NCBI GenBank assembly: GCA_000230955.3
Contig: CP007060.1
Coordinates: forward strand, 2,672,216 to 2,736,215
DNA: 64,000 nt
Reading direction: 5' to 3'
DNA from: Halobacterium sp. DL1
GTDB lineage: Archaea > Halobacteriota > Halobacteria > Halobacteriales > Halobacteriaceae
Shown in pieces: positions 1 to 64,000 of this stretch (its first letter is position 1; each line of letters starts with the position of its first letter). Under the pieces are notes generated by a model that had not been told where the DNA came from, searched no databases, and was given only the letters and a program-made list of their open reading frames with translations. Position numbers and translations under genes: made by a program.

Positions 1-399
1 TCGGTGACCGTCATCGGCCGCTCAAGAAGTATTAGTAACCCGCCCAATTCCCCGAAGTGACATCTTTATTATTTATCCTGGTCGAGGTTCCAGTTGTTAT
101 GCACGCAGCAGCTAAGACGACCATCGAACCACTCTAGAAGAGCTCTATCGAAATTACCAGAGGTGTTCGGAGAATCAGTTGCAGCTAGGGTGATTCTATC
201 GGAACCCCCCACTCTTGCCCTCCTTATTCGTGTTTTATGGCTTTTCCCAGGTCTGCGGATCGATAGCCTATATGGAAACTATCGTTCTACAGCCATACCA
301 GTTGTTCTGATATACGCAGCCTCCTTCGGCAAACCATGCGCCGCTCGTCGCGCTGGATTGTCGAGGAGCGGGGCGCGGGCCTTCAGAACGGCGACGGCC
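1..399. other. Intergenic stretch, no convincing gene
   Basis: Bases 1-330 are clearly lower in G+C than the rest of the window. On the minus strand a frame stays open from 286 to 69 (72 codons, no ATG; a GTG would give about 47 residues). Its composition is not haloarchaeal-acidic and I recognise no family. It could be a remnant of a mobile element or chance. Nothing else is supported here. Confidence 0.5.
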
Positions 400-1569
400 T
401 CAGTCTATCCGTGCGTCGACGGGCGGCGACGCCCCGGTGGCGCCGGTGGACTGGATGATGTCGAAGGCGGTCATGAGGTCCGTGCGGGAGATGAGGCCGG
501 CCATCTCGCCGTCGGCGTCCACCACGACGAGACGGCCGATGCCGTGTTCCTGGAGCGCGTCGATGGCGTCCATCGCGTTGCTGAACCGGGGGATGCTGTG
601 GACCTCGCGGGTCATCACGTCCTCGACGCGGATGGCGTCGCGCTCGACCTGGTTGACCGACCGGGCGTCGTCCAGGGTCACCATCCCGACGACGTCGCCG
701 TCGCGCGTGACGGGGTAGCCGGTGTGGCGCTGCTCGAACATCCGCTCCATCAGTTCGGCGACCGACGCGGTGGCCTCGACGGTGTGGACGTCCTCGGCGG
801 GCGTCATCACGTCCTCGACGGAGACGTCCTGGAACGCCGCGTTCATCACCGTGCGCTGGGCCTCACCGGAGGCGCCGATGTAGATGAAGAAGGCGACGGC
901 GATGAGGATGAGGTTGAAGCCGATGAGGCCGATGATGCCGAGCACCAGCGCGAACGCCTTCCCGACCTCGGCGGCGATCTGGGTCGCGCGGGCGAACGAC
1001 CGCCTGCGAGCGAGGAGCGCGCGGAGGACGCGGCCGCCGTCCATGGGGAACCCCGGGAGCAGGTTGAACGCGGCGAGCGCCACGTTCATCAGCGCGAGGT
1101 AGCCGAAGACGAAGCGGACGAGGGTCAGCGCGTCCGGGAGCGCGAGCAACGCGACGTAGGAGACGGCGCCCAGGGCGATGCTCACGACGGGGCCGGCGAT
1201 GGCGATGAACAGCTCCTGGCTCCACTCTTCGGGCTGCTCGGAGAGGCTGGCGATGCCGCCCAGCAGCCACAGCGTGATGGAGTCGATGGGGAAGCCGTAG
1301 CGCATCGCGACCAGGGAGTGGCCGAGTTCGTGAAGGACGACGCTGAGGAACAGCCCCACGGCGGCGACGGCGCCGAGCACCCACTCCGTGTTGCCGGCGG
1401 TGAGCGCGGCGGTGTCGAGGCCCGCGTCGAACGGCACCGCGTTCAGCGTGTCCGTCCACAGCTCGACCTGGGTGCCGATGAGGTAGGCGAACACCGGGAG
1501 GATGAGCAGGAACGTGACGTCGAGCTTGATCGGGATGCCGAACGCGCTCCCGATCCTGAAACTGCGCAT
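400..1569 (-). CDS. Site-2-type M50 metalloprotease with C-terminal CBS pair
   Basis: Integral membrane zinc protease of the M50 (S2P/SpoIVFB) family, expected to cut substrates within the membrane. Of 389 residues, the first 230 or so are hydrophobic segments. The zinc motif HELGH lies at residues 80-84, and the third ligand is in the motif FPMDGG (Asp177). After the last membrane segment come two CBS motifs (about 248-375, including DVMTPAEDVHTVE and DVMTREVHS), which in this family usually bind adenosine nucleotides and regulate activity. Length and order match the archaeal M50-CBS subfamily. The ATG start lies just before the first hydrophobic segment. The substrate cannot be told from context. 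Function class is well supported. Confidence 0.93.
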   Translation of the reverse strand: MRSFRIGSAFGIPIKLDVTFLLILPVFAYLIGTQVELWTDTLNAVPFDAGLDTAALTAGNTEWVLGAVAAVGLFLSVVLHELGHSLVAMRYGFPIDSITLWLLGGIASLSEQPEEWSQELFIAIAGPVVSIALGAVSYVALLALPDALTLVRFVFGYLALMNVALAAFNLLPGFPMDGGRVLRALLARRRSFARATQIAAEVGKAFALVLGIIGLIGFNLILIAVAFFIYIGASGEAQRTVMNAAFQDVSVEDVMTPAEDVHTVEATASVAELMERMFEQRHTGYPVTRDGDVVGMVTLDDARSVNQVERDAIRVEDVMTREVHSIPRFSNAMDAIDALQEHGIGRLVVVDADGEMAGLISRTDLMTAFDIIQSTGATGASPPVDARID

Positions 1570-1664
1570 ACGCCCTCTTGGGACGAAACACGCTTAAAAG
1601 CGGGGGCGGGCAGGCTCCTCGCCAGCGAGTGAACTGTTAACGGGTTCCGCGCCGAAGCGGGGGT

Positions 1665-1853
1665 ATGACCTGTCCGTACCTGGCCTACCGCAGCGAGGGC
1701 GACGGCCAGTCCTTCGACACCGAGCGGGCGTACTGCACCGCCGCTGACCGGTTCGTGCAAGCGATGCGCGCCGACGTCTGCAACGACCGCTACGACCTCG
1801 ACCACGCCGAGGACTGCGAGATATACCTGGCACATGCCGACGGGGAGTCGTGA
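1665..1853 (+). CDS. Small Cys-rich conserved haloarchaeal protein
   Basis: A 62-residue acidic protein with four cysteines (Cys3, and three more at about 24, 39 and 50), suggesting a small metal-binding or disulfide fold. It has no signal peptide or membrane segment. Its TGA overlaps the GTG start of the following BKACE gene (GTGA), so the two are probably translated together. Codon choice and acidity match the neighbours, supporting a real gene. The family function is unknown to me. Confidence 0.75.
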   Translation: MTCPYLAYRSEGDGQSFDTERAYCTAADRFVQAMRADVCNDRYDLDHAEDCEIYLAHADGES

Positions 1854-2692
1854 GTTACGAATCGTTCCTCGCCGGCAACCCCCTCGTCGTCACCGCGGCG
1901 CTGACCGGCGGCGTCCACGGGAAGGAGGCCAACCCGAACCTCCCGGAGACGCCCGAGGAGATCGGGCGAGCGGCGGCCGCTGCGGAGCGGGCCGGCGCGG
2001 CGGTCGTCCACGTCCACGCCCGGAAGCCGAACGGCGAGCGGTCGTTCGCCACGGAGCGCTTCCAGGCCATCGACGACGCCATCCGCGAGTACGCCGACGA
2101 CGTCGTCATCCAGCACTCGACGGGCGGGACGGGTGCGCCCGACGACGTCCGCCACCAGCCGCTGCGGACCGACCCCCCGCCGGAGATGGCGAGCCTCGAC
2201 ATGGGGCCGCTGAACCGCTACGACCACCTCACCAGCGAGAACACCCGCGGCCTCGTCGACTCGCTGTACGACGAGATGCGCGAGCGCGGCATCAAACCCG
2301 AACTGGAGCTGTTCAACGACGGCCACATCAACGAGGTGTACGGGCTCCTGGAGCGCCGCGAGCTCGCGGACCCACTGTACGCCACGCTCATCTTCGGCCC
2401 GGGGACGCTCACCCGGCCGACCCCCGAGAACTTCCTGAACGCAATCTCCAATCTCCCGGACGGCGCGCAGTTCAACACGCTCGGGTTCGGCCGCCACCAG
2501 CTCCCGTTCGCTACGATGGGCGTGCTGTTCGGCGGCCACGTCCGCGTCGGCCTGGAGGACAACGTCTACTACCGGCGCGGCGAACTCGCCGAGAGCAACG
2601 CCCAGCTCGTCGAGCGCGTCGTCCGCGTCGCCGAGGAACTCGGCCGCGAGGTGGCGACGCCCGCGCAGGCCCGCGAGATTCTCGGGCTCTGA
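1850..2692 (+). CDS. BKACE-family 3-keto-5-aminohexanoate cleavage enzyme homologue
   Basis: A 280-residue TIM-barrel enzyme of the DUF849/BKACE family, which condenses a beta-keto acid with acetyl-CoA (or a related thioester) in a zinc-dependent reversible cleavage. The zinc-binding HVHAR motif is near residue 45, followed by HSTGGTG and DMGPLN. The C-terminal segment VRVGLEDN carries the conserved Glu of the active site. The start is GTG at 1850, overlapping the preceding stop by four bases. The family founder acts in lysine fermentation, but members use many beta-keto acids, so the substrate is unassigned. Confidence 0.88.
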   Translation: MSYESFLAGNPLVVTAALTGGVHGKEANPNLPETPEEIGRAAAAAERAGAAVVHVHARKPNGERSFATERFQAIDDAIREYADDVVIQHSTGGTGAPDDVRHQPLRTDPPPEMASLDMGPLNRYDHLTSENTRGLVDSLYDEMRERGIKPELELFNDGHINEVYGLLERRELADPLYATLIFGPGTLTRPTPENFLNAISNLPDGAQFNTLGFGRHQLPFATMGVLFGGHVRVGLEDNVYYRRGELAESNAQLVERVVRVAEELGREVATPAQAREILGL

Positions 2693-2753
2693 GCGCGGCG
2701 GGAGTCCCGTCCGAACGACTACGCCTAAGGCCCACGCCCGCCAACCCAGAGGT

Positions 2754-3125
2754 ATGTCCGACTCAGACCACGTGGTTCGACGCGCCGACGAGGCGGAGTA
2801 CGAGGACGTCGGCGCCGCCGACGGGATGCGGAAGGGCGTCCTCATCGACGACAGCGACGGCGCGCCAAACTTCGCGATGCGCCGGTTCGTCCTCGACCCT
2901 GGCGCCAGCGTCCCCGAGCACACCAACGAGGTCGAACACGAGCAGTACGTCCTCGCCGGCGAGTACACCGTCGGCATCGAGGGCGAGGAGTTCACCGTCA
3001 GCGAGGGCGACAGCCTCCTCATCCCCGCGGGCGCCGTCCACTGGTACCGCAACGAGGGCGACCAGGAGGGCGCGTTCATCTGCGTCGTCCCGAACGGTGA
3101 CGACGAGATTCAGCTGGTGGAGTGA
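2754..3125 (+). CDS. Cupin-domain protein
   Basis: A 123-residue single-domain cupin. The first cupin motif is around PGASVPEHTNEVEHEQYVL, whose two His and one Glu would bind a metal. The second follows at DSLLIPAGAVHWYRNEG, with a further His. It sits 61 bases after the BKACE gene on the same strand and may share its transcript, but a role in the same pathway is inference. Substrate unknown; many such proteins are dioxygenases, isomerases or sensors. Confidence 0.87.
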   Translation: MSDSDHVVRRADEAEYEDVGAADGMRKGVLIDDSDGAPNFAMRRFVLDPGASVPEHTNEVEHEQYVLAGEYTVGIEGEEFTVSEGDSLLIPAGAVHWYRNEGDQEGAFICVVPNGDDEIQLVE

Positions 3126-3149
3126 AACAGCCGCTGCCACAGCCGATAG

Positions 3150-3345
3150 TGGGTGGACTGAAAGGGGCCGTGCGCTCGCGCTTGCCTAGTCGGTCACGAC
3201 GCAAGGACCGCAGTCCTCGTGAGCGGAGCGAACGAGGGCACGGGAGACCGCCGGTCTCCCGGAGGCCGAGGACCACAGCGAGTGAGCGGCCGCGAGCGCA
3301 CGGGGGCTTTCGAGGAAGCGTGAGCAGTTGCTACCCACGTCTCAC
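3150..3345. repeat. Hairpin-rich intergenic repeat block
   Basis: The 273-base gap between the cupin and helicase genes holds several short perfect inverted repeats. They are 3204-3208/3213-3217 (AGGAC/GTCCT), 3215-3220/3232-3237 (CCTCGT/ACGAGG, loop gagcggagcga) and 3241-3249/3253-3261 (a 9-base-pair stem with a GCC loop). The loop motif recurs in other gaps of this window (5451-5612 and 63601-63790). No gene is supported here. Confidence 0.6.
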
Positions 3346-3398
3346 AAACAGACACAGAGAGCGAACGCCTGAAATACCGGCGTCCTCTACCTCAGGGC

Positions 3399-5450
3399 GT
3401 GTCTGAACAGGTCCAGCGCGTGGATACGCTCTTCCTCCACGAGACCGGCGGCGACTACGCCGTCGAGGCTCGCCGGGACGACGAGCGGCTGTTCCGCGCG
3501 AAACTGGAGCTGACCGAGCGGGACGCCGGCCCGCGACCGGGGAAGTTCCGCGTGCAGGCGGGTAGCGGCGAGGAGCCCCGCAGCCCCGACCAGTTCGTGG
3601 AGATAGCCCGGCGCGCCGGCCGGATCCGCATCAGCCAGCAGACCTCCCGGAGCGGGCGCCAGGAGCTCCAGGAGATGCTGGGCGCCTACCAGTTGGAGGC
3701 GACGGCGGTGCGGACGTGCCGGTACTGCGCGGGGAAGGGGCGGTACTCCCCGATCACGTCGGAGACGGCCATCAAAGCCGACGACGAGTACATCTGCCAG
3801 GACTGCGCGGTGCGGGAGCTGGAGCGCGAACTGGCGTTCAACGGGAACATGACGGGGGCGGCCCAGGCCCGCCTCGAGGAGCTGCTGTTCGAGGAGCAGG
3901 ACCTCGGAAAGATCACGGGGCTGCTCGGCGGGAACCTCGACCCCGACCTGACGAAGTTCGACGAGGTGTCCGCGACGACGGACGACATCGACCCCGTGCC
4001 GGTGTCGGACCTCGACCTCCACCCCGACTTGCAGGGGTTGCTTGAGGACCGTTTCGACGACCTGCTGCCGGTACAGAGCCTCTCCGTCGAGAACGGCCTC
4101 GTCGAGGGAGACGACCAACTCGTGGTGTCGGCGACGGCGACCGGGAAGACCCTCGTCGGGGAGATAGCGGGCCTCAACCGGCTGCTCGAGGGGAAAGGGA
4201 AGATGCTGTTCCTCGTCCCCCTGGTCGCGCTCGCGAACCAGAAACACGAGGACTTCCGCGACGAGTACGGCCACCTCGCGAACGTCACCATCCGCGTGGG
4301 TTCGTCCCGAATCCGAGACGACGGCCACGCGTTCGACCCCTCCGCCGACGTCATCGTCGGGACGTACGAGGGCATCGACCACGCGCTGCGCACGGGGAAG
4401 GACCTCGGCGACATCGGCACTGTCGTCATCGACGAGGTGCACACGCTGAAAGAGGACGAGCGCGGCCACCGCCTCGACGGCCTCGTCTCGCGGCTGAAGT
4501 ACTACTGCGAGGAGCGCGCCAAACAGTCCCGGAACTACGACGGCGCGCAGTGGGTCTACCTCTCGGCGACCGTCGGCAATCCCGGCCAGCTCGCGGCGGG
4601 TCTAGAGGCGAAGCTCGTGGAGTTCGAGGAGCGCCCGGTCCCCATCGAGCGCCACGTCACGTTCGCCGACGGCCAGGAGAAACCCGACATCGAGAACAAG
4701 CTCGTGCGCCGGGAGTTCGACAGCGAGTCCTCGAAGGGGTACAAGGGCCAGACCATCATCTTCACGAACTCCCGGCGGCGCTGCAACGAGATATCCCGGA
4801 AGCTCGACTACCCCTCGGCGCCGTACCACGCGGGCCTCGACTACGGCGAGCGCAAGTCCGTCGAGCGGAAGTTCGGCAACCAGGACCTCGCAGCCGTGGT
4901 GACGACGGCGGCGCTCGCGGCGGGGGTGGACTTCCCCGCCTCACAGGTAATCTTCGACACCCTCGCGATGGGCATCGAGTGGCTCTCCGTCCAGGAGTTC
5001 GAGCAGATGCTCGGGCGCGCCGGGCGCCCGGACTACCACGACCGCGGGAAGGTGTACATGCTCGTCGAACCGGACGCCTCCTACCACGGGTCGATGGAGG
5101 GCACCGAGGAGGAGATCGCGTTCAAACTCCTCAAGGGCGAGATGGAGGACGTCGTCACGCACTACGACGAGGCCGCCGCCATCGAGGAGACGCTCGCGAA
5201 CGTCACCGTCGGCGGCACCGCCGCGAAGCGACTGAACGACCGCATGATCGGCGACGTGCCGACGAAGCACGCCCTGGGCAAACTCGTCGAGTACGAGTTC
5301 ATCGACGGCGTGACGCCGACGCCGCTCGGCCGCGCGGTCACCACGCACTTCCTCGAACCCGGCGCCGCGTTCATGATTCTCGACGGCGTGCGCAAGGGGA
5401 AAGACCCCTACGACGTTGTGGCGGACCTCGAACTCCGGGGAGAAGAGTAG
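3399..5450 (+). CDS. DEVH-box superfamily 2 helicase with N-terminal Cys4 domain
   Basis: A 683-residue ATP-dependent helicase related to Hel308/Ski2. The N-terminal region of about 200 residues is not a helicase core. It carries two Cys pairs (Cys107/110 and Cys133/136), a probable zinc site. Walker A is SATATGKT (Lys250), motif II is DEVH (345-348), the SAT motif is LSATVG and motif VI is QMLGRAGRPDY. The start is GTG at 3399. The family is widespread in haloarchaea (DUF5814-type N-terminus), and repair or replication-restart work is likely by analogy. The polarity and substrate are not visible. Confidence 0.9.
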   Translation: MSEQVQRVDTLFLHETGGDYAVEARRDDERLFRAKLELTERDAGPRPGKFRVQAGSGEEPRSPDQFVEIARRAGRIRISQQTSRSGRQELQEMLGAYQLEATAVRTCRYCAGKGRYSPITSETAIKADDEYICQDCAVRELERELAFNGNMTGAAQARLEELLFEEQDLGKITGLLGGNLDPDLTKFDEVSATTDDIDPVPVSDLDLHPDLQGLLEDRFDDLLPVQSLSVENGLVEGDDQLVVSATATGKTLVGEIAGLNRLLEGKGKMLFLVPLVALANQKHEDFRDEYGHLANVTIRVGSSRIRDDGHAFDPSADVIVGTYEGIDHALRTGKDLGDIGTVVIDEVHTLKEDERGHRLDGLVSRLKYYCEERAKQSRNYDGAQWVYLSATVGNPGQLAAGLEAKLVEFEERPVPIERHVTFADGQEKPDIENKLVRREFDSESSKGYKGQTIIFTNSRRRCNEISRKLDYPSAPYHAGLDYGERKSVERKFGNQDLAAVVTTAALAAGVDFPASQVIFDTLAMGIEWLSVQEFEQMLGRAGRPDYHDRGKVYMLVEPDASYHGSMEGTEEEIAFKLLKGEMEDVVTHYDEAAAIEETLANVTVGGTAAKRLNDRMIGDVPTKHALGKLVEYEFIDGVTPTPLGRAVTTHFLEPGAAFMILDGVRKGKDPYDVVADLELRGEE

Positions 5451-5612
5451 CGAGAGTTTAAGCGGAGCGAAGACTCTCGGAAGAAGCGAGCGGCGACCGG
5501 CGGGAGCCGCGAGTAGCGTCGTTCGGAGCGAGTGAGAACGATGGGAAAGTGAGCGGTGAGCGCAGCGAACCGAGAGCAGTAGTGCGGTTCGGAGCGAACG
5601 CCGCGAGCGGGA
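5451..5612. repeat. Chain of short hairpins with shared loop motif
   Basis: Immediately after the helicase stop are successive inverted repeats. They are 5451-5457/5473-5479 (CGAGAGT/ACTCTCG, loop containing AGCGGAGCGA), 5519-5523/5537-5541 (TCGTT/AACGA, loop cggagcgagtgag), and one around 5585-5604 (arms GCGGTTC and GAACGCCGC with one bulge, loop GGAGC). The stems differ but the loops are alike, which points to a repeat family that conserves structure. It could also help end transcription of the two convergent flanking genes. Confidence 0.6.
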
Positions 5613-5624
5613 AATTTTGCAGTC

Positions 5625-5894
5625 CTACAGCAGGAGCAGTGCGGGCACGAACGCGATGCCGGCCCACGCGAGCAGAATCGCCAGTATCGCGCCCGGAAGG
5701 CCGCCGAGGGCAACCACGAGCAACACCAGCGGCGTCACCGCCACCTGGGCGCCCAGCCACTGCGCGAGGAAGATGACGAGCAGGCCCACGACGGCGTTGA
5801 CGATGAACGGCTTGACCGCGCGAATCACGGCGAAGGCGCCGAACAGCGCCGCCAACACCACCAGCAGGAGTCCGACTTCGAGCAGCGTGACCAT
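5625..5894 (-). CDS. BofA-like small membrane protein
   Basis: An 89-residue protein, nearly all hydrophobic, with about three membrane segments. It resembles the pro-sigma-K processing inhibitor BofA family, whose archaeal members have no known role. In Bacillus, BofA inhibits an M50 protease of the SpoIVFB kind. An M50 protease is encoded at 400-1569, but a link is speculation. I chose the ATG at 5894; the frame extends upstream to 5981 but that part is Arg/Gly-rich and not membrane-like. Confidence 0.75.
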   Translation of the reverse strand: MVTLLEVGLLLVVLAALFGAFAVIRAVKPFIVNAVVGLLVIFLAQWLGAQVAVTPLVLLVVALGGLPGAILAILLAWAGIAFVPALLLL

Positions 5895-5984
5895 GGACGA
5901 CCCTGTATCGCCGCCGCGAAAGGCGTTGCGGCCGCAGCGTCCGAACGAAACCCTTACGCCTCGGCCCGCGGTACGTTGCACTGC

Positions 5985-6057
5985 GGGACCGTGGGGTAGC
6001 TTGGTATCCTTCAGCGTTTGGGACGCTGTGACCCCGATTCAAATTCGGGCGGTCCCA
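5985..6057 (+). tRNA. tRNA-Pro, anticodon TGG
   Basis: A complete cloverleaf. The acceptor stem GGGACCG (5985-5991) pairs with CGGTCCC (6050-6056), with discriminator A6057. The D arm is GGGT/ATCC, the anticodon stem CAGCG/CGCTG encloses loop TTTGGGA with anticodon TGG (reads CCA), and the T arm is CCCGA/TCGGG with loop TTCAAAT. There is no intron, and the 3' CCA is not encoded. The tRNA borders a low-GC, decayed stretch, which fits use as an integration site, but I saw no second copy of its 3' end in the window. Confidence 0.97.
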
Positions 6058-6113
6058 TACCATATAAGGCAGAGTCGGCGTGTTTTGCCGATTCTCGGCC
6101 GTTTCGGGAAATC

Positions 6114-6130
6114 GAGTAGCGGCGCTACTC
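6114..6130. repeat. Perfect 7-bp hairpin downstream of tRNA-Pro
   Basis: The arms GAGTAGC (6114-6120) and GCTACTC (6124-6130) pair perfectly around a GGC loop, five bases before a GTG-initiated short ORF. It could be a terminator-like stem or an operator. There is no T-tract after it, so simple termination is not obvious. Confidence 0.45.
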
Positions 6131-6134
6131 GGAG

Positions 6135-6296
6135 GTGGTCAGCGTGAGCGCTCGCGTCGACGACGGGGTGAGCCACGACCTCGGCTGGTGGACGCCGCTC
6201 GACGCCGGCTGGGGGCAGCTCTACCATCTGATTCCCTGGCCGGCGTCGGAGAATCACCGATTGTTCGACATGGCGATTTCCCGAAATAGCCGGTAA
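6135..6296 (+). CDS. Possible 53-residue ORF of unknown function
   Basis: The frame runs from GTG at 6135 (GGAG just upstream) to TAA at 6294-6296, giving 53 residues rich in Trp/Leu/Asp (WWTPLDAGWGQLYHLIPW). It lies in a decayed stretch and may be a gene fragment. I recognise no family and list it only because its composition looks protein-like. Confidence 0.3.
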   Translation: MVSVSARVDDGVSHDLGWWTPLDAGWGQLYHLIPWPASENHRLFDMAISRNSR

Positions 6297-6325
6297 GAAG
6301 AATTGCGATTTGACTACTGAGAGAC

Positions 6326-6445
6326 CTACCAGTTTCAGATGATGTTTGGATCGCCGTGCAAGATGGAAAGCGCGTATTAGTCACGAAACGACCACAACAG
6401 TTCCATGAGACTATTCTTCGGCCTACAGGAAAATCAGGACGATAG
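6326..6445 (+). pseudogene. Coding remnant, 39 codons without start
   Basis: An open frame ends at TAG 6443-6445 and has a convincing protein-like sequence (DVWIAVQDGKRVLVTKRP ...), but only nine bases separate its first listed codon from an upstream TGA at 6311. No ATG or GTG lies at its beginning. It is most simply the 3' end of a truncated gene in the low-GC patch beside tRNA-Pro. Family not recognised. Confidence 0.4.
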
Positions 6446-6609
6446 CACCGGCGACGAGTACCAGAACAAGCAGGGGCAACCCGCGGCGAGAATGGTGACG
6501 CGAGGCCGTTTGAAGATCGGCTCGATGCTGCTGTTTCGTCTTGACGTTATCGTGATAGCTTCGCAGTATATCCAGTTTATTTCAAACGCTCCCTGTAGTC
6601 CGAGGCCAT
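6423..6609 (-). pseudogene. Frameshifted small membrane-protein ORF
   Basis: On the minus strand an ATG at 6609 opens MASDYRERLK and then meets TAA. Shifting by one base in the A-run at 6580-6582 continues for 50 more codons. These end in a basic stretch, one strongly hydrophobic helix (RRGLPLLVLVLVAGAIVLIFL, last 21 residues) and TAG at 6423-6425. Removing a single A would give a 61-residue tail-anchored protein. The ATG overlaps the 3' end of the DUF6326 gene by 28 bases. It is either a real pseudogene or a sequencing indel. Confidence 0.45.
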
Positions 6610-7019
6610 TTCCAGGCATACCAGAGAACTAGTGCAAGAAGAACAACTTCTACAGTGGCACCATAATACATATGCAACCAAGATTCGCCCACTAAATTGA
6701 ATAAAGTAAAAGGAATATAGAGTATTGCCACGACGATATTCGTCCAGCGGCTCACTCTTGCCGGCAATGCCAGAGACAGGAAAATCATCAAACCCGGAAT
6801 TGACACAAATACTAGTGCAACCAACGCCCATGTTGGCGTAATTTCGAACGTGAATACTTTTCCTATTAGTATATCCTCAATAGTCCCTGGCTTGTAAAAC
6901 CCAAAAATATCTACATATACATATAAAAACATAAATGATGTCCACAATGCTGCTAGCTTCAGCTTCACGTTAACATCGATGTCTTCCAACCCCCCTTTGG
7001 GTGTACTAGAAGAACTCAT
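6582..7019 (-). CDS. DUF6326-family four-helix membrane protein
   Basis: A 145-residue protein with four predicted membrane helices, resembling the DUF6326 family of uncharacterised membrane proteins found in bacteria and haloarchaea. A charged N-terminus (about 22 residues) precedes the first helix. Base composition is much more AT-rich than the rest of the window (runs such as ATATCTACATATACATATAA), so recent acquisition is likely. It lies in the patch between tRNA-Pro and the XRE regulator at 8158. Confidence 0.8.
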   Translation of the reverse strand: MSSSSTPKGGLEDIDVNVKLKLAALWTSFMFLYVYVDIFGFYKPGTIEDILIGKVFTFEITPTWALVALVFVSIPGLMIFLSLALPARVSRWTNIVVAILYIPFTLFNLVGESWLHMYYGATVEVVLLALVLWYAWKWPRTTGSV

Positions 7020-7250
7020 AGCTCACGTTTCCCCACTCGCCATAGTCGATTCCCATAGAAGAAAATTGAGACAATCACACATAGTTAGCAGGTCGTGTAT
7101 TGCTAATAGAGTTCGAGTAATCCAGTGAGGCGAATGGCATCCTGGCCAAGTATGTGTCAGAACAAATACCTACCAGATGGTGGTTCCCTGTACTTTGCAA
7201 TCCAGCGGTTTGCCGGAAAAGACTGGATTGTTCGCCAGCCCGCCCCGGGC

Positions 7251-7685
7251 TCAGTCCCCGACCCGGGTGGTCGCGAGTTCTACGCCCTCGAACTCCTCGA
7301 GGAGCTCGAGGAACTCGTCCATATCGAACGGCTTCTGGAGGACACCATCCTCGTCTGCGTCGTGGTCGAGGTCCTGCGATTTGACGTAGTCTTCGTCCAT
7401 ACCAGTGAGAATGATCACTGGCACGTCAGCGAGTTCGGGATGGTGTTTGATTTCGTGGAGAATATCTTCTCCATCGGGGCCCGGCATCACGAGATCCAGG
7501 AGCGTGACATCTGGCCGGGGTGCGTTCTCGTACTCACCACCACGATTGATGAACTCTAACGCGGCTTGGCCATCAGTAACGGCGTGGAGGTCGACGTCGA
7601 GGACAGACCCGGCGAACGCCTCTTCGACGAGGCGCACATCTCCCGGATGGTCCTCAACGACGAGGACTGTTATTGGGGCGGTCAT
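7251..7685 (-). CDS. Stand-alone response-regulator receiver protein
   Basis: A 144-residue CheY/Rcp1-like receiver domain without an output domain. The phosphoacceptor is Asp64 (LLDLVMP), with acidic residues near 11-12, Thr94 and Lys118 (LQKPF). Length and the long beta4-alpha4 insertion resemble the haloarchaeal single-domain regulators usually encoded next to PAS histidine kinases. No kinase gene adjoins it, so it is an orphan here, perhaps separated by the decay seen on both sides. Its GC content is nearer the chromosomal norm than its flanks. Confidence 0.9.
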   Translation of the reverse strand: MTAPITVLVVEDHPGDVRLVEEAFAGSVLDVDLHAVTDGQAALEFINRGGEYENAPRPDVTLLDLVMPGPDGEDILHEIKHHPELADVPVIILTGMDEDYVKSQDLDHDADEDGVLQKPFDMDEFLELLEEFEGVELATTRVGD

Positions 7686-7866
7686 TGCACCTTCTATCGG
7701 CTATGTGGCGAAAGAGGGAGTGGCGACGGAGATAGCCCTCTCTCTATCGACCGTGCTATGATGATAGGTAATCTCGGCAAAAGGCTACGAACGTGTCGGG
7801 GAATGCTAGATTCTATGACAGAGAAGTTACCTGAAATGACTGATGAGGGGGTTACATATCCATCAA
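7686..7866. other. Low-GC gap without a gene
   Basis: Some 180 bases upstream of the receiver gene, lower in G+C than typical for the window. No start with a supported reading frame is visible on either strand. It may hold the promoter of the receiver gene and remains of the neighbouring decayed regulator. Confidence 0.4.
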
Positions 7867-8106
7867 TTAGAACCCATACCCCTCCCATTCCCGGTTACTC
7901 AAACCTGTCCCCGTAATCTCGAACATATCTGGATGCTCCAGCGCCACTAGCCCCGAGTCCGCCAGCATCTGACACCGCTCCCGAATCTGGCCCTGCGAGA
8001 CCTACATCTTCTCGAGTCCAGGATGATCAGCCAGCAGATGCGGCGTCGACCCTTGCTCTCGCTCCGGTAGCACAGTCACCGTTCGTCCAACTGGCGAGCC
8101 CCCACG
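7867..8106 (-). pseudogene. Decayed winged-helix regulator (PhiH1-repressor-like)
   Basis: A minus-strand frame from 8106 to TAA at 7867-7869 reads as the middle of a haloarchaeal winged-helix regulator, with segments such as QGQIRERCQMLADSGLVALE and HPDMFEITGTG. It has an in-frame TAG near 8009-8011, a TAG immediately upstream of 8106 and no start codon. This domain type is common in haloviruses and plasmids as well as chromosomes. The gene is clearly broken; the exact parent family is my inference from motif resemblance. Confidence 0.6.
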
Positions 8107-8157
8107 CTAGAGACGAACAGTTATGTGAGTCTGTACGATGCAACCAATTAGCAACAA

Positions 8158-8409
8158 ATGGGGGAGAGGCCGGTCGACGACATCGACGTTCGCGACATCT
8201 CGCCGGAGGCGTGGCGGCTACTCCGCGTCGCGGCCGGGTTCGGACAGCGGGAAGTCGAGTCGGAGGTCGACGACATCATGCAAGCCCACGTTTCGATGCT
8301 GGAGAGCGACACGCGCATCCTCTCTGAGAACCGTCTCGAGGAGCTGTTCGGGCTGTACGAGGCGGAGTTGAGCGAGACCCAGCTTTGCGTGCTGGTGGAG
8401 CACTTCTGA
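8158..8409 (+). CDS. Small XRE-type helix-turn-helix protein
   Basis: An 83-residue protein with a single helix-turn-helix of the Cro/cI (XRE) type: the segment WRLLRVAAGFGQREVESEV looks like the two DNA-binding helices, and the remaining helices complete the domain. It lies upstream of the anion symporter on the same strand, separated only by a possible 23-codon ORF. It may regulate that gene, though this is inferred from position only. Confidence 0.75.
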   Translation: MGERPVDDIDVRDISPEAWRLLRVAAGFGQREVESEVDDIMQAHVSMLESDTRILSENRLEELFGLYEAELSETQLCVLVEHF

Positions 8410-8411
8410 CA

Positions 8412-8483
8412 ATGGCACGAACCACGAACCGAACGGCGCGGGCGAGCCAGGGGGAGCGAACGACCGGAGGACGACCACCATGA
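8412..8483 (+). CDS. Possible 23-codon leader ORF
   Basis: ATG at 8412 begins two bases after the regulator's TGA and runs 23 Arg/Thr-rich codons to a TGA (8481-8483) that overlaps the ATG of the symporter gene. Such an overlap would couple translation to the symporter. The peptide is not acidic and may be non-functional. The interval could simply be a leader with GGAGG at about 8465. Confidence 0.25.
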   Translation: MARTTNRTARASQGERTTGGRPP

Positions 8484-10027
8484 CGGGCGGCTACGTGCTG
8501 ACGAACCCGCGAACGGCCGGCGCCGTCAGCCTCGCCCTGGCCGCGACCGCAGCCATCGCCGTCGCGCCGACGCCGCCGGGACTGAGCAGCGCGGCGCAAC
8601 TCGCGCTGGCGACGATGGCGCTGGCGGCCATCCTCTGGGTGACCAAGGCGCTCCCGCTCCCGGTGACGGCGCTTCTCATCCCCGTGACGCTGACCATCTT
8701 CGGCGTCTACGACCGGATGGAGCCGGCGCTGTCGGGGTTCGCGGACCCGCTCATCTTCCTGTTCATCGCGGGGTTCATGCTGGCGAAGACGCTCCAGGCC
8801 CACAGCATCGAGCGCCGGCTGGCGCTCTACCTCATCAACCGGCTGGGGCGGTCGCCGCGGCTGCTCATCCTCGCCATCATGCTCGCGACCGCGTTCCTCT
8901 CGATGTGGGTGTCGAACACCGCGACGACGGCGATGATGACGCCGGTGGCGCTCGGCGTTCTCGCCGAGGTCGTCGGCCGCGACACGCCCGAGGGCGAGAC
9001 GTCGAACATGCGGGTCGCGACGCTGCTCGGCACGGCCTACGCCGCCAGCGTGGGCGGCGTCGGGACGCTCATCGGCACGCCGCCGAACGTCGTCGCGGTG
9101 GCGTTCCTCGACCGCCTCGCCGGGGTCGAAATCTCGTTCGCGGAGTGGATCGCCGTCGGGTTCCCGGTCGTCGTGGTGACGCTGCCGCTGACCTGGTACG
9201 TGCTGACGTTCTGGCTCTACCCGCCCGAGGTCGACGACGTGACGGACGCGCAGGCTCGGGCAGGGGAGTACCTCGACGAGGAAGGTCCGTTCTCGCCGCG
9301 CGCGAAGCGGGCGACCTACATCGTCGCGGCGACCGCCGGGCTCTGGATTCTGGGCGGGTTCGGCTTCCTCTTCGAGGGACTGCTCCCGTCGGCGTGGCAG
9401 GTGACGCTGTTCGGCGGCGAGGGGACGAACCTCTTCGGACTGGAGGGGCACCGCGGCATCCTCTACTACGTGGTGGTCGGCCTGCTCGCGGTTCCGGCCA
9501 TCGTGCTGGCCGACGCCGACGACTGGGAGAACCTCGTGGACATCGACTGGGGGACCATCATCCTCTTCGGGGGCGGCATCTCGCTGGCCGACGCGCTCGG
9601 CGACACGAACGCCATCGCGTGGCTCGCGGAGGCGGTGTTCGGCACGGTCGTCGGGGCGCCCCTCGTGTTGATCGTCCTGGCCGTCGTCGTCTTCGGGGTG
9701 GTCGCGACCGAACTCACCTCCAACACGGCGACGACGACCATCCTGGCGCCCATCCTCATCGGCCTGGGGAGCGTCCTGTCGGGGTCGCTGGGCGTCGACC
9801 CGGTGACCGCCGCCGTCTTCCTCACCGTCACCGGCGCCATCGCCGTCAGTTTCGCGTTCGCGCTGCCCGTGGCGACGCCCCCGAACGCCATCGTCTTCGG
9901 CAGCGGGCACCTCGAACAGCGGGACATGATTCGAGCCGGCGTCACGCTGAACCTCCTGATGACACTGGTCCTCACCGTGCTGTTCGTCCTGCTGTTCCGC
10001 TTCGTTTGGCCGTATTTCCTCTGGTAG
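8480..10027 (+). CDS. DASS (SLC13) family sodium:anion symporter
   Basis: A 515-residue membrane protein with about 11-12 helices and the inverted-repeat layout of the divalent anion:sodium symporters. The two sodium-site motifs are present: SNTATTAMMTP in the first half and SNTATTTILAP in the second. The second-half motif with PPNAIVFGSG also fits. Substrates in the family are dicarboxylates, citrate, sulfate or phosphate, and the sequence alone does not decide. The ATG start at 8480 is preceded by GGAGG. The central region (about residues 240-275) is an acidic loop typical of halophiles. Confidence 0.92.
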   Translation: MTGGYVLTNPRTAGAVSLALAATAAIAVAPTPPGLSSAAQLALATMALAAILWVTKALPLPVTALLIPVTLTIFGVYDRMEPALSGFADPLIFLFIAGFMLAKTLQAHSIERRLALYLINRLGRSPRLLILAIMLATAFLSMWVSNTATTAMMTPVALGVLAEVVGRDTPEGETSNMRVATLLGTAYAASVGGVGTLIGTPPNVVAVAFLDRLAGVEISFAEWIAVGFPVVVVTLPLTWYVLTFWLYPPEVDDVTDAQARAGEYLDEEGPFSPRAKRATYIVAATAGLWILGGFGFLFEGLLPSAWQVTLFGGEGTNLFGLEGHRGILYYVVVGLLAVPAIVLADADDWENLVDIDWGTIILFGGGISLADALGDTNAIAWLAEAVFGTVVGAPLVLIVLAVVVFGVVATELTSNTATTTILAPILIGLGSVLSGSLGVDPVTAAVFLTVTGAIAVSFAFALPVATPPNAIVFGSGHLEQRDMIRAGVTLNLLMTLVLTVLFVLLFRFVWPYFLW

Positions 10028-10114
10028 TCGGTCGCTCTACCGACGCCCGCCAGCGATTCTGGCCCCGCACCGCTCTCTCGGCGCCCGGCGGTGACCATTC
10101 CGGCACCTTCCGTG

Positions 10115-10140
10115 CTAATTATAACCACTAACATTTATGA
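10115..10140 (+). promoter_or_regulatory. AT-rich promoter region of the ABC importer operon
   Basis: Two TATA-like stretches, TAATTATAAC around 10116-10124 and ATTTATGA at 10133-10140, stand out in an otherwise GC-rich gap. With either one, transcription would start about 25 bases on, beside or just before the palindrome at 10167-10187. Confidence 0.5.
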
Positions 10141-10166
10141 AGATGTCTGATAATCACTCACACAGG

Positions 10167-10187
10167 ACGTGTATCATTGATACACGT
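10167..10187. promoter_or_regulatory. Perfect 9-3-9 palindrome, candidate operator
   Basis: The arms ACGTGTATC (10167-10175) and GATACACGT (10179-10187) are exact reverse complements around ATT. The site ends 13 bases before the ATG of the binding-protein gene and lies just downstream of the TATA-like boxes, a position where a bound repressor would block transcription. The regulator is unknown; the XRE protein at 8158 is one nearby candidate. No second copy was noticed in the window. Confidence 0.6.
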
Positions 10188-10200
10188 TTGCTAACAACCC

Positions 10201-11535
10201 ATGGCAGACAAACAGAGCCGACGGACGTTTCTGAAAGTTGCAGGGAGTACAGGTGCAATTGGACTCACGGGACTCGCGGGCTGTACCGACGACGGCGGCT
10301 CCGGCGACGGTAACGGCGACGGCGGCTCCGGTGGCGGAGACAGCGGTGGCGACAGCGGCGGCGACAGCGGCGGGACGACCAGCGGCGGCAGTGAGATGGG
10401 GACCATCAAGCTCGGCGGCTCGATGAGCCTCACCGGCGACAACGCCGACCTCGGCCAGCTGTACAAGGACGCCTACGAGCTGACCATCCAGCGCATCAAC
10501 GAGAACGGCGGCGTGGAGGCCGGCGACGGAAACACCTACGAACTGGAGCTGATCCTCCGGGACGACGGCACCGACGCCTCGACCTCGCGGAGCATCTACC
10601 AGGAACTCATCGACGTCGAGAACGTCGACTACCTCCTCGGCCCGTACGCGAGCTCGGTGACGCTCCCGGCCAGCGCCGTGGCCGCCCAGAACGAGAAGCC
10701 GATGGTCGAGGGCGGCGGTGCGAGTCCCGAGATCTTCGCCCAGGGCAACGAGTGGATCTTCGGGCTCCTCCCGACGGCCAACAAGTACCCCGGCTCGTTC
10801 ATCGACATGTGTCTGGCCCAGGACTCCCCGCCGGAGTCCATCGCCATCCTCGCGGAGGACGACACGTTCAGCCAGTCCACCGCGGAGGGCGCGCGCGCCA
10901 AAATCGAGCAGAGCGACATGGAACTGGTCGTCGACCAGACGTTCCCCACGGACACCTCCGACCTCTCGACGAACCTCGGGCGTGTGCGGGACAACGACGC
11001 CGACGTCCTGCTGCTCTGTGCCCACCAGCAGCACAACATCATCCTGGCCAACCAGATGGAGAGCCAGGGCGTCAACGTCGACGCCGCGATGGGGACGGTC
11101 GGCAGCCTCAACGACTCGTTCAAGAACGAGGTCGGTGACAACGGGGACTACATCTACGGACCGACCTCCTGGGACATCAACGCCAACTTCGACGACCCGG
11201 TGTTCGGCGGCACCCAGAACTTCGTCGATGCCATCAACGAGAACTACGACGCCTCGCCGGACTACCACAGCGCGGCGGGCGAGGCCGTCATCATCACGTT
11301 CAAACAGGCCTTCGAGAACGTCGACGAACTCGGCCCGACGGCGGTCCGCGACCAGATCCGACAGGCCGAGTTCTCGACGGCCTACGGTACTGTCTCCTTC
11401 GACGACAAGGGCATCATCGACAAGAAGATGCTCAACCGACAGTGGCAGCCCGACCCGGGCCTCCAGACCGTCTGGCCCGAGAACGTACAGCAGACCGCAC
11501 CCATCTACCCGATGCCCGACTGGGGTAATCGGTAA
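10201..11535 (+). CDS. Branched-chain amino-acid-type ABC importer, binding lipoprotein
   Basis: A 444-residue type I periplasmic-binding-fold protein of the LivJ/K (Peripla_BP_6) family. The N-terminus is a Tat signal with RRTFLK at 7-12 and a lipobox ending in Cys28 (LTGLAGC). A Gly/Ser/Asp linker of about 35 residues follows, and the ligand-binding fold begins near IKLGGSMSLTG. It is the first gene of a five-gene operon in which binding protein, two permeases and two ATPases follow in order. The family carries branched-chain amino acids, but also urea, amides or aromatic acids, so the ligand is open. Confidence 0.93.
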   Translation: MADKQSRRTFLKVAGSTGAIGLTGLAGCTDDGGSGDGNGDGGSGGGDSGGDSGGDSGGTTSGGSEMGTIKLGGSMSLTGDNADLGQLYKDAYELTIQRINENGGVEAGDGNTYELELILRDDGTDASTSRSIYQELIDVENVDYLLGPYASSVTLPASAVAAQNEKPMVEGGGASPEIFAQGNEWIFGLLPTANKYPGSFIDMCLAQDSPPESIAILAEDDTFSQSTAEGARAKIEQSDMELVVDQTFPTDTSDLSTNLGRVRDNDADVLLLCAHQQHNIILANQMESQGVNVDAAMGTVGSLNDSFKNEVGDNGDYIYGPTSWDINANFDDPVFGGTQNFVDAINENYDASPDYHSAAGEAVIITFKQAFENVDELGPTAVRDQIRQAEFSTAYGTVSFDDKGIIDKKMLNRQWQPDPGLQTVWPENVQQTAPIYPMPDWGNR

Positions 11536-11540
11536 CCCAG

Positions 11541-12428
11541 ATGGCGATCGCGCAGTTCATCGTCAACGGCCTCCTCATCGGGGCGCTGTTCGCGGGCATA
11601 GCCGTCGGCTTCGCGCTCATCTGGGGCGTCGTCGACATCATCAACCTCGCTCACGGCGAGATGGTAATGCTCGGAGGGTACGTCTCCTTCTGGCTCCTGA
11701 GCTTCGCCACCGGGAGCACCAACGCATCGCCGACGGTGTTCCTGGCGACGATTCCGGTGGCCATCGCCGTCGTCTTCGTGGTCGGCTACGTGCTCCAGCG
11801 GGTGCTCGTACAGCGAGTCATCGGGACGGACATCTTCCTCACGCTGCTGGTCACGTTCGGCATCAGCATCGCCATCCAGCAGCTGGCGATCCAGGCGTGG
11901 ACGGCGAACCCGCGGTCGATCCAGGCCTCGTTCGCCGACCCGTCGCTGACCGTCGTCGGTCTCGTCGTACCGAAGATGAAACTGCTCGCGTTCGCCGGGG
12001 CAATCGTACTCACTGTCGCCCTCTACGCGTTCCTCCAGAACACGCGGACGGGGCGCGCGATTCGCGGCGTCGCACAGAACCCCGAGGCGGCGGAACTCGT
12101 CGGCATCGACGTCGAGCACACCCGGGCGATGACGTTCGGTATCTCGTCGGGCATCGCCGGCGGAATCGGCGCGTTCGTCGCGACCATCCTCACCATCGAC
12201 CCGCAGATGGGGCTCATCTACACGCTCAAGAGCTTCGTCATCGTCGTGTTCGGCGGCGTCGGCTCCATCCCCGGAGCGATGGTTGGCGGCCTGATGCTCG
12301 GCTCGGTCGAGGAACTGACCGTGGGGCTCGTCTCCTCGCGGTGGACGCTCGCGGTGAGTTTCACACTGCTCATCGTCCTGCTCGTCGTCAAACCGAACGG
12401 CCTGTTCGGTGAGGAGGCCGACCAATGA
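11541..12428 (+). CDS. ABC importer permease, LivH family
   Basis: A 295-residue inner-membrane permease with about eight helices. It shows the LivH signature near the start (NLAHGEMVMLGGYVSF) and the EAA-like cytoplasmic loop with RAIRGVAQNPEAAELVGID for contact with the ATPase. It begins five bases after the binding-protein gene, and its stop overlaps the next gene's ATG. It forms the translocation channel together with the LivM partner. Confidence 0.93.
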   Translation: MAIAQFIVNGLLIGALFAGIAVGFALIWGVVDIINLAHGEMVMLGGYVSFWLLSFATGSTNASPTVFLATIPVAIAVVFVVGYVLQRVLVQRVIGTDIFLTLLVTFGISIAIQQLAIQAWTANPRSIQASFADPSLTVVGLVVPKMKLLAFAGAIVLTVALYAFLQNTRTGRAIRGVAQNPEAAELVGIDVEHTRAMTFGISSGIAGGIGAFVATILTIDPQMGLIYTLKSFVIVVFGGVGSIPGAMVGGLMLGSVEELTVGLVSSRWTLAVSFTLLIVLLVVKPNGLFGEEADQ

Positions 12429-13489
12429 GCACGAGCGAACCCGAGGAGCGTGGCGGGCTCCTGCACTCCATCGTCCCCCCGAACCAGGTCGACCGGTTGT
12501 TCGACTTCTGTGGCGCCCACGCCTGGAAGCTACTGCTGGTCGGCGCGGTGGTCGGTGCGCTCCCGCCACTCGTGGGTCTCGAAGGAGGCTACTACATGAC
12601 TGTCGTCACCGAGATGTACCTGTTCGCGATCCTCGCGCTCTCGTGGGACATCATCGGCGGTCAGACCGGCTACCCGAGTTTCGGGAACATGGCGTTCTTC
12701 GGCATCGGGGCCTACACCACGGCGGTCCTCGTCAAGGACTTCGCCGTCGCGTTCCCGATGGCGATGGTCGCCGCGGGTCTGCTCGCGGTGGTGTTCGCGA
12801 CCGTCATCGGCGTCGTCGTGCTCAGACTCCGCGGGCACTACTTCGCCATCGCGACGCTCGGCGTCCTGCTGGCGGCCCAGCAGGTCTCCCGAAACCTGGA
12901 CATCACTGGCGGTGCGAGCGGGAAGATCCTGCTCGACGTGCCGGAGGCCTCGGTGTTCTACTACCTGTTCTTCGGCGTACTCGTCGCCGAGATGGCGGTC
13001 GTCTACTACCTCTCGAACACGCGGTTCGGCTTCGTCCTGAACGCCATCCGCGACGACGAGGAGAAGGCGACCGCGATGGGGTTCAACACCACCTACTACA
13101 AGACGGTGGCGTGGATGCTGTCCGCGCTGTTCACCGGCCTCGCCGGAGGCGGGTACAGCCTGCTCAACACGTTCGTCAACCCGCAGACGGCCTACAACGG
13201 CGCGTGGAACGTCGAACTCATCGCGATGGCGCTGATGGGCGGATCCGGCACCGTCGCCGGCCCGGTCATCGGCGCGTTCGGTCTCCACACCGTCATCGAG
13301 TACGTCGAGACGGCCTTCGTCGGCTGGCAACTCGTCGTGCTCGGCGTCGCCATCATCGTCACCGTCATCTCCTTCCCCCAGGGCGTGGTCGGCACGCTCC
13401 GGGAGTACGCCAGCGAGATGGCGTACTACGAGCGCGGTGGAATGGCCGCCACCAGCGACGACGACGCGGAGGTGACCACCGATGAGTGA
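12425..13489 (+). CDS. ABC importer permease, LivM family
   Basis: A 354-residue permease that starts four bases inside the end of livH (ATGA overlap). After an acidic N-terminal region of about 35 residues come roughly nine helices. The motifs GQTGYPSFGNMAFFGIGAY and, later, NAIRDDEEKATAMGFN (ATPase-contact loop) are typical of LivM. The last 30 residues are an acidic cytoplasmic tail. It overlaps the next gene by eight bases. Confidence 0.93.
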   Translation: MSTSEPEERGGLLHSIVPPNQVDRLFDFCGAHAWKLLLVGAVVGALPPLVGLEGGYYMTVVTEMYLFAILALSWDIIGGQTGYPSFGNMAFFGIGAYTTAVLVKDFAVAFPMAMVAAGLLAVVFATVIGVVVLRLRGHYFAIATLGVLLAAQQVSRNLDITGGASGKILLDVPEASVFYYLFFGVLVAEMAVVYYLSNTRFGFVLNAIRDDEEKATAMGFNTTYYKTVAWMLSALFTGLAGGGYSLLNTFVNPQTAYNGAWNVELIAMALMGGSGTVAGPVIGAFGLHTVIEYVETAFVGWQLVVLGVAIIVTVISFPQGVVGTLREYASEMAYYERGGMAATSDDDAEVTTDE

Positions 13490-14267
13490 GAGTACGGACG
13501 CGGCCGCCATCGACGCCGACCCCGACCGCGCAGTGCTCCGGACGGACGGCGTCACCAAGCGCTTCGGTGGCCTCACCGCCGTCGACGACGTCGACGTGGA
13601 GGTCCACGAGGGCGAGATCGTCGGCCTCATCGGACCGAACGGTGCGGGCAAGTCGACGCTGTTCAACTGCATCACCGGCACGCTCCACGCCGACGAGGGG
13701 CGCGTCTACCTGCAGGGGGAGGACGTCACCGACTGGCCCGAGTACAAGATCGCGCGCGCCGGCCTCGGACGGATGTTCCAGGAGACCCGCGTCTTCGGCA
13801 ACATGAGCGTCCGAAAGAACCTGCTGCTGGCCGCACAGAAGGGAGGCGCCGACGTCGGCAAACTCCTCCGGCGGCCCGACGACTCGCTGGTCGAACGCAC
13901 GAACGAACTGCTCGAGTACGTCGACCTCGGCGGGCTCGCGGACACGCGGGCCGGCCGACTGAGCTTCGGTCAGCAGAAGCTCATCGAGTTCTCGATGGCG
14001 CTGATGGCCGAACCGGAGCTGCTGTTGATGGACGAACCGGCCGGGGGCATCAACCCCGCGATGCTGGAGAACCTCATCGACTACATCCGAACGGCCAACG
14101 AGGACGAGGAGGCGACAATCTTCCTCATCGAACACAACATGGACTTCGTCATGGAAATCGCCGACCGAATCTACGTCCTCGCACACGGCGAGCGAATCGC
14201 CGCGGGGACACCGGAGGAGATACAGAACGACCAGCGCGTCCTCGACGCGTACCTGGGGAGGGAGTGA
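13482..14267 (+). CDS. ABC importer ATPase, LivG family
   Basis: A 261-residue ATP-binding subunit. Walker A is GPNGAGKST (about 50-58), the Q-loop is followed by the long LivG-specific insertion, the signature is LSFGQQKL, Walker B is LLLMDEP and the switch His is in LIEHNMDF. The C-terminal BCA-ABC-type extension (GTPEEIQNDQRVLDAYLG) matches LivG. The start at 13482 lies inside the end of livM, and the stop TGA overlaps the next gene's GTG. Confidence 0.93.
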   Translation: MSESTDAAAIDADPDRAVLRTDGVTKRFGGLTAVDDVDVEVHEGEIVGLIGPNGAGKSTLFNCITGTLHADEGRVYLQGEDVTDWPEYKIARAGLGRMFQETRVFGNMSVRKNLLLAAQKGGADVGKLLRRPDDSLVERTNELLEYVDLGGLADTRAGRLSFGQQKLIEFSMALMAEPELLLMDEPAGGINPAMLENLIDYIRTANEDEEATIFLIEHNMDFVMEIADRIYVLAHGERIAAGTPEEIQNDQRVLDAYLGRE

Positions 14268-15013
14268 TCACTGTGCCAACGCCAGACACCGACCACGTCG
14301 GCGACACCATCATCGGGATGGAACACGTCACCGCGGGCTACGGCAACACGACCGTCCTCCACGACGTGAGCATCGCCGTCGAGGAGGGCGAGATCGCCTG
14401 CCTCATCGGCCCGAACGGGTCGGGGAAGTCGACGCTGATGAAGAGCATCTACGGCTTCGCCGACGTGAAAGCCGGCACCGTCTCGCTCCGCGGCGAGGAG
14501 ATCACCGGCCGCTCGCCACAGGAAAACCTCGCCAACGGGGTGAGCTACGTCCTGCAGGACTCGAGCGTCTTCCCCCGCATGAGCGTCCACGAGAACATGC
14601 TCATGGGCGGGTACGTCTTCGACGACGACGAGCGCGCCAGCCGGCGCGCCGAGGAACTCTACGAGGAGTTCCCCCTCCTCGGCGACATCCGCGGCCAGTC
14701 GGCGGGCACCCTCTCCGGAGGCCAGCGCCGCCTGCTCGAACTGGCGCGTGCGCTGATGGTCGAGCCGGACGTGATGCTGCTCGACGAGCCCTCCATCGGG
14801 CTCGAACCGCGGTTCATCGACGACGTCTTCGAGCGGATCGAACAGCTCAACGACCTCGGGACGACCATCCTGCTGGTCGAGCAGAACGCCCAGAAGGGGC
14901 TCTCCGTCGCCGACCGCGGCTTCGTGCTCGCCAGCGGCGAGATCAAGTTCACCGGCACCGGCACCGAACTCCTCGAGGACGAAGAGGTCGGCCGACTCTA
15001 CCTCGGGGGCTGA
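14264..15013 (+). CDS. ABC importer ATPase, LivF family
   Basis: A 249-residue second ATPase, starting at GTG 14264 within the livG stop. Walker A is GPNGSGKST, the signature LSGGQRRL, Walker B VMLLDEPS and the switch His is replaced by Gln in LLVEQNAQ, which is normal for LivF. It pairs with LivG to drive the permeases. It closes the operon; T-rich stretches at 15127-15140 are a possible terminator. Confidence 0.92.
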   Translation: MITVPTPDTDHVGDTIIGMEHVTAGYGNTTVLHDVSIAVEEGEIACLIGPNGSGKSTLMKSIYGFADVKAGTVSLRGEEITGRSPQENLANGVSYVLQDSSVFPRMSVHENMLMGGYVFDDDERASRRAEELYEEFPLLGDIRGQSAGTLSGGQRRLLELARALMVEPDVMLLDEPSIGLEPRFIDDVFERIEQLNDLGTTILLVEQNAQKGLSVADRGFVLASGEIKFTGTGTELLEDEEVGRLYLGG

Positions 15014-15206
15014 CCGGGCGGTACCCCCGTCACGACTGTCGATTTCTGCGAACCATTAGGGGCTCACGACTGGCCGGCAGCGATTACCCTGTAACGCCAG
15101 TCTACCGCTCGCCCTGAAGACCAAAATTTGTCGTTTTTCGCGGGTAACGGCCGCGTTTTCCCGTAGGAAGCCGATTACATTGCGGTCGGTGAGCGAACGG
15201 CAGCGC
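15014..15206. other. Intergenic gap after the ABC importer operon
   Basis: The gap holds a T-rich stretch (TTTGTCGTTTTTCGCG at about 15127-15142) that could end the operon transcript in archaeal fashion, and the promoter of the following small membrane protein. No gene is seen. Confidence 0.35.
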
Positions 15207-15563
15207 ATGGCGACGCAAACGACGACAGCAAGGGAGGGAGGGGAGTCAGTGCTCGTCGAACGGCGGTTCTCGCGGGTCCTCGCGTACACCGTTCTCACAG
15301 TGGGCGTCTACGGGTTCTACTGGCTCTACTCGGTGAACAAGCAGCTCAAACTCGCGTACGACGAGGAGTACAGCCCCGTGTGGCGCACGCTCGGACTGCT
15401 CGTGCCCATCTACGACCTGTTGGTCCTGTGGCGCATCTCGGACACCGCCGCCGAGCACGTCGTCGAGGACCAGACCGGACCGGTGTTGTTCCTGCTGTGG
15501 GTCGTCTTCTTCCCCGCGGCGATGTACCTCATGCAGGACGGAATCAACAAGAAGGCGGTGTGA
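15207..15563 (+). CDS. DUF4234-like small membrane protein
   Basis: A 118-residue protein resembling DUF4234: a charged N-terminus, a helix starting at RVLAYTVLTVGVYGFYWLY, and two further hydrophobic segments. The GVYGFYWLY segment is typical of the family. The frame is open to a TTG at 15180, but ATG at 15207 is preferred. No function is known for the family. Confidence 0.75.
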   Translation: MATQTTTAREGGESVLVERRFSRVLAYTVLTVGVYGFYWLYSVNKQLKLAYDEEYSPVWRTLGLLVPIYDLLVLWRISDTAAEHVVEDQTGPVLFLLWVVFFPAAMYLMQDGINKKAV

Positions 15564-15601
15564 ATCGCGGCCAGACAGCTCCCGGCGCGAGCCGCCGCGG
15601 C

Positions 15602-15892
15602 TCACTCGAACTGCCTGACCTCGTAGACGCCCGCGACGCTGGTCTCCTCGACTGTCGCGGTCAGTTCCTCACCCTCCTCGAACGAGCGGTCGGCGACGAG
15701 CGTGATGGCCTCGATGGGGCGGCGCAGCAGGAACGACTTGACGCGCTCGAACCACGATGGGATGCCACCGTTCCGGCAGACGAGGACGTAGCGGGCGTCG
15801 GCGAGTTCCTGCATCGTCTGCGTGAGTTCGTGGTCGCCCAGTTCGTCGGGCGGCACGACGTAGACGACCTCCGCGCGGACCGTCTCGGTCAT
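15602..15892 (-). CDS. Conserved haloarchaeal protein of unknown function
   Basis: A 96-residue acidic soluble protein without a signal peptide, membrane helix or clear metal site. It has a single Cys (CRNGG) and alternating predicted strands and helices. It converges with the DUF4234-like gene and diverges from mcm. I recognise no characterised family. Confidence 0.65.
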   Translation of the reverse strand: MTETVRAEVVYVVPPDELGDHELTQTMQELADARYVLVCRNGGIPSWFERVKSFLLRRPIEAITLVADRSFEEGEELTATVEETSVAGVYEVRQFE

Positions 15893-15997
15893 ACGGAGTG
15901 GATGGCCGCGACGCGAATGAGTCTTACCCGCTCCGGCGAGCGCGGGCGGGACGAGGGTGTGGGGCGTTCTCCGTTCACTTCCACCCCGCTTTGCGAA

Positions 15998-16008
15998 CCT
16001 TCTTAGGC
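15998..16008 (+). promoter_or_regulatory. TATA-like box of mcm
   Basis: CCTTCTTAGG lies 25-33 bases upstream of the mcm ATG at 16032, the spacing expected for a leaderless or near-leaderless haloarchaeal transcript. It supports the start at 16032 over upstream in-frame codons. Confidence 0.45.
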
Positions 16009-16031
16009 GAGCACGCGCTACCTTACCCAGA

Positions 16032-19000
16032 ATGGCCCAGGCCGCAAACCAGGAGCTCGTCGACAGGTTCGAGGAGTTCTACCGCCGGTACTACAGCGAC
16101 GACGTCGCGGAGCTCGCGCGGGAGTACCCCCGCGAGTCGAAGTCGCTAGAGCTGGACTGGCGGGACCTCTACCAGATGGACCCCGACCTGGCCGACGACT
16201 ACATCAACCACCCCGACCAGCTCGAGGAGGCCGCCGAGGAGGCCCTCCGGCTCTACGACCTCCCGGTCGACGTCAGCCTCGGGCAGGCCCACGTGCGCGT
16301 CTTCGGCCTCGAGGAGTCCACGGAGATCCGGGACATCCGCGCCGAACACCTGAACACGCTCATCGGCGTCCAGGGGATGGTGCGGAAGGCGACGGACGTG
16401 ATGCCGAAGATCCAGCGCGCGGTGTTCGTCTGCCAGCGCTGTGGCGCCGAGACGGAGGTCCCACAGAGCGACGCCGGCTTCCAGGAGCCCTACCAGTGCG
16501 AGAGCTGCGAGCGACAGGGCCCGTTCAAGCTCGACCCCGAGCGCTCGGAGTTCGTCGACGCCCAGAAGCTCCGCATCCAGGAGTCCCCCGAGGGGCTCTC
16601 CGGCGGCGAGACACCCCAGAGCATCGACATCCACATCGAGGACGACATCACTGGCGAGGTCACCCCCGGCGACCACATCACCGCCACCGGCGTCCTCCGC
16701 CTCGACCAGGGCGAGGAGTCGACAGACTCCCCGGTCTTCGACCTCTACATGGAGGGGTCGTCCATCGTCGTCGAGGACGAGGAGTTCGAGGAGATGGACA
16801 TCACCGAGGAGGACAAACAGCAGATCATCGAGATCAGCGAGCGCGACGACATCTACGAGCAGATGGTCGACTCGATGGCGCCCGCCATCTACGGCCACCG
16901 CGAGGCCAAGCTCGCGATGATGCTCCAGCTGTTCGCCGGCGTCACCAAGGAGCTCCCGGACGGCTCGCGCATCCGCGGCGACCTCCACATGCTCCTCATC
17001 GGTGACCCGGGTACGGGTAAGTGCGTCCGCGGCGATACCACGGTGACGCTGGCAGACGGGAGCGAACACGAGATCCGAGACCTGGTCGAAGCCAACCTCG
17101 ACGACCCCAAATCCATCGACGATGGCGTCTGGGACGACGCCGACCTGGAAGTCCCGTCGCTCGCACCCGACGGGACGCTCGTCCAGCGCCGCGCGACGAA
17201 GGTCTGGAAGCGCGAGGCAACGGAGTCGATGTACCGCGTCCGGACGGCAAACGGCCACGAACTCACCGTGACACCGAGTCACCCACTCTTCGTCCCAGGG
17301 ACGAACGGTCCCGAGGCTGTGCGGGCCGAGGAGTTGAGTGAAGGACAGTTCGTGGCGACCCCGAGGCGTCTAGACACAAACGGCGACGACAGCCTCGACG
17401 TTTCCTACCGCGAGGCAGAGTCGTACAACGCGGTCCACATCGACCTCCCCGACGAGTGGACGCCGTGGCTCGCACGCCTGGTCGGCTACGTCGCTGCTGA
17501 AGGATACGTCGAACAGCGCGACGACAACACGGGCTACGTCTCCGTGACGAACAACGACGAGGAGGTGCTCGACGACGTGAAAGACGCCCTCGACGAACTC
17601 GGCGCGAACTACGTCGAGCGCGAACCACACGACGGGAAGTCGGCACGGGAGGTGATCTGTGGGTCCGGCGAGCTCGTGAGTTTCCTCCACGAACTCGATG
17701 CGGGCCTGCTCGACGGGTCGGCAGACAAACGCGTCCCGAACGCCGTGAAGCGAGCGTCCGACGGAACCAAACGCGAGTTCCTCACTGCATTCGTAGAAGG
17801 CGAAGGGCACGTGGCCGCGAGCGAGCGCGAGATAACCGTCGCCTCGACCAGCCGAGAGCTACTCGAAGGCGTCCGGTCGCTGCTGCTGTCGCTCGACATC
17901 ACGAGCCAACTGCACCCGCGAGAGAACGGGAGCTACCGGCTCCGCATCAGCGGCGAGATGTTCGAAAAGTACGTCACCGACGCCGGGTTCGTCACGGACC
18001 GGAAATCCGAAGCCGCAGCGTCGTTCGAGGAGACGAGCGGGAACACGAACACCGACGTCGTTCCCGTCGACGGCGGCGAACTCCGGTCCATCCGGAACGA
18101 GCTCGGACTGACGCAGGCCGATTGCGGAATCCCTCGCTCGACGTACCAGCACTACGAGCGGGGGAGCCGGAACCCGAGCCGTGGGAGTCTCTCTACGGTC
18201 GCGTCGGCGTTCTCCGAGGCAGTAGACGAGACAATGGCCGCCGACGGCGGGACGAACGTGTCGTCGAGAGTCGGCGCCGTGGAGGCGGCAGCGACCAATG
18301 ATGTCGCCTGGGACCGCATCGAATCCATCGAGGAAGTCGACACCGACGAGGAGTGGGTGTACGACCTCGAAGTCGAGGGTACGCACAACTACCTCACCGA
18401 CGGCGTGGTCTCGCACAACTCCCAGATGATTTCGTACGTCCAGAACATCGCGCCGCGCTCGGTGTACACCTCCGGGAAGGGGTCGTCCGCGGCCGGTCTG
18501 ACGGCGGCAGCGGTGCGCGACGACTTCGGCGACGGCCAGCAGTGGTCACTCGAGGCAGGTGCACTCGTCCTCGCCGACCAGGGCGTCGCCGCGGTGGACG
18601 AGCTGGACAAGATGGCCGACGACGACCGGTCGGCGATGCACGAGGCGCTCGAACAGCAGAAGATCTCCATCTCGAAGGCGGGCATCAACGCGACGCTGAA
18701 GGCGCGCTGTTCGCTGCTGGGTGCGGCGAACCCGAAGTACGGTCGCTTCGACCAGTACGAGCCCATCGGCGAGCAGATCGACCTCGAGCCCGCGCTCATC
18801 TCGCGGTTCGACCTCATCTTCACGGTGACGGACAAGCCCGACCCGGAGGAGGACGCGAAGCTCGCCCGGCACATCATCCAGACGAACTACGCGGGCGAGC
18901 TGAACACGCAGAACGACAACATCGCGAACGCGAACCACTCGGCCGAGGAGATCGACGCCCAGACGGAGAACGTCGCGCCCGCCATCGAGTCGGACCTCCT

Positions 19001-19523
19001 GCGGAAGTACATCGCGTACGCCCGCCGGAACTGCTACCCGACGATGACCGACGAGGCCAAGTCGGCCATCGAGGAGTTCTACGTCGACCTCCGCTCGAAG
19101 GGCCAGGACGAGGACGCCCCCGTCCCAGTAACCGCCCGACAGCTCGAGGCGCTCGTCCGGCTCGCGGAGGCGTCGGCGCGGCTGCGGCTCTCCGACCGCG
19201 TCGAGGCCGAGGACGCCGACCGCGTCATCTCCATCGTGCGGTCGTGCCTGCAGGACATCGGCGTCGACCCCGAGACCGGCGAGTTCGACGCCGACGTCGT
19301 CGAGACCGGGCACTCGAAGACCCAGCGCGACCGCATCAAGAACATCAAGGGACTCATCAAGGAGATCGAACAGGACTTCGACGAGGGCGCGCCCATCGAG
19401 GAGGTGCTCGACCGCGCCGAGGAGATCGGCATGGACGCCGACATGGCCGAACACGAGATAGAGAAGCTCAAGGAGAAGGGCGAGCTCTACCAGCCGAACA
19501 AGGACCACCTCCGCTCGATCTGA
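16032..19523 (+). CDS. mcm: Replicative helicase MCM, interrupted by an intein
   Basis: Minichromosome maintenance helicase that unwinds DNA at the fork as a hexamer. The precursor is 1163 residues; without the 466-residue intein the mature protein is 697, the usual archaeal size. The N-terminal domain has a zinc site (CQRCG and CESCE). Walker A is GDPGTGK/SQM with the intein exactly between Lys and Ser, Walker B is AVDELDKM, and the arginine-finger motif is SRFDLIF. The C-terminus ends in a winged-helix domain. ATG at 16032 (MAQAANQ) is chosen because upstream codons would put coding sequence over the TATA-like box. The stop overlaps the next ATG (TGATG). Confidence 0.97.
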   Translation: MAQAANQELVDRFEEFYRRYYSDDVAELAREYPRESKSLELDWRDLYQMDPDLADDYINHPDQLEEAAEEALRLYDLPVDVSLGQAHVRVFGLEESTEIRDIRAEHLNTLIGVQGMVRKATDVMPKIQRAVFVCQRCGAETEVPQSDAGFQEPYQCESCERQGPFKLDPERSEFVDAQKLRIQESPEGLSGGETPQSIDIHIEDDITGEVTPGDHITATGVLRLDQGEESTDSPVFDLYMEGSSIVVEDEEFEEMDITEEDKQQIIEISERDDIYEQMVDSMAPAIYGHREAKLAMMLQLFAGVTKELPDGSRIRGDLHMLLIGDPGTGKCVRGDTTVTLADGSEHEIRDLVEANLDDPKSIDDGVWDDADLEVPSLAPDGTLVQRRATKVWKREATESMYRVRTANGHELTVTPSHPLFVPGTNGPEAVRAEELSEGQFVATPRRLDTNGDDSLDVSYREAESYNAVHIDLPDEWTPWLARLVGYVAAEGYVEQRDDNTGYVSVTNNDEEVLDDVKDALDELGANYVEREPHDGKSAREVICGSGELVSFLHELDAGLLDGSADKRVPNAVKRASDGTKREFLTAFVEGEGHVAASEREITVASTSRELLEGVRSLLLSLDITSQLHPRENGSYRLRISGEMFEKYVTDAGFVTDRKSEAAASFEETSGNTNTDVVPVDGGELRSIRNELGLTQADCGIPRSTYQHYERGSRNPSRGSLSTVASAFSEAVDETMAADGGTNVSSRVGAVEAAATNDVAWDRIESIEEVDTDEEWVYDLEVEGTHNYLTDGVVSHNSQMISYVQNIAPRSVYTSGKGSSAAGLTAAAVRDDFGDGQQWSLEAGALVLADQGVAAVDELDKMADDDRSAMHEALEQQKISISKAGINATLKARCSLLGAANPKYGRFDQYEPIGEQIDLEPALISRFDLIFTVTDKPDPEEDAKLARHIIQTNYAGELNTQNDNIANANHSAEEIDAQTENVAPAIESDLLRKYIAYARRNCYPTMTDEAKSAIEEFYVDLRSKGQDEDAPVPVTARQLEALVRLAEASARLRLSDRVEAEDADRVISIVRSCLQDIGVDPETGEFDADVVETGHSKTQRDRIKNIKGLIKEIEQDFDEGAPIEEVLDRAEEIGMDADMAEHEIEKLKEKGELYQPNKDHLRSI
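17022..18419 (+). mobile_element. Intein with LAGLIDADG homing-endonuclease domain in MCM
   Basis: The element is 466 residues, starting at Cys (CVRGDTTVTLADG, block A) and ending at His-Asn (GTHNYLTDGVVSHN, blocks F/G), with Ser as the first residue of the C-extein. Block B is LTVTPSHPLF. Two LAGLIDADG-type motifs are LARLVGYVAAEGYV and FLTAFVEGEGHV, both with Glu in the catalytic position, so activity is possible but not certain. A helix-turn-helix resembling XRE (ELGLTQADCGIPRSTYQHYERG region) follows. It splices itself out of the protein after translation. The insertion splits the ATP-binding P-loop, a favoured site for inteins. Confidence 0.96.
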
Positions 19524-19801
19524 TGGACCGAATCTCCGCGCTCCGGAACGTCGAGGACGCGCTCGCGGATTTCGAGGATGGTGACGCCAGCCTCGGGGAC
19601 GTCGAGGACCGCGTGCTCGGCGTGCTGCGGAAGTACGCCACGGAGTTCGAGGACGAGACGGTGGCGGCCTACCGCGCGACCGGCGACCCGAAGGTAGAGG
19701 ACGTGGTCGTCGTGGCACCCTCGCCCGAAACGGCACGCGACCGCGTCGCCGCCCGCGTGACCGACCCGGTCCCCGAGTTCCGGGTCGAGCGCGCAGATTG
19801 A
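19523..19801 (+). CDS. Small acidic haloarchaeal protein coupled to mcm
   Basis: A 92-residue acidic protein whose ATG overlaps the mcm stop (TGATG), so it is almost certainly co-translated. It has no cysteines or membrane segments. The N-terminal half is helical (RISALRNVEDALADFE) and the C-terminal half looks alpha/beta. Genes of this kind sit directly after mcm in other haloarchaea as I remember them, but the function is unknown to me. Confidence 0.8.
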   Translation: MDRISALRNVEDALADFEDGDASLGDVEDRVLGVLRKYATEFEDETVAAYRATGDPKVEDVVVVAPSPETARDRVAARVTDPVPEFRVERAD

Positions 19802-19817
19802 TTCCCGCTTCCGAAAG

Positions 19818-19827
19818 TAATTTTTAC
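19818..19827 (+). promoter_or_regulatory. TATA-like box before 19849 gene
   Basis: TAATTTTTAC lies 22-31 bases upstream of the GTG at 19849, so the unknown-gene run ending in minD-like can be transcribed independently of mcm. Confidence 0.5.
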
Positions 19828-19848
19828 GCCCGGTAGAAAGTTCAGATA

Positions 19849-20187
19849 GTGCTGCTGGTCGTCACGTACTCGCGGGCCGCCAGGCAGAGCCTGCGGAACG
19901 TCTGCCGGACCCACGAGGACTGTGTCGTGCGGCGCTTCGGCCGCGCGGCGCTCCTGGCAGGGACGGAGTTCGGGGCGTTCCAGGCGCTGCGCCTCCGGGA
20001 GAAACACGCTGGCGACGTGCAGGTCGAGCGGACCGTCCCGCTCAACGAGTTCAGCGACGTCCCCGAGCGCGTCCGGGACGCTGCCGCGGCCTACGAGTCC
20101 CGGGATGCCGCGAGTACGCCCTACGCGAAGTTCGCGGCGGGTTCTCCCCACCCCGCGCCGGAGTCGCTGCGCGGCGAGGAGCTATGA
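19849..20187 (+). CDS. Conserved haloarchaeal protein in the mcm-minD cluster
   Basis: A 112-residue protein starting at GTG 19849, placed by the TATA-like box about 25 bases upstream. It begins with a strand (LLVVTYSRAARQSLRNVC), has two conserved-looking Cys in the first 25 residues (RNVCRTHEDCVV), then a helical middle and a disordered end. Its stop overlaps the start of the coiled-coil gene by four bases. Function unknown. Confidence 0.8.
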   Translation: MLLVVTYSRAARQSLRNVCRTHEDCVVRRFGRAALLAGTEFGAFQALRLREKHAGDVQVERTVPLNEFSDVPERVRDAAAAYESRDAASTPYAKFAAGSPHPAPESLRGEEL

Positions 20188-21008
20188 GGGTCTCGTTCGA
20201 CGGCGTCGAGCGACGCGGAGCGGCTATCGACCTGCGAGCGGAACCAGTCTCGGCCGAGGAACTCGTGGCGGCCGTCCGCGACCCCGGCGACGACCGGGTC
20301 GTCTGCTCGCCACCCCAGACCGTCCACGAGCGCGTCGGCCTCCTCCACAGCGGCGTCCGGGTTCGACCCGTGACGGCCGTCGCCGACGCCGCACGGACGC
20401 GGCGGGCGAGCACTGAGTACGACGAGGAACTGCGCGCCGTCGAGGCGGAACTCGCGGCAGTCGAGGTGCCGGACGTGGACCTGGAAGCCGCCAGAGAGCG
20501 CGTCGCCGCGGCCGCTGCGGACGTCGACAGACTGGACGAGAGCGTGGCGCGAACGAGCGGCCGCGTCGAAGCGAAGCGGGAGGGCGACGCCGACCCATCG
20601 GACGCGGAAGCCGACCTGCAGAAGGCCACCCGCAAACTCGCCGAGGCGGAGACCGACTATCACGCCGCCCGCGAGACACTCGCCACGGCCCGAGAACGTG
20701 CCCAGGACGCTCGGGACGCCCGCCAGCGGCGACTCGAACTGCAGGACCGCCGGGAGAACCTCCGACGGGCGGCGCGACGGGCGCTCGCCGACGACTACGC
20801 CAACTCGTTCCGGTGCGCCGTTCGGGCGCTCCCCGTCGCAGCCGAACCCGTTCACCCACGAGAGTTCTCGGGGTCAGACTGGGCTGCGGCCTGTGCCGTG
20901 GCGCGAATCGCGCGGCCGTGCGCCCCGCTCGTCGTTTCGAGCGGGTTCGAAGACGCTACGAGAGCGCGGGCAGCCCTCGTCGCGCCCGTCCTGCTGGCGG
21001 AACTTTAA
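20184..21008 (+). CDS. Coiled-coil haloarchaeal protein in the mcm-minD cluster
   Basis: A 274-residue protein. The first 75 residues are alpha/beta (about DPGDDRVVCSPPQTVHERVG). A long Ala/Glu/Arg-rich coiled coil spans about 80-200, and a Cys-containing globular end of about 70 residues follows. It has no signal peptide and no Walker motif. The four-base ATGA overlap with the previous gene implies an operon. A structural or scaffolding role beside the downstream MinD-like ATPase is plausible but is inference. Confidence 0.78.
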   Translation: MRVSFDGVERRGAAIDLRAEPVSAEELVAAVRDPGDDRVVCSPPQTVHERVGLLHSGVRVRPVTAVADAARTRRASTEYDEELRAVEAELAAVEVPDVDLEAARERVAAAAADVDRLDESVARTSGRVEAKREGDADPSDAEADLQKATRKLAEAETDYHAARETLATARERAQDARDARQRRLELQDRRENLRRAARRALADDYANSFRCAVRALPVAAEPVHPREFSGSDWAAACAVARIARPCAPLVVSSGFEDATRARAALVAPVLLAEL

Positions 21009-21034
21009 GCCCGAGACCGGGACCACCTCGGCCC

Positions 21035-21535
21035 ATGCGACTGGAAACCGAGACGCACCGCCGGGGTGGCGTAACGCTCGTCGCGGTGCGGGTGACGAAC
21101 GACGGCGACCAGCCACAGCGGGTCCGCGTGGCGAACCGCTCTGACGGCACGGTCTGGCCGCCGCGCCAGCGGGGCCTGCCCGAACCGGGCTGGGACGACG
21201 GTGGCTGGGAGGGCGTCCTCGACGCCGGGGCGACCAGGGCGCTCGGCTACGCAACTGCAGCGCCGCCAGCGGACCCACCGGTGGAGTTCGCGTGGACCGA
21301 GCGTGCTGCGGACGGCGAACCCACGACGACGGAGGCCTTCGCGGAGTTCGGTGACCCCCGTCCACCACGGGATGTGGTCGCACCACCGACCACGGCGCTC
21401 CCGAAGGACGTGCACGAGTGGCTCGCGGCCGTCTCGGAGCGCGCAACCGACGGCGAGGCGACCGACGCGGACCGCGAAGGCGTCGCGGCGCTGGCGGCTC
21501 GCGCGGGCGTGCTCCAGGCCCGGGTGGAGGAGTGA
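21035..21535 (+). CDS. Conserved haloarchaeal protein upstream of minD-like gene
   Basis: A 166-residue protein. Its first half looks like a beta-sandwich (GGVTLVAVRVTNDGDQPQRV), as in domains of the CARDB/Ig type, followed by an acidic linker and a helical C-terminus. The start is ATG 21035; the upstream frame is open but overlaps the previous gene. It ends GTGA-overlapping the MinD-like gene. Unknown function. Confidence 0.75.
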   Translation: MRLETETHRRGGVTLVAVRVTNDGDQPQRVRVANRSDGTVWPPRQRGLPEPGWDDGGWEGVLDAGATRALGYATAAPPADPPVEFAWTERAADGEPTTTEAFAEFGDPRPPRDVVAPPTTALPKDVHEWLAAVSERATDGEATDADREGVAALAARAGVLQARVEE

Positions 21536-22188
21536 TTCTCGCGGTCTGCGGCGGGAAGGGGGGCGTCGGCAAGACGACGGTGGCGCTGAACCTCGCGGCG
21601 GAACTCGAGGCCGTGCTGGTGGACGCTGACCTCGGGATGGCGGACGTGCCCGCCGGGCGAGGACCCGACCTCCACGACGTGCTCGCGGGCCGGGCGGACC
21701 CCGTCGAGGCGGTCCGGGAGCACGACGGTGTCCGATTGCTCCCCTGCGGACGGACGCTCGCCGGTGCTCGCGAGGGCGACCCGCGACGACTCGTCGACGC
21801 CGTTCGAGCCGTCGAGGAGGAGTACGGCGACGTAGTGGTCGACTGCCCCGCGGGCCTCCGCGCGGACGTCGGTCTCCCCCTGCTCGCGGCCGACGCCTGC
21901 GTCGTGGTGACGACGCCCGACCGGGCGGCGCTCGCCGACGCACTGCGGGCGCGCTCGCTCGCCGTCGAACTCGACGCGGGGGTGGCGGCCGTGGCGTACA
22001 ACCGCGCGAGCGATGCCGACGAGGCGGTCGCCGACGCACTGGGCGCACCCGTCGTCGCCGTGCCGGAGACCGACGTCGTCGGGGAGACGCTCCCGACGGG
22101 GCGGCCGGTGCGGACGCTCGCACCGGCGGCGACGGCGGCAGAACAGTTCGAGCTGCTGGCGGCCCGCGTTCAGTCCTGCAGGTCGTAG
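21532..22188 (+). CDS. MinD/ParA-family ATPase
   Basis: A 218-residue P-loop ATPase of the MinD/ParA class. The deviant Walker A is intact (CGGKGGVGKTT at about 5-15), switch I is LVDADLGMADV and the Walker B-like strand ends VVDCPAGL. Such proteins switch between ATP-bound dimer and monomer to position DNA or protein complexes. It lacks the C-terminal amphipathic helix of classical MinD. The start is GTG 21532, overlapping the previous stop. It ends the mcm-side gene run and converges with tfb by 19 bases. Archaeal MinD paralogues have roles in cell polarity; this one is unassigned. Confidence 0.88.
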   Translation: MILAVCGGKGGVGKTTVALNLAAELEAVLVDADLGMADVPAGRGPDLHDVLAGRADPVEAVREHDGVRLLPCGRTLAGAREGDPRRLVDAVRAVEEEYGDVVVDCPAGLRADVGLPLLAADACVVVTTPDRAALADALRARSLAVELDAGVAAVAYNRASDADEAVADALGAPVVAVPETDVVGETLPTGRPVRTLAPAATAAEQFELLAARVQSCRS

Positions 22189-23027
22189 TACGTCGAGCGC
22201 AGCGTCACCGGCGTTACGTCTGCGACGTCCGCGGCGTCGGCCTGCGTGAGCGCCGCCCCACAGTCCTCGGCGCCAGCGTAGAGGCACGCAGCGGCGACCC
22301 CACTCGGGTTGCGCCCAGAGAGGAGGTTCCGTCTCTCGGCGATGTCGACGTACTCGCGGGCGCTGCGCTCGACGTCCGTGGAGAGGTCGAGTTCGCTGGC
22401 GTACCGCGGGACGTAGTCACGGGGGTCGATGGGACCGGTCGGGAGGCCGAGGTCGCGGTTCATCGCGTCGTAGGCCGCCGAGAGCTCCGACTCGTCGCCG
22501 CGGGACACGTGCTCGATTTCCGCGAGCGTGCGGGAGAGGCCGTTCGTGCGGCAGACCGCGTACACAGCCGCCGCGGCGAACCCCTCGATTGAGCGCCCGC
22601 GGAGCAGGTCCTCGGTCTGGGCGGAGTCGAACAGCGCACACGCCTGGTCGCGGACGCTCCGCGGGAGCCCGAGCGCGCCGACGATGCGCCGGATCTCCGT
22701 GAACCCGTACACCTGGTTCCGGTCGGCTTTCGACCCGATGCTGGCGCGCTTGTGCTGGCGGCGGAGGCGCGCGAACTTCCGGCGCTTGCGGCCCTTCAGT
22801 CGCGTCGAGCGACCGATCTCCGTCGAGAGGCCCCTGTCGTGGCGGGAGCGCGTGAGCGGCGCTCCTGTGCGTTCGGGGTTCGTGTCGTCGTCGTCGAACG
22901 ACCGCCACTCCGGGCCGCGGTCGATGCGGTCCTCGCAGACCACGAGGCCGCAGTCGGTGCAGACGCGTTCGGTCTCCTGCTTGCGCACGACGCCCTCGCA
23001 CTCGGGGCAGTTCGCTGACTGGCTCAT
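22170..23027 (-). CDS. tfb: Transcription initiation factor TFB
   Basis: TFIIB homologue of 285 residues that bridges TBP on the TATA box with RNA polymerase. The N-terminal zinc ribbon has CPEC and CTDC, the B-finger/linker region includes GPEWRSFDDDD, and two cyclin folds follow (about 100-190 and 195-285). The second repeat carries the C-terminal recognition helix for the BRE. Haloarchaea keep several TFB paralogues and this is one of them. A TATA-like box sits 28-35 bases upstream. The 3' end overlaps the convergent MinD-like gene by 19 bases. Confidence 0.95.
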   Translation of the reverse strand: MSQSANCPECEGVVRKQETERVCTDCGLVVCEDRIDRGPEWRSFDDDDTNPERTGAPLTRSRHDRGLSTEIGRSTRLKGRKRRKFARLRRQHKRASIGSKADRNQVYGFTEIRRIVGALGLPRSVRDQACALFDSAQTEDLLRGRSIEGFAAAAVYAVCRTNGLSRTLAEIEHVSRGDESELSAAYDAMNRDLGLPTGPIDPRDYVPRYASELDLSTDVERSAREYVDIAERRNLLSGRNPSGVAAACLYAGAEDCGAALTQADAADVADVTPVTLRSTYYDLQD

Positions 23028-23054
23028 CGTACTCGAACGTAGGTCCGGTAGCAG

Positions 23055-23062
23055 TATTTAAA
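23055..23062 (-). promoter_or_regulatory. TATA box of tfb
   Basis: On the minus strand TTTAAATA is centred about 31 bases before the ATG at 23027, preceded by a GC-rich BRE-like stretch. Transcription would begin at or next to the start codon, giving a leaderless mRNA. Confidence 0.65.
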
Positions 23063-23169
23063 CGCGGGACGAACCGCCCGAATTCGTCCATCAGACGCCG
23101 AAAGAACGTACCGGTCACCGGTACGCTTCACGGCGGAATAGCGTTTTGTCACCTCGAAACTGGTCGAAA

Positions 23170-23176
23170 ATTTAAG
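23170..23176 (+). promoter_or_regulatory. TATA box of the 23201 gene
   Basis: AAATTTAAG ends 25 bases before ATG 23201. A GTG-initiated frame at 23180 would lie upstream of the transcription start, so this box decides the start in favour of 23201. Confidence 0.6.
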
Positions 23177-23200
23177 TGGGTGAGCGGAGAACGAACGCGC

Positions 23201-23713
23201 ATGGGACTGTCGGACATCGCGGACGGCCTCACGGTCACCACCCGCCAGCGCGAGCGCGGAGTGGCGAGCGTCGACCGCACCGGCGGGTCGCTCGCCGACC
23301 GACTGGCCGACGCGGCCGAGGACCTCCCGTGTTCGGCGGAAACGGCCGCAGAACTGGCCGAGGCGTACGCGGGCGGCGCGAGCGTCGGTACCGCCGCCTC
23401 GGAGACCGGTGTTGCGGCGACGACGGCCGCGAAGACGCTCCACCTGCTCGGCTTCGAGGGATTGACGCCGTTCTCGCCGCTCCAGCGCGAGATCCTCGAG
23501 GATTGGCTAGACGCGCGCTGCTCACGGGCCGACGCGGTCGAACTCACGGGGGCGAGCGACCGGGAGTTCGTGCTCGCAGCGTTCGTCGCGACGCACGACC
23601 CGCTGGACGGTGCTGCAGAAGCCGTCGAGAGCGCGCTCTCCTCGGCAGACGACGCGATGGTCGCCAAGCGGGACGCGCTCGCGGCCGCGATGCCCGACCC
23701 GGACTCAGGCTAG
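23201..23713 (+). CDS. Conserved haloarchaeal protein, helical
   Basis: A 170-residue, mostly helical acidic protein. It contains what looks like a helix-turn-helix: AGGASVGTAASETGVAATTAAKTLHLLG (segment around residue 55-80), suggesting DNA binding. It lacks a membrane segment. It converges with the degenerate ParA-like gene, overlapping it by nine bases. Its position between tfb and two ParA-family genes suggests a role with DNA, but the family is uncharacterised as far as I know. Confidence 0.75.
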   Translation: MGLSDIADGLTVTTRQRERGVASVDRTGGSLADRLADAAEDLPCSAETAAELAEAYAGGASVGTAASETGVAATTAAKTLHLLGFEGLTPFSPLQREILEDWLDARCSRADAVELTGASDREFVLAAFVATHDPLDGAAEAVESALSSADDAMVAKRDALAAAMPDPDSG

Positions 23714-24445
23714 TTTCTCCCGCGCCGTGTCGAGCAGCGAGTCGTCCTCGAACTCGACGCCGACGGTCGTCTCGAACAGCGACTCCGCCAGCGCTGCGAC
23801 GCTCGCGGTGAACGCTCCCGTACCGGTCAGCGCAGCGGGTTCTCCGGGAATACCCTCCTCCTCGTGTGTGGGGAGCGCGTGGTCGGTGTCGGCCGGCGCG
23901 TCGACGGTGCGGTTCGCGACCGCGAGGTCGAAGTCGCTGCCGACGTCCGCGAGACGGCCGCGAGCGCGCTGGAGGCTGTCGACGCCGCGGTCGCCCGGCG
24001 GCAGCACGGCGGCCACGCGACCCGCGCTCGTGACGGCGGCGACCGCCTGGTTGGCCGCGACGGGCGGCGTGTCCACGAGCACGTAGTCGTGGGAGGCGCC
24101 GAGGTCGGCGAGCACGCTCTGGACGCGTTCGGCGGCTTCCGGTGCCTTCGCCGCTGCGAGGCGCTCGAACGGAGCGAACGCGGGGTAGGTCGCGAGTTCA
24201 CCGTCCGCGGCCGGCGCGAGGTCACAGCGCACGGCCGCGGGGTCGGCGTCGTCGGTGAGGAGCGCGGTGGCGTCGGGGTCGATGCGTCCGGAGACGTACT
24301 GGGAGAGCCCCTGCGTGGCGAACGCGGCGTCGAGGACGCCGACGCTCGCACCGTCGCGGGCGAGCAGAGCGGCGGTCTCGACGCAGAGGCGTGTCGCGCC
24401 CGCGCCGCCGGCGACACTGACGAGCGCGGCAGTGCGTGGCTGCAT
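23705..24445 (-). CDS. ParA/MinD-like protein with degenerate P-loop
   Basis: A 246-residue protein with the overall fold pattern of ParA/MinD: an N-terminal strand-loop-helix, VLDAAFATQGL at the switch I place and YVLVDTPPVAANQ at the Walker B place. The P-loop reads SVAGGAGATRLC where KGGVGKTT is expected. Both the signature lysine and the P-loop lysine are missing, so ATP hydrolysis is unlikely. It may act as a non-catalytic partner of a true ParA-type ATPase. An AT-rich box at 24471-24480 suits the ATG at 24445. Confidence 0.8.
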   Translation of the reverse strand: MQPRTAALVSVAGGAGATRLCVETAALLARDGASVGVLDAAFATQGLSQYVSGRIDPDATALLTDDADPAAVRCDLAPAADGELATYPAFAPFERLAAAKAPEAAERVQSVLADLGASHDYVLVDTPPVAANQAVAAVTSAGRVAAVLPPGDRGVDSLQRARGRLADVGSDFDLAVANRTVDAPADTDHALPTHEEEGIPGEPAALTGTGAFTASVAALAESLFETTVGVEFEDDSLLDTAREKLA

Positions 24446-24470
24446 GCCCTATGTTCGATTCGCTATGGTA

Positions 24471-24480
24471 CTAAAATTTA
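24471..24480 (-). promoter_or_regulatory. TATA-like box of degenerate ParA gene
   Basis: TAAATTTTAG (minus strand) lies 26-35 bases upstream of the ATG at 24445 and overlaps the last codons of the histidine-kinase gene. Confidence 0.55.
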
Positions 24481-26130
24481 GTCGTTCGGCCGTACTGTGG
24501 CGACGGCCTGGACGCGAGTGACCTCGAAACGCGCGCCGCCGACCTCGCTCTCGACGGCCGCGACTTGCCAGCCGTGCGCGTTGGCGATACCCGCGACGAT
24601 GGCGAGGCCGAAGCCGGTGCCGTCCTTGGCGGTCGTGTACCCGGGTTCGAACACCGCGTCCCGGTCGTCTGCGGGGATGCCCGGGCCGTCGTCCTCGACG
24701 TAGAAGCCCTTGCCGTCGTCGAGCGCGCCGACGGTGACCGTGACGGCGTCGCCACCGTGTTCGAGGGAGTTGCGGAACAGGTTCTCGAACAGCTGGACGG
24801 TGCGGTCGTGGTCCGCCTCGAAGCGGAGCGGGGAGGCGACGGCGAGCGTGGCGTCGCCCGTCTCCACGTTCCGCCAGCTCGTCTCGGCGAGGTCGCCGAG
24901 GTCGCAGGCCTCGGTGTCGCCGATGGTCTCCCCCTGGCGGGCGAGCGCGAGCACGTCCTCGATGAGCGCCTCCATGCGGTCGTGGGCGTTCGCCACGGTG
25001 ACGAGGTGTTGGTCGTCCCGTTCGTCGCGGGCGAGGTCGAGGTGTCCCCTCGCGACGTTCAGCGGGTTGCGGAGGTCGTGGGAGATGACGTTGGCGAACT
25101 GGCCGAGGCGCTCGTTCTGCCGCTGGAGTTCGCGGCGGTGGCGCTCGCTGGGGGTGACGTCCGAGAACAGCAGCATCTCACCGAGCGACGTGCGGCCGAC
25201 GGTGAACGGGTTGGCGGCGACGAGGAAGTAGCGGCGCTCGCCCGCCAAGTCGAGTTCGAGCACCTGCTCGTCGTCGTCCAGCGCGGCCGCCACGCGGGGG
25301 AGTACGACGGACAGCCGCTCGCCGTTCGTGTCGCCCTCGAGTTCCGGGAACAGTTCGCCGGCCATCCGGTTGTGGTCCTTGAGGCGGCCGTCCTCGTCGA
25401 CGAAGACGACGGGGTCGTCGATGTCCCCGGTGAGCCGGATCGTCTGGAACCGCTCGGCGAAGACGTAGAGGACGCCGACCGAGAACGCCGCGACGCCGAT
25501 GGGTTCGTAGGTCATGTCCACGAGTCGTGGGCTGGCGTAGCCGACGACGTTGAACGCGACGGGGAGCGCGGTGAGTGCCGCTAGCCCGGCGAGCGGCCGC
25601 GCGTCGATGCTCGTCCGGTCGAACAGCTCCAGGAGCATGAAGTAGCCGACGGCCGCCAGCGCGTACGCCAGCCCCGTCACGACCCAGTGCAGGGTGCCGC
25701 TGTGGACGACGACGTGCGGGAACGGCGACGTCGCGAACGACGTCGTGAAGTACGCGTGGTGGATCGGGTTCGTCACCTTCACGAGCGTGACGGCACCGAA
25801 GACGGCGAGCGCGGCCGCCCGGTAGCGGGGGTCGCGGTGCATCGTCCGGCCGCTGTACGCCGAGCAGAAGTAGAGCCACGCGCCGGTGGTGCTGAACCCG
25901 ACGACGAGGCCGACGACGTGGAACGCTACCTTCAGGTCGGCGCCCGGCGCCAGCAGGAACCCCACTTGCGCGGCCGCCCAGCCGCCGCTAGTGACCAGCA
26001 GCGCGGCGAACCCCCGGCGCGTGTCCGCAGCGTCGATGCGCGAGACGTGGCAGAGGCTGACCGCGCAGACGACCGCCGCGGTGGCGAAGGCGGCGACGTA
26101 GGCGGCCAGTTGCGGGTCGATGCTCGCCAT
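24478..26130 (-). CDS. Membrane sensor histidine kinase (7TM, PAS, HisKA, HATPase)
   Basis: A 550-residue two-component kinase. The N-terminal 225 residues form seven hydrophobic segments of the HisKA_7TM type. A PAS-like domain (about 235-330, DPVVFVDEDGRLKDHN) follows, then the phosphoacceptor His in FANVISHDLRNPLNVA. The ATPase domain has the N-box (FENLFRNSLEHGG), G1 (VEDDGPGIP) and G2 (GTGFGLAIV). The signal is unknown. No response regulator adjoins; the receiver at 7251 is distant. Transcription is probably from the gap with the HIT gene. Confidence 0.93.
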   Translation of the reverse strand: MASIDPQLAAYVAAFATAAVVCAVSLCHVSRIDAADTRRGFAALLVTSGGWAAAQVGFLLAPGADLKVAFHVVGLVVGFSTTGAWLYFCSAYSGRTMHRDPRYRAAALAVFGAVTLVKVTNPIHHAYFTTSFATSPFPHVVVHSGTLHWVVTGLAYALAAVGYFMLLELFDRTSIDARPLAGLAALTALPVAFNVVGYASPRLVDMTYEPIGVAAFSVGVLYVFAERFQTIRLTGDIDDPVVFVDEDGRLKDHNRMAGELFPELEGDTNGERLSVVLPRVAAALDDDEQVLELDLAGERRYFLVAANPFTVGRTSLGEMLLFSDVTPSERHRRELQRQNERLGQFANVISHDLRNPLNVARGHLDLARDERDDQHLVTVANAHDRMEALIEDVLALARQGETIGDTEACDLGDLAETSWRNVETGDATLAVASPLRFEADHDRTVQLFENLFRNSLEHGGDAVTVTVGALDDGKGFYVEDDGPGIPADDRDAVFEPGYTTAKDGTGFGLAIVAGIANAHGWQVAAVESEVGGARFEVTRVQAVATVRPND

Positions 26131-26171
26131 CGGTCAGGCGGCCCCCTGCCCGACTGGCGGCAGGCGCCCGG

Positions 26172-26600
26172 TCAATTCGCGGCCGCCGAGATGTCGTCGG
26201 CGATGTCGTCAAGTTCGTCGTCGGAGAGCTCGGGACGACTGCCGGCGACGGCGTGGATGGGGTTGCCGCCGTCGTCCTCGAAGCGCGGAATGACGTGGCC
26301 GTGTACGTGGGGGACCTCCTGGCCGGCTGCCGCGCCGTTGTTGAACGCGACGTTGCTGCCGTCGGCGTCCACGCTCTCCTCGACGACCGGCGTGAGGTCG
26401 TGGAGCGCCGCGAAGACGGACTCGCCGTCGTCCGCGGGCAGGTCGCCGAGCGTCTCGTAGTGGTCTTTCGGGATGACCAGCGTGTGGCCGGGCGCGAGCG
26501 GGTTGGCGTCGAGGAACGCCAGCACGTCGTCGTCCTCGTAGACGACCCGCGCGGGGATGTCCCCGGCGACGATGCTACAGAAGATGCAGTCCTCGGACAT
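26172..26600 (-). CDS. HIT-family nucleotide hydrolase
   Basis: A 142-residue histidine-triad protein that cleaves nucleotide phosphoramidates or dinucleoside polyphosphates. The triad is HVHGHVIP, and the N-terminus has CIFCSIVAGDIPA, a zinc-associated Cys pair in some HIT proteins. The start at ATG 26600 (MSEDCIFC) is preferred over the open frame to 26627 because it matches the family N-terminus. Confidence 0.93.
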   Translation of the reverse strand: MSEDCIFCSIVAGDIPARVVYEDDDVLAFLDANPLAPGHTLVIPKDHYETLGDLPADDGESVFAALHDLTPVVEESVDADGSNVAFNNGAAAGQEVPHVHGHVIPRFEDDGGNPIHAVAGSRPELSDDELDDIADDISAAAN

Positions 26601-26631
26601 AGCGTACCCCAGGAACGCCGTCACCAAAAGG

Positions 26632-27087
26632 TTAGCTGCGTCGTGGCACCGAGTCCCGGAACTGCTCGCGGTCGACGACCCGGAACGTCAGGTCGCCGGT
26701 CGCCACCGCGGTGCCGTCGGTGCTCTCGGCGCGGCAGGCGACGGAGAGGTCCGGGCGGTCGACGGCGACCAGCGTCGTGGTCACCTCGACGTCGCCGCCG
26801 ACGCCGACTGGCGCGAGGTGCGAGACGGACGCCGCACGCTCGACGACGCCGCTGCCCTCCGGGATGTAGCCCCGCAGCGACTCGCGGGCGACGACCTCGA
26901 AGCGCGCCAGCAGGTGTGCGGTGCCCAGCACCTGAGCCGCCTCCTCCGGCGCCGCGTCGGTCGCCGCGGGTTCGCCGGGCGGGTCGCGCTGGGGGCCGAA
27001 CACCGGGATTGCGTGGTCGTCGTCGAGCGTGAACGTGGCCTCGCCGTGGACGTCCGCGTCGGCGAGCGCCTCGAACACATCGTCCAT
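26632..27087 (-). CDS. Hotdog-fold thioesterase-like protein
   Basis: A 151-residue single-domain protein. The order of helix and strands (AHLLARFEVVARESLRGYIPEG, then a strand pair ending VATGDLTFRVVD) resembles fluoroacetyl-CoA thioesterase-like hotdog proteins. These often act on acyl-CoA thioesters. The catalytic residues are not obvious by eye, so the assignment rests on pattern. The start is ATG 27087; the frame extends upstream to 27144 without further support. Confidence 0.6.
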   Translation of the reverse strand: MDDVFEALADADVHGEATFTLDDDHAIPVFGPQRDPPGEPAATDAAPEEAAQVLGTAHLLARFEVVARESLRGYIPEGSGVVERAASVSHLAPVGVGGDVEVTTTLVAVDRPDLSVACRAESTDGTAVATGDLTFRVVDREQFRDSVPRRS

Positions 27088-27241
27088 GGATGGGCGAACG
27101 CGGTTGTGGCTAGTATAGCTATCGGCGGCCAGCGTCGAGGACATCCCGGAGGTCGGCGACGTGCGCGTCGCGAGAGAGGTTAGTCGGGCGAACCAGACGG
27201 ACTCGTAGGAGAGGTGAAGCTCGGGAAGTGGTACTCGCCTG

Positions 27242-27460
27242 TCACTCGGTCAGTGGCATGAAGACGCCGAAGACGAACGGACAGAGCACCATCCCGAGGA
27301 CGCCCAGTACCTCCATGTCGAAGAAGATTGCCAGCTCCCAGCCCGGCAGGGAGCCGGAGCCGAGCGCGAGGCCCACCGTTCCCACGACGACGAGCGCGAG
27401 ACTGGTCAGCGTGCCGTACTTCGTGAGTTGCGGGTAGTCGAGATCGCCGTATCGGCCCAT
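27242..27460 (-). CDS. Small two-helix membrane protein
   Basis: A 72-residue protein with two strong hydrophobic segments (TSLALVVVGTVGLALG and VLGVLGMVLCPFVFGVF) and a charged N-terminal MGRYGDLDYPQLTKYG. It is a haloarchaeal conserved type with no known function. It diverges from another small membrane-protein gene at 27552. Confidence 0.7.
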   Translation of the reverse strand: MGRYGDLDYPQLTKYGTLTSLALVVVGTVGLALGSGSLPGWELAIFFDMEVLGVLGMVLCPFVFGVFMPLTE

Positions 27461-27551
27461 ACCGGGAGTGGCCCGTCGCTCGTCGTAAATCTTCTGTGTG
27501 CGGTAGGCCGGACAGCAGAAGGACTATGAGCGGCGGCGGGCTACGGCGGGT

Positions 27552-27782
27552 ATGCTCAACAACGCGGCGGAACTGTTCGACCTGCTCGTCACCCTCGGGT
27601 GGGCCGTTCTGGGGGCGGGGCTGGTCGGCACCGGTCTGCTCGCCGAACTCCGGAGTCTCGCGACGTTCGGCGGCGGCCAGCTGATCTTCGGCGTCTGGCT
27701 CGCCGTCCTCGGCGGCGTCGCCATCGCGGCCGGCGTGATGCTGTTCACCGACAAGGTGCAGTCCCGGGTCGGCGGCGCGTAG
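27552..27782 (+). CDS. Small two-helix membrane protein
   Basis: A 76-residue protein with two hydrophobic segments around a short LATFGG loop, ending in a basic/Gly tail. Its start is ATG 27552. It precedes ileS by about 50 bases but is separated by a promoter-like box, so co-transcription is uncertain. Family unknown. Confidence 0.7.
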   Translation: MLNNAAELFDLLVTLGWAVLGAGLVGTGLLAELRSLATFGGGQLIFGVWLAVLGGVAIAAGVMLFTDKVQSRVGGA

Positions 27783-27799
27783 GCTGTACAACCGATTAC

Positions 27800-27808
27800 C
27801 CTTTTAGG
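27800..27808 (+). promoter_or_regulatory. TATA-like box of ileS
   Basis: CCTTTTAGG lies 22-30 bases upstream of the ileS ATG at 27830, suiting a leaderless transcript. Confidence 0.5.
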
Positions 27809-27829
27809 TGCGAGCGAGTCGGCTGGCAC

Positions 27830-30800
27830 ATGAACCGATTCGGCGACGAGCCGGACCAGTACGAGCCCGCGGACGTGGAGGACCGGGTGTTCGACTACTG
27901 GGCGGCCGTCGACGCCTACGAGCAGACCAGGGAGCACCGGGCCGACGGCGAGGACTTCTTCTTCGTCGACGGGCCGCCGTACACGTCGGGCGCCGCCCAC
28001 ATGGGTCACGCCTGGAACAAGAGCCTGAAGGACGCCTACATCCGGTACAAGCGGATGCAGGGCTACGACGTGACGGACCGGCCGGGCTACGACATGCACG
28101 GGCTCCCCATCGAGACGAAGGTCGAGGAGGAGCTTGGCTTCGAGTCGAAGAAGGACATCGAGGAGTACGGCGAGCAGAACTTCATCGACGACTGCAAGGA
28201 GTTCGCCGAGGAGAGCCTCGCGCAACTCCAGTCGGACTTCCAGAGCTTCGGCGTCTGGATGGACTGGGAGAACCCGTACCGGACCATCGACTCCTCGTAC
28301 ATGGAGTCGGCGTGGTGGGCGTTCGACCAGGTCCACGAACGCGACCTCGTCGAGCGCGGGAAGCGCTCCATCAGCCAGTGCCCGCGCTGCGAGACGGCCA
28401 TCGCCAACAACGAGGTGGAGTACGAGGACGTCGAGGACCCCTCCATCTACGTCACCTTCGACCTCGACGACCGCGAGGGGCGTCTCGTCATCTGGACGAC
28501 GACGCCGTGGACCATCCCGGCCAACGAGTTCGTCGCCGTCGACGAGGAGACGACCTACCAGAAGGTCCGGGCCACCAGAGACGGCGAGGAGCACGTCCTG
28601 TATCTCGCCGAGGAGTGCGTCGACGACGTGCTCTCGGTCGGCCGCTACGACGATTACGAGGTCGAGGAGTCCCTCCAGGGCAGCGACCTCGTCGGCTGGT
28701 CGTACACGCCGCCGCTCGTCGAGGAGGTGCCCGCGAACCCCGCCGACGCCGAGGGCGTCCACGAGGTGTACCACGGCGACTGGGTGGAGGTCGACCGCAC
28801 CGGCCTCGTCCACTCCGCGCCCGGGCACGGCGAGGAGGACTTCGAGCGCGGCGAGGAACTCGGCCTCCCCGTCTTCTGCCCGGTCGGCGAGAACGGCGTC
28901 TACACCGACGAGGGCGGGAAGTACGCCGGCCAGTTCGTGCGCGACGCCAACGACGACATCGTCGCGGACATCGAGGCGAAGGGCGCGATGCTCGCCCACG
29001 AGACCGTCTCCCACTCCTACGGCCACTGCTGGCGCTGCGACACCGGCATCGTCCAGATCGTCACCGACCAGTGGTTCATCACCATCACCGACGTGAAGGA
29101 CGAACTCCTCGAGAACATGGAGGACGCGGACTGGTACCCGCAGTGGGCCCGCGACAACCGCTTCCGGGACTTCGTGGAGAACGCCCCGGACTGGAACGTC
29201 AGCCGGCAGCGCTACTGGGGCATCCCCATCCCCATCTGGACGCCCGAGGACTGGAACGGTGAGATGGACGACGTGCTCGTCGTCGGGACCCGCGAGGAAC
29301 TCGCGGAACTCGCCGACCAGGACGTCGACCCTGACACCATCGACCTCCACAAGGACACCGTCGACGACCTCACCGTCACCAAGGACGGGACGACGTACAC
29401 CCGCGTCCCCGACGTCTTCGACGTCTGGCTCGACTCCTCGGTGGCGTCGTGGGGGACGCTGAACTTCCCCTCGGAGACCGAGGACTACGAGGAGCTCTGG
29501 CCCTCGGACCTCATCATCGAGGCCCACGACCAGACCCGCGGCTGGTTCTGGTCGCAACTCGGCATGGGAACCGCCGCCGTCGGCGAGGTGCCGTACAAGA
29601 ACGTCGTGATGCACGGCCACGCGCTGATGCCGGACGGCCGCTCGATGTCGAAGTCCAAGGACATCCGCATCGACCCCCAGGAACTCATCGACGAGTACGG
29701 CGCGGACCCGATGCGGCTATTCGTGCTCTCGGTCTCCCCCCGGGGCGACGACATGCGAGTGTCCCACGACGAGGTGGGGAACCTCCAGAGCGACCTCAAC
29801 ATCCTCTGGAACGTCTTCCGGTTCCCGCGGCCGTACATGGAGCTGGACGACTTCGACGCCAACGTCCCGACCGGGTTCGGCGGGAGCGGTGACGGCGTCT
29901 CCATCGACGACGTCGAACTGGAGACGGTCGACGAGTGGCTCCTCTCGACGCTCCAGCGCGTGAAAGCGGACGCGACCGAGCACTGGGAGAACTACGAGCA
30001 ACACCGCGCGCTCGAGGAGGTCCTCTCGTTCGTTACGGAGGACCTCTCGCGGTACTACGTCCAGGTCGTCCGCGAGCGCATGTGGGAGACCGAGGACTCC
30101 CCGTCGAAGACCGCGGCGTACGCGACGATGCAGCGAGCGCTCCTCGAAGTGACTGCTCTGCTGGCGCCGTACGCACCGCTCGTCACCGAGGAGCTCTACC
30201 AGCACCTCTCGGGCGACGAGGGCTACGACACGGTCCACATGTGCGACTGGCCGGCGGTCGACGAGTCGCTGCGCCACCCCGACCTGGAGGCCGCCGTCGA
30301 CGTCCTGCGGGACGTCGAGGAGGCGGGCAGCCACGCCCGTCAGCAGGCCGGCCGGAAGCTCCGCTGGCCTGTCACGCGAATCGTCGTCGACGCCGACACC
30401 GATGCCGTCGTGGACGCGGTCGAGGCCCACGCCGACCTGCTCCGGGACCGCCTCAACGCCCGGACCATTGAGGTCGTCGAACCCGGCGAGAGCTGGGGCG
30501 AACTCGCGTTCAGCGCTCGAGCCGACATGAGCGAACTCGGCCCCGCGTTCGGCGACGACGCGGGCCGCGTGATGAACGCGCTCAACGACGCGCACGTCGA
30601 GAGCGCGGACCTCGAGGCCCTCGCCACGCAGGTCGGCGAGGCGCTCGGCGAGGACGTCGAACTCACCGAGGAGATGGTCGAGTTCGTCGAGGAGACGCCC
30701 GAAGGTGTCGCTGGCGCCAACTTCGAAACTGGCACCGTCTACGTCGACACGGAGCTCACCGAGGACGTCGAGAGCGAGGGGTACGCCCGCGAGGTCATCC

Positions 30801-31024
30801 GGCGCGTCCAGGAGATGCGCAAGGACCTCGACCTCGAGATGGACGCCGAGATCCGCCTCGACGTCGCGGTGTTCGACGAGCGCGTCGGTCGCCTCGTCGC
30901 CGAGCACGAGGACCTCATCAAGGAGGAGACCCGCGCCCGCGAACTGGGCGACGTCGAGGACGGCTACCGCGAGGAGTGGGACGTCGAGGGCGTGACGCTC
31001 GCACTCGAGATAGCGGAACTGTAG
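27830..31024 (+). CDS. ileS: Isoleucyl-tRNA synthetase
   Basis: Class I synthetase of 1064 residues charging tRNA-Ile. The HIGH motif is HMGH (57-60, after FFVDGPPYTSGAA), the KMSKS motif is SMSKS (about 605), and an editing (CP1) domain lies between them. The long C-terminal region after 850 contains the anticodon-binding and C-terminal helical domains. Archaeal/eukaryal-type length and organisation. ATG 27830 is chosen because of the family N-terminus (MNRFGDEPDQYEP). Confidence 0.97.
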   Translation: MNRFGDEPDQYEPADVEDRVFDYWAAVDAYEQTREHRADGEDFFFVDGPPYTSGAAHMGHAWNKSLKDAYIRYKRMQGYDVTDRPGYDMHGLPIETKVEEELGFESKKDIEEYGEQNFIDDCKEFAEESLAQLQSDFQSFGVWMDWENPYRTIDSSYMESAWWAFDQVHERDLVERGKRSISQCPRCETAIANNEVEYEDVEDPSIYVTFDLDDREGRLVIWTTTPWTIPANEFVAVDEETTYQKVRATRDGEEHVLYLAEECVDDVLSVGRYDDYEVEESLQGSDLVGWSYTPPLVEEVPANPADAEGVHEVYHGDWVEVDRTGLVHSAPGHGEEDFERGEELGLPVFCPVGENGVYTDEGGKYAGQFVRDANDDIVADIEAKGAMLAHETVSHSYGHCWRCDTGIVQIVTDQWFITITDVKDELLENMEDADWYPQWARDNRFRDFVENAPDWNVSRQRYWGIPIPIWTPEDWNGEMDDVLVVGTREELAELADQDVDPDTIDLHKDTVDDLTVTKDGTTYTRVPDVFDVWLDSSVASWGTLNFPSETEDYEELWPSDLIIEAHDQTRGWFWSQLGMGTAAVGEVPYKNVVMHGHALMPDGRSMSKSKDIRIDPQELIDEYGADPMRLFVLSVSPRGDDMRVSHDEVGNLQSDLNILWNVFRFPRPYMELDDFDANVPTGFGGSGDGVSIDDVELETVDEWLLSTLQRVKADATEHWENYEQHRALEEVLSFVTEDLSRYYVQVVRERMWETEDSPSKTAAYATMQRALLEVTALLAPYAPLVTEELYQHLSGDEGYDTVHMCDWPAVDESLRHPDLEAAVDVLRDVEEAGSHARQQAGRKLRWPVTRIVVDADTDAVVDAVEAHADLLRDRLNARTIEVVEPGESWGELAFSARADMSELGPAFGDDAGRVMNALNDAHVESADLEALATQVGEALGEDVELTEEMVEFVEETPEGVAGANFETGTVYVDTELTEDVESEGYAREVIRRVQEMRKDLDLEMDAEIRLDVAVFDERVGRLVAEHEDLIKEETRARELGDVEDGYREEWDVEGVTLALEIAEL

Positions 31025-31151
31025 CGGGCTGCCGCGGTCGTCTCTGCGTCGTGGCTCTCCTGGGCGTACGTGCGCCGTACTCACGCCGGGACGGTTCGCT
31101 CGAATCCAGTCGGGACGGGTAGATTGATGGGTGGACGCACGCACGGTCGAG

Positions 31152-31187
31152 CATGGCAGCGCCCAGAGACATGGCAGCGCCCAGAGT
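31152..31187. repeat. Two tandem 18-base near-identical units at a start codon
   Basis: CATGGCAGCGCCCAGAGA (31152-31169) is followed directly by CATGGCAGCGCCCAGAGT (31170-31187). They differ only in the last base. The duplication repeats the start codon and first residues of the AzlC gene in frame (MAAPRD-MAAPRV). Confidence 0.85.
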
Positions 31188-31854
31188 CAGCCTTCGTGCG
31201 GGCGTGCGGGACGCGCTCCCGCTTCTGGCTGGCGAACTGCCGTTCGGGATGTTGATCGGCGTCGCGGCCGCCGACGTCGGCTTCTCGCTCGACCAGGCTG
31301 TCGCGATGTCAGTCGCCGTCTTCACGGGTGCGGCCCAGCTAGCAGCGATCCAGTTACTCAGCGAGGAGGCCCCCATCGCAGTAGTCGTCCTAGCGGGCCT
31401 GGTCGTCAACATCCGCTATCTGGTGTTCGCGGCGTCCGTCGCGCCGTACTTCGCACCGCTGCGGCGGCGGTGGCGGTGGTCGCTGGCCTACCTCGTGACC
31501 GACCCGGTCTACGCGCTCGCCATCGCCCGGTTCCGCGACGGTGACGTCGCGATCCGGTGGTACTTCCTCGGAATCGCTGCACCGATGTGGCTGGCCTATC
31601 AGGTCGGCACGGTTCTGGGCGTCGTGGTGGGCGCCCGTCTGCCTGCAGCCCTGGGCGTCGACTTCATTGTCCCGCTGATGTTCCTCGCCATCCTCGTTCC
31701 GATGGTCTCGGACGCCTCGTCAGCGCTGGCCGCGGTGGCCGGCGGAATCGTCGCCGTCCTGGGCGCCGACGTCCCGCTGGAACTGGGACTCGTCGTCGGC
31801 ACAGTCGTCGGCACGCTGGTGGGAACGCGGGCCGGAGAGGTGACTGACGCGTGA
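31153..31854 (+). CDS. azlC: AzlC-family branched-chain amino acid exporter subunit
   Basis: A 233-residue membrane protein with about seven helices. The N-terminal LPLLAGELPFGMLIG and the GAAQLAAIQLL segment match AzlC, the large subunit of a two-component exporter of branched-chain amino acids and analogues. Either ATG 31153 or the duplicated ATG 31171 could be used, giving 233 or 227 residues. It overlaps azlD by four bases. Confidence 0.88.
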   Translation: MAAPRDMAAPRVSLRAGVRDALPLLAGELPFGMLIGVAAADVGFSLDQAVAMSVAVFTGAAQLAAIQLLSEEAPIAVVVLAGLVVNIRYLVFAASVAPYFAPLRRRWRWSLAYLVTDPVYALAIARFRDGDVAIRWYFLGIAAPMWLAYQVGTVLGVVVGARLPAALGVDFIVPLMFLAILVPMVSDASSALAAVAGGIVAVLGADVPLELGLVVGTVVGTLVGTRAGEVTDA

Positions 31855-32198
31855 GTTCCACACCGGACCCAGCGGTCTGGCTCGCCGTCCTGGTGCTCGG
31901 CGCCGGCACTCAGCTCTACCGTGTCTCCTTCGTCGAAGCGGTCGCTCGCTTCGGGTCCCCGCCGGAGTGGGTGGAGCGCCGACTCGAGTACGTCCCGGTG
32001 GCAGTCCTGGGAGCGCTGACGTTGCCGGCCGTGGTCTACGCCGGACCGGGGACGACTGTCGAACTACCGAAACTACTGGCGGCGCTCGTCGCGACGCTGG
32101 TCGCCTGGCGGACCGAGAGCGTCCCTGCGACCATCGTCTTCGGGATGGGGACGCTGTGGCTACTGCGTCTGGTCTCCGCCCTCCCGAACGGGATGTAG
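31851..32198 (+). CDS. azlD: AzlD-family branched-chain amino acid exporter subunit
   Basis: A 115-residue protein with three or four helices, the small partner of AzlC. It starts at GTG 31851 within the azlC end. The motif WVERRLEYVPVAVLGALTLP is typical of AzlD. It would form the exporter with the preceding gene product. Confidence 0.86.
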   Translation: MSSTPDPAVWLAVLVLGAGTQLYRVSFVEAVARFGSPPEWVERRLEYVPVAVLGALTLPAVVYAGPGTTVELPKLLAALVATLVAWRTESVPATIVFGMGTLWLLRLVSALPNGM

Positions 32199-32251
32199 CA
32201 GTCGCGGTGAACGTCGACCAGTAGCCGCCGGACGGTCGACGGTCCCCCTTC

Positions 32252-32665
32252 TCACAGCGTCGCTTCGACGACGTACCCCCACTGTTCGTAGCCCTGGCCG
32301 TCGTAGAACTCGTGGACCCCCTCCTTGTCCAGTGGCGACGCCAGCGCCAGGTACTCACAGCCCTGCTCGCGCGCCCACGACTCCACGAACTCCAGTATCG
32401 CGGGGCCGTAGCCCTCGCCGCGCCGAGGTTCGTCCACCACGAGGTCAAGCAGCCACGCGCCCCGTCGGTGGTGGAGCAGGGACTGCACCGCCACGCCCGC
32501 GACGGCCACCAGGTCGTCGTCGACGTAGCGGCCGAACAGCCGGTAGTCGTCGTCCGCGGTCCATGCCAGGACACCGTCGGCGTCCCGGTCGCTCCACAGC
32601 TGGCGCAGAATGGGCACGGCGTCGCGACGGTCGGCCTCGCTCGTGAGTTCGCGCGTCGTCGCCAT
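32252..32665 (-). CDS. GNAT-family acetyltransferase
   Basis: A 137-residue single GNAT domain. The acetyl-CoA-binding motif A is around LLDLVVDEPRRGEGYGPAI (R/Q-x-x-G-x-G/A equivalent RRGEGYG), and the C-terminal motif B is near EGVHEFYDGQGYEQWGY. Substrate unknown. Convergent with azlD. Confidence 0.88.
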   Translation of the reverse strand: MATTRELTSEADRRDAVPILRQLWSDRDADGVLAWTADDDYRLFGRYVDDDLVAVAGVAVQSLLHHRRGAWLLDLVVDEPRRGEGYGPAILEFVESWAREQGCEYLALASPLDKEGVHEFYDGQGYEQWGYVVEATL

Positions 32666-32705
32666 ACCGGGAGCGGGTCGGCCCGCGAGAAGAAGGTGGC
32701 GGCGT

Positions 32706-33548
32706 CTACTCCAGCGCGTCGGCGATGGCGGGCGCGGCGCTCACCGTCGAGACGGCGCGTTCGAGCGTGTCCGTGCCGTAGACCGCTTCAGCGCCCGCGT
32801 TCGCGAGTTTGAGGCGGGCGTTCCCGGCGAGCAGCGGGTGGACGCAGGCGACGTAAACGCGGTCCGGGTCGTCGAGGGCGGCGATAGCCTCGCTCATCGT
32901 GGAGCCGGTGGCGACGATGTCGTCGGTGACGACCACGTCGCGGCCCGAGACGTCGATGTCGCTCGGCGTAACGGTGACGTCGCTGCCGGAGTGCCGGACC
33001 TTCTCGAAGTGGTCCGTGTCGCCGCGGCCGTAGCCGTCGCGGACGGACGCCGCGAGGCCGGTCGCGCCGGCGTCCGGGGCGAGGAAGACGGGGTCCGAGA
33101 GGTCCGCGGGGAGCGGGTCTGCGAGGCGGGGCGCGGCGTCGACGGCCGTCGCAGGCACGTCGAAGAAGTCGAGGACGGCCTGCTCGTGGGGGTTGACGGT
33201 GAGGACCCGGTCGGTGCCCGTGGAGACGGCGCGCGCGACGGCGCGGGCGGACACCGGCTGGCCGACCTCGAAGGCTTCGTCCTGTCTGGCGTACCCCATG
33301 TACGGGAGGACGGTGACGACCTCGCTGGCGCCGGCCTCGCGGGCGGCGTCCTGCAACTGGAGCAGTTCGACGTGGGAGTCGCTGGAGTCCGTCGAGGCGA
33401 CGACGACGGCCCGGTCATCGACCGCCGGCACGCGGACCAGTTGCTCGCCGTCGGGGAACGACTCGTACTCGACGCGCCCGAGGTCCGCCCCCAGCGCCGC
33501 GGCGAGCGCGGCCGCGAGCTGCTGGGTCGAGGACCCGCTCAGTATCAT
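32706..33548 (-). CDS. prs: Ribose-phosphate pyrophosphokinase (PRPP synthetase)
   Basis: A 280-residue enzyme making PRPP from ribose 5-phosphate and ATP for nucleotide, histidine and tryptophan synthesis. Two type-I PRTase-like lobes are present. The ribose-5-phosphate/ATP loop motifs include SFPDGE and the ATP-binding Arg/His region (PYMGYARQDEAF). The PRPP-binding motif is VVTDDIVATGSTM. It is somewhat shorter than bacterial Prs, as is usual for archaeal type III enzymes. ATG at 33548 is supported by the family N-terminus (MILSGSSTQQLA). It is 25 bases downstream of the beta-propeller gene and may be co-transcribed. Confidence 0.94.
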   Translation of the reverse strand: MILSGSSTQQLAAALAAALGADLGRVEYESFPDGEQLVRVPAVDDRAVVVASTDSSDSHVELLQLQDAAREAGASEVVTVLPYMGYARQDEAFEVGQPVSARAVARAVSTGTDRVLTVNPHEQAVLDFFDVPATAVDAAPRLADPLPADLSDPVFLAPDAGATGLAASVRDGYGRGDTDHFEKVRHSGSDVTVTPSDIDVSGRDVVVTDDIVATGSTMSEAIAALDDPDRVYVACVHPLLAGNARLKLANAGAEAVYGTDTLERAVSTVSAAPAIADALE

Positions 33549-33573
33549 GTGGAAGTCGAGTTCAGCCGTCGGC

Positions 33574-34395
33574 TTACGCGTTTCCCTCGGCGGCGACGGC
33601 GAGGGCGCGGGCGCCCCGGAGCCCCAGGCTGCGGTGACGGACCCCTTCGCCCGCGTCGACGGCGAGCGTCCCCGGTTCAGTGAGGATGACGTGGGCGTCC
33701 GCGGCGTACGCGACGTCCGCGACTGACTCCTCAACGGGGAGGTCGACACGTTGCCAGTCGCCGCCGTCGTGGGCGTAGAGGTCGTCCGCGGTGGCTGCGT
33801 GGGCGCGGCCGAGGTCGCCAGCGCTCGCGGTCGCGGGGTCGCTCGCCACCACCGAGAACGCCCCCTCCAGCGCGTCCATCCAGCCGTTGCCCAGGTAGAA
33901 GAGGCCGTCCGGGGTGGCGGCGTGCGGGACGCCCGCGGCGGCAACGTCCTGGGCGTCGTCGAGGCCCGCTGGTGCGAAGCCGTCGTCCGTGAGGCGGTGG
34001 ACGCCGTCCGCCGCCGCGACGAGGTCGGCGTCGAGCGCGCGCACCTCGGCGTCGACCGTCCCGACCGTCGTCCAGTCGCCGTCGTAGCGAGCGACGTGAC
34101 CGTCCTCGCCCGCTGCGAGCACGTCCCCGTCGAGGTTCGTGACCGCGACAGCCGGCCCGAACCCCGTTCCCTCGAAGCCGTCCGCGTCGCCGACCAGCAC
34201 GTCCTCGTCGGTGGCGGCAGCGACGCCGTGTGCGGTCGCCGCCACGTCGCGGCCGGTACACCGCTCGACGAGGCTGAACTCGCCGACCGTGTCGCCGGAG
34301 ACGCGGGCGACGGCGACGCCGAGGTCGGCCGCGACGTACGCCTCGACCGTGTCGGCCTGGGCCACGTAGACGCGTTTCTCTCGGACGCTCGGCAT
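33574..34395 (-). CDS. HVO_0234-family beta-propeller protein
   Basis: A 273-residue protein of repeated short strand units (about six or seven, each with a VAAA/GDAD-type turn), consistent with a beta-propeller. It matches the haloarchaeal family named after HVO_0234. Start ATG 34395 (MPSVREKRVYVAQ) is preferred over an upstream extension to 34470. No enzymatic residues are evident. It is presumably a binding platform. Divergent from the lipoprotein gene. Confidence 0.82.
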   Translation of the reverse strand: MPSVREKRVYVAQADTVEAYVAADLGVAVARVSGDTVGEFSLVERCTGRDVAATAHGVAAATDEDVLVGDADGFEGTGFGPAVAVTNLDGDVLAAGEDGHVARYDGDWTTVGTVDAEVRALDADLVAAADGVHRLTDDGFAPAGLDDAQDVAAAGVPHAATPDGLFYLGNGWMDALEGAFSVVASDPATASAGDLGRAHAATADDLYAHDGGDWQRVDLPVEESVADVAYAADAHVILTEPGTLAVDAGEGVRHRSLGLRGARALAVAAEGNA

Positions 34396-34475
34396 ACGTG
34401 AAAGTGGGCGGGCGGGCGGCGAAAGCGTTGCGGTTCTCTCGAAAACACTTTGGGGTGGAAGTCGTACCACGGGGT

Positions 34476-34904
34476 ATGCGACGTCGGACGGTGCTCGCTG
34501 CGGTCGGGTCTCTCGCCCTCTCTAGCGGCTGTTCGCAGATTCTCGGCGACGACCCGGTTCGGGTGCGGGTGATGCGTGCCCCAGCGGACCGCGCCGAGGA
34601 CGCCGGGGCCCACTGCGCGCTCGCGAACTCGGTCGTCGTGGACCACCCCGTGCTGGAGCGCGTGCTGACCTCCGCGACGACGGCGCCGCGGGGCGAGTGG
34701 GTGACGAAAGGCACCGACCGCGAGACGGGCGAGCGCATCGCCGCGGACCTCCAGGAGCACTGCGACAGCCTCGGCGGCGTCTTCCACTACGCCGACGACA
34801 CGTTCGTCGTGGCCGTCGAGCTGAACGGTGAATCGATGTTCTCTGACAGTAACTCGCCCAGTTCGGAAGCGATTAGGGCGCCGCGTCCGGACAGGTCTTC
34901 ATGA
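34476..34904 (+). CDS. Secreted lipoprotein of unknown function
   Basis: A 142-residue protein with an Arg-rich N-terminus, a short hydrophobic stretch and a lipobox ending in Cys19 (LSSGC), pointing to lipid-anchored export, probably by Tat (RRRTVLAAVG). The mature part has two Cys (AHCALAN and EHCDSLGG) that could form a disulfide. Its stop overlaps the glmM ATG by four bases, an unusual coupling for an envelope protein with a cytosolic sugar enzyme. Function not known. Confidence 0.72.
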   Translation: MRRRTVLAAVGSLALSSGCSQILGDDPVRVRVMRAPADRAEDAGAHCALANSVVVDHPVLERVLTSATTAPRGEWVTKGTDRETGERIAADLQEHCDSLGGVFHYADDTFVVAVELNGESMFSDSNSPSSEAIRAPRPDRSS

Positions 34905-36265
34905 AGGTGTTCGGGTCGAGCGGGACGCGGGGCGTTGCCAACGAGGAGCTGACACCCGGGTTCGTGCAGCGCGTCGCGAAGGCCGCGGGGTCGGTGTGGC
35001 GCGCCGACCGGGTGGCCGTCGCCCGCGACACCCGGACGACCGGCCGGATGCTCGAGAACGCCGCGGCGAGCGGCCTCCAGAGCGTCGGCGCGGACGTCGA
35101 GCGCCTGGGCGTCGTGCCGACGCCGGGTGCGCAGGCGTACGGCGAGAGCGAGGGGGTTCCCGTCGTGATGGTGACCGCGAGCCACAACCCCGCGGAGTAC
35201 AACGGCGTGAAACTCGTCGGCGCCGACGGCGTCGAACTCGCGGTCGCCGACCTCGAGCGCATCGAACGGAAGTTCACCACCGAGCAGTTCGACGACGCGA
35301 CGTGGGAGGAGGTGGGCGACGACGTGCGCGTCGAGTCCGCAGCGCGCCGCTACGTCGACCAGCTCCTCGACGCGGTGGACCGCGAGACCATCGCGGCCGC
35401 CGACCTGACGGTCGCCCTGGACCCCGGGCACGGCGCGGGCGCGCTCACCAGCCCCGAGTTCTACCGGCGACTCGGCTGCTCGGTCGTCACGGTCAACGGC
35501 CAGCCCGACGGCCACTTCCCGGGGCGCGACCCCGAGCCGGTCCGCGAGAACCTCTCGGACCTCGGGCGACTCGTGCGGGCGACGGACGCGGACGTCGGCA
35601 TCGCCCACGACGGCGACGCCGACCGAGCCATCTTCTACGACGAACACGGCGAGTACGTTGAGGGGGACGCGACGCTCGCAGCGCTCGCGGAGGCCGAACT
35701 CGAGGAGGGCGACACCACCGTCTCCGCGGTGAACGTGAGCCAGCGCCTCGTCGACGTCTGCGACCGCACGGGCGCGGACCTCGACCTGACGCCCATCGGC
35801 AGCACCCAGATCATGACCCGCATACAGGAGCTCCAGGCCGAGGGTGAGTCCGTCCCGGTGGCGGGCGAGGGCAACGGCGGCATCATCTTCCCGAACTACC
35901 GGCTGACGCGGGACGGCGCCTACACCGGGGCCCGGTTCCTCGAACTGCTCGCCGACCGCCCCGCCAGCGAGGTCGTCGAGCCGTACGACGACTACGCCAA
36001 CGTCCGCATCAACGTCCACTACGAGGACGACGCGGAGCGCGAGGCGCTGCTCGACGCCGCCGAGGAGACCGCACTCGGGGCCGACGCCGACCGCACCACC
36101 ATCGACGGTTACCGCCTCGACTACGGCGACTCCTGGGTGCTCGTGCGACCCTCGGGCACCGAGCCAGTGGTGCGCATCTACGCGGAGGCGCGCAGCGAGG
36201 AGCGCGCCAGCGAACTGGCCGGCGAGTTCGCGACCGCGCTCCGCGCGGCGAAAGCCGGCGTCTGA
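34901..36265 (+). CDS. glmM: Phosphoglucosamine mutase
   Basis: A 454-residue alpha-D-phosphohexomutase. It converts glucosamine 6-phosphate to the 1-phosphate, feeding UDP-GlcNAc and cell-surface glycan synthesis. The catalytic Ser is Ser94 (TASHNPAEYN), the metal loop is DGDADR (about 238-243), the sugar-specificity loop is GEGNGG and the phosphate-binding loop is RPSGTEP near the C-terminus. Archaeal family members may also act on glucose or mannose phosphates. The start ATG overlaps the lipoprotein stop. Confidence 0.93.
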   Translation: MKVFGSSGTRGVANEELTPGFVQRVAKAAGSVWRADRVAVARDTRTTGRMLENAAASGLQSVGADVERLGVVPTPGAQAYGESEGVPVVMVTASHNPAEYNGVKLVGADGVELAVADLERIERKFTTEQFDDATWEEVGDDVRVESAARRYVDQLLDAVDRETIAAADLTVALDPGHGAGALTSPEFYRRLGCSVVTVNGQPDGHFPGRDPEPVRENLSDLGRLVRATDADVGIAHDGDADRAIFYDEHGEYVEGDATLAALAEAELEEGDTTVSAVNVSQRLVDVCDRTGADLDLTPIGSTQIMTRIQELQAEGESVPVAGEGNGGIIFPNYRLTRDGAYTGARFLELLADRPASEVVEPYDDYANVRINVHYEDDAEREALLDAAEETALGADADRTTIDGYRLDYGDSWVLVRPSGTEPVVRIYAEARSEERASELAGEFATALRAAKAGV

Positions 36266-36286
36266 GCGGCGAGAAGTAGCGCGTTC

Positions 36287-37408
36287 TCAGTACGTCTCCA
36301 GCGCCTCGCGGAGTTCCTGTTCGGCCTCCCGGGCGGCTTCGAGGTCGGACTCGACGCCCGCCGCAATCTCCTCTTTCTCGCTCGGCGTGAGTTCGTGTTC
36401 GGCGACGGCGGCCGTCTGCAGGCGCTCGTAGTCGTCGTCGCGGACCCGAGCGCGGACCGCGTGGAGCGCGGCGACGACGTCCTCGTCGGCGACCCGCGCC
36501 ACGACCGATACGAGTTCGTCGAGCCGGTAGCGCAGTTCGTCGGCGGGCGCGGCCGGCCAGCCGACGGTCAACGGCTCCGCGGAGAGCCGGTCGAGGTACG
36601 TCCGGTTGCCGCCCACGGCGCGCTTCAGCGCCCGCGGGTTGGCGACGTAGTGGTCGAGTTTCGACTGCGAGTAATCGGCGTACTCCAGCAACTGCGAGAG
36701 CGGTTCGGTGCCCGCCTCGTGGTCCGTGACGAACGCGGCGAGGTCCTCGGGCACCGGTTCGAACTCTACCAGCGAGTAGGAGGCCGCCGTCTCCACGAAC
36801 GCCAGCACGTCGCGCGCCGGTTCCTGGGCGCGAAGTTCGCGGAACGAGTCGCGGACCGCCTCGTCGTACGTCTCGATGGGATTCCGGAGGTCCTCGACCG
36901 GCGCGTCGAGGTCCGCGGCCCCGAGTCGCTCGAGGCGTTCGAGGCGCTCGACCTCCGCGGCGTGCTCGTCCGCCCGCTCCGCGACCGCCTTGCGGGTCTT
37001 CGCGTACCGCGACTTCGCGTCCTCCAGATGGTCGAGACGGCCGACGAGGTCCCGGGCATCGGCGAGTCGTTCGCGGGCTTCCGCGAAGTCCGCCTCGGAG
37101 AGCCGCTTCTTCTTGAACAGCGTCAGCAGCGACTCGAAGGCGTCGCGCTCCGGGAGGTCCTCGTCTAGGCCCTCGACGAACGCCACGAGGTCGTCCTGGA
37201 AGGCGAGGTAGGACTCGAAGTCGCCGGTGCCGGTGGCGTCGTCCTCGTACTGGTCGAACAGCCGGTCGAGTTCGTCGAGCGCCGCGCGGAGGGTTTTCAG
37301 GCGGGACTCGCCGACGTCCGCGACCGCCTCGGCGGCGTCCTCGCGGGCGTCCCGGGCGCGGCGGAGGTCCGCGACGAGGCCGTCGGGTGCGGCCTTCGCG
37401 TCTGGCAT
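36287..37408 (-). CDS. Haloarchaeal coiled-coil protein (DUF7118-like)
   Basis: A 373-residue Glu/Ala/Arg-rich protein. Long helices with heptad character occupy about 10-185 (regions ADLRRARDAREDAAEAVADV and EHAAEVERLERLERLG). A more globular middle (about 185-290, with DYSQSKLDHYVANPRALK) and another helical end follow. ATG 37408 (MPDAKAAPDG) is chosen over the open frame to 37501, which runs through a non-coding-looking gap. It looks structural; no enzyme motif is seen. Confidence 0.75.
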   Translation of the reverse strand: MPDAKAAPDGLVADLRRARDAREDAAEAVADVGESRLKTLRAALDELDRLFDQYEDDATGTGDFESYLAFQDDLVAFVEGLDEDLPERDAFESLLTLFKKKRLSEADFAEARERLADARDLVGRLDHLEDAKSRYAKTRKAVAERADEHAAEVERLERLERLGAADLDAPVEDLRNPIETYDEAVRDSFRELRAQEPARDVLAFVETAASYSLVEFEPVPEDLAAFVTDHEAGTEPLSQLLEYADYSQSKLDHYVANPRALKRAVGGNRTYLDRLSAEPLTVGWPAAPADELRYRLDELVSVVARVADEDVVAALHAVRARVRDDDYERLQTAAVAEHELTPSEKEEIAAGVESDLEAAREAEQELREALETY

Positions 37409-37625
37409 GTCTGGAACGTGTGCGCTCTCGCAGATAGGCTTTCTGTCGTTAGGATTTGTGTGTCCAGTTGAGCCTGTCCGGGGGAGTTGTGAGTACGACA
37501 CCTAGAAAGCACTGAGCGACCAACAAGAGTGAAGCGCGCAGCGAGTCGCGGGAGTGCAGCTACCTGGGGCTTTCTCGGTGTTCTCGCCCACGAATCAGAA
37601 GGTCGTCCCAGAGAAAACGACTCGT
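37409..37625. other. Gap between two minus-strand genes
   Basis: The gap contains GAAGCGCGCAGCGAGTCGCGG-like purine-rich sequence at about 37531-37551, resembling the loop motif of the hairpin repeats elsewhere, but I see no clear stem. No gene. Confidence 0.35.
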
Positions 37626-37988
37626 TCAGTACACGTCGTCGGGGTCGAACACCTGCTCACCAACAACCTCGCCGTCGAGCGTGCGGTAGAAACACGACTC
37701 GTAGCCGGTGTGGCAGGCCCCACCAGACTGCTCGACGACGTAGAGGAGCGCGTCGCCGTCGCAATCCACGCGAATCTCCTCGATTGTCTGGGTGTGGCCG
37801 CTGGTCGCGCCCTTCTCCCAGAGTTCCTCGCGGGAGCGGGAGTAGTAGTGCGCGCGGCCCGTCTCGGCGGTGGTCTCGACGGCCTCGCGGTCGGCGTAGG
37901 CGAGCATCACCACCTCGCCGTCGGTGTCCTGGGCGACGACGGGGACGAGGCCGTCCTCGCCGAAGTCGAGTTCGACGTCGAAGTCCAT
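37626..37988 (-). CDS. hisI: Phosphoribosyl-AMP cyclohydrolase
   Basis: A 120-residue zinc enzyme that opens the adenine ring of PR-AMP in the third step of histidine synthesis. It has the metal/active-site motif DCDGDALLY and [12 protein letters not shown], whose cysteines bind zinc. It is a stand-alone HisI without the HisE domain, as is normal in archaea. The other his genes here are hisA and hisB, several kilobases away and not in an operon with it. Confidence 0.95.
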
Positions 37989-38059
37989 ACCGGACGAGCG
38001 GGCCGCGAGCGGTTAGTCGTTGCGCGTCGCGAGAGCGCCCGCCGCGCGGCGGTCTCGGC

Positions 38060-38992
38060 TCAGGCCAGCCCCATCGCTTCCAGCGCGTACTGGAGGATGT
38101 CGCCACCCGTCAGCGCGACGAGCAGGCCGACGAACAGCGGCACGATGAACGGCACGCCGGGGGTCACCCAGACGTCGTCCTGCTCGGTGACGACGTTGAG
38201 GCCCTCGCGGAGCTGTGCGGGCGTGGTGCCGTAGGCGCTGCTGTCGATATCTTCGAGGAAGGCGGCCGCGCCCCACGGATCGCCGCTGCCGTCCGTCGCG
38301 ACGGCGCCGTCTGTCGGGTCGTTAGACTCCGCGGGGAGCGTGTCGGGGTCCCGGAGCGCGGCGTCCTCGCGGAGGTCGCCGAGAGAGACGCCGCGCCACC
38401 GGAGGTACATCCGGAGCGCGTCGAGGTCGAGGCCGGAGCGGGTGAACCCGGACTCGGCCTCGAGGAGGCTGCCGTGGGTGTCGGTCAGTCGCCCGACGGG
38501 GAGGCGGCGTCCGACGAACATCACGTAGGAGAACTCGCCGGCGAGCGCGTTCCGGACGCCGAGGAACACCGGGTACGTCAGCCCGATGAGCACGGCGTTG
38601 GTGAGCACGGTCATCGAGAACACGCCGAGGACCGTCTGAACGGCCGGGAGCGCGTGGCCCGCCACCTCGTACTGTGGGTAGGTGGGGAAGAGGACGGCGA
38701 GCACCATCAGCGCTCGGGCGTCGGCGCCGCCGAACCCGCCGACGTACCAGAACGCGTACGCCAGCGGGACGATGAACAGCAGGCTGAAGGCGACCTGCAC
38801 GACGAACCACTGGAAACCGTTGGGGGTCCCGAGCGCCAGCAGCCCCTCCCAGAGCAGGAGGACGGCGCCGAGCACCACGAACGGCGGCCAGAGGTCGTTC
38901 GTGACGCGGCGCGTCTGCAGGTCGCAAATCGCCGCCCAGCCGAGCGCGGGGACGACGAGGAGCCGCAGCAGGTCGGGTATCGAGGCGTCCAC
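38060..38992 (-). CDS. Class III signal peptidase (A24, prepilin/preflagellin type)
   Basis: A 310-residue membrane aspartic protease that removes the class III signal of pilin- and archaellin-like precursors. The catalytic Asp residues are Asp24 (CDLQTRR) and Asp91 (GGADAR, the GxGD motif). About six helices are present, with a large acidic cytoplasmic insertion (about residues 170-270) before a last hydrophobic segment, as in haloarchaeal PibD. No pilin gene is adjacent in this window. Confidence 0.9.
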   Translation of the reverse strand: MDASIPDLLRLLVVPALGWAAICDLQTRRVTNDLWPPFVVLGAVLLLWEGLLALGTPNGFQWFVVQVAFSLLFIVPLAYAFWYVGGFGGADARALMVLAVLFPTYPQYEVAGHALPAVQTVLGVFSMTVLTNAVLIGLTYPVFLGVRNALAGEFSYVMFVGRRLPVGRLTDTHGSLLEAESGFTRSGLDLDALRMYLRWRGVSLGDLREDAALRDPDTLPAESNDPTDGAVATDGSGDPWGAAAFLEDIDSSAYGTTPAQLREGLNVVTEQDDVWVTPGVPFIVPLFVGLLVALTGGDILQYALEAMGLA

Positions 38993-39302
38993 TACCGGGT
39001 GTCGGGGACGCCGTTCGCTTAGGTGTTACCCTTGGAACGTGGCCACGGCCACACGGCTGCCGGCGGGTCTCGACGCCGTCCGGACGGAGCCGGAGTTCTT
39101 CCGTCTGGGAGCGGTATGGTACTGTACGCATGATTACAGCCTGCTTCGCCAGTGACTGCCCGCCGAGGCGGCGTCCGCCGGCCGACCGGACTGCACAGGT
39201 CCGGGGGGCGCAACCGGCCGGCAGGAGGCGTCCCGTGAGCGGCCGCGAGCGCTGTGCTCGAACGGCCGCGACCAGTGCACGCCGCCTCGACGGGGGGCCG
39301 CG
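38993..39302. other. Divergent gap between peptidase and AI-2E-type gene
   Basis: It holds a TATA-like CACCTAAGCG at about 39018-39026 suited to the minus-strand peptidase gene. It also holds the short stretch TATGGTACTGTACGCATGATTACAG at 39114-39138, whose purpose is unclear. No coding frame of convincing composition. Confidence 0.4.
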
Positions 39303-40310
39303 ATGTCCGTCCACGTAGACGGCCGGAAGCTGTTCTTCGGGCTGCTGCTCGCGGTGTTCGGGCTGCTGGTGGCGCAGCTCCTCCAGCCGTTTCTGACGTT
39401 CCTGCTCGCCGCCCTCCTCTTCGCGTTCGTGCTCGCGCCGCTCCAGCGGCGCCTCGCACCCGAAATCGGTGACGGTCCGGCGGCCTTCGCGCTCGTCGTC
39501 GGCGCCGCCCTGGCGGTAGCCGCCCCCGTCGCGATACTCGTGCGAACGCTGCCGGCGGACGTGAGCAGCGTCTCCCGGACCGTCCAGGACCTGTTCACCC
39601 GGCGGCGGATCGACCAGCGCCTCGACCGACTGCTCGGCGTCGACGTCCCGGTGGAGTCGCTGGTCTCGGACGTCCCACGGCAGCTCGGCGACATCCTCGT
39701 GGGCGACATCTCGACGCTCGTGAGCGGCGCGACCCACGCCTTCCTGGGGCTGGTGCTGCTGGTGTTCCTGCTCTACTACCTGCTGAAGGACGGCGACCGG
39801 CTTGTGGCGTGGATTCGCGACGTGACGCCGCTCGACGACGACGTGCAGCAGGCGCTGTTCGACGGCGCGGCCGAGACCACGTGGGCGGTGCTGAAGGGGC
39901 ACGTGCTCGTGGCGTTCGTCCAGGGGGTCGTCGCCGGCGTCGGCCTCTTCGTGGTCGGCATCCCCCACGTCGTCTTCTGGACGGCGGTGATGATGGTCGT
40001 GGAGCTGTTCCCGGTCGTCGGCGTCGCCGCGGTGCTCGGCCCCGCGGTCATCTACCTCGGGCTCACGAACCGCCTGCTGGAGGCCGGCTTCCTCCTCGTG
40101 TACGGCCTGACCGCCGTCGCCGTCGTCGACGACCTCCTGCGGGCGAAGGTCGTCGGCCGGGGCTCGGAACTCCACTCTGGCACGGTGCTCCTGGGCGTCT
40201 TCAGCGGCGTCTACGTCTTCGGCGTGATGGGGCTGTTCTACGGCCCGATCGTCGTCGGCTTCTTCAAGCAGCTGGTCGTCCTCTTCGAGGAGAACTACGG
40301 CGGGACGTGA
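39303..40310 (+). CDS. AI-2E/PerM-family transporter
   Basis: A 335-residue membrane protein with about eight helices in the AI-2E (PerM/YdiK) arrangement. The first helices surround LLQPFLTFLLAALLFAFVL, and a charged soluble-looking portion lies at about 85-140. The second helix group has LVLLVFLLYYLLKDGDRLV and the family motif FWTAVMMVVELFPVVG. Members export signals or sodium ions; the substrate cannot be named. ATG 39303 follows directly on a GC-rich leader. Confidence 0.9.
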   Translation: MSVHVDGRKLFFGLLLAVFGLLVAQLLQPFLTFLLAALLFAFVLAPLQRRLAPEIGDGPAAFALVVGAALAVAAPVAILVRTLPADVSSVSRTVQDLFTRRRIDQRLDRLLGVDVPVESLVSDVPRQLGDILVGDISTLVSGATHAFLGLVLLVFLLYYLLKDGDRLVAWIRDVTPLDDDVQQALFDGAAETTWAVLKGHVLVAFVQGVVAGVGLFVVGIPHVVFWTAVMMVVELFPVVGVAAVLGPAVIYLGLTNRLLEAGFLLVYGLTAVAVVDDLLRAKVVGRGSELHSGTVLLGVFSGVYVFGVMGLFYGPIVVGFFKQLVVLFEENYGGT

Positions 40311-40339
40311 CGGGTGGTCGCGAACGGCGTTCCCGGACC

Positions 40340-41017
40340 CTACCCGTCCCTCGACCCTCGGTCGTCGAGGTACGTCATCGCCTCCTCGTCGGAGATCTGA
40401 CCGAAGTCCTCGTAGAACTGGCCGACAGCGGTGAAGTGCGGCGGACTCTCGACGACGACGACCTCGTCGGCGTCGACCCAGAGGTCCTCGAGGACGCCCG
40501 GCGCGGCGACGGGGACGGCGAGCGTCACGTGCTCCGCGCCGGCCTCGGCGACCTGCCGTAGGCAGGCCTTGACGGTCGCGCCGGTGGCGATGCCGTCGTC
40601 GACGACGACCACGCGTTTCCCCGCGATGTCCGGCGGGTCCCGGCCGTCACGGTACTGCCGGATTTTCTCGCGTGCGTTCTCCGTCTCCCGCTCGCGTTCG
40701 CGCTCGACGTACTCATCGGAGACGCCCAGGCGCTCGATGACGTCCTCGTTCAGCCAGCTACTGCCGTCGGCGGTGGCGGCGCCGACGGCGAGTTCGGGGT
40801 TGTCGGGCGCGCCGATCTTCGACGCGACGACGACGCCGAGTGGCGCACCGAGAAAGTCGGCGACTGGACGCGCGACGGGGAGTCCGCCGCGAGGGATGGC
40901 GAGGACGACGTCCCCATCCACGTCCTCCCGGTCGATGAGGTCGGCGAGCTGTCGGCCGGCGTCGGTTCTGTCGTGGAACACGAGTTGACACCGCCCGTCA
41001 GTACGCGGCCTACTCAC
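40340..41017 (-). CDS. Phosphoribosyltransferase-domain protein
   Basis: A 225-residue type I PRTase-fold protein. The PRPP-binding motif is VVVVDDGIATGATVKA, and the flexible-loop region follows the N-terminal AIPRGGLPVARP. The family is often annotated as putative PRTases of unknown acceptor (phosphoribosyl transfer or PRPP-sensing regulator). I chose GTG 41017 (MSRPRTDGRC), but an internal start near FHDRTDAGRQ is possible. Confidence 0.85.
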   Translation of the reverse strand: MSRPRTDGRCQLVFHDRTDAGRQLADLIDREDVDGDVVLAIPRGGLPVARPVADFLGAPLGVVVASKIGAPDNPELAVGAATADGSSWLNEDVIERLGVSDEYVERERERETENAREKIRQYRDGRDPPDIAGKRVVVVDDGIATGATVKACLRQVAEAGAEHVTLAVPVAAPGVLEDLWVDADEVVVVESPPHFTAVGQFYEDFGQISDEEAMTYLDDRGSRDG

Positions 41018-41161
41018 TAGGCGTTGGCGCCAAAACGGGGACGACGAGGAGAGAGCGGCGGGCCCCGGAACGGACGGTGGGCGTCGGTACACCCGGTGGA
41101 AAAGTGCGTCCAGCCGTCCTGCCGGACCGGGGCAGAGTCTGGTAGCTGGGTCGCGTGGCCT

Positions 41162-41551
41162 TCAGATGACGCGGTTCTGCAGGTAGTCGAGGTGCTTTGC
41201 GTTGTAGACGATCTTGACCTCGTCCGTCTGCGCCGAGCCGATGCAGGTGAGGCGGACGTCCTTCTCCTCGACCTCCTCGTCGGAGAGGATCTGCTGCATG
41301 TCCATGTCGATCTCGCCGTCGAAGACGATTGCCGCGCAGTTCGCACACGCGCCAGCGCGGCACGAGAAGGGCCAGTCGTAGCCCTGCGCCTCGGCTGCCT
41401 CGAGGATGTACTCGCCCTCGGCGACGTCGAGCGTGCCGTAGTCCTCCTCGTCGAGGCCCGCGTCGGAGGCCTTCTCGAAGAGGTCGTCGTCGTCCATGTC
41501 CCAGCCCTGGTCGTCCAGCGTCTCGTAGTTCAGGTATTCAACCGTCGGCAT
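41162..41551 (-). CDS. fer: 2Fe-2S halophilic-type ferredoxin
   Basis: A 129-residue plant-type ferredoxin with the acidic N-terminal insertion seen in halobacterial ferredoxin. The cluster ligands are three Cys in [11 protein letters not shown] and a fourth about 40 residues later in LTCIGS. Such a protein carries electrons for the 2-oxoacid oxidoreductases of haloarchaea. It is convergent with no gene and diverges from hisA. Confidence 0.94.
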
Positions 41552-41694
41552 CGTCCGTGGGTTCGAGGCCCGCAGTCATAGTAGTTTTTGTTCGAAGCGA
41601 GGGGTTGATACGGCGCTACGGCGCGTTCGTGGCGGCGAGCGGAGTTCAGCGCCGGGCCGCGAGGCTTTTGGTCCGGAGGGCGAAAGCAGCCGGC

Positions 41695-42420
41695 ATGACC
41701 TTCGACTCCTTCGAGGTGGTGCCGGCGGTGGACGTCCAGGACGGGGAAGTCGTCCAGCTGGTGGCCGGCGAGCGCGGGACGGGACGACAGTACGGCGACC
41801 CGGTCGAGGCCGCAACGCGGTGGGTCGAGGCGGGCGCCGAGACGCTCCACCTCGTCGACCTCGACGGCGCCTTCGAGGGCGCGCGCGCGAACGCCGCGGC
41901 CATCGAGGCCATCATCGACGCGACGGACGTCGGCGTCCAGGTCGGCGGCGGCATCCGCACGGTCGGGGACGCGACGGACCTGCTGGAGCGCGGCGTCGAC
42001 CGCGTCATCCTCGGCACCGCCGCCGTCGAAACCCCCGAAATCGTCGGCGAGATCAGCGCCGAGCAGCCCGGCAGCGTCGTGGTGAGCCTCGACGCGAAGG
42101 ACGGCGAGGTCGTCGTCGAGGGGTGGACGGAGGGGACCGGTATCGACCCCGTCGAGGCCGCCGGCCGCTACGCCGACCTCGGTGCGGGCGCCATCCTGTT
42201 CACGAACGTCGACGTCGAGGGCCAGCAGACGGGCGTGCGGACGGAGCCGGTCCGCGAACTCGCGGACAGCGTCGACATCCCGATAATCGCGAGCGGCGGC
42301 GTCGCTGACGTCCAGGACGTCGTCGAGCTGAAGGAAGCGGGCGCGGCAGCCGTCGTCGTCGGCACCGCGCTGTACGAGGGGAACTTCACGTTAGAGGCGG
42401 CCCGTGCCGCCGTGGAGTAG
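41695..42420 (+). CDS. hisA: ProFAR isomerase
   Basis: A 241-residue TIM barrel enzyme of histidine synthesis that isomerises ProFAR to PRFAR. The catalytic Asp pair lies at VVPAVDVQDG near the N-terminus and FTNVDVEGQQTG in the second half. The phosphate loops are GGGIRTV and ASGGVADV. ATG 41695 is the family start; the frame upstream is open but not conserved-looking. Confidence 0.95.
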   Translation: MTFDSFEVVPAVDVQDGEVVQLVAGERGTGRQYGDPVEAATRWVEAGAETLHLVDLDGAFEGARANAAAIEAIIDATDVGVQVGGGIRTVGDATDLLERGVDRVILGTAAVETPEIVGEISAEQPGSVVVSLDAKDGEVVVEGWTEGTGIDPVEAAGRYADLGAGAILFTNVDVEGQQTGVRTEPVRELADSVDIPIIASGGVADVQDVVELKEAGAAAVVVGTALYEGNFTLEAARAAVE

Positions 42421-42429
42421 AGGTACCCG

Positions 42430-42744
42430 CTACACCTCTGCGACGAGACCGACCAGCGTCTCCAGTTCCGGGTGCCCCCGGTACTGGACCGTGTTGTTCT
42501 CCGCGTCGTAGTCGACGACACCGGCCGAATCCAGTCGAGGGAGCGCCGAGTGGTGGAGCTGCACGCGCGCCTCCTCGTCGGCCGTGTCACTCCGCTCGCT
42601 GACCGCCGCAGAGAGTTCCCGGAGCGACGCCACCTCGTCGGCAGACTCCAGGAAGTAGACTAGCGTCGAGCGTCGGTGCTGGTCGGCGAGGAGCGCGAGC
42701 AGTTCGTCTTTACTCTCGTGGTCGAGGGAGTGTTGATATTCCAT
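42430..42744 (-). CDS. DUF7344 winged-helix protein
   Basis: A 104-residue acidic protein with a winged-helix layout (ELLALLADQHRRSTLVYFLE, then LRELSAAVSERSD, then LHHSALPRLDSAGVVDY and a wing DAENNTVQYRG). It resembles the DUF7344 haloarchaeal regulators. ATG 42744 is used; the frame continues upstream but passes over an AT-rich promoter region. Convergent with hisA. Confidence 0.82.
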   Translation of the reverse strand: MEYQHSLDHESKDELLALLADQHRRSTLVYFLESADEVASLRELSAAVSERSDTADEEARVQLHHSALPRLDSAGVVDYDAENNTVQYRGHPELETLVGLVAEV

Positions 42745-42842
42745 TGGTGGGTGACCCGTCGGGCCCGTGTGCGCAGCGTGTGAACGGTATGTCAGACGCC
42801 CGTCAGACGAATAATGGTACCCCTTTTTCTCATCTCCCAAGG

Positions 42843-42879
42843 CACTCAATTGAGTGTTGTGAAGTGAAACAAAGTTTCA
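42843..42879. promoter_or_regulatory. Two palindromes in a divergent promoter
   Basis: CACTCAATTGAGTG (42843-42856) is a perfect 14-base palindrome. Nine bases on, TGAAAC-AAA-GTTTCA (42865-42879) is a second one. They lie in an AT-rich gap between the DUF7344 gene and the HalOD1 gene and are good operator candidates. Which gene they serve is open. Confidence 0.6.
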
Positions 42880-43017
42880 ATTAATCCTCTCAGAGGTGCA
42901 GAACTCGCGGTTCCGCTGGTGGACACCCGGAGATTGCCGGGCGTGGCTGTCGAACCCCGTCGAACTACCAGATGGCTATTGAACAAGCCATATGTCGCTC
43001 GCTCGCCTCCCGCCCGT

Positions 43018-43293
43018 ATGACCGACTTCTCCCCACAGGAGCTCCCCGCGACCCCGGACGTGGCGGGTGGCGAGTGGGACGCAGTGGACCCACGCGAGGC
43101 GCTCACCTTCGACGCCGAGACGGAGACCTACCGGGCGTCGTTCGACGGCGACGCCGAGTCGATGCCGCTGGCCATCGTCTCGGTGGTCTCAGCGGTCTCG
43201 AACACGCCCCCAGTGGAGCTGCCGCCGCTCTACGACTCCGTCGACGCCGACGGCGTCGTCGCAGTCCAGCCGCCCGAGGCGTCGACCGCCTGA
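43018..43293 (+). CDS. HalOD1-type output-domain protein
   Basis: A 91-residue protein with the haloarchaeal output domain 1 pattern ([20 protein letters not shown] then [10 protein letters not shown]). The domain is usually attached to sensory proteins, but here it stands alone. The end is shorter and Pro-rich compared with the usual motif. ATG 43018 is preferred over an upstream frame that covers the palindrome region's downstream part. Function unknown. Confidence 0.8.
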
Positions 43294-43400
43294 CTGGGGA
43301 CACCGACGACAGCCGCCCCGACTCCCGAAGTGCGAGTTCGTCCTGTGACACGGTCTCACGCGAGCGGAACGACCTTGTGGGAGCGCGAGAACAACGAGTC

Positions 43401-43988
43401 ATGACCGACCGAACTGCGGCCGTGACCCGGGAGACGGCCGAGACGGACATCGAGGTGACTCTCGACGTGGACGGCGACGGCGACAGCACGGTGGACACCG
43501 GCATCGGCTTCTTCGACCACATGCTGACGTCGTTCGCCAGGCACGGCCTCTTCGACCTGACCGTGCGCTGCGACGGCGACCTCGAGATAGACGACCACCA
43601 CACCGTCGAGGACGTCGGCATCACACTCGGACAGGCCTTCGACGAGGCCCTCGGCGAGAAGCGCGGCATCGAGCGGTTCGCGGACCGGCGCGTCCCGCTG
43701 GACGAGGCCGTGGCGAGCGTCGTCGTCGACGTCTCCGGGCGGCCGCTGTACGAGTTCGACGGGGAGTTCAGCCAGGCGCGCGTCGGCGAGTTCACGAGCG
43801 TGATGGCGCGGCACTTCTTCCGGTCGCTGTCGACGCACGCGGGCCTCACGCTCCACTGCGGGGTCGACGGCGAGAACGCTCACCACGAGATAGAGGCGCT
43901 GTTCAAGGGCGCGGCGCGCGCCCTCGACGACGCCACGCGCATCGACGGCCGGCGCTCGGACACGCCCTCGACGAAGGGCGAACTCTAG
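43401..43988 (+). CDS. hisB: Imidazoleglycerol-phosphate dehydratase
   Basis: A 195-residue manganese enzyme catalysing the sixth step of histidine synthesis. It has the duplicated metal-binding motifs: [13 protein letters not shown] and [10 protein letters not shown] in the first half, and [11 protein letters not shown] and [14 protein letters not shown] in the second. ATG 43401 agrees with the family N-terminus. Its stop overlaps the end of the convergent zinc-ribbon gene by four bases. Confidence 0.96.
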
Positions 43989-44548
43989 ACCGTCCGCAGG
44001 CCGCCGCTTGTCTCCTCGACGTCACCGTTCTCCACGGCCGCTTCGAGCGCGTCCTCGAACGTGCGCTCGCGGAGGTCGTAGGCGTTCGTCGCGAGCGACC
44101 GGAGGTCCGCTCGCGGCATCGCGCCCTCGCGGTTCTGGAGCAGACGGATCACCTGCGCGTAGCCGTCGGGCCGCCGTTCCTGGGGACTCGCCTCCGAGCC
44201 GCCGGACTGGATGGTGACACCCTCGCTGTCCGCGTCACGCTGGCTGACCGACTCGCTGACGGAGTCCGTCTCCTCGGCGGGTTCGGCATCGGGGACGGAG
44301 TCGGACGTGTCGCTGGCCCCCCGCGGGTCCGGTTCGTCGTCGGGCGAGTCGGCGGCGCCCTGGCTGTCACTCGACGCAGTCGTCCGTTTCGCGTCGTCGA
44401 GCAGCGGGTCGACGACCGACTGGAGCGTCTCGCGGCAGTCCGAGCAGAGCGCGAGGCGGCGGGCGCCGCCCGCGGCCGACCCGGGGACGACCTCGAAGAC
44501 GCCCTCGGCCCGCTCGCCACAGAAATCACAGCTGTCGAGTTGGCGCAT
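43985..44548 (-). CDS. Haloarchaeal protein with N-terminal zinc ribbon
   Basis: A 187-residue protein. The N-terminus has CDFCGE and CSDCRE, a probable zinc ribbon. A Ser/Asp/Glu-rich linker (about 60-120) is likely disordered. The C-terminal 60 residues ([26 protein letters not shown]) look like a winged helix. It may be a transcription regulator. No characterised homologue is recalled. Confidence 0.8.
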
Positions 44549-44627
44549 ACGACCCACGTGGGAGCGCGGGGGCAAAAGTCTGCTCGCCACCCACACCGTT
44601 TTCACGGCACGCCGTCTCGGTTCGCGC

Positions 44628-45131
44628 ATGTTCGAGGACATCATGCAGAAGTTCGAGGGGAGCCCCGGCCAGCAGGCCGTCATCCGCCTCCTCCTCGAGC
44701 GCGGGTTCTCCGTGAACGACGAGGGTCGGGTGGTCTCCGGCGACATCGAGATTCCGTACACGCAAGTCGCCCAGGAGGCGGGCGTCGACCGCCGGGTCGT
44801 CGACTCCACGACGGAGGCAATTCTCGCAGACGACGAACTCCGGCGCATCTTCCAGAACATCAGCCAGATTCCGAGCCTGATGGACCTCGCGCCCGTCCTC
44901 GACCTGCACGTCGTCACCGTCGAGGTGGCCGACGCCGACGAGCCCGGCATCGTCGCGCATGTCGCCGGACTGCTCGCCGACCGCGACATCAGCATCCGCC
45001 AGACCATCAGCGAGGACCCGGAGTTCACGGACGAACCGCGGCTCTACCTGGTGACCGACGAGGCGCTCCCGGGCGAGGTGGTGACCGAACTGATGGAACT
45101 GCCGTTCGTGCGGTCGGTCGAACTCTCCTGA
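44628..45131 (+). CDS. ACT-domain amino-acid-binding protein
   Basis: A 167-residue protein. An N-terminal helix-turn-helix-like part (QVAQEAGVDRRVVDSTTEAI) precedes a C-terminal ACT domain (about 95-165, VEVADADEPGIVAHVAGLL). ACT domains bind amino acids and regulate enzymes or transcription. Nearby his genes suggest, but do not prove, a role in amino-acid control. Confidence 0.87.
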   Translation: MFEDIMQKFEGSPGQQAVIRLLLERGFSVNDEGRVVSGDIEIPYTQVAQEAGVDRRVVDSTTEAILADDELRRIFQNISQIPSLMDLAPVLDLHVVTVEVADADEPGIVAHVAGLLADRDISIRQTISEDPEFTDEPRLYLVTDEALPGEVVTELMELPFVRSVELS

Positions 45132-45143
45132 CTCGACTGGCGC

Positions 45144-45434
45144 CTAGTTCCTGTTGACGACGCTGGCGATGATGAAGAGGTAGCCGACGGTCGTGATGGC
45201 GTAGTTGACCGTCAACAGCAGGACGGCGTCCGCGAAGTCCTGGCCGAACGCGGAGACCGTGGTGGCGATTGCAGCGGCAACGACGATGCAGAACCCGACA
45301 GAGAGGGTGAGCATCTCGCGGCGCTCCGTCTCCAGGTAGGCGTTGGCGGCGATCGCCACCATCGCCAGCCCCGAGAGGGAGAGCGCGACGCTCGACGCGA
45401 TGTAGAGGAAGTCCGGAGTCGTCAGCTCGGCCAT
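45144..45434 (-). CDS. Three-helix membrane protein (DUF7521-like)
   Basis: A 96-residue protein with three hydrophobic segments (YIASSVALSLSGLAMVAIAA, LSVGFCIVVAAAIATTVS, LLLTVNYAITTVGYLFII). It resembles the small haloarchaeal DUF7521 proteins, often found with regulators. Function unknown. Convergent with the ACT gene and divergent from the IMPACT-family gene. Confidence 0.75.
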   Translation of the reverse strand: MAELTTPDFLYIASSVALSLSGLAMVAIAANAYLETERREMLTLSVGFCIVVAAAIATTVSAFGQDFADAVLLLTVNYAITTVGYLFIIASVVNRN

Positions 45435-45518
45435 CTGAGTCCTGATTGCGAGAGCGCGTGCTTAACCCTTGTGGGCGGAACCGCAAGCGGCAACTCTCTC
45501 GGGCCCGGATGCGGTGGT

Positions 45519-46139
45519 GTGACCGACGCGTACCGGACCGTCGCCGGCCGGGGGGAGGCCGACTTCGAGGTGCAGGGCTCGGAGTTCGTCGGCTACGCGT
45601 CACCGGCGGCGACCGTCGAGGACGCCGAGGCGTTCGTCGCCGACGTGGAGGAACGCCACCCGGACGCGACCCACAACGTCCCCTGCTACCGGGTTCGGGT
45701 TGAGTCCGGGGGTCCCGGAGACGGCCACCTCCTGCGGGAGTACCAGTCCGACGACGGCGAGCCCACCGGCTCCGCCGGAAAGCCAGCGCTGAACGTCCTC
45801 CAGCAGCGCGACGTGGAGAACGCCGTGGTGGTCGTCACGCGGTACTACGGCGGGACGAATCTCGGCGTCGGTGGCCTCGCCCGCGCCTACTCGCGGGCCG
45901 TCAAGGAGGCCGTCGACGACGCCAGTCTCGTCGAGCAGCGGCCACAGGAGCGATTCGATGTCAGCGTGGCGTACGACGATTCGGGCACCGTTCGCGGCAT
46001 CCTGGAGAGCGCGGACTGCGAGTTCGACGCCGACTACGGCGAGCGCGCGGCCTTCGACGTGACCGTCGCCCGCGAGGAGAGCGGCGCACTCCGCGAGCGC
46101 ATCCAGAACGCGACCAGCGGCCGGGCCGAAGTGGAGTAA
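45519..46139 (+). CDS. IMPACT/YigZ-family protein
   Basis: A 206-residue protein of the YigZ/IMPACT (UPF0029) family. The signature SDDGEPTGSAGKPAL and VVVTRYYGGTNLGVGGLARAY is intact. Members are linked to translation or stress control, and the YigZ structure suggests nucleic acid binding. GTG 45519 gives the family N-terminus (TDAYRTVAGRGEADFEV). Confidence 0.9.
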   Translation: MTDAYRTVAGRGEADFEVQGSEFVGYASPAATVEDAEAFVADVEERHPDATHNVPCYRVRVESGGPGDGHLLREYQSDDGEPTGSAGKPALNVLQQRDVENAVVVVTRYYGGTNLGVGGLARAYSRAVKEAVDDASLVEQRPQERFDVSVAYDDSGTVRGILESADCEFDADYGERAAFDVTVAREESGALRERIQNATSGRAEVE

Positions 46140-46196
46140 CGTTGCTCTGCTCCGGGTTGCGCAACGCCTTTGCGCGCGCCGGGCGACAACCGCCCC

Positions 46197-48221
46197 ATGA
46201 ACCGCGTCGAGGCCGGCGACTACCACGAGTTCTCGCGGCTCTCCCACCCGGCCGTCTCCCCGGACGGCGAGCGCGTCGCGTACGTCAAGCAGGCGCCCGA
46301 CTCGGACACCGATTACGAGGCGACCGTCCACGTCGCGTCGGTGGGCGGTGACGAGTCCCGACGGTTCACCGTCGCGGAGGGCGTCGACAGCGAACCGACG
46401 TGGAGCCCCTCGGGAGACCGTCTCGCGTTCGTCTCCACTCGCGGAGCCAGTGACGACCGCCCGCACTTGTGGGTGCTCCCCGTCGACGGCGGCGAGGCCG
46501 AGCAGGTGACCGACGTCGTCGGCGGCGTCTCCAACATCGCGTGGGGGCCAGACGGCGACCGCATCGCGTTCGTGCAGTCCGTCCGCCCGGAGGAGCGCGA
46601 GCGTGACCTCGACCTGGACACCGACGAGGAGTACGAGCGCGAGGACCCGGACCCCAGGGTAATCGACCGACACGTCTACCGCGCGGACGAGTCGTACGCC
46701 GACGGCGCGCGCTCCCACGCCTACCTCGTGGACCTCGAAGGGAACGAGGTGTCCCGCGTCACCGAGGGCGTCGCGGACTGCCTCGGGCCAGCGTGGGGCG
46801 CCGACGCGCTCTACTACCCGATTCGTCGAGGGGTCGACGCCGACGACCGGCTGGAGTGGGAGCTGGCGGCCGTCGACCCTGCCACCGGCGAGGAGACCGT
46901 GGTGACGACCGTCGAGGGGTGGGGACCCAAACTGGCGGCCCACGCCGGAGACGAGGGCGACAGAATCGCGTACACGACGCGGCCCGCGGACGACCCGACG
47001 CTCTCGCAAATCGAGGTCGACGTCTACAACCGCGCGAGCGGCGACGTCGAGCGCGTCACCGCCGACCTCGACCGCACGCTGGAACTGTGGAACCCGAGTC
47101 ACGCACCGGCGTGGAGCCCGGACGGGGACTACCTCTACGTCTGCACGCCCGACGAGGGCGGCTACGCGCTGCGGCGCATCGACGACGATGGCGTCGAGGT
47201 CGTGTTGGGCGGCGACCGACACGTCCACGGCTTCTCGGTCGCGCGGGACGCCGTCGGCGTCGTCCAGTCGGAGTGGGACCACCCGGGCGACGTGGTGGCG
47301 GCGACGCCGGGCGGCGCCGAGGAGAACCGGCTGACGCGAGTCAACGCGGACTACCTCGACGACCGCGCGGTCGGCCAGCCCCAGGAACTCCAGTTCGAGG
47401 CGCCGGACGGCGAGAAAATCCAGGGCTGGGTGCTGACGCCGCCCGATTTCGACCCGGACGAGGAGTACCCGCTGGTCGTGGAGATCCACGGCGGCCCACA
47501 CCGGATGTGGTCGACGACTGGGTCCATGTGGCACGAGTTCCAGACGCTCGCGGCGCGCGGCTACGTCGTCTTCTGGTGCAACCCGCGCGGCTCCGCGGGC
47601 TACGGCGAGGCGTTCATGCGGGCCATCGAGCGCGACTGGGGGGACGCCACCCTCCAGGACGTGCTGGCAGGCGCCCGCGAGGTCGCCGACCGCGACTACG
47701 TCGCCGACGACGCGTTCGTCACGGGCGGGAGCTTCGGCGGGTTCATGACCGCGTGGGCGGTCGGGCACACGGACTTCTTCGACGCGGCGGTCGCCCAGCG
47801 CGGCGTCTACGACCTCACGGGCTTCTACGGTTCGACGGACGTCTTCCAGCTCGTCGAGGGGGACTTCCGCGCGGTCCCCTGGGCGGACTACGAGTTCCTC
47901 GCCGAGCAGTCCCCCGCGACGTACGCCGACCTCGTGGACACGCCGACGCTCGTCGTGCACGCCGAGGACGACTACCGAACGCCCGCGAACACCGCGGAGC
48001 TGTTCTACCGCGCGCTCAAGCGCCAGGACGTCGACACCCGGCTGGTGCGCTACCCCCGCGAGGGGCACGAACTCTCGCGGTCGGGTGAGCCCGGTCACGT
48101 CGTCGACCGCATCGAGCGCATCGCGCGCTGGTTCGACGGGTACGCGGAGACCCAGGACGCGCCGCGAGCCCTCGACCGCGAGCGCGGCGACGGCCTCTCG
48201 GTCGGCGAGGACGAGGCGTGA
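46197..48221 (+). CDS. S9-family serine peptidase (acylaminoacyl/oligopeptidase type)
   Basis: A 674-residue cytosolic peptidase. The N-terminal beta-propeller (about 1-400) has repeats such as EPTWSPSGDRLAFVS. The C-terminal alpha/beta hydrolase has Ser in GGSFGGFM, Asp in VHAEDDYRTP and His in REGHELSRSG. The propeller limits access to small peptides. It is S9C-like. ATG 46197 begins the propeller pattern; an earlier in-frame ATG at 46170 is possible. Confidence 0.93.
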   Translation: MNRVEAGDYHEFSRLSHPAVSPDGERVAYVKQAPDSDTDYEATVHVASVGGDESRRFTVAEGVDSEPTWSPSGDRLAFVSTRGASDDRPHLWVLPVDGGEAEQVTDVVGGVSNIAWGPDGDRIAFVQSVRPEERERDLDLDTDEEYEREDPDPRVIDRHVYRADESYADGARSHAYLVDLEGNEVSRVTEGVADCLGPAWGADALYYPIRRGVDADDRLEWELAAVDPATGEETVVTTVEGWGPKLAAHAGDEGDRIAYTTRPADDPTLSQIEVDVYNRASGDVERVTADLDRTLELWNPSHAPAWSPDGDYLYVCTPDEGGYALRRIDDDGVEVVLGGDRHVHGFSVARDAVGVVQSEWDHPGDVVAATPGGAEENRLTRVNADYLDDRAVGQPQELQFEAPDGEKIQGWVLTPPDFDPDEEYPLVVEIHGGPHRMWSTTGSMWHEFQTLAARGYVVFWCNPRGSAGYGEAFMRAIERDWGDATLQDVLAGAREVADRDYVADDAFVTGGSFGGFMTAWAVGHTDFFDAAVAQRGVYDLTGFYGSTDVFQLVEGDFRAVPWADYEFLAEQSPATYADLVDTPTLVVHAEDDYRTPANTAELFYRALKRQDVDTRLVRYPREGHELSRSGEPGHVVDRIERIARWFDGYAETQDAPRALDRERGDGLSVGEDEA

Positions 48222-48380
48222 AGAGTCGGTAGTTCTCGGTAGCGCTACGGGGGTGCGTTTCCACGGGAGTTCTGAGCCGGGAAACCGCAGTACAGAGTGG
48301 TGGAGCGGAGGTGAAGCGAAGGGGTTCGAACGGGCCGGATTCGGGGCGCTCTCTCGACCCGAAACGGTCCTGCGTGGCGC

Positions 48381-48617
48381 TCAGTCGACGATGATGTCGG
48401 TGTCCTCGCTGGCCGGCTGCGGGCCCGTGTCCTCATCGGGCTCCTCGGGCCGCATCTTCTCCTCGTAGCGGTCGATCCAGTTGGCGAAACACTCCGGGCA
48501 GAGTCGCTGGCTGTCTATCTGGGAGCGGTCGACGGTCACGCGGACGGTCCGCGAGAGCGGGTTCGCCACCGCGTCCCCGCACCAGTCACACGGCTCCGTG
48601 TCGGCGTCGTCACTCAT
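48381..48617 (-). CDS. Small zinc-ribbon-like haloarchaeal protein
   Basis: A 78-residue protein with CDWCGD and CPECFANW, a likely zinc ribbon, and a disordered acidic tail (MRPEEPDEDTGPQPASEDTD). ATG 48617 (MSDDADTEPCDW) is used; the frame is open to 48668 but that stretch is less plausible. No known function. Confidence 0.75.
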   Translation of the reverse strand: MSDDADTEPCDWCGDAVANPLSRTVRVTVDRSQIDSQRLCPECFANWIDRYEEKMRPEEPDEDTGPQPASEDTDIIVD

Positions 48618-48722
48618 GGCGTGGACGTGGACGGGTGGCATCTTCAACCTGCGGGTCTCACCAGCCACGGCTGAGAGACTGACGGCAGAACGGAGAGGCG
48701 TCGATTCGGCCCGGTTGCGGGG

Positions 48723-49403
48723 CTACGTCGTGCGGAACGCGCGGTCGCCGGCGTCGCCGAGGCCGGGGACGATGAAGCCGTCGTCGTCGAGGTGGTCGTC
48801 GATGGCGACAGTGAGGAGGTCCGCCGACGGGAACTGCTCGCTGACGCGGAGCAGTCCGTCGGGAGCGCTGACGGCCGACAGCACGAAGAGGTGTTCGACG
48901 TCGTCGGGCGCCTCGTCGGTGACGTAGTCGAGGACGGTCGTCATCGTCGACCCGGTGGCGAGCATCGGGTCGGCGACGATGACGGTGTCGTCCGAGGAGA
49001 TCTCGGGGAGTTTCACGTAGTCGATGGTGATGGGGAACTCGCCCTCGTCGTTCATCCCGGCCTCCTCGTCGCGGCCCGCGCTGATGACGCCCTGCTTCGC
49101 GCGGGGGAACGCCTTCAGCAGTCCCTCGACGAACGGCGTGGCGGCCCGCAACACGTTGATGATGACGACGTCGTCGAGGCCCTTCACGCGCTCGCCGGTG
49201 GTCTCGGTCAGCGGCGTCTGGATGGAGACGAACTCCGTGTCCATCGCGCCGTCGATGATCTCGTAGCCGGAGATGCGGCCGAGTTTCACGAGGCCCTTGC
49301 GGAAGCCGACCTGCTCGGTATCGACGTCGCGGAGCCGCGAGAGCGTGTCTTTTGCCAGCGCGTGTGTGATGACGTGGGCGTCGCCGCGGTCTTCGATGGG
49401 CAT
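48723..49403 (-). CDS. upp: Uracil phosphoribosyltransferase
   Basis: A 226-residue salvage enzyme making UMP from uracil and PRPP. The PRPP loop is [12 protein letters not shown], and [11 protein letters not shown] and the C-terminal uracil-binding region ([12 protein letters not shown]) are present. A TATA-like box lies 25-31 bases upstream of ATG 49403. Confidence 0.95.
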
Positions 49404-49427
49404 ACCTAGTGGCGGACCCCGCGACTG

Positions 49428-49434
49428 CTTAAAA
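49428..49434 (-). promoter_or_regulatory. TATA-like box of upp
   Basis: TTTTAAG (minus strand) lies 25-31 bases before the ATG at 49403. Confidence 0.55.
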
Positions 49435-49487
49435 CCCGCTATGGCTCGCGGCCCGCGTGCGCCGTGCCCACACGATGCCGACAAGGG

Positions 49488-49495
49488 ATTTAATT
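49488..49495 (+). promoter_or_regulatory. TATA-like box of the DUF5828 gene
   Basis: ATTTAATT lies 25-32 bases upstream of ATG 49520, giving a leaderless transcript and supporting that start. Confidence 0.55.
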
Positions 49496-49519
49496 CTCCA
49501 CACGCTAGACGCGACAACC

Positions 49520-50203
49520 ATGGAGGAGAGTGTCGCCGGGTTCAAGCGGCGCGGCGACTGGGGAGACATCGTCGAACACGGGGAGCGCGTCACGCACGCG
49601 CTCCGCGAGGCCGGCGCCGAGGAGGCGTACGGCGATGCGTTCGACGAGTGGAACGAGTGGCGCCCGAAGGCCCACGAGCGCATCGAGAACGAGGTCAACG
49701 AGAAGACCGCCGACCAGGCGAGCGTCGACGAGGGCGAGGGCGAGAAGGCCGGGAAGGACCCGAACGAGGACCTCCAGGCCGCGGGCGAACAGCTCACGGA
49801 GTCCTACGAGCGCCTCGGCGACGGCGAGGAGGAGGAGGCCGTCGACAAGTGGCAGGACTCCCTCGGGCACGTGAAGCGCGCGGCCGACACCGCGGGCCGG
49901 AAGGTGCTCCGGAAGGTCGAGAACGCCGTCTACCAGAACGTGATGACGCAGGTCGCGCCCTACTACTTCGACAACGACCTCGTGAGCGCGAACATCCAGC
50001 GGGTGCGCAGCCAGGAGGAGTTCACGTTCGAGGTGAACGTCAACGACGACGACATGAAGGACGCGGTCCGCGACTACCTCGAGTCGTTCGAGGATATCGA
50101 CCGCTGGCACGTCGACACCGAGCGCGAGACCGACACCGCGGAAGCGGCCGAGGGCGTCGAACCGCCCGAGCAGAACGGCGACGCGAAGTCGACGACGAAC
50201 TGA
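49520..50203 (+). CDS. DUF5828-family haloarchaeal protein
   Basis: A 227-residue acidic helical protein (DUF5828). An N-terminal helical region up to about 75 is followed by a second helical domain (about 85-190, with [20 protein letters not shown]). The C-terminal 30 residues are disordered. It lies 82 bases before the PiT-like transporter on the same strand. No enzymatic motif is seen. Confidence 0.8.
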
Positions 50204-50285
50204 GTTCTCGGGTGACCGTTCCGAAGGCGGCGAGCTCTCGCTGTGTCGGTACTCTCTTGGTCGGGCCACCCAGAGGTGGGGGTCA

Positions 50286-51461
50286 ATGAGTGGAACGGCC
50301 CTCGCGACGCTCGCGGTCGCCGCACTGGCGAGCCTGTTCATGGCGTGGGCCATCGGCGCCGGCTCCTCGGGGTCGACGCCGTTCGCCCCGGCGGTCGGCG
50401 CGAACGCCATCACGGTGATGCGGGCCGGCTTCGTCGTCGGCCTGCTCGGACTCGCGGGCGCCGTCTTCCAGGGCGCGAACGTCTCCGAGGCGGTCGGGCG
50501 GGAGCTCATCGTCGGGGTGACGCTCTCCCCGCTGGCGGCGACCACGGCGCTCATCACGGCCGCCGCGCTTGTCGCCGTCGGCGTGTTCGCGGGCTACCCG
50601 ATAGCCACCGCGTTCACCGTCACGGGCGCCGTCGTCGGCACGGGCCTGGCGATGGGCGGCGGCGCGGCGTGGCCGAAGTACCAGCAGATAGCGACGCTGT
50701 GGGTGCTGACGCCGTTCGCCGGCGGCGGCATCGCCTACGGGATGGCGCGGGGGCTCCGGTCGCTCGACGTCGACCGCGTCACCGTCCCCGTGCTCGCGGC
50801 CGTCGTCGGCGCCATCGTCGCCAACGTCCAGTTCGTCTTCCTCGGCCCGGCGGGCGTGAGCCGGTCGTTCGCGCGGGCGACAGCTGTCGCCGCCGGCGAG
50901 TACGAACTCGCTGTACACGTCGCCACGACCGTCGCGGTGGCGGTGGTCGTCGCCGTCCTGCTGCGCCGCGACATGGACCGTGACGCCGAGCGCGGGCAGC
51001 GCCACTTCCTGCTCGCACTCGGCGGCCTCGTGGCGTTCTCCGCGGGCGGCAGTCAGGTCGGCCTCGCGGTCGGCCCGCTGCTCCCGCTGGTCGGCGACGA
51101 CGTGCCGCTGACCTACGTTCTGGTCGGGGGCGGCATCGGCCTGCTCGCCGGGTCGTGGACCGGCGCCCCGCGGATGATCAAGGCGCTCGCGCAGGATTAC
51201 TCCTCGCTGGGGCCGCGGCGCTCCATCGCCGCGCTCATCCCGAGTTTCGCCATCGCCCAGACCGCCGTCTTCTTCGGCATCCCCGTCTCGTTCAACGAGA
51301 TCATCGTCAGCGCCATCATCGGCTCCGGCTACGCGGCCTCGACCGGCGGTGGCGTGAGCAGCCGTAAGATGCTGTTCACGGTGCTGGCGTGGGTCGCGTC
51401 GCTCGCGCTCGCGCTCGGCATCAGTTACGGCGCATTCGTCGCCATCGACGCGGTCCTCTGA
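50286..51461 (+). CDS. Inorganic phosphate transporter (PiT) family permease
   Basis: A 391-residue membrane protein with about 10-11 helices and the inverted-repeat pattern of PiT. The usual GANDVANA and PVSTTH signatures are replaced: the N-terminal repeat reads AIGAGSSGSTPFAPAVGANA, and the later one has PVSFNEIIVSAIIGSG. Haloarchaeal members keep this variant form, so the family assignment stands but substrate and coupling ion are not assured. Confidence 0.85.
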   Translation: MSGTALATLAVAALASLFMAWAIGAGSSGSTPFAPAVGANAITVMRAGFVVGLLGLAGAVFQGANVSEAVGRELIVGVTLSPLAATTALITAAALVAVGVFAGYPIATAFTVTGAVVGTGLAMGGGAAWPKYQQIATLWVLTPFAGGGIAYGMARGLRSLDVDRVTVPVLAAVVGAIVANVQFVFLGPAGVSRSFARATAVAAGEYELAVHVATTVAVAVVVAVLLRRDMDRDAERGQRHFLLALGGLVAFSAGGSQVGLAVGPLLPLVGDDVPLTYVLVGGGIGLLAGSWTGAPRMIKALAQDYSSLGPRRSIAALIPSFAIAQTAVFFGIPVSFNEIIVSAIIGSGYAASTGGGVSSRKMLFTVLAWVASLALALGISYGAFVAIDAVL

Positions 51462-51570
51462 CGCGGTCCTCAGACACAGCCCGCTGATTGCTCTCCGTAC
51501 AAGCTGGCTCTTCCGAGAACCGGTTGCGAGTGGAGTTAGGGCGGTCTGCAAGCCGGTCGGCCGGCTTCGC

Positions 51571-52935
51571 CTACCGCTCGCCGTCGGCCGCGAGCGACTC
51601 GTGGTCGACGTCCTCGGCCTCCTCGGCCGGCAGTCGCTTCACGCGGGCCTTCATGATGCGCGTGTTCTCGACGTGCTCGACGGTGAGTTCGACGTTCTCG
51701 AAGCGGAACGACTCGCCCTCCTCGACGAGGCGGCCGGCGCGGTTGAAGATGAACCCCGCGATGGTCTCGAACTCCTCGCCCTCCGGTAGTTCGATATCGA
51801 GGGCCTCGTTGACCTCCTCGATGTTCACCTCGCCGCGAACGCGGACGGTCTCCTCGTCGACGAAGTCGAGGGGGAGTTCCTCCTCGCCCTCGAGTATCTC
51901 GCCGACGATCTCCTCGGTGATGTCCTCGGTCGTGAGCAGCCCCTCCGTGGTGCCGAACTCGTCGATGACGACGACCAGCTGGACGCGCTCGTCCTGCATC
52001 TCCTGGAGCAGGTCGTCGACGTTCTTCGACTCGGGGACGTGGAGCGTCGGCTCGATGAGGTCCTCCAGTTCGACGTTCTCGCTCTCCCCGTAGAGGTACT
52101 CGCGGACGAGGTCCTCGAGACTGACGACGCCGATGACGTTGTCGAGTTCGCCGTCGTAGACGGGGATGCGCTCGTGGCCAGCCTGCGTGCACGTCTGGAT
52201 GGCCTCCTCGATGGTGGCGTCCTTCGAGACGGCGGTCATGTCGAGTCGCGGCGTCATCACCTCCTTGGCGATGGTGTTGTTGAACCGGAAGATGCGCTGG
52301 AGCATCTCCCGCTCCTCCTCGTCGATGACGCCCTCGCGCTCCCCCGTCTTGATCATGTCCTGGATCTCCGAGCGCGTGACGTACGACGTCTCGATGGCGG
52401 CCCGGCCGCCGGTCACCTGGTTGACCGCACGGGTGAGGTAGTCGAAGAGCACGACCAGGGGGTAGAGGAAGCGCTCCGACCACTGCAGCGGCCCCGCGAT
52501 GGTGAGCGCCCACGACTCCGTGTTCTCGACGGCGTACGACTTCGGCGCGCTCTCCCCGAACAGGAGGACGAGCGCGGTGACGCCGAACGTCGCCGCGACC
52601 ACCGCCTGCCCCTGGGAGAGGTAGTAGCCGAGCAGGCCGGTGGCAATGGAGGACATCGCGATGTTCACGAGGTTGTTCCCGACGAGGATGGTGACCAGCA
52701 GGCGGTGTGGGTCCTCCTTCAGCTCCGCGACCGCCTCCGCACCGGGTTTCCCCTCCTCGAGCATCACGTCGATGCGGTGGCGTGCCAGCGAGAACATGGC
52801 GATCTCCGAGGACGAGAAGAACCCCGAGAGCACCATCAGGATGACCATCGTGACGATACCGCTGCCGACGACCACGTCCTGCGTGAGTTCGACGCCAAAC
52901 AGCGCTACCGCCAGCAGAGACAACAGTGAGCCCAT
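51571..52935 (-). CDS. CNNM/CorC-type membrane protein with CBS pair
   Basis: A 454-residue hemolysin-C-like protein. An N-terminal DUF21 domain (about 25-195, four helices, SGFFSSSEIAMFSLARHRID) is followed by two CBS motifs (about 210-330, EVMTPRLDMTAV and VVIDEFGTTEGLLT). A CorC_HlyC domain at about 350-440 (EGEEFETIAGFIFNRAGRL) closes it. Such proteins regulate magnesium or other divalent-ion transport. ATG 52935 is supported by the TATA-like box 29-35 bases upstream. Confidence 0.92.
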   Translation of the reverse strand: MGSLLSLLAVALFGVELTQDVVVGSGIVTMVILMVLSGFFSSSEIAMFSLARHRIDVMLEEGKPGAEAVAELKEDPHRLLVTILVGNNLVNIAMSSIATGLLGYYLSQGQAVVAATFGVTALVLLFGESAPKSYAVENTESWALTIAGPLQWSERFLYPLVVLFDYLTRAVNQVTGGRAAIETSYVTRSEIQDMIKTGEREGVIDEEEREMLQRIFRFNNTIAKEVMTPRLDMTAVSKDATIEEAIQTCTQAGHERIPVYDGELDNVIGVVSLEDLVREYLYGESENVELEDLIEPTLHVPESKNVDDLLQEMQDERVQLVVVIDEFGTTEGLLTTEDITEEIVGEILEGEEELPLDFVDEETVRVRGEVNIEEVNEALDIELPEGEEFETIAGFIFNRAGRLVEEGESFRFENVELTVEHVENTRIMKARVKRLPAEEAEDVDHESLAADGER

Positions 52936-52963
52936 TCCGTAGGGGTTGTTTTCTGCTGGGCGG

Positions 52964-52970
52964 ATTAATA
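52964..52970 (-). promoter_or_regulatory. TATA box of the CNNM-type gene
   Basis: TATTAAT on the minus strand lies 29-35 bases before ATG 52935. Confidence 0.6.
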
Positions 52971-53041
52971 CTTTGCTCAACGAAGGCGCGGCGACCGCCG
53001 CGGGCGAAGCGTTTACCCGGGAATCGGGCGAAATGGCGGAT

Positions 53042-53332
53042 ATGAGCGCGCGAGAGACACCAGCCCGGCCGGCCCACAGCGACGCCCACCTCACGCTGTA
53101 CAGATTGCAGGCGTGCCCGTTCTGCGAGCGCGTCGTCCGGAAACTCGACGAACTGGACGTCGACTACCACTCCCGATTCGTCGAACCGCTGCACTCCGAG
53201 CGCAACGCCGTCCAGCGGATCGTCGGCGTGCGAACGGTGCCCGCCATCGTCGACGACGAGACGGGCGTGGCGATGGCCGAGAGCGCGAACATCGTGGAGT
53301 ACCTCGAGGCGACGTACGGAGGGGGTGCGTGA
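53042..53332 (+). CDS. Glutaredoxin/GST-N-like thiol protein
   Basis: A 96-residue thioredoxin-fold protein with the CPFC dithiol (LYRLQACPFCERVVRKLDEL) near residue 25 and the cis-proline segment VRTVPAIVDD. ATG 53042 (MSARETP) or the ATG nine bases upstream at 53033 may be used. Its stop overlaps the next gene's ATG (TGATG), so it is made together with the cysteine-less redoxin. Confidence 0.88.
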   Translation: MSARETPARPAHSDAHLTLYRLQACPFCERVVRKLDELDVDYHSRFVEPLHSERNAVQRIVGVRTVPAIVDDETGVAMAESANIVEYLEATYGGGA

Positions 53333-53850
53333 TGGACCTGGAGTTCGACGTCGTCGACCTCCCGGACGCCGACCACGTCGAGGCGGGCGAGGAGGCACCC
53401 GACTTCACCCGCCCGCTCGTGAACGCCGAGTACTGGGAGGACGTCTCGCTGTCGGACCTGCTCGCCGACGGACCCGTGTTGCTCGTGTTCACGACGATGG
53501 ACGGCGCGTTCCCCGCGACGTACGTCTGGAACGAACTCCGGGACCGCGGCGTCGAGGAGTACGGCGCGCAGGTCGTCGGCGTCTCCGTCTCCTCGCCGTA
53601 CGAGCACAAGACCACCATCGAGGAGCGCGGCATCGAGGCGTTCACGGGGCTGTTCAGCGACCCCCAGAACGGCGTCGCCGAGGCGTTCGGCGTCGAACAC
53701 GACCTCGACGGAATGGCGGGCGTCAGCGAACCGCGGCCCGCGGTGTTCCTCGTCGAACCAGACCGCACGGTGGCCTACGCGTGGGTCGCCGAGGAGTGGC
53801 CGGAGTTCCCGGACTACGACGCGGTCGAGGCGGCGCTCGCGGACCTGTAA
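53332..53850 (+). CDS. Peroxiredoxin-fold protein without cysteines
   Basis: A 172-residue AhpC/TSA-like redoxin. The fold pattern is present (APDFTRPLVN, VLLVFTTMDGAFPATYVWNE, EHDLDGMAGVSEPRPAVFLVEPD), but no residue is Cys. The place of the peroxidatic Cys falls in the FPATYVW segment, so it cannot be a conventional peroxidase. It is translationally coupled to the glutaredoxin-like gene. Possibly a binding or regulatory partner. Confidence 0.85.
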   Translation: MDLEFDVVDLPDADHVEAGEEAPDFTRPLVNAEYWEDVSLSDLLADGPVLLVFTTMDGAFPATYVWNELRDRGVEEYGAQVVGVSVSSPYEHKTTIEERGIEAFTGLFSDPQNGVAEAFGVEHDLDGMAGVSEPRPAVFLVEPDRTVAYAWVAEEWPEFPDYDAVEAALADL

Positions 53851-53880
53851 CCCTTTTACTGGGCGACCCAACGCTCGACC

Positions 53881-54477
53881 ATGCGCGTGACCGACGACGA
53901 ACTGGCTGCGGCCGCCGACGCGATTCGTGACGGCGGGCTCGTGGTCTACCCGACGGAGACGGTGTACGGGTTAGCTGCGGACGCGCTCGACACCGACGCC
54001 GTCGCCGGCGTGTTCGACGCGAAGGGGCGGTCCCGGGACGACCCGCTGTCGTTCGCGTTCCCCGACTGGGAGGACGCCCTGGCGTACGTCCGCGTCGACG
54101 AGACGGAGCGCGAGTTCATGGCCGAGTTCCTCCCCGGCCCGGTCACCGTGGTCTGCGAGAAGCGCGAGGGCGTCCCCGACGTCCTCACCGGTGGTCGCGA
54201 CAGGGTGGGCGTCCGCGTCCCCGACCACGAGGTTGCGCTGGCGCTCCTCGAGCGCGTCGCCCCCGTCACGGCGACGAGCGCGAACCGCAGCGGCCAGCCG
54301 AGCGTCACGGACCCCGGCGACCTCGACCCGGCGTTCGTCGACGGCGTCGACGCGGTGCTGGACGGCGGGGAGACGGCGGGCACCGAGAGCACCGTCGTGG
54401 ACGTCGCGCGCGGCGAGATTCTCCGTCGCGGGGCCGACGCCGACACCGTGGAGGCGTGGCTACAGCAGCGAGCGTAG
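53881..54477 (+). CDS. L-threonylcarbamoyladenylate synthase (Sua5/YrdC)
   Basis: A 198-residue enzyme that makes threonylcarbamoyl-AMP from threonine, bicarbonate and ATP for the t6A modification of ANN-decoding tRNAs. It has the motifs YPTETVYGL, KGRSRDDPL and SANRSGQPS. It is the short YrdC form without a Sua5 extension. It converges with the Cas4-like gene, overlapping it by 18 bases. Confidence 0.94.
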   Translation: MRVTDDELAAAADAIRDGGLVVYPTETVYGLAADALDTDAVAGVFDAKGRSRDDPLSFAFPDWEDALAYVRVDETEREFMAEFLPGPVTVVCEKREGVPDVLTGGRDRVGVRVPDHEVALALLERVAPVTATSANRSGQPSVTDPGDLDPAFVDGVDAVLDGGETAGTESTVVDVARGEILRRGADADTVEAWLQQRA

Positions 54478-55107
54478 CGTCTTCGTCTCGACCCCGCACT
54501 CCTCGCGGTAGTCGCAGGCGCCACACTTCGCGTCGTCGTGGAGTCGCGGCGGCGGCCCGTCGAGGCTCCGTGCGGCGCGGAGCGCGCGCCGGTAGGTGGC
54601 CTTCCGCCGAGTGGTGAGGCCAAGTTCTCTGACCACGCCGTGCCGGGCGTACTCGACGTACGCGCTCTCGACGGCCGTCTCCTCGCGCCAGGACAGCGCC
54701 TTCGCGGCGGCGACGGCGCGCACCGACTGGGGCTCCCAGACCCCCTGTTCGGGTGGACTCCCGTGCGTGACCACAGAGACCGCGGGCGGACCCGTGTGAA
54801 CTTTCCCCGCACGGCCGTGTGCGTCCTTCCCACGCAGGAACGCGTCGCTTTCCGCGGGGCCGGCTACCCGGGGGTGGCGGTCGAGGCTGGCGCGCAGGTT
54901 CGACCGGAACTCAGGGGGTGGTACCGCGAGGTCGAACGTCGCCAGCGCGGCGTCCGAGGCGACCGCGAGCTCGTCGTACCGCGTTGCAACGTCACGGGCG
55001 TTCTCGTACTCCGCGGGCGGGTCGCTCTCCTCGCGGCGAGCGTAGTAGAGCTGGCGCGGACAGTAGGCGGCGCGAGCGAGATCACCGAACGCGACGGAGT
55101 CGGGCAC
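54460..55107 (-). CDS. Cas4-like Fe-S protein, nuclease residues not visible
   Basis: A 215-residue protein resembling Cas4/RecB-like nucleases: an N-terminal YCPRQLYYARRE and a C-terminal KCGACDYREECG give the four Cys for an iron-sulfur cluster. In between, the Asp, Glu and Lys of the PD-(D/E)XK centre are not apparent by eye; GVWEPQSVRAVAAAKAL stands where a VVEYKTG-like strand is expected. Solitary Cas4 proteins outside CRISPR loci are known in archaea. No cas gene or array is in the window. Confidence 0.72.
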   Translation of the reverse strand: MPDSVAFGDLARAAYCPRQLYYARREESDPPAEYENARDVATRYDELAVASDAALATFDLAVPPPEFRSNLRASLDRHPRVAGPAESDAFLRGKDAHGRAGKVHTGPPAVSVVTHGSPPEQGVWEPQSVRAVAAAKALSWREETAVESAYVEYARHGVVRELGLTTRRKATYRRALRAARSLDGPPPRLHDDAKCGACDYREECGVETKTLRSLL

Positions 55108-55149
55108 GGGTGGGGTTGGTCCCGGTCTCGTACTTGAACCTTCGGCGGC

Positions 55150-55782
55150 TCACCGCCTGCCTGTTCGCCACCATCGGACGACGCGCTCGGCCACGCCGGT
55201 GAGGTGGGCCTGCCCGAACACCGCGACGGCGAGCGCCCCCAGCGAGTTGTACAGCAGGTCGACGACGGTGTCGTCGAGGCCGTGCTGGGAGAGCGGCATC
55301 TCCATCCCCGTCCGGGCGGCGACGACGTCGAGGCCGAACTCGAAGAGCTCCCAGACGACGCCGAACGAGAGCACTACGACGAAGATGTAGACGAACGCCA
55401 CCTCCCGAGGGATGATGATGTCGCGGTGGTGTAGGTCGATGGCTCGCACCGTCGTGTAGCCCACGCCGGCGATTAGCGACGCCGAGAGCGCGTGCGTGAC
55501 GTGGTCCCACCACTCGATGTGGGAGTAGAGCCCCGAGGAGCCGAGCGAGTGGAGCAACACCGCAGTCGTGAGCCAGAGCGCGAGCCAGGGGTCCAGCGAG
55601 AGGTCGTAGTTGCGCTCAAGGACGGCGGGGACGAACGTGATGACCAGCGCGACGCTGCCGTTCATCACGGCCTTCGGGTTGCCGGTGAGCAGACCGTATC
55701 CGACCATCGCCGCGAGGACGAGTCGCATCGCCTGCGTGATACGGCGCTGGTTCGCACCCGACGGGCGCGGGAGCAGCGTCAC
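55150..55782 (-). CDS. DUF2238/YjdF-like membrane protein
   Basis: A 210-residue protein with about five or six helices. The segment WWDHVTHALSASLIAGVGY and the later DTVVDLLYNSLGALAVAVFG resemble the DUF2238/YjdF type of membrane protein, where a His and acidic residues recur in helices. The start is GTG 55782 overlapping the previous stop (GTGA). Function unknown. Confidence 0.72.
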   Translation of the reverse strand: MTLLPRPSGANQRRITQAMRLVLAAMVGYGLLTGNPKAVMNGSVALVITFVPAVLERNYDLSLDPWLALWLTTAVLLHSLGSSGLYSHIEWWDHVTHALSASLIAGVGYTTVRAIDLHHRDIIIPREVAFVYIFVVVLSFGVVWELFEFGLDVVAARTGMEMPLSQHGLDDTVVDLLYNSLGALAVAVFGQAHLTGVAERVVRWWRTGRR

Positions 55783-56444
55783 CGGACCACCCGCTCGAGC
55801 GCGCTCCGGAGCCAGCGGTCGCGCCGCCGGAAGTAGGCGTCGAAGAGCACGCCCGCGGCGAACCCCGCGAGGGTCACCCAGAGGAACTCCGTCATCAGCG
55901 CCTCGTTCGTGGAGAGGTAGGCGGTGCCGAGGTACTGGTCGGCGGTCCACCTGACGACCGCCCACACCGCGCCGGACGCGAGCGTGGCCATCACGACGAG
56001 CGCGACGGCGAACCAGTGCGTCACCTCCATGGCCGTGAACAGGTGGAGCTCCACGACCACGACGAGGGCGACTGCGGCGAGCGAGAGATAGACAGCGAAC
56101 GTGCCGCCCGTGCCGCCGAACAGCCCGCGCGCCAGTATCGGGAGGAGCGCGAGCACGAGCAGTTCCCACGGCAGCATCGCCCGCCACGACCGGAACGCGA
56201 CGGGCGGGACGAGGACGACGGCGGCGACGCCGGCGACGAACAGCAGCCACTGGCCGTCGAAGTCGAGGGCGCTCTCAACGAGGGCGAGCGCGAGCACGCC
56301 GACGAACACCCACGCGATGACGGCGTTCGCCAGGCTGTCACGGAACAGCCGTTCGAGGACGTCTCCGGAGGACGCTACGGCGAATCGGTCCTCGGCGGAG
56401 TCGGTGTTAGTGGGGTCGTCCCGCTCCGGCCCTCCCTCGTTCAT
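55779..56444 (-). CDS. Multi-helix membrane protein upstream of DUF2238-like gene
   Basis: A 221-residue protein. An acidic cytoplasmic N-terminus (about 35 residues) precedes six or so hydrophobic helices. I recognise no signature. Its stop overlaps the start of the DUF2238-like gene, so the two are likely partners. Confidence 0.72.
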   Translation of the reverse strand: MNEGGPERDDPTNTDSAEDRFAVASSGDVLERLFRDSLANAVIAWVFVGVLALALVESALDFDGQWLLFVAGVAAVVLVPPVAFRSWRAMLPWELLVLALLPILARGLFGGTGGTFAVYLSLAAVALVVVVELHLFTAMEVTHWFAVALVVMATLASGAVWAVVRWTADQYLGTAYLSTNEALMTEFLWVTLAGFAAGVLFDAYFRRRDRWLRSALERVVR

Positions 56445-56516
56445 CTGTTGGTCACGTGTTCCGTTGTCGGTATACGCCCGTCGGTGGGGTGGGCGCGGAG
56501 GGGGACTCGCCCCGGC

Positions 56517-57116
56517 TTAGAAGTCGATGTCGGTCTCCTGGCCCTCGGTGGCCTCGTCGAGGCCGTCCTCGTGGACGGTGCTGGTGAGTCGCTCGGACAG
56601 TTCGCGGTCGCGGAGCGCGTTCTCGAACTCCGCGCGGTAGCGGTCGTTGACGCTCCGTATCTCGGCTCTCGTATCGAGGGCGCGGACGCAGCGGCGGATC
56701 TCGGCGCGGCTGGCGTCCAGCTCCTCGGCCAGTTCGCCCGGCGTCGCGTCGGTCTCTCGGAGCTCTCTGAGCCGGTCGACGTCGAAGGGGACGTCCGTGT
56801 CCGACTCCCGGAGGAGGTGGAGGTCCATGCGGGTGCGAGCGACCGCGTCGGCGTCGAGGTCCTCGACGTTCTCGGCGATTTCCGCGTCGCTCTCGCCCGC
56901 GTAGAACTGCTTGACGACGGCCGCCAGTTCGTCGTCGTCGAGGTCGGTGTCGAACTCGAGGCCGTCGCGCATGTCGGCGACCGCCTGGTGGAGGCGCTCG
57001 TCGACCTCCGTCTCGGAGCTGAGGGACCCGTGAGTGTCCGCCTGGGACTCCGTGACCGTTTCGTCGTCGGCGACATCGATGAAGATGTCACGGAGTTCCT
57101 CTGTCTTCTCGTCCAT
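56517..57116 (-). CDS. Conditioned medium-induced protein 4 (Cmi4)-like
   Basis: A 199-residue acidic helical protein. The N-terminus MDEKTEELRDIFIDVADDE matches what I remember of the haloarchaeal Cmi4 family, first seen as induced by conditioned medium. A helix-turn-helix-like part (about 140-175, ATPGELAEELDASRAEIRRCVRAL segment) suggests DNA binding. It diverges from the membrane iron-sulfur gene. Function is not established. Confidence 0.7.
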   Translation of the reverse strand: MDEKTEELRDIFIDVADDETVTESQADTHGSLSSETEVDERLHQAVADMRDGLEFDTDLDDDELAAVVKQFYAGESDAEIAENVEDLDADAVARTRMDLHLLRESDTDVPFDVDRLRELRETDATPGELAEELDASRAEIRRCVRALDTRAEIRSVNDRYRAEFENALRDRELSERLTSTVHEDGLDEATEGQETDIDF

Positions 57117-57256
57117 GCAGTACTCCGATACTGTGTTCGTCCGCGACTAAATGTCTGTTGCCTAAATTCAGGCCGGGTCGCCCTCAGCGGGGCGTTCACC
57201 GGGGTTCGCGTGGCCCCGTTCGAACGCCAGCAACGTTTGTTCGATTGTTGGCAAGG

Positions 57257-57262
57257 TTTAAG
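57257..57262 (+). promoter_or_regulatory. TATA box of the membrane Fe-S gene
   Basis: GTTTAAGC: TTTAAG lies 25-30 bases upstream of ATG 57287, decides that start and implies a leaderless transcript. Confidence 0.6.
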
Positions 57263-57286
57263 CGGGTCGTAGCCCGGTCTTCTGGT

Positions 57287-59419
57287 ATGTATTCGCTCAC
57301 GCTGGCCCAGGCGGGGGCCGAGACGCGCCCCACGTTCTGGCGCATCGGTCACGTCGGCGAGGCGCTGTTCTACTACCTCGCCTTCGTCGCCGTCGCCATC
57401 TTCCTGTTCGGCGTCTATCGGCGGTTCAGCACGTACGCGGAGGGGAGCGAGGACCCCATCGACAGACTGTCCGACCTCCCGTCGCGGGTCGTCGAGGCGG
57501 GCAAGCTGGTCGCCACCAACGAGAAGCAGTTCGACCGCGACCTCACCGCGGGCCTGATGCACACGTTCATCCTCTGGGGCTTCCTGACGCTGCTCATCGG
57601 GACCACCATCCTGATGATAGACATGGACATCTGGACGCTCTTCGCCGGCCAGCCCTCCTTCTTCGTCGGCGACTTCTACCTCGCGTACTCGTTCGTCCTC
57701 GACGCCATGGGCTTCCTCTTCGTGGTCGGTGTCGGGATGGCGCTGTACAAGCGCTACTGGCGGCGCAACGACCGCCTCTGGGGCAAACACACCAGCGCCG
57801 AGGACGGCCTGTTCGTCTGGACGCTGTTCCTGCTCGGCGTCGGCGGCTACGTCACCGAGGGGGTCCGCATCCTCGGGACGAGCGCGACCCGCAACGTCTC
57901 CTTCGAGACGGTGAGCTTCGTCGGCTGGTTCGTCGCCGACGTCCTCCAGGCCGTTGGCGTGAGCCCCGAGGGAGCGGCCGCCGCCTACCCCGCGGTCTGG
58001 TGGAGTCACGCGCTGCTCGCGCTCGCGTTCGTCGCTACCGTGCCGTACGCCAAGCCGTTCCACATGATATCGAGTTACGCGAACCTCGTCGCCCGCGACG
58101 AGGACGCCGGCCGCCGCCTCCCCCGAGTTCCCGAAGACGCCAGCCCCGAGGAGATCGGTCCCTCCGAGATAGAGGACTTCTCCTGGAAGCAGTTGCTCGA
58201 CCACGACGCCTGCACGAAGTGCGGACGCTGCTCGTCGGTCTGCCCGGCGAAGGCCGCCGGCCGCCCGCTCGACCCTCGTGACGTCATCCTCGACCTGAAG
58301 AACTACCGGGAGGACCTGGAGGCGGGCCGGACCGACGAAGTCGACATCGTCGCCGACGGCGGCACCTCCGTCATCGACGCGGAGACGATGGACTCCTGCA
58401 TGTCCTGCATGGCGTGCATGGACGCCTGCCCCGTAGACATCGAGCACGTCACGCAGTTCACGGAGATGAACCGCCGGCTGACCGAGTCGGGCCAGATGAA
58501 CAAGAACGTCGAGGACGCCGTGATGAACGTCTTCCAGAAGGGGAACACGTTCGGCGACCCCGACCGCAAGCGTCCCGACTGGACCGAGGAACTCGACTTC
58601 GAGGTGCCCGACGCCCGCGAGGAGGCCGTCGAGTACCTCTGGTACGTCGGCGACTACCCCTCCTACGACGACCGCAACCAGCACGTCGCGCGCTCACTCG
58701 CCCGCGTCCTCGAGGAAGCGGACGTCTCCTACGGCATCCTCTACGAGGACGAGCAGAACGACGGCAACGACATCCGCCGCGTCGGCGAGGAGGGCCTCTT
58801 CGAGATGGTCGCCGAGGAGAACATCGAGGCGTTCGAACAGTGCGACTACGAGAAGGTCGTCTGCACGGACCCCCACTCGTACAACACGTTCTCCAACGAG
58901 TACGACCAGTTCGGCTTCGAGGACGCCGACTCCGTCTACCACTACACGCAGGTCGTCGAGAACCTCGTGAACGAGGGCGCACTCGGCCTCTCGGGTACGG
59001 AACTCGACGACACCGTCACGTACCACGACCCCTGCCACCTCGGGCGCTACAACGGCGAGTTCGAGGCGCCCCGCGAGGTCATCCGCGCGACGGGCGTCGC
59101 GCTCGACGAGATGCCCCGCAACCGCGACGACTCGTTCTGCTGCGGCGGCGGCGGCGGTGGCCTCTGGATGGACTTCGAGGAGGACCCCAAGCCGAGCGAG
59201 GAGCGCATCCGGGAGGCCCTCGAGGACACGGACGCCGGTTCCGCCGTCGACCGCTTCGTCGTCGCGTGCCCGATGTGCATGACGATGTACGAGGACGGCC
59301 GGAAGACCGGCGGCTTCGAGGACGACATCGAGGTCACGGACATCACGGAACTGCTCGTCGAGGCCCTCGACGCGAAACGAGGGGTCGAATCGGGCGCCAC
59401 GTCCGCCGCGGCGGACTAG
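57287..59419 (+). CDS. Membrane iron-sulfur oxidoreductase (HdrD/GlpC-like)
   Basis: A 710-residue protein fusing a NarI-like membrane part (about 1-275, six helices with conserved His for haem) to an electron-transfer part. The latter has two 4Fe-4S motifs (CTKCGRCSSVCP and CMSCMACMDACP) and CCG-type domains (DPCHLGRYNG and FCCGGGGGG). Such fusions accept electrons from quinol or thiol donors and pass them to soluble partners. Donor and acceptor are not shown by the context. Confidence 0.9.
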   Translation: MYSLTLAQAGAETRPTFWRIGHVGEALFYYLAFVAVAIFLFGVYRRFSTYAEGSEDPIDRLSDLPSRVVEAGKLVATNEKQFDRDLTAGLMHTFILWGFLTLLIGTTILMIDMDIWTLFAGQPSFFVGDFYLAYSFVLDAMGFLFVVGVGMALYKRYWRRNDRLWGKHTSAEDGLFVWTLFLLGVGGYVTEGVRILGTSATRNVSFETVSFVGWFVADVLQAVGVSPEGAAAAYPAVWWSHALLALAFVATVPYAKPFHMISSYANLVARDEDAGRRLPRVPEDASPEEIGPSEIEDFSWKQLLDHDACTKCGRCSSVCPAKAAGRPLDPRDVILDLKNYREDLEAGRTDEVDIVADGGTSVIDAETMDSCMSCMACMDACPVDIEHVTQFTEMNRRLTESGQMNKNVEDAVMNVFQKGNTFGDPDRKRPDWTEELDFEVPDAREEAVEYLWYVGDYPSYDDRNQHVARSLARVLEEADVSYGILYEDEQNDGNDIRRVGEEGLFEMVAEENIEAFEQCDYEKVVCTDPHSYNTFSNEYDQFGFEDADSVYHYTQVVENLVNEGALGLSGTELDDTVTYHDPCHLGRYNGEFEAPREVIRATGVALDEMPRNRDDSFCCGGGGGGLWMDFEEDPKPSEERIREALEDTDAGSAVDRFVVACPMCMTMYEDGRKTGGFEDDIEVTDITELLVEALDAKRGVESGATSAAAD

Positions 59420-59429
59420 CGCGGCCCGG

Positions 59430-59813
59430 CTATCGCCGTCCGAGCAGGACGCCCACGAAGAACGCGAGTAGTGCGACACCGAGCAGTTTCTTCCTGTCGC
59501 CGAAGCGCACGAACCGGGTTCCCTCCTCGCCGATCTCGAGCGCGCCGACCGGAGCGGCACTCATCCCGCCGCCCATCCCGTAGCCCTCACCGGCGCCCTG
59601 CGCCGACTCACCTTCGACCGATTCGTCCTCGGCCGACTCGTCACTCGGCTCGCTCGTCCCGCCGCCACCGCCGAACCCCCACGAGACGCGCGCGACGGGA
59701 ATCACGGTGCGGTCCTCGCGCTCGACGGGGTCGCCGTAGACGGTGGCGACATCGCCGGCCTCGGCGAGTCGTTCGACGAGCGACGCGAGCACGCTGTTCG
59801 TCTCTGTGTGCAT
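59430..59813 (-). CDS. GerW (YtfJ)-family protein
   Basis: A 127-residue protein of the GerW sporulation family. It has the early segment VYGDPVEREDRTVIPVARVSWGFGGGGG, a Ser/Glu-rich insert, the domain's second half (APVGALEIGEEGTRFVRF) and a C-terminal membrane helix (LGVALLAFFVGVLL). In Bacillus it is a germination factor; haloarchaea do not form spores, so the role must differ. Nearest to the GNAT gene block. Confidence 0.85.
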   Translation of the reverse strand: MHTETNSVLASLVERLAEAGDVATVYGDPVEREDRTVIPVARVSWGFGGGGGTSEPSDESAEDESVEGESAQGAGEGYGMGGGMSAAPVGALEIGEEGTRFVRFGDRKKLLGVALLAFFVGVLLGRR

Positions 59814-59879
59814 GGGAGAACGTACGGCAGCCAGCGGGAAACGCCTTCGGCCGTCAGCCGCCCAGCCGACCGCGTGCGG

Positions 59880-60440
59880 TCAGTTCAGCCACTCCTCGGC
59901 GAGCAAGCCGTAGCGGTACTCGTCCACCCACTCGCCGTCGCTGAAGATCTCGTCCCGCAGTGTCCCCTCGCGGACGAACCCCAGCGACTCCAGAACGGCC
60001 GCCGACGCGTCGTTCGACTCGTAGACGTACGCTGCGACCTTGTGGAAGCCGCACTCCCGGAACAGGTAGTCCAGCAGGAGTTCGATGGCCTCGGTCACGT
60101 AGCCGTTGCCCTGGTGCTCCGGCGCTATCCAGTACATCAGGAAGCCCGACTTCGTGTCCTCGAACACCCACGGGAGGGCGACGACCCCCACGGGCTCTGG
60201 GTCGCCGCCCGCACCGCTCGCTTCTCCCGTGGACTCGCTGCGCTCGTCCACGCAGACCAGGAAGCGGTACTCGTCGTCCTCGACCTCCTCCGCGATGTCG
60301 CCGCGAGACCGGATGGTGCTCGACCCGAGCGGCCGCCGTACGTCGGGGTGGTTGTGGCCGTACTGGAGAAACTCGTGGTCCTCCCCTTCGATGGGGTGGA
60401 GGGAGACGCTGTCGCCGGACGCGAACGCGGGACCTGGCAT
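59880..60440 (-). CDS. GNAT acetyltransferase, RimJ-like, tandem copy A
   Basis: A 186-residue GNAT of the ribosomal-protein N-acetyltransferase (RimJ/L) type. The acetyl-CoA motif is EHQGNGYVTEA. The C-terminal motif SNDASAAVLESLGFVREG is nearly the same as in the next copy. It has a Ser/Gly insertion of about 12 residues absent from the others. The start is ATG 60440. Confidence 0.9.
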   Translation of the reverse strand: MPGPAFASGDSVSLHPIEGEDHEFLQYGHNHPDVRRPLGSSTIRSRGDIAEEVEDDEYRFLVCVDERSESTGEASGAGGDPEPVGVVALPWVFEDTKSGFLMYWIAPEHQGNGYVTEAIELLLDYLFRECGFHKVAAYVYESNDASAAVLESLGFVREGTLRDEIFSDGEWVDEYRYGLLAEEWLN

Positions 60441-60507
60441 ACGTCGACTACCGAAAACCGACGGAATAGGTCTTCCCCTGGTGTGCGTGGGAGTGACTCG
60501 GCTACCG

Positions 60508-61041
60508 TCAGTCCAGCCACTCGTCGGCCAGCAGGCCGTACGTGAACATGTCCTCGTACTCGCCGTCGACGACGCTCTCCTTCCGGCGGCGGCCCTCCTG
60601 GACGAAGCCCAGTGATTCGAGGACCGCGGCGGAGGCCTCGTTGGAGACGTTCACGCGGGCGGTCACCTTGTGGAAGCCACACTCCCGGAAGGCGTAGTCG
60701 AGGAACAGGTCGGTCGCCTCGCTGACGTAGCCGTTCCCCTGGTGTTCGGGGGCCACCCAGTACATCAGGCTCCCGCGCTCGTCGGTGCCGCTGACGTAGC
60801 CGAACGCGACGACACCGACGGGTTCGCGTCCCCCGCCGTCTGCAGAACTGGCGCAAATGAGGAAGTGGTACGACTCGTCTTCGAGCATCTCCTCGACGTC
60901 GCTCAGCGTGCGGATGGTCGTGTCGGTCAGGGGCACGCGGACGTCGGGGTCGTTGCGGCCGCGCTGGACGAACTCGTGGTCCTCGGGTTCGATGGGGTGG
61001 AGGCTGACGGTGTCACCCGTCGCGAACGCGGGTCCTGGCAT
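60508..61041 (-). CDS. GNAT acetyltransferase, RimJ-like, tandem copy B
   Basis: A 177-residue paralogue, closest to copy A: both share FRECGFHKV and ASAAVLESLGFV. The motif is EHQGNGYVSEA. The N-terminus MPGPAFATGDTVSLHPIEPE is nearly identical in all copies. Confidence 0.9.
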   Translation of the reverse strand: MPGPAFATGDTVSLHPIEPEDHEFVQRGRNDPDVRVPLTDTTIRTLSDVEEMLEDESYHFLICASSADGGGREPVGVVAFGYVSGTDERGSLMYWVAPEHQGNGYVSEATDLFLDYAFRECGFHKVTARVNVSNEASAAVLESLGFVQEGRRRKESVVDGEYEDMFTYGLLADEWLD

Positions 61042-61103
61042 ACACGACCGTTGGACTGCGGGGGGTTATGTGTTCGCTGAAGCGACTTTCACTCGACGCG
61101 CTG

Positions 61104-61646
61104 TCAGGAATCCAGCCACTCCTCGGCGAGCAGCCCGTAGCGGTAGCTGTCGCGGCGCTCGCCGTCCACGAACGTCTCCTTGCGGTGGACGCCCTCGCGC
61201 TGGAAGTCGAGTTTCTCCAGCACGCGCTGGGAGCCGACGTTCGTCTCGAGGACGATGGCGTACACCTTCGCCAGGCGGCGCTCCTCGAACGCGAAGTCCA
61301 GAATCAGCTCCGTCGCCTCCGTGACGTAGCCGTTGCCCTGGTGTTCCGGCAGCACCCAGTACATCAGCATCCCGGACCCGTGTTTCGTCCGTATCCACGG
61401 TATGTGGACGGCGCCGACGGGTTCCTCGTCGTCACTCCGGCAAACCAGGAACCCGAACCCGTCGCCGTCGTCGGAGACGCTGTTCTCGAAGTACTCCCGG
61501 ATCTGCTCGCCGTTGCGCGGGTCGACGTCCGTCAGCGGGCGGCGGATCTCGGGGTGGTTGCGGCCGCGCTGGAGGAACTCCAGGTCCTCCTCCTCGATGG
61601 TGTGGAGGGCCACGCTGTCGCCCTCGGCGAAGACGGGGCCCGGCAC
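61104..61646 (-). CDS. GNAT acetyltransferase, RimJ-like, tandem copy C
   Basis: A 180-residue paralogue, nearest copy D (FEERRLAKV, RVLEKLDFQREG). It starts at GTG 61646, directly after the TGA of copy D with no spacer, so translation is coupled. Confidence 0.9.
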   Translation of the reverse strand: MPGPVFAEGDSVALHTIEEEDLEFLQRGRNHPEIRRPLTDVDPRNGEQIREYFENSVSDDGDGFGFLVCRSDDEEPVGAVHIPWIRTKHGSGMLMYWVLPEHQGNGYVTEATELILDFAFEERRLAKVYAIVLETNVGSQRVLEKLDFQREGVHRKETFVDGERRDSYRYGLLAEEWLDS

Positions 61647-62180
61647 TCAGACCCCCTCCCACTCGTCGGCCAGCAGACCGAAGCGGTGGATGTCGACGTG
61701 CTCGCCGCGGACGAACTTCTCGTCGCGGAGGCGTCCCTCGCGCTCGAAGCCGAGTTTCTCGAGGACGCGCCGAGAGCCGTCGTTCGGTTCGATGACCTCC
61801 GCGCGGAGCTTGTGCAGGCGGCGCTCGGCGAACGCGTACTCGCAGAGCAGGCCGACGGCCTCGGTGGCGTAGCCGTTGCCCCACTGGTCTGGGTCGAGGT
61901 AGTAGGCGATGGTGGCGGTGCCGGTGACGTCGTCCTCGTCGAACAGCGCCACCATCCCCAGCGGCTCCTCGTCGCGACAGACGATGAGGGTCGCGCCGTC
62001 GCCGCTGGAGATGGCGTTCTCGAAGAACTCCTCGAGCTGTTCGGCGTTCGCCGGGCGGTTCAGCGTGAGCGGCTGGCGCACCGCGGGGTCGTTGCGGACT
62101 CGCTGGACGAACTCGAGGTCCTCCTCCTCGACGGTCCGGAGGGTGACCCTGTCGCCGTCCGCGAACATGGGACCGGGCAT
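61647..62180 (-). CDS. GNAT acetyltransferase, RimJ-like, tandem copy D
   Basis: A 177-residue first gene of the four-copy block, with QWGNGYATEA at the acetyl-CoA site and FAERRLHKL/RVLEKLGFEREG. Substrates of these paralogues are unknown; they may acetylate N-termini of proteins or small molecules. Confidence 0.9.
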   Translation of the reverse strand: MPGPMFADGDRVTLRTVEEEDLEFVQRVRNDPAVRQPLTLNRPANAEQLEEFFENAISSGDGATLIVCRDEEPLGMVALFDEDDVTGTATIAYYLDPDQWGNGYATEAVGLLCEYAFAERRLHKLRAEVIEPNDGSRRVLEKLGFEREGRLRDEKFVRGEHVDIHRFGLLADEWEGV

Positions 62181-62263
62181 GGCTAGGGAACGACACTACG
62201 GGAAGTTAGCTGTTCGCTGAACGGAGTTTCACTAAGCGCCCCGATAGTTCGGTACGGTACCAG

Positions 62264-63508
62264 CTACCACTCCGTAAGTGCGTCGCGGCCGTGTGAGTGG
62301 GTGAGCACGCCGAGGAACGTCGCGACGCCCGTGAGCGCGAACGCGCCGCCGACGTAGAACGCCCACTCCATGCCGAACTGCGACATGAGCGCGCCGCCGA
62401 GCATCGGCGCGAGCACACTCCCGGGCCGCCAGACGAGTTCCCGGACGCCGAACGAGGAGGCCACGCCGGCGCCGTCGCTGCCCTCGTCGGCGAACAGCGC
62501 CATGCTCGCGGGCTCCCGGAAGGAGTCCGCGACGCCGAGCAGGCCGTTCACCACTAGCAGCGGGACGAACGCGGGCGACAGAGACCCGAGCACGGGGAAC
62601 AAGGTGGGTGCGCCGAGGGCGGCGCCGACGGCAGGCGTAAACGGCACGGTGAGTGCAACGAGGCCGTACGCCGTGCCGCCGACGGCGACGAACAGCGAGC
62701 GCCCGTAGCGGTCCGAGAGCGTGCCCGTGTGCGGTTGGCAGAGCATGTTGGTGAACTTCTCCGCGCCGAGCACGACGGCCACCACGACGCCGCTGTAGGC
62801 CAGTCCGCCCTCCGCGACGGTGAGGCCGGCGAACACTGACACCCACGAGCGCACGAGCGTCACCGCGACGGCGTACTGCGACCGGAAACTCGTCAGCGTG
62901 AGGATGCGGCGGTTCACCGCGAGGTCGCTGAACGGGAACCCCCGGATGCGGGTGTCGTCGGCGTCGAGGAACATCCACACCGCGACGAACGCGACGACGA
63001 ACTGGGCGCCGAGGAGGTAGAACACCGGCCCGAAGCCGTAGAGGTCGTAGAGGCCACCGGCGGCGGCGAACCCGAGCAGGGAGGCCGCGAACCGCCAGGC
63101 GTTCGCCTTCCCGATGTGGTTCGCGCGCGTCTCCTTCGTCGCGAGTTCGCCGACGAGCGCGAGGCTCAACAGCCCCATCCCGGTGGCGAGGATGCCCTGG
63201 CCACCGCGCACGGCGACGAGTTCCCACGACGAGTCGACGACGACGAAGGCGGCCGAAACGACCACGCCGAACCCGAGTAATGCGAGGAGCACGTCGCGCT
63301 TGTCGTAGCGGTCGCCCGCCCACGCGAGGGGCACGACGGCGACGGCCTGCGTCGCCGTGAACCCCGTGAAGAACAGACCCAGCATCAGCCCCGACGCCCC
63401 CAGTTCGTTGGCGTACTTCGGGAGCAGCAACGCGAGCGCGCTGAAGCCGAACCCGCCCGCGAACCGCGTGACGTACAGCGCGTAGAACTGGAGTCGGTCG
63501 CGGTTCAC
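62264..63508 (-). CDS. MFS-family permease
   Basis: A 414-residue major-facilitator protein with 12 helices. The loop 2-3 motif is GDRYDKRDVLL, and a second GTLSDRYGRSLFV follows in the second half. GTG 63508 (VNRDRLQFYALYV) puts the N-terminus at the first helix; an ATG at 63583 would add 25 residues over the gap. Substrate unknown. Confidence 0.88.
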   Translation of the reverse strand: MNRDRLQFYALYVTRFAGGFGFSALALLLPKYANELGASGLMLGLFFTGFTATQAVAVVPLAWAGDRYDKRDVLLALLGFGVVVSAAFVVVDSSWELVAVRGGQGILATGMGLLSLALVGELATKETRANHIGKANAWRFAASLLGFAAAGGLYDLYGFGPVFYLLGAQFVVAFVAVWMFLDADDTRIRGFPFSDLAVNRRILTLTSFRSQYAVAVTLVRSWVSVFAGLTVAEGGLAYSGVVVAVVLGAEKFTNMLCQPHTGTLSDRYGRSLFVAVGGTAYGLVALTVPFTPAVGAALGAPTLFPVLGSLSPAFVPLLVVNGLLGVADSFREPASMALFADEGSDGAGVASSFGVRELVWRPGSVLAPMLGGALMSQFGMEWAFYVGGAFALTGVATFLGVLTHSHGRDALTEW

Positions 63509-63882
63509 AGTCGCGGGTGTCGGGGTGCGGCCAAGACTGTTGTGAAACCGGGCGGCGACGATGGGTTTCGGACCGCGCACCAACCGATAGATTCAGCCAG
63601 CGCGACAACCGGTCGCCTGGCGGTCGCAGGGAGAGCGAAGCGCTCCCGAGACCTCAGGAATCTCCGATTCCTGGCGGATTGTAAGGGCGAGCGCACCTCG
63701 ACGAACCCGGACGAAGTGAGCACCGAACGACTGGAGGGAGTGAGGCGCACAACGAGTCCCGGGAGTCGAGCGGTGCGAGGGCTTACAGGCGTCAACGTCG
63801 GCAACTGCAGTTCTGTAGGCGTCTACGATGACTGTCCGCCGGTTCCGCGAATCCTTTTGTCCCTGGGCCCGGAGTCCCGTCC
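63509..63882. repeat. Hairpin repeats between MFS gene and hemB
   Basis: Within 63601-63790 are perfect stems: 63628-63632/63642-63646 (GGGAG/CTCCC, loop agcgaagcg) and 63655-63661/63665-63671 (AGGAATC/GATTCCT). Purine-rich units such as GAACGACTGGAGGGAGTGAGG follow. The loop type matches that at 3232 and 5462. No gene is supported in this gap, and the hemB promoter should lie in its last 60 bases. Confidence 0.55.
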
Positions 63883-64000
63883 ATGAACCTCACGGACCGA
63901 CCGCGTCGCCTGCGCCGGGACGGCGTCCGCGGCCTCGTCTCGGAGACGACGCTCTCACCCTCGGACTTCGTCGCGCCGGTGTTCGTCGACGCCACCGCCG
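63883..64000 (+). CDS. hemB: Porphobilinogen synthase (5' part only)
   Basis: The first 39 codons of delta-aminolevulinic acid dehydratase, cut by the window end. The N-terminal MNLTDRPRRLRRDGVRGLV and LSPSDFVAPVFV match the family (haem and cobalamin synthesis). The catalytic and metal residues lie beyond the window. Confidence 0.88.
   Translation, partial: MNLTDRPRRLRRDGVRGLVSETTLSPSDFVAPVFVDATA

Follow-up and report, generated by a model that had tools for sequence, protein, structure and literature searches.

A lysine-less ParA-fold protein conserved in haloarchaea, and the DUF7858 protein as its candidate partner

The proteins of the ParA/MinD group are seen as clocks and positioners that run on ATP. 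The window, which is the whole stretch of DNA analysed (G000:C1:2672216-2736215, 64 kb from the chromosome of a haloarchaeon), encodes a protein of this fold in which both P-loop lysines are replaced, here called lysine-less ParA. The relevant features of the window are as follows.

21035-21535, (+) strand: DUF7857 protein, gene in start/stop overlap with the MinD-like gene (PF25256, E 2e-30)
21532-22188, (+) strand: intact MinD-like ATPase, MinD1-like (TIGR01969, E 4.8e-34, below its cut-off)
22170-23027, (-) strand: TFB-type transcription factor, divergent from DUF7858 (Pfam TFIIB, synteny)
23104-23128, core 23108-23124, no strand: 25-bp palindrome GAACGTACCGGTCACCGGTACGCTT between TFB and DUF7858 (intergenic comparison)
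23201-23713, (+) strand: DUF7858 protein, 170 aa, predicted all-helical with HTH-like units (PF25257, E 1e-68; model pLDDT 82.0)
23705-24445, (-) strand: lysine-less ParA/MinD-fold protein, 246 aa (ORF, translation, orthologues, AlphaFold2 model)
24386-24412, (-) strand: degenerate P-loop, residues 12-20 AGGAGATRL, with K to A12, K to A17 and T to R19 (alignments of 63 orthologues and of the MinD-like family)
24305-24331, (-) strand: Walker A' region, residues 39-47 DAAFATQGL, D39 kept and second Asp replaced by A41 (alignment)
24146-24148, (-) strand: K100, candidate stand-in lysine and the only Lys conserved in the family (58/63 orthologues)
24062-24082, (-) strand: Walker B, residues 122-128 VLVDTPP, Asp125 kept (63/63)
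26172-26627, (-) strand: HIT-family-like gene, which we take to be of the HIT family, upstream of lysine-less ParA and in the same direction (synteny)

The DUF7858 and lysine-less ParA genes are convergent, and their 3' ends overlap by 9 bp. An earlier sequence-only reading had placed an intact MinD-like gene 1.5 kb from lysine-less ParA, and this gene was found at that distance with its GGKGGVGKTT motif complete. The neighbours of lysine-less ParA found by query were MCM, DUF7856/7857, MinD-like, TFB, DUF7858, HIT-like and IleRS genes. Their usual order, read from 40 longer loci of other genomes, is MCM, DUF7856, DUF7857, MinD-like, TFB (reverse), DUF7858, lysine-less ParA (reverse), HIT-like (reverse) and IleRS, with which 80 named loci agree, including that of Haloferax larsenii (L147). 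Several groups, among them Haloarcula, Halorubrum and Halorientalis, have a reduced neighbourhood, in which lysine-less ParA is accompanied by the HIT-like gene alone or by this gene together with DUF7858 and TFB. The HIT-like gene is the usual upstream neighbour in other genera, mostly at a distance of 38-160 bp; in the window, a histidine kinase gene (24478-26130) separates the two. By eye, an AT-rich, TATA-like stretch precedes the start of lysine-less ParA in most of 32 upstream regions, so the gene may have its own promoter. At the scale of the chromosome, an orc1/cdc6 gene at 1197-2510 starts the 2,846,968-base contig G000:C1, and on a circular contig the distance between the locus and this likely origin would be about 151 kb.

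The frame of lysine-less ParA is intact, and residues 10-21 at the deviant Walker A site read SVAGGAGATRLC. Alignment to the family of the MinD-like neighbour places the signature lysine at A12 and the Walker A lysine at A17, such that the window sequence has AGGAGATR in place of KGGxxK[ST] with both lysines. G13, G14, G16 and the Mg-site threonine T18 are retained, each in 63/63 orthologues. The loss itself, which the sequence-only reading had suggested checking in orthologues, proved to be conserved: among 63 distinct orthologues, lysine is found at neither position in any of them. The signature-lysine position is occupied by T (31), A (22), V (9) or C (1) and the Walker A lysine position by T (45) or A (18), within a near-invariant GG[AV]G[AT]TR; R19 and E23 are each found in 62/63, and one orthologue (L041) has a lysine at residue 10, off the motif positions. 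These 63 rows were drawn from 171 positive genomes as the 30 best matches plus 40 chosen for genus spread from among the matches listed, minus 7 duplicates. The 80 named loci were excluded from the P-loop counts because their search patterns contained the motif.

The second Walker A' aspartate is the catalytic residue in MinD and Soj. It is replaced in 58/63 orthologues, including the window protein (A41), with A in 53, D in 5, N in 3 and S in 2 at this position. The first Walker A' aspartate, D39, is kept in 63/63 within the family consensus LDAAFATQGL, and T44, G46, D58, P127, N132 and D167 are also invariant among the 63. At the T44, G46 and N132 columns, the family of the MinD-like neighbour has other residues. 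Lysine is scarce throughout, with a mean of 1.56 per protein. The suggestion of the sequence-only reading that the protein is non-hydrolysing is thus strengthened by the loss of the Walker A' aspartate, short of proof.

In its own genome lysine-less ParA is a single copy, and its nearest named relatives are from Halobacterium species. An order-wide search of 293 genomes gave matches at E<=0.001 in 229 and orthologues at E<=1e-15 in 171; the weaker matches are taken to be other ParA-type proteins, except in G160, which was scored absent though its contig ends inside a lysine-less ParA gene, the first part of which is 81% identical. When 196 genomes of the phylum were searched with a profile, clear orthologues (E<=1e-69) occurred within the order only, and outside it only generic ParA-like matches were obtained (E>=4e-15). 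All 28 pairs of 8 Halobacterium sequences had dN/dS of 0.18-0.51, and by this measure the gene evolves under purifying selection. Hence, the conservation, the dN/dS values and the order-restricted orthologues together mark the lysine loss as an old, selected family feature and not as decay. The loss of both P-loop lysines and, in most members, of the Walker A' aspartate predates the diversification of the order.

The AlphaFold2 model of lysine-less ParA, built with 55 named relatives, had a pLDDT of 95.6 and a pTM of 0.91, and the predicted fold is that of ParA/MinD. The top structural match in VIA-align was MinD of P. furiosus (1g3q, Z 25.9, 2.7 A, 219 aligned), followed by P. horikoshii MinD (1ion, Z 25.5), Soj (24.8), FleN (5j1j, 23.6) and BcsQ (about 21). 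Sequence profiles agree with this fold (A. fulgidus MinD, E 5e-10). Translation, alignment and model are therefore in accord with the original observation that the P-loop lysines are absent and the rest of the fold is kept. No model passed in the NCBIfam scan: the archaeal MinD model TIGR01969 gave 24.5 against a cut-off of 201.75 bits and the BcsQ model TIGR03371 gave 18.8 against 157.85 bits. The sole Pfam model above its cut-off was MipZ (23 versus 20.7 bits, E 5.6e-05); we rejected MipZ membership because the match is confined to residues 12-143 and the NCBIfam scan had yielded nothing above cut-off. A receiver domain like that of TadZ was not seen in lysine-less ParA, and the neighbours found by query gave no tad context.

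Archaeal MinD and Soj share with lysine-less ParA the fold over residues 2-227, Walker B, the Mg-site threonine and the first Walker A' aspartate, but lysine-less ParA lacks both P-loop lysines and mostly the second Walker A' aspartate, and has Arg instead of Thr after the P-loop. ParA-fold proteins without these lysines are already known elsewhere, namely TadZ and BcsQ. According to the part of PMC10482377 covered, TadZ of E. rectale has the ParA/MinD fold and has lost both conserved lysines, and its ATPase activity is reported to proceed via a compensating lysine of the neighbouring helix; it differs from lysine-less ParA in this reported compensation and in acting in Tad pilus assembly. BcsQ, in the covered part of PMC9178275, has the P-loop RGGVGTT, in which the Walker lysine is Thr as in most lysine-less ParA orthologues (GGAGTT), and its PDB entry 6ybb is ATP-bound according to the entry title. 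The partners of BcsQ are BcsR/BcsE, with which it acts in cellulose secretion, whereas lysine-less ParA appears to have a different partner. The FleN-FleQ pair, again from the covered part of PMC9178275, offers the likeness of a ParA-fold protein that controls a DNA-binding regulator, but the KGGVGKT of FleN is intact, and its partner FleQ belongs to the AAA+ activators, in contrast to the small helical DUF7858. McdA has an altered signature lysine (SGGQGKT; same source and extent), but retains the Walker A lysine and positions carboxysomes.

Presence was scored in the 293 genomes at E 1e-15 for lysine-less ParA (171 positive) and 1e-40 for the MinD-like gene (196), both thresholds having been set after the lists were seen; 168 genomes were positive for DUF7858, 200 for DUF7857 and 161 for the palindrome, these last three counts matching the tallies given by the searches themselves. 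Lysine-less ParA and DUF7858 were both present in 167 genomes and both absent from 121, with lysine-less ParA only in 4 and DUF7858 only in 1 (phi 0.965), the genomes being non-independent and the counts being of genomes, not of separate loss events. For the MinD-like gene and DUF7857, the corresponding numbers were 193 with both, 3 and 7 with a single one and 90 with neither (phi 0.923). Across these pairs, phi fell to 0.64-0.66. The values within and across pairs thus divide the block into lysine-less ParA with DUF7858 and the MinD-like gene with DUF7857. The genomes with lysine-less ParA and without DUF7858 were G180 (72% complete), G193 (a truncated remnant that was scored present), G115 and G250, and the one with the reverse pattern was G144, in which the DUF7858 copy is divergent.

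The pairs can also be seen apart from one another. Lysine-less ParA and DUF7858 are kept together even where they are unlinked, at distances of 111 kb (G020), 205 kb (G208), 226 kb (G279), 473 kb (G098) and 633 kb (G137). The block of H. salinarum (L076) has both of these genes and neither the MinD-like gene nor DUF7857, and conversely the DUF7857-MinD pair stands alone in f4 and f8 genomes (L201-L205) and together with TFB in L200. In three Halobacterium genomes (G049, G088 and G129; L163, L164 and L165), the whole block from DUF7856 to lysine-less ParA is gone, which leaves MCM close to the HIT-like gene. Because the genes are adjacent, the co-loss of lysine-less ParA and DUF7858 is partly one deletion. 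The data on gene content indicate DUF7858 as the partner of lysine-less ParA and suggest DUF7857 as the candidate partner, and likely companion, of the MinD1-like gene.

The DUF7858 model is all-helical, with a pLDDT of 82.0 overall and above 90 in the core. Structural searches gave no significant match to this fold (best Foldseek E 0.6, best VIA-align Z 5.8), which is no argument for a new fold, and the DNA binding predicted for DUF7858 consequently draws on weak matches. Most of these are helix-turn-helix proteins, KorB, Noc, Spo0J and SopB among them, with ParB-type HTH matches at E 0.7 or worse.

A palindrome with a score of no less than 16/24 against the consensus GAACGTACCGGTNACCGGTACGTTC was found in 89/91 TFB-DUF7858 intergenic regions, some of them duplicates from the same genomes, compared with 11/1,820 shuffles. 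The core within one mismatch was present in 124/168 genomes with DUF7858 versus 37/125 without it. Upstream of the two TFB genes without DUF7858 that were inspected (L200, L174), the palindrome was not found. In the genome of the window, the full core occurs once only, with five other sites at two mismatches; two sites match the reversed control pattern. The core has decayed in H. salinarum (L076) and in G144 (L169). The simplest reading of the palindrome is a candidate operator of DUF7858, to which the DUF7858 protein probably binds. Genus g27 (G023, G054; L190, L191, L193, L194, L196, L199) has 7-8 sites within one mismatch, with 2 and 5 exact sites. We considered the palindrome as a marker of a wider regulon and rejected it: such numbers of sites are confined to genus g27, and in the loci read their flanking genes have no obvious common theme.

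What these results share is a fold kept under selection along with the Mg-site threonine, the Walker B aspartate and a new near-invariant arginine, R19, in a protein whose presence tracks DUF7858. We propose that lysine-less ParA is a conserved haloarchaeal pseudo-ATPase whose partner, DUF7858, is a regulator that binds the palindrome, a proposal for which we regard the case for and against as evenly balanced. DUF7858 would act at its own promoter, common with the divergent TFB gene, by binding the 25-bp palindrome there, and lysine-less ParA would bind DUF7858 and tune its DNA binding without a cycle of ATP hydrolysis. By analogy, it would act as FleN does on FleQ, but with the switch dead or permanently set. 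DUF7858 and the TFB gene opposite it would probably be the genes so controlled, with the direction of regulation likewise conjectural. Against the proposal stand the weak matches behind the predicted DNA binding (E 0.6, Z 5.8), the whole-block deletions in G049, G088 and G129 that together with adjacency make co-loss partly a single event, the retention of lysine-less ParA without DUF7858 in G115 and G250, and the decayed core in H. salinarum. The fuller form of the pseudo-ATPase proposal is a ParA-type system of two proteins and a DNA site, in which a pseudo-ParA fixed in one or no nucleotide state controls DUF7858 and thereby the TFB variant; this we hold to be rather unlikely, with perhaps one chance in a few. 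If true, no ParA-CBP-like pair had, to our knowledge, been shown before to lack the ATPase cycle thought to define such systems.

The strongest rival is an active nucleotide switch of the TadZ/BcsQ type, with K100 or R19 replacing the lysines and DUF7858 as cargo or effector; the protein would bind ATP and either hold it or hydrolyse it slowly. The precedents of TadZ and BcsQ make lysine loss compatible with ATP binding or use, which also weighs against the pseudo-ATPase proposal. K100 and R19 are the obvious candidates to stand in, since K100 is the only lysine conserved in a family with so few of them (58/63), and R19 (62/63) accompanies a T18, D39 and D125 that are each invariant. Five of the 63 orthologues even retain the second Walker A' aspartate, but its absence from the other 58 argues against such a switch, which we consider a tentative but serious minority possibility.

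A role in chromosome positioning similar to that of ParABS is doubtful. Here DUF7858 would be the centromere-binding protein, the palindrome its site and lysine-less ParA a non-classical motor or tether. The ParA fold, the HTH-like partner with its weak KorB, Noc, Spo0J and SopB matches, the palindrome near the partner gene and the position some 151 kb short of the contig end, on a contig with orc1 at its start, are all in keeping with it. However, there is one full-core palindrome in the window's own genome, and its promoter position suits an operator; the block has been lost repeatedly, which would not be expected if it were essential for segregation; and the residues of the motor, namely the P-loop lysines and the Walker A' aspartate, are absent, so by its sequence the protein does not appear to be an active ParA.

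The idea of the sequence-only reading that lysine-less ParA might serve the adjacent MinD-like ATPase as an inactive partner or as a lock did not find support and is, in our view, very improbable. The genes share a conserved block in most genera and co-occur moderately (phi 0.64), but they dissociate in both directions, with lysine-less ParA lacking that MinD in 13 of the 293 genomes and the reverse in 38, and that MinD tracks DUF7857, with which alone it travels in L201-L205. Finally, a decaying pseudogene, which the degenerate motif and the truncated remnant of another species (G193, L168) might bring to mind and which was to be expected if orthologues kept intact P-loops, is rejected with near certainty, given open frames and a conserved motif without the lysines in 63/63 rows and dN/dS below 0.52 in all 28 pairs.

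Retention of the fold throughout an order without its catalytic residues raises the question of what it is good for once the clock is gone. Within the literature searched, we found no experiments on lysine-less ParA, and neither the haloarchaeal family nor its link with DUF7858 nor the palindrome appears to have been described. The text covered of PMC11588486 and PMC11621097 treats four MinD proteins of H. volcanii, HVO_0225 being MinD1, and contains no mention of lysine-less ParA. HVO_0226 is called a 'TFB variant' in the covered part of PMC13286277 and is probably the H. volcanii counterpart of the TFB in the window. HVO_0227 and HVO_0228 are a guess, as the tags expected from the neighbouring HVO_0225 and HVO_0226; for these tags and for DUF7858 no paper was found in the literature searched, most subscription papers being outside its reach. 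The genetics of H. volcanii, a specific candidate partner and a DNA site make the proposed partnership directly testable. It would amount to an unrecognised layer beside a TFB variant placed, in the covered part of PMC13286277, in the network of motility and cell shape, and for studies of MinD1 it brings in DUF7857 as the likely companion.

At the MCM end of the block, the remnant in G193 (L168 6325-6510) lies beside MCM, as if the block had been caught mid-loss. G049 is close to the window species in this region, with MCM pieces 96-97% identical. The MCM helicase ORF of the window (15957-19523, 1188 aa) has an apparent intein at its Walker A motif (GTGK/C...HN/S), as judged by eye.
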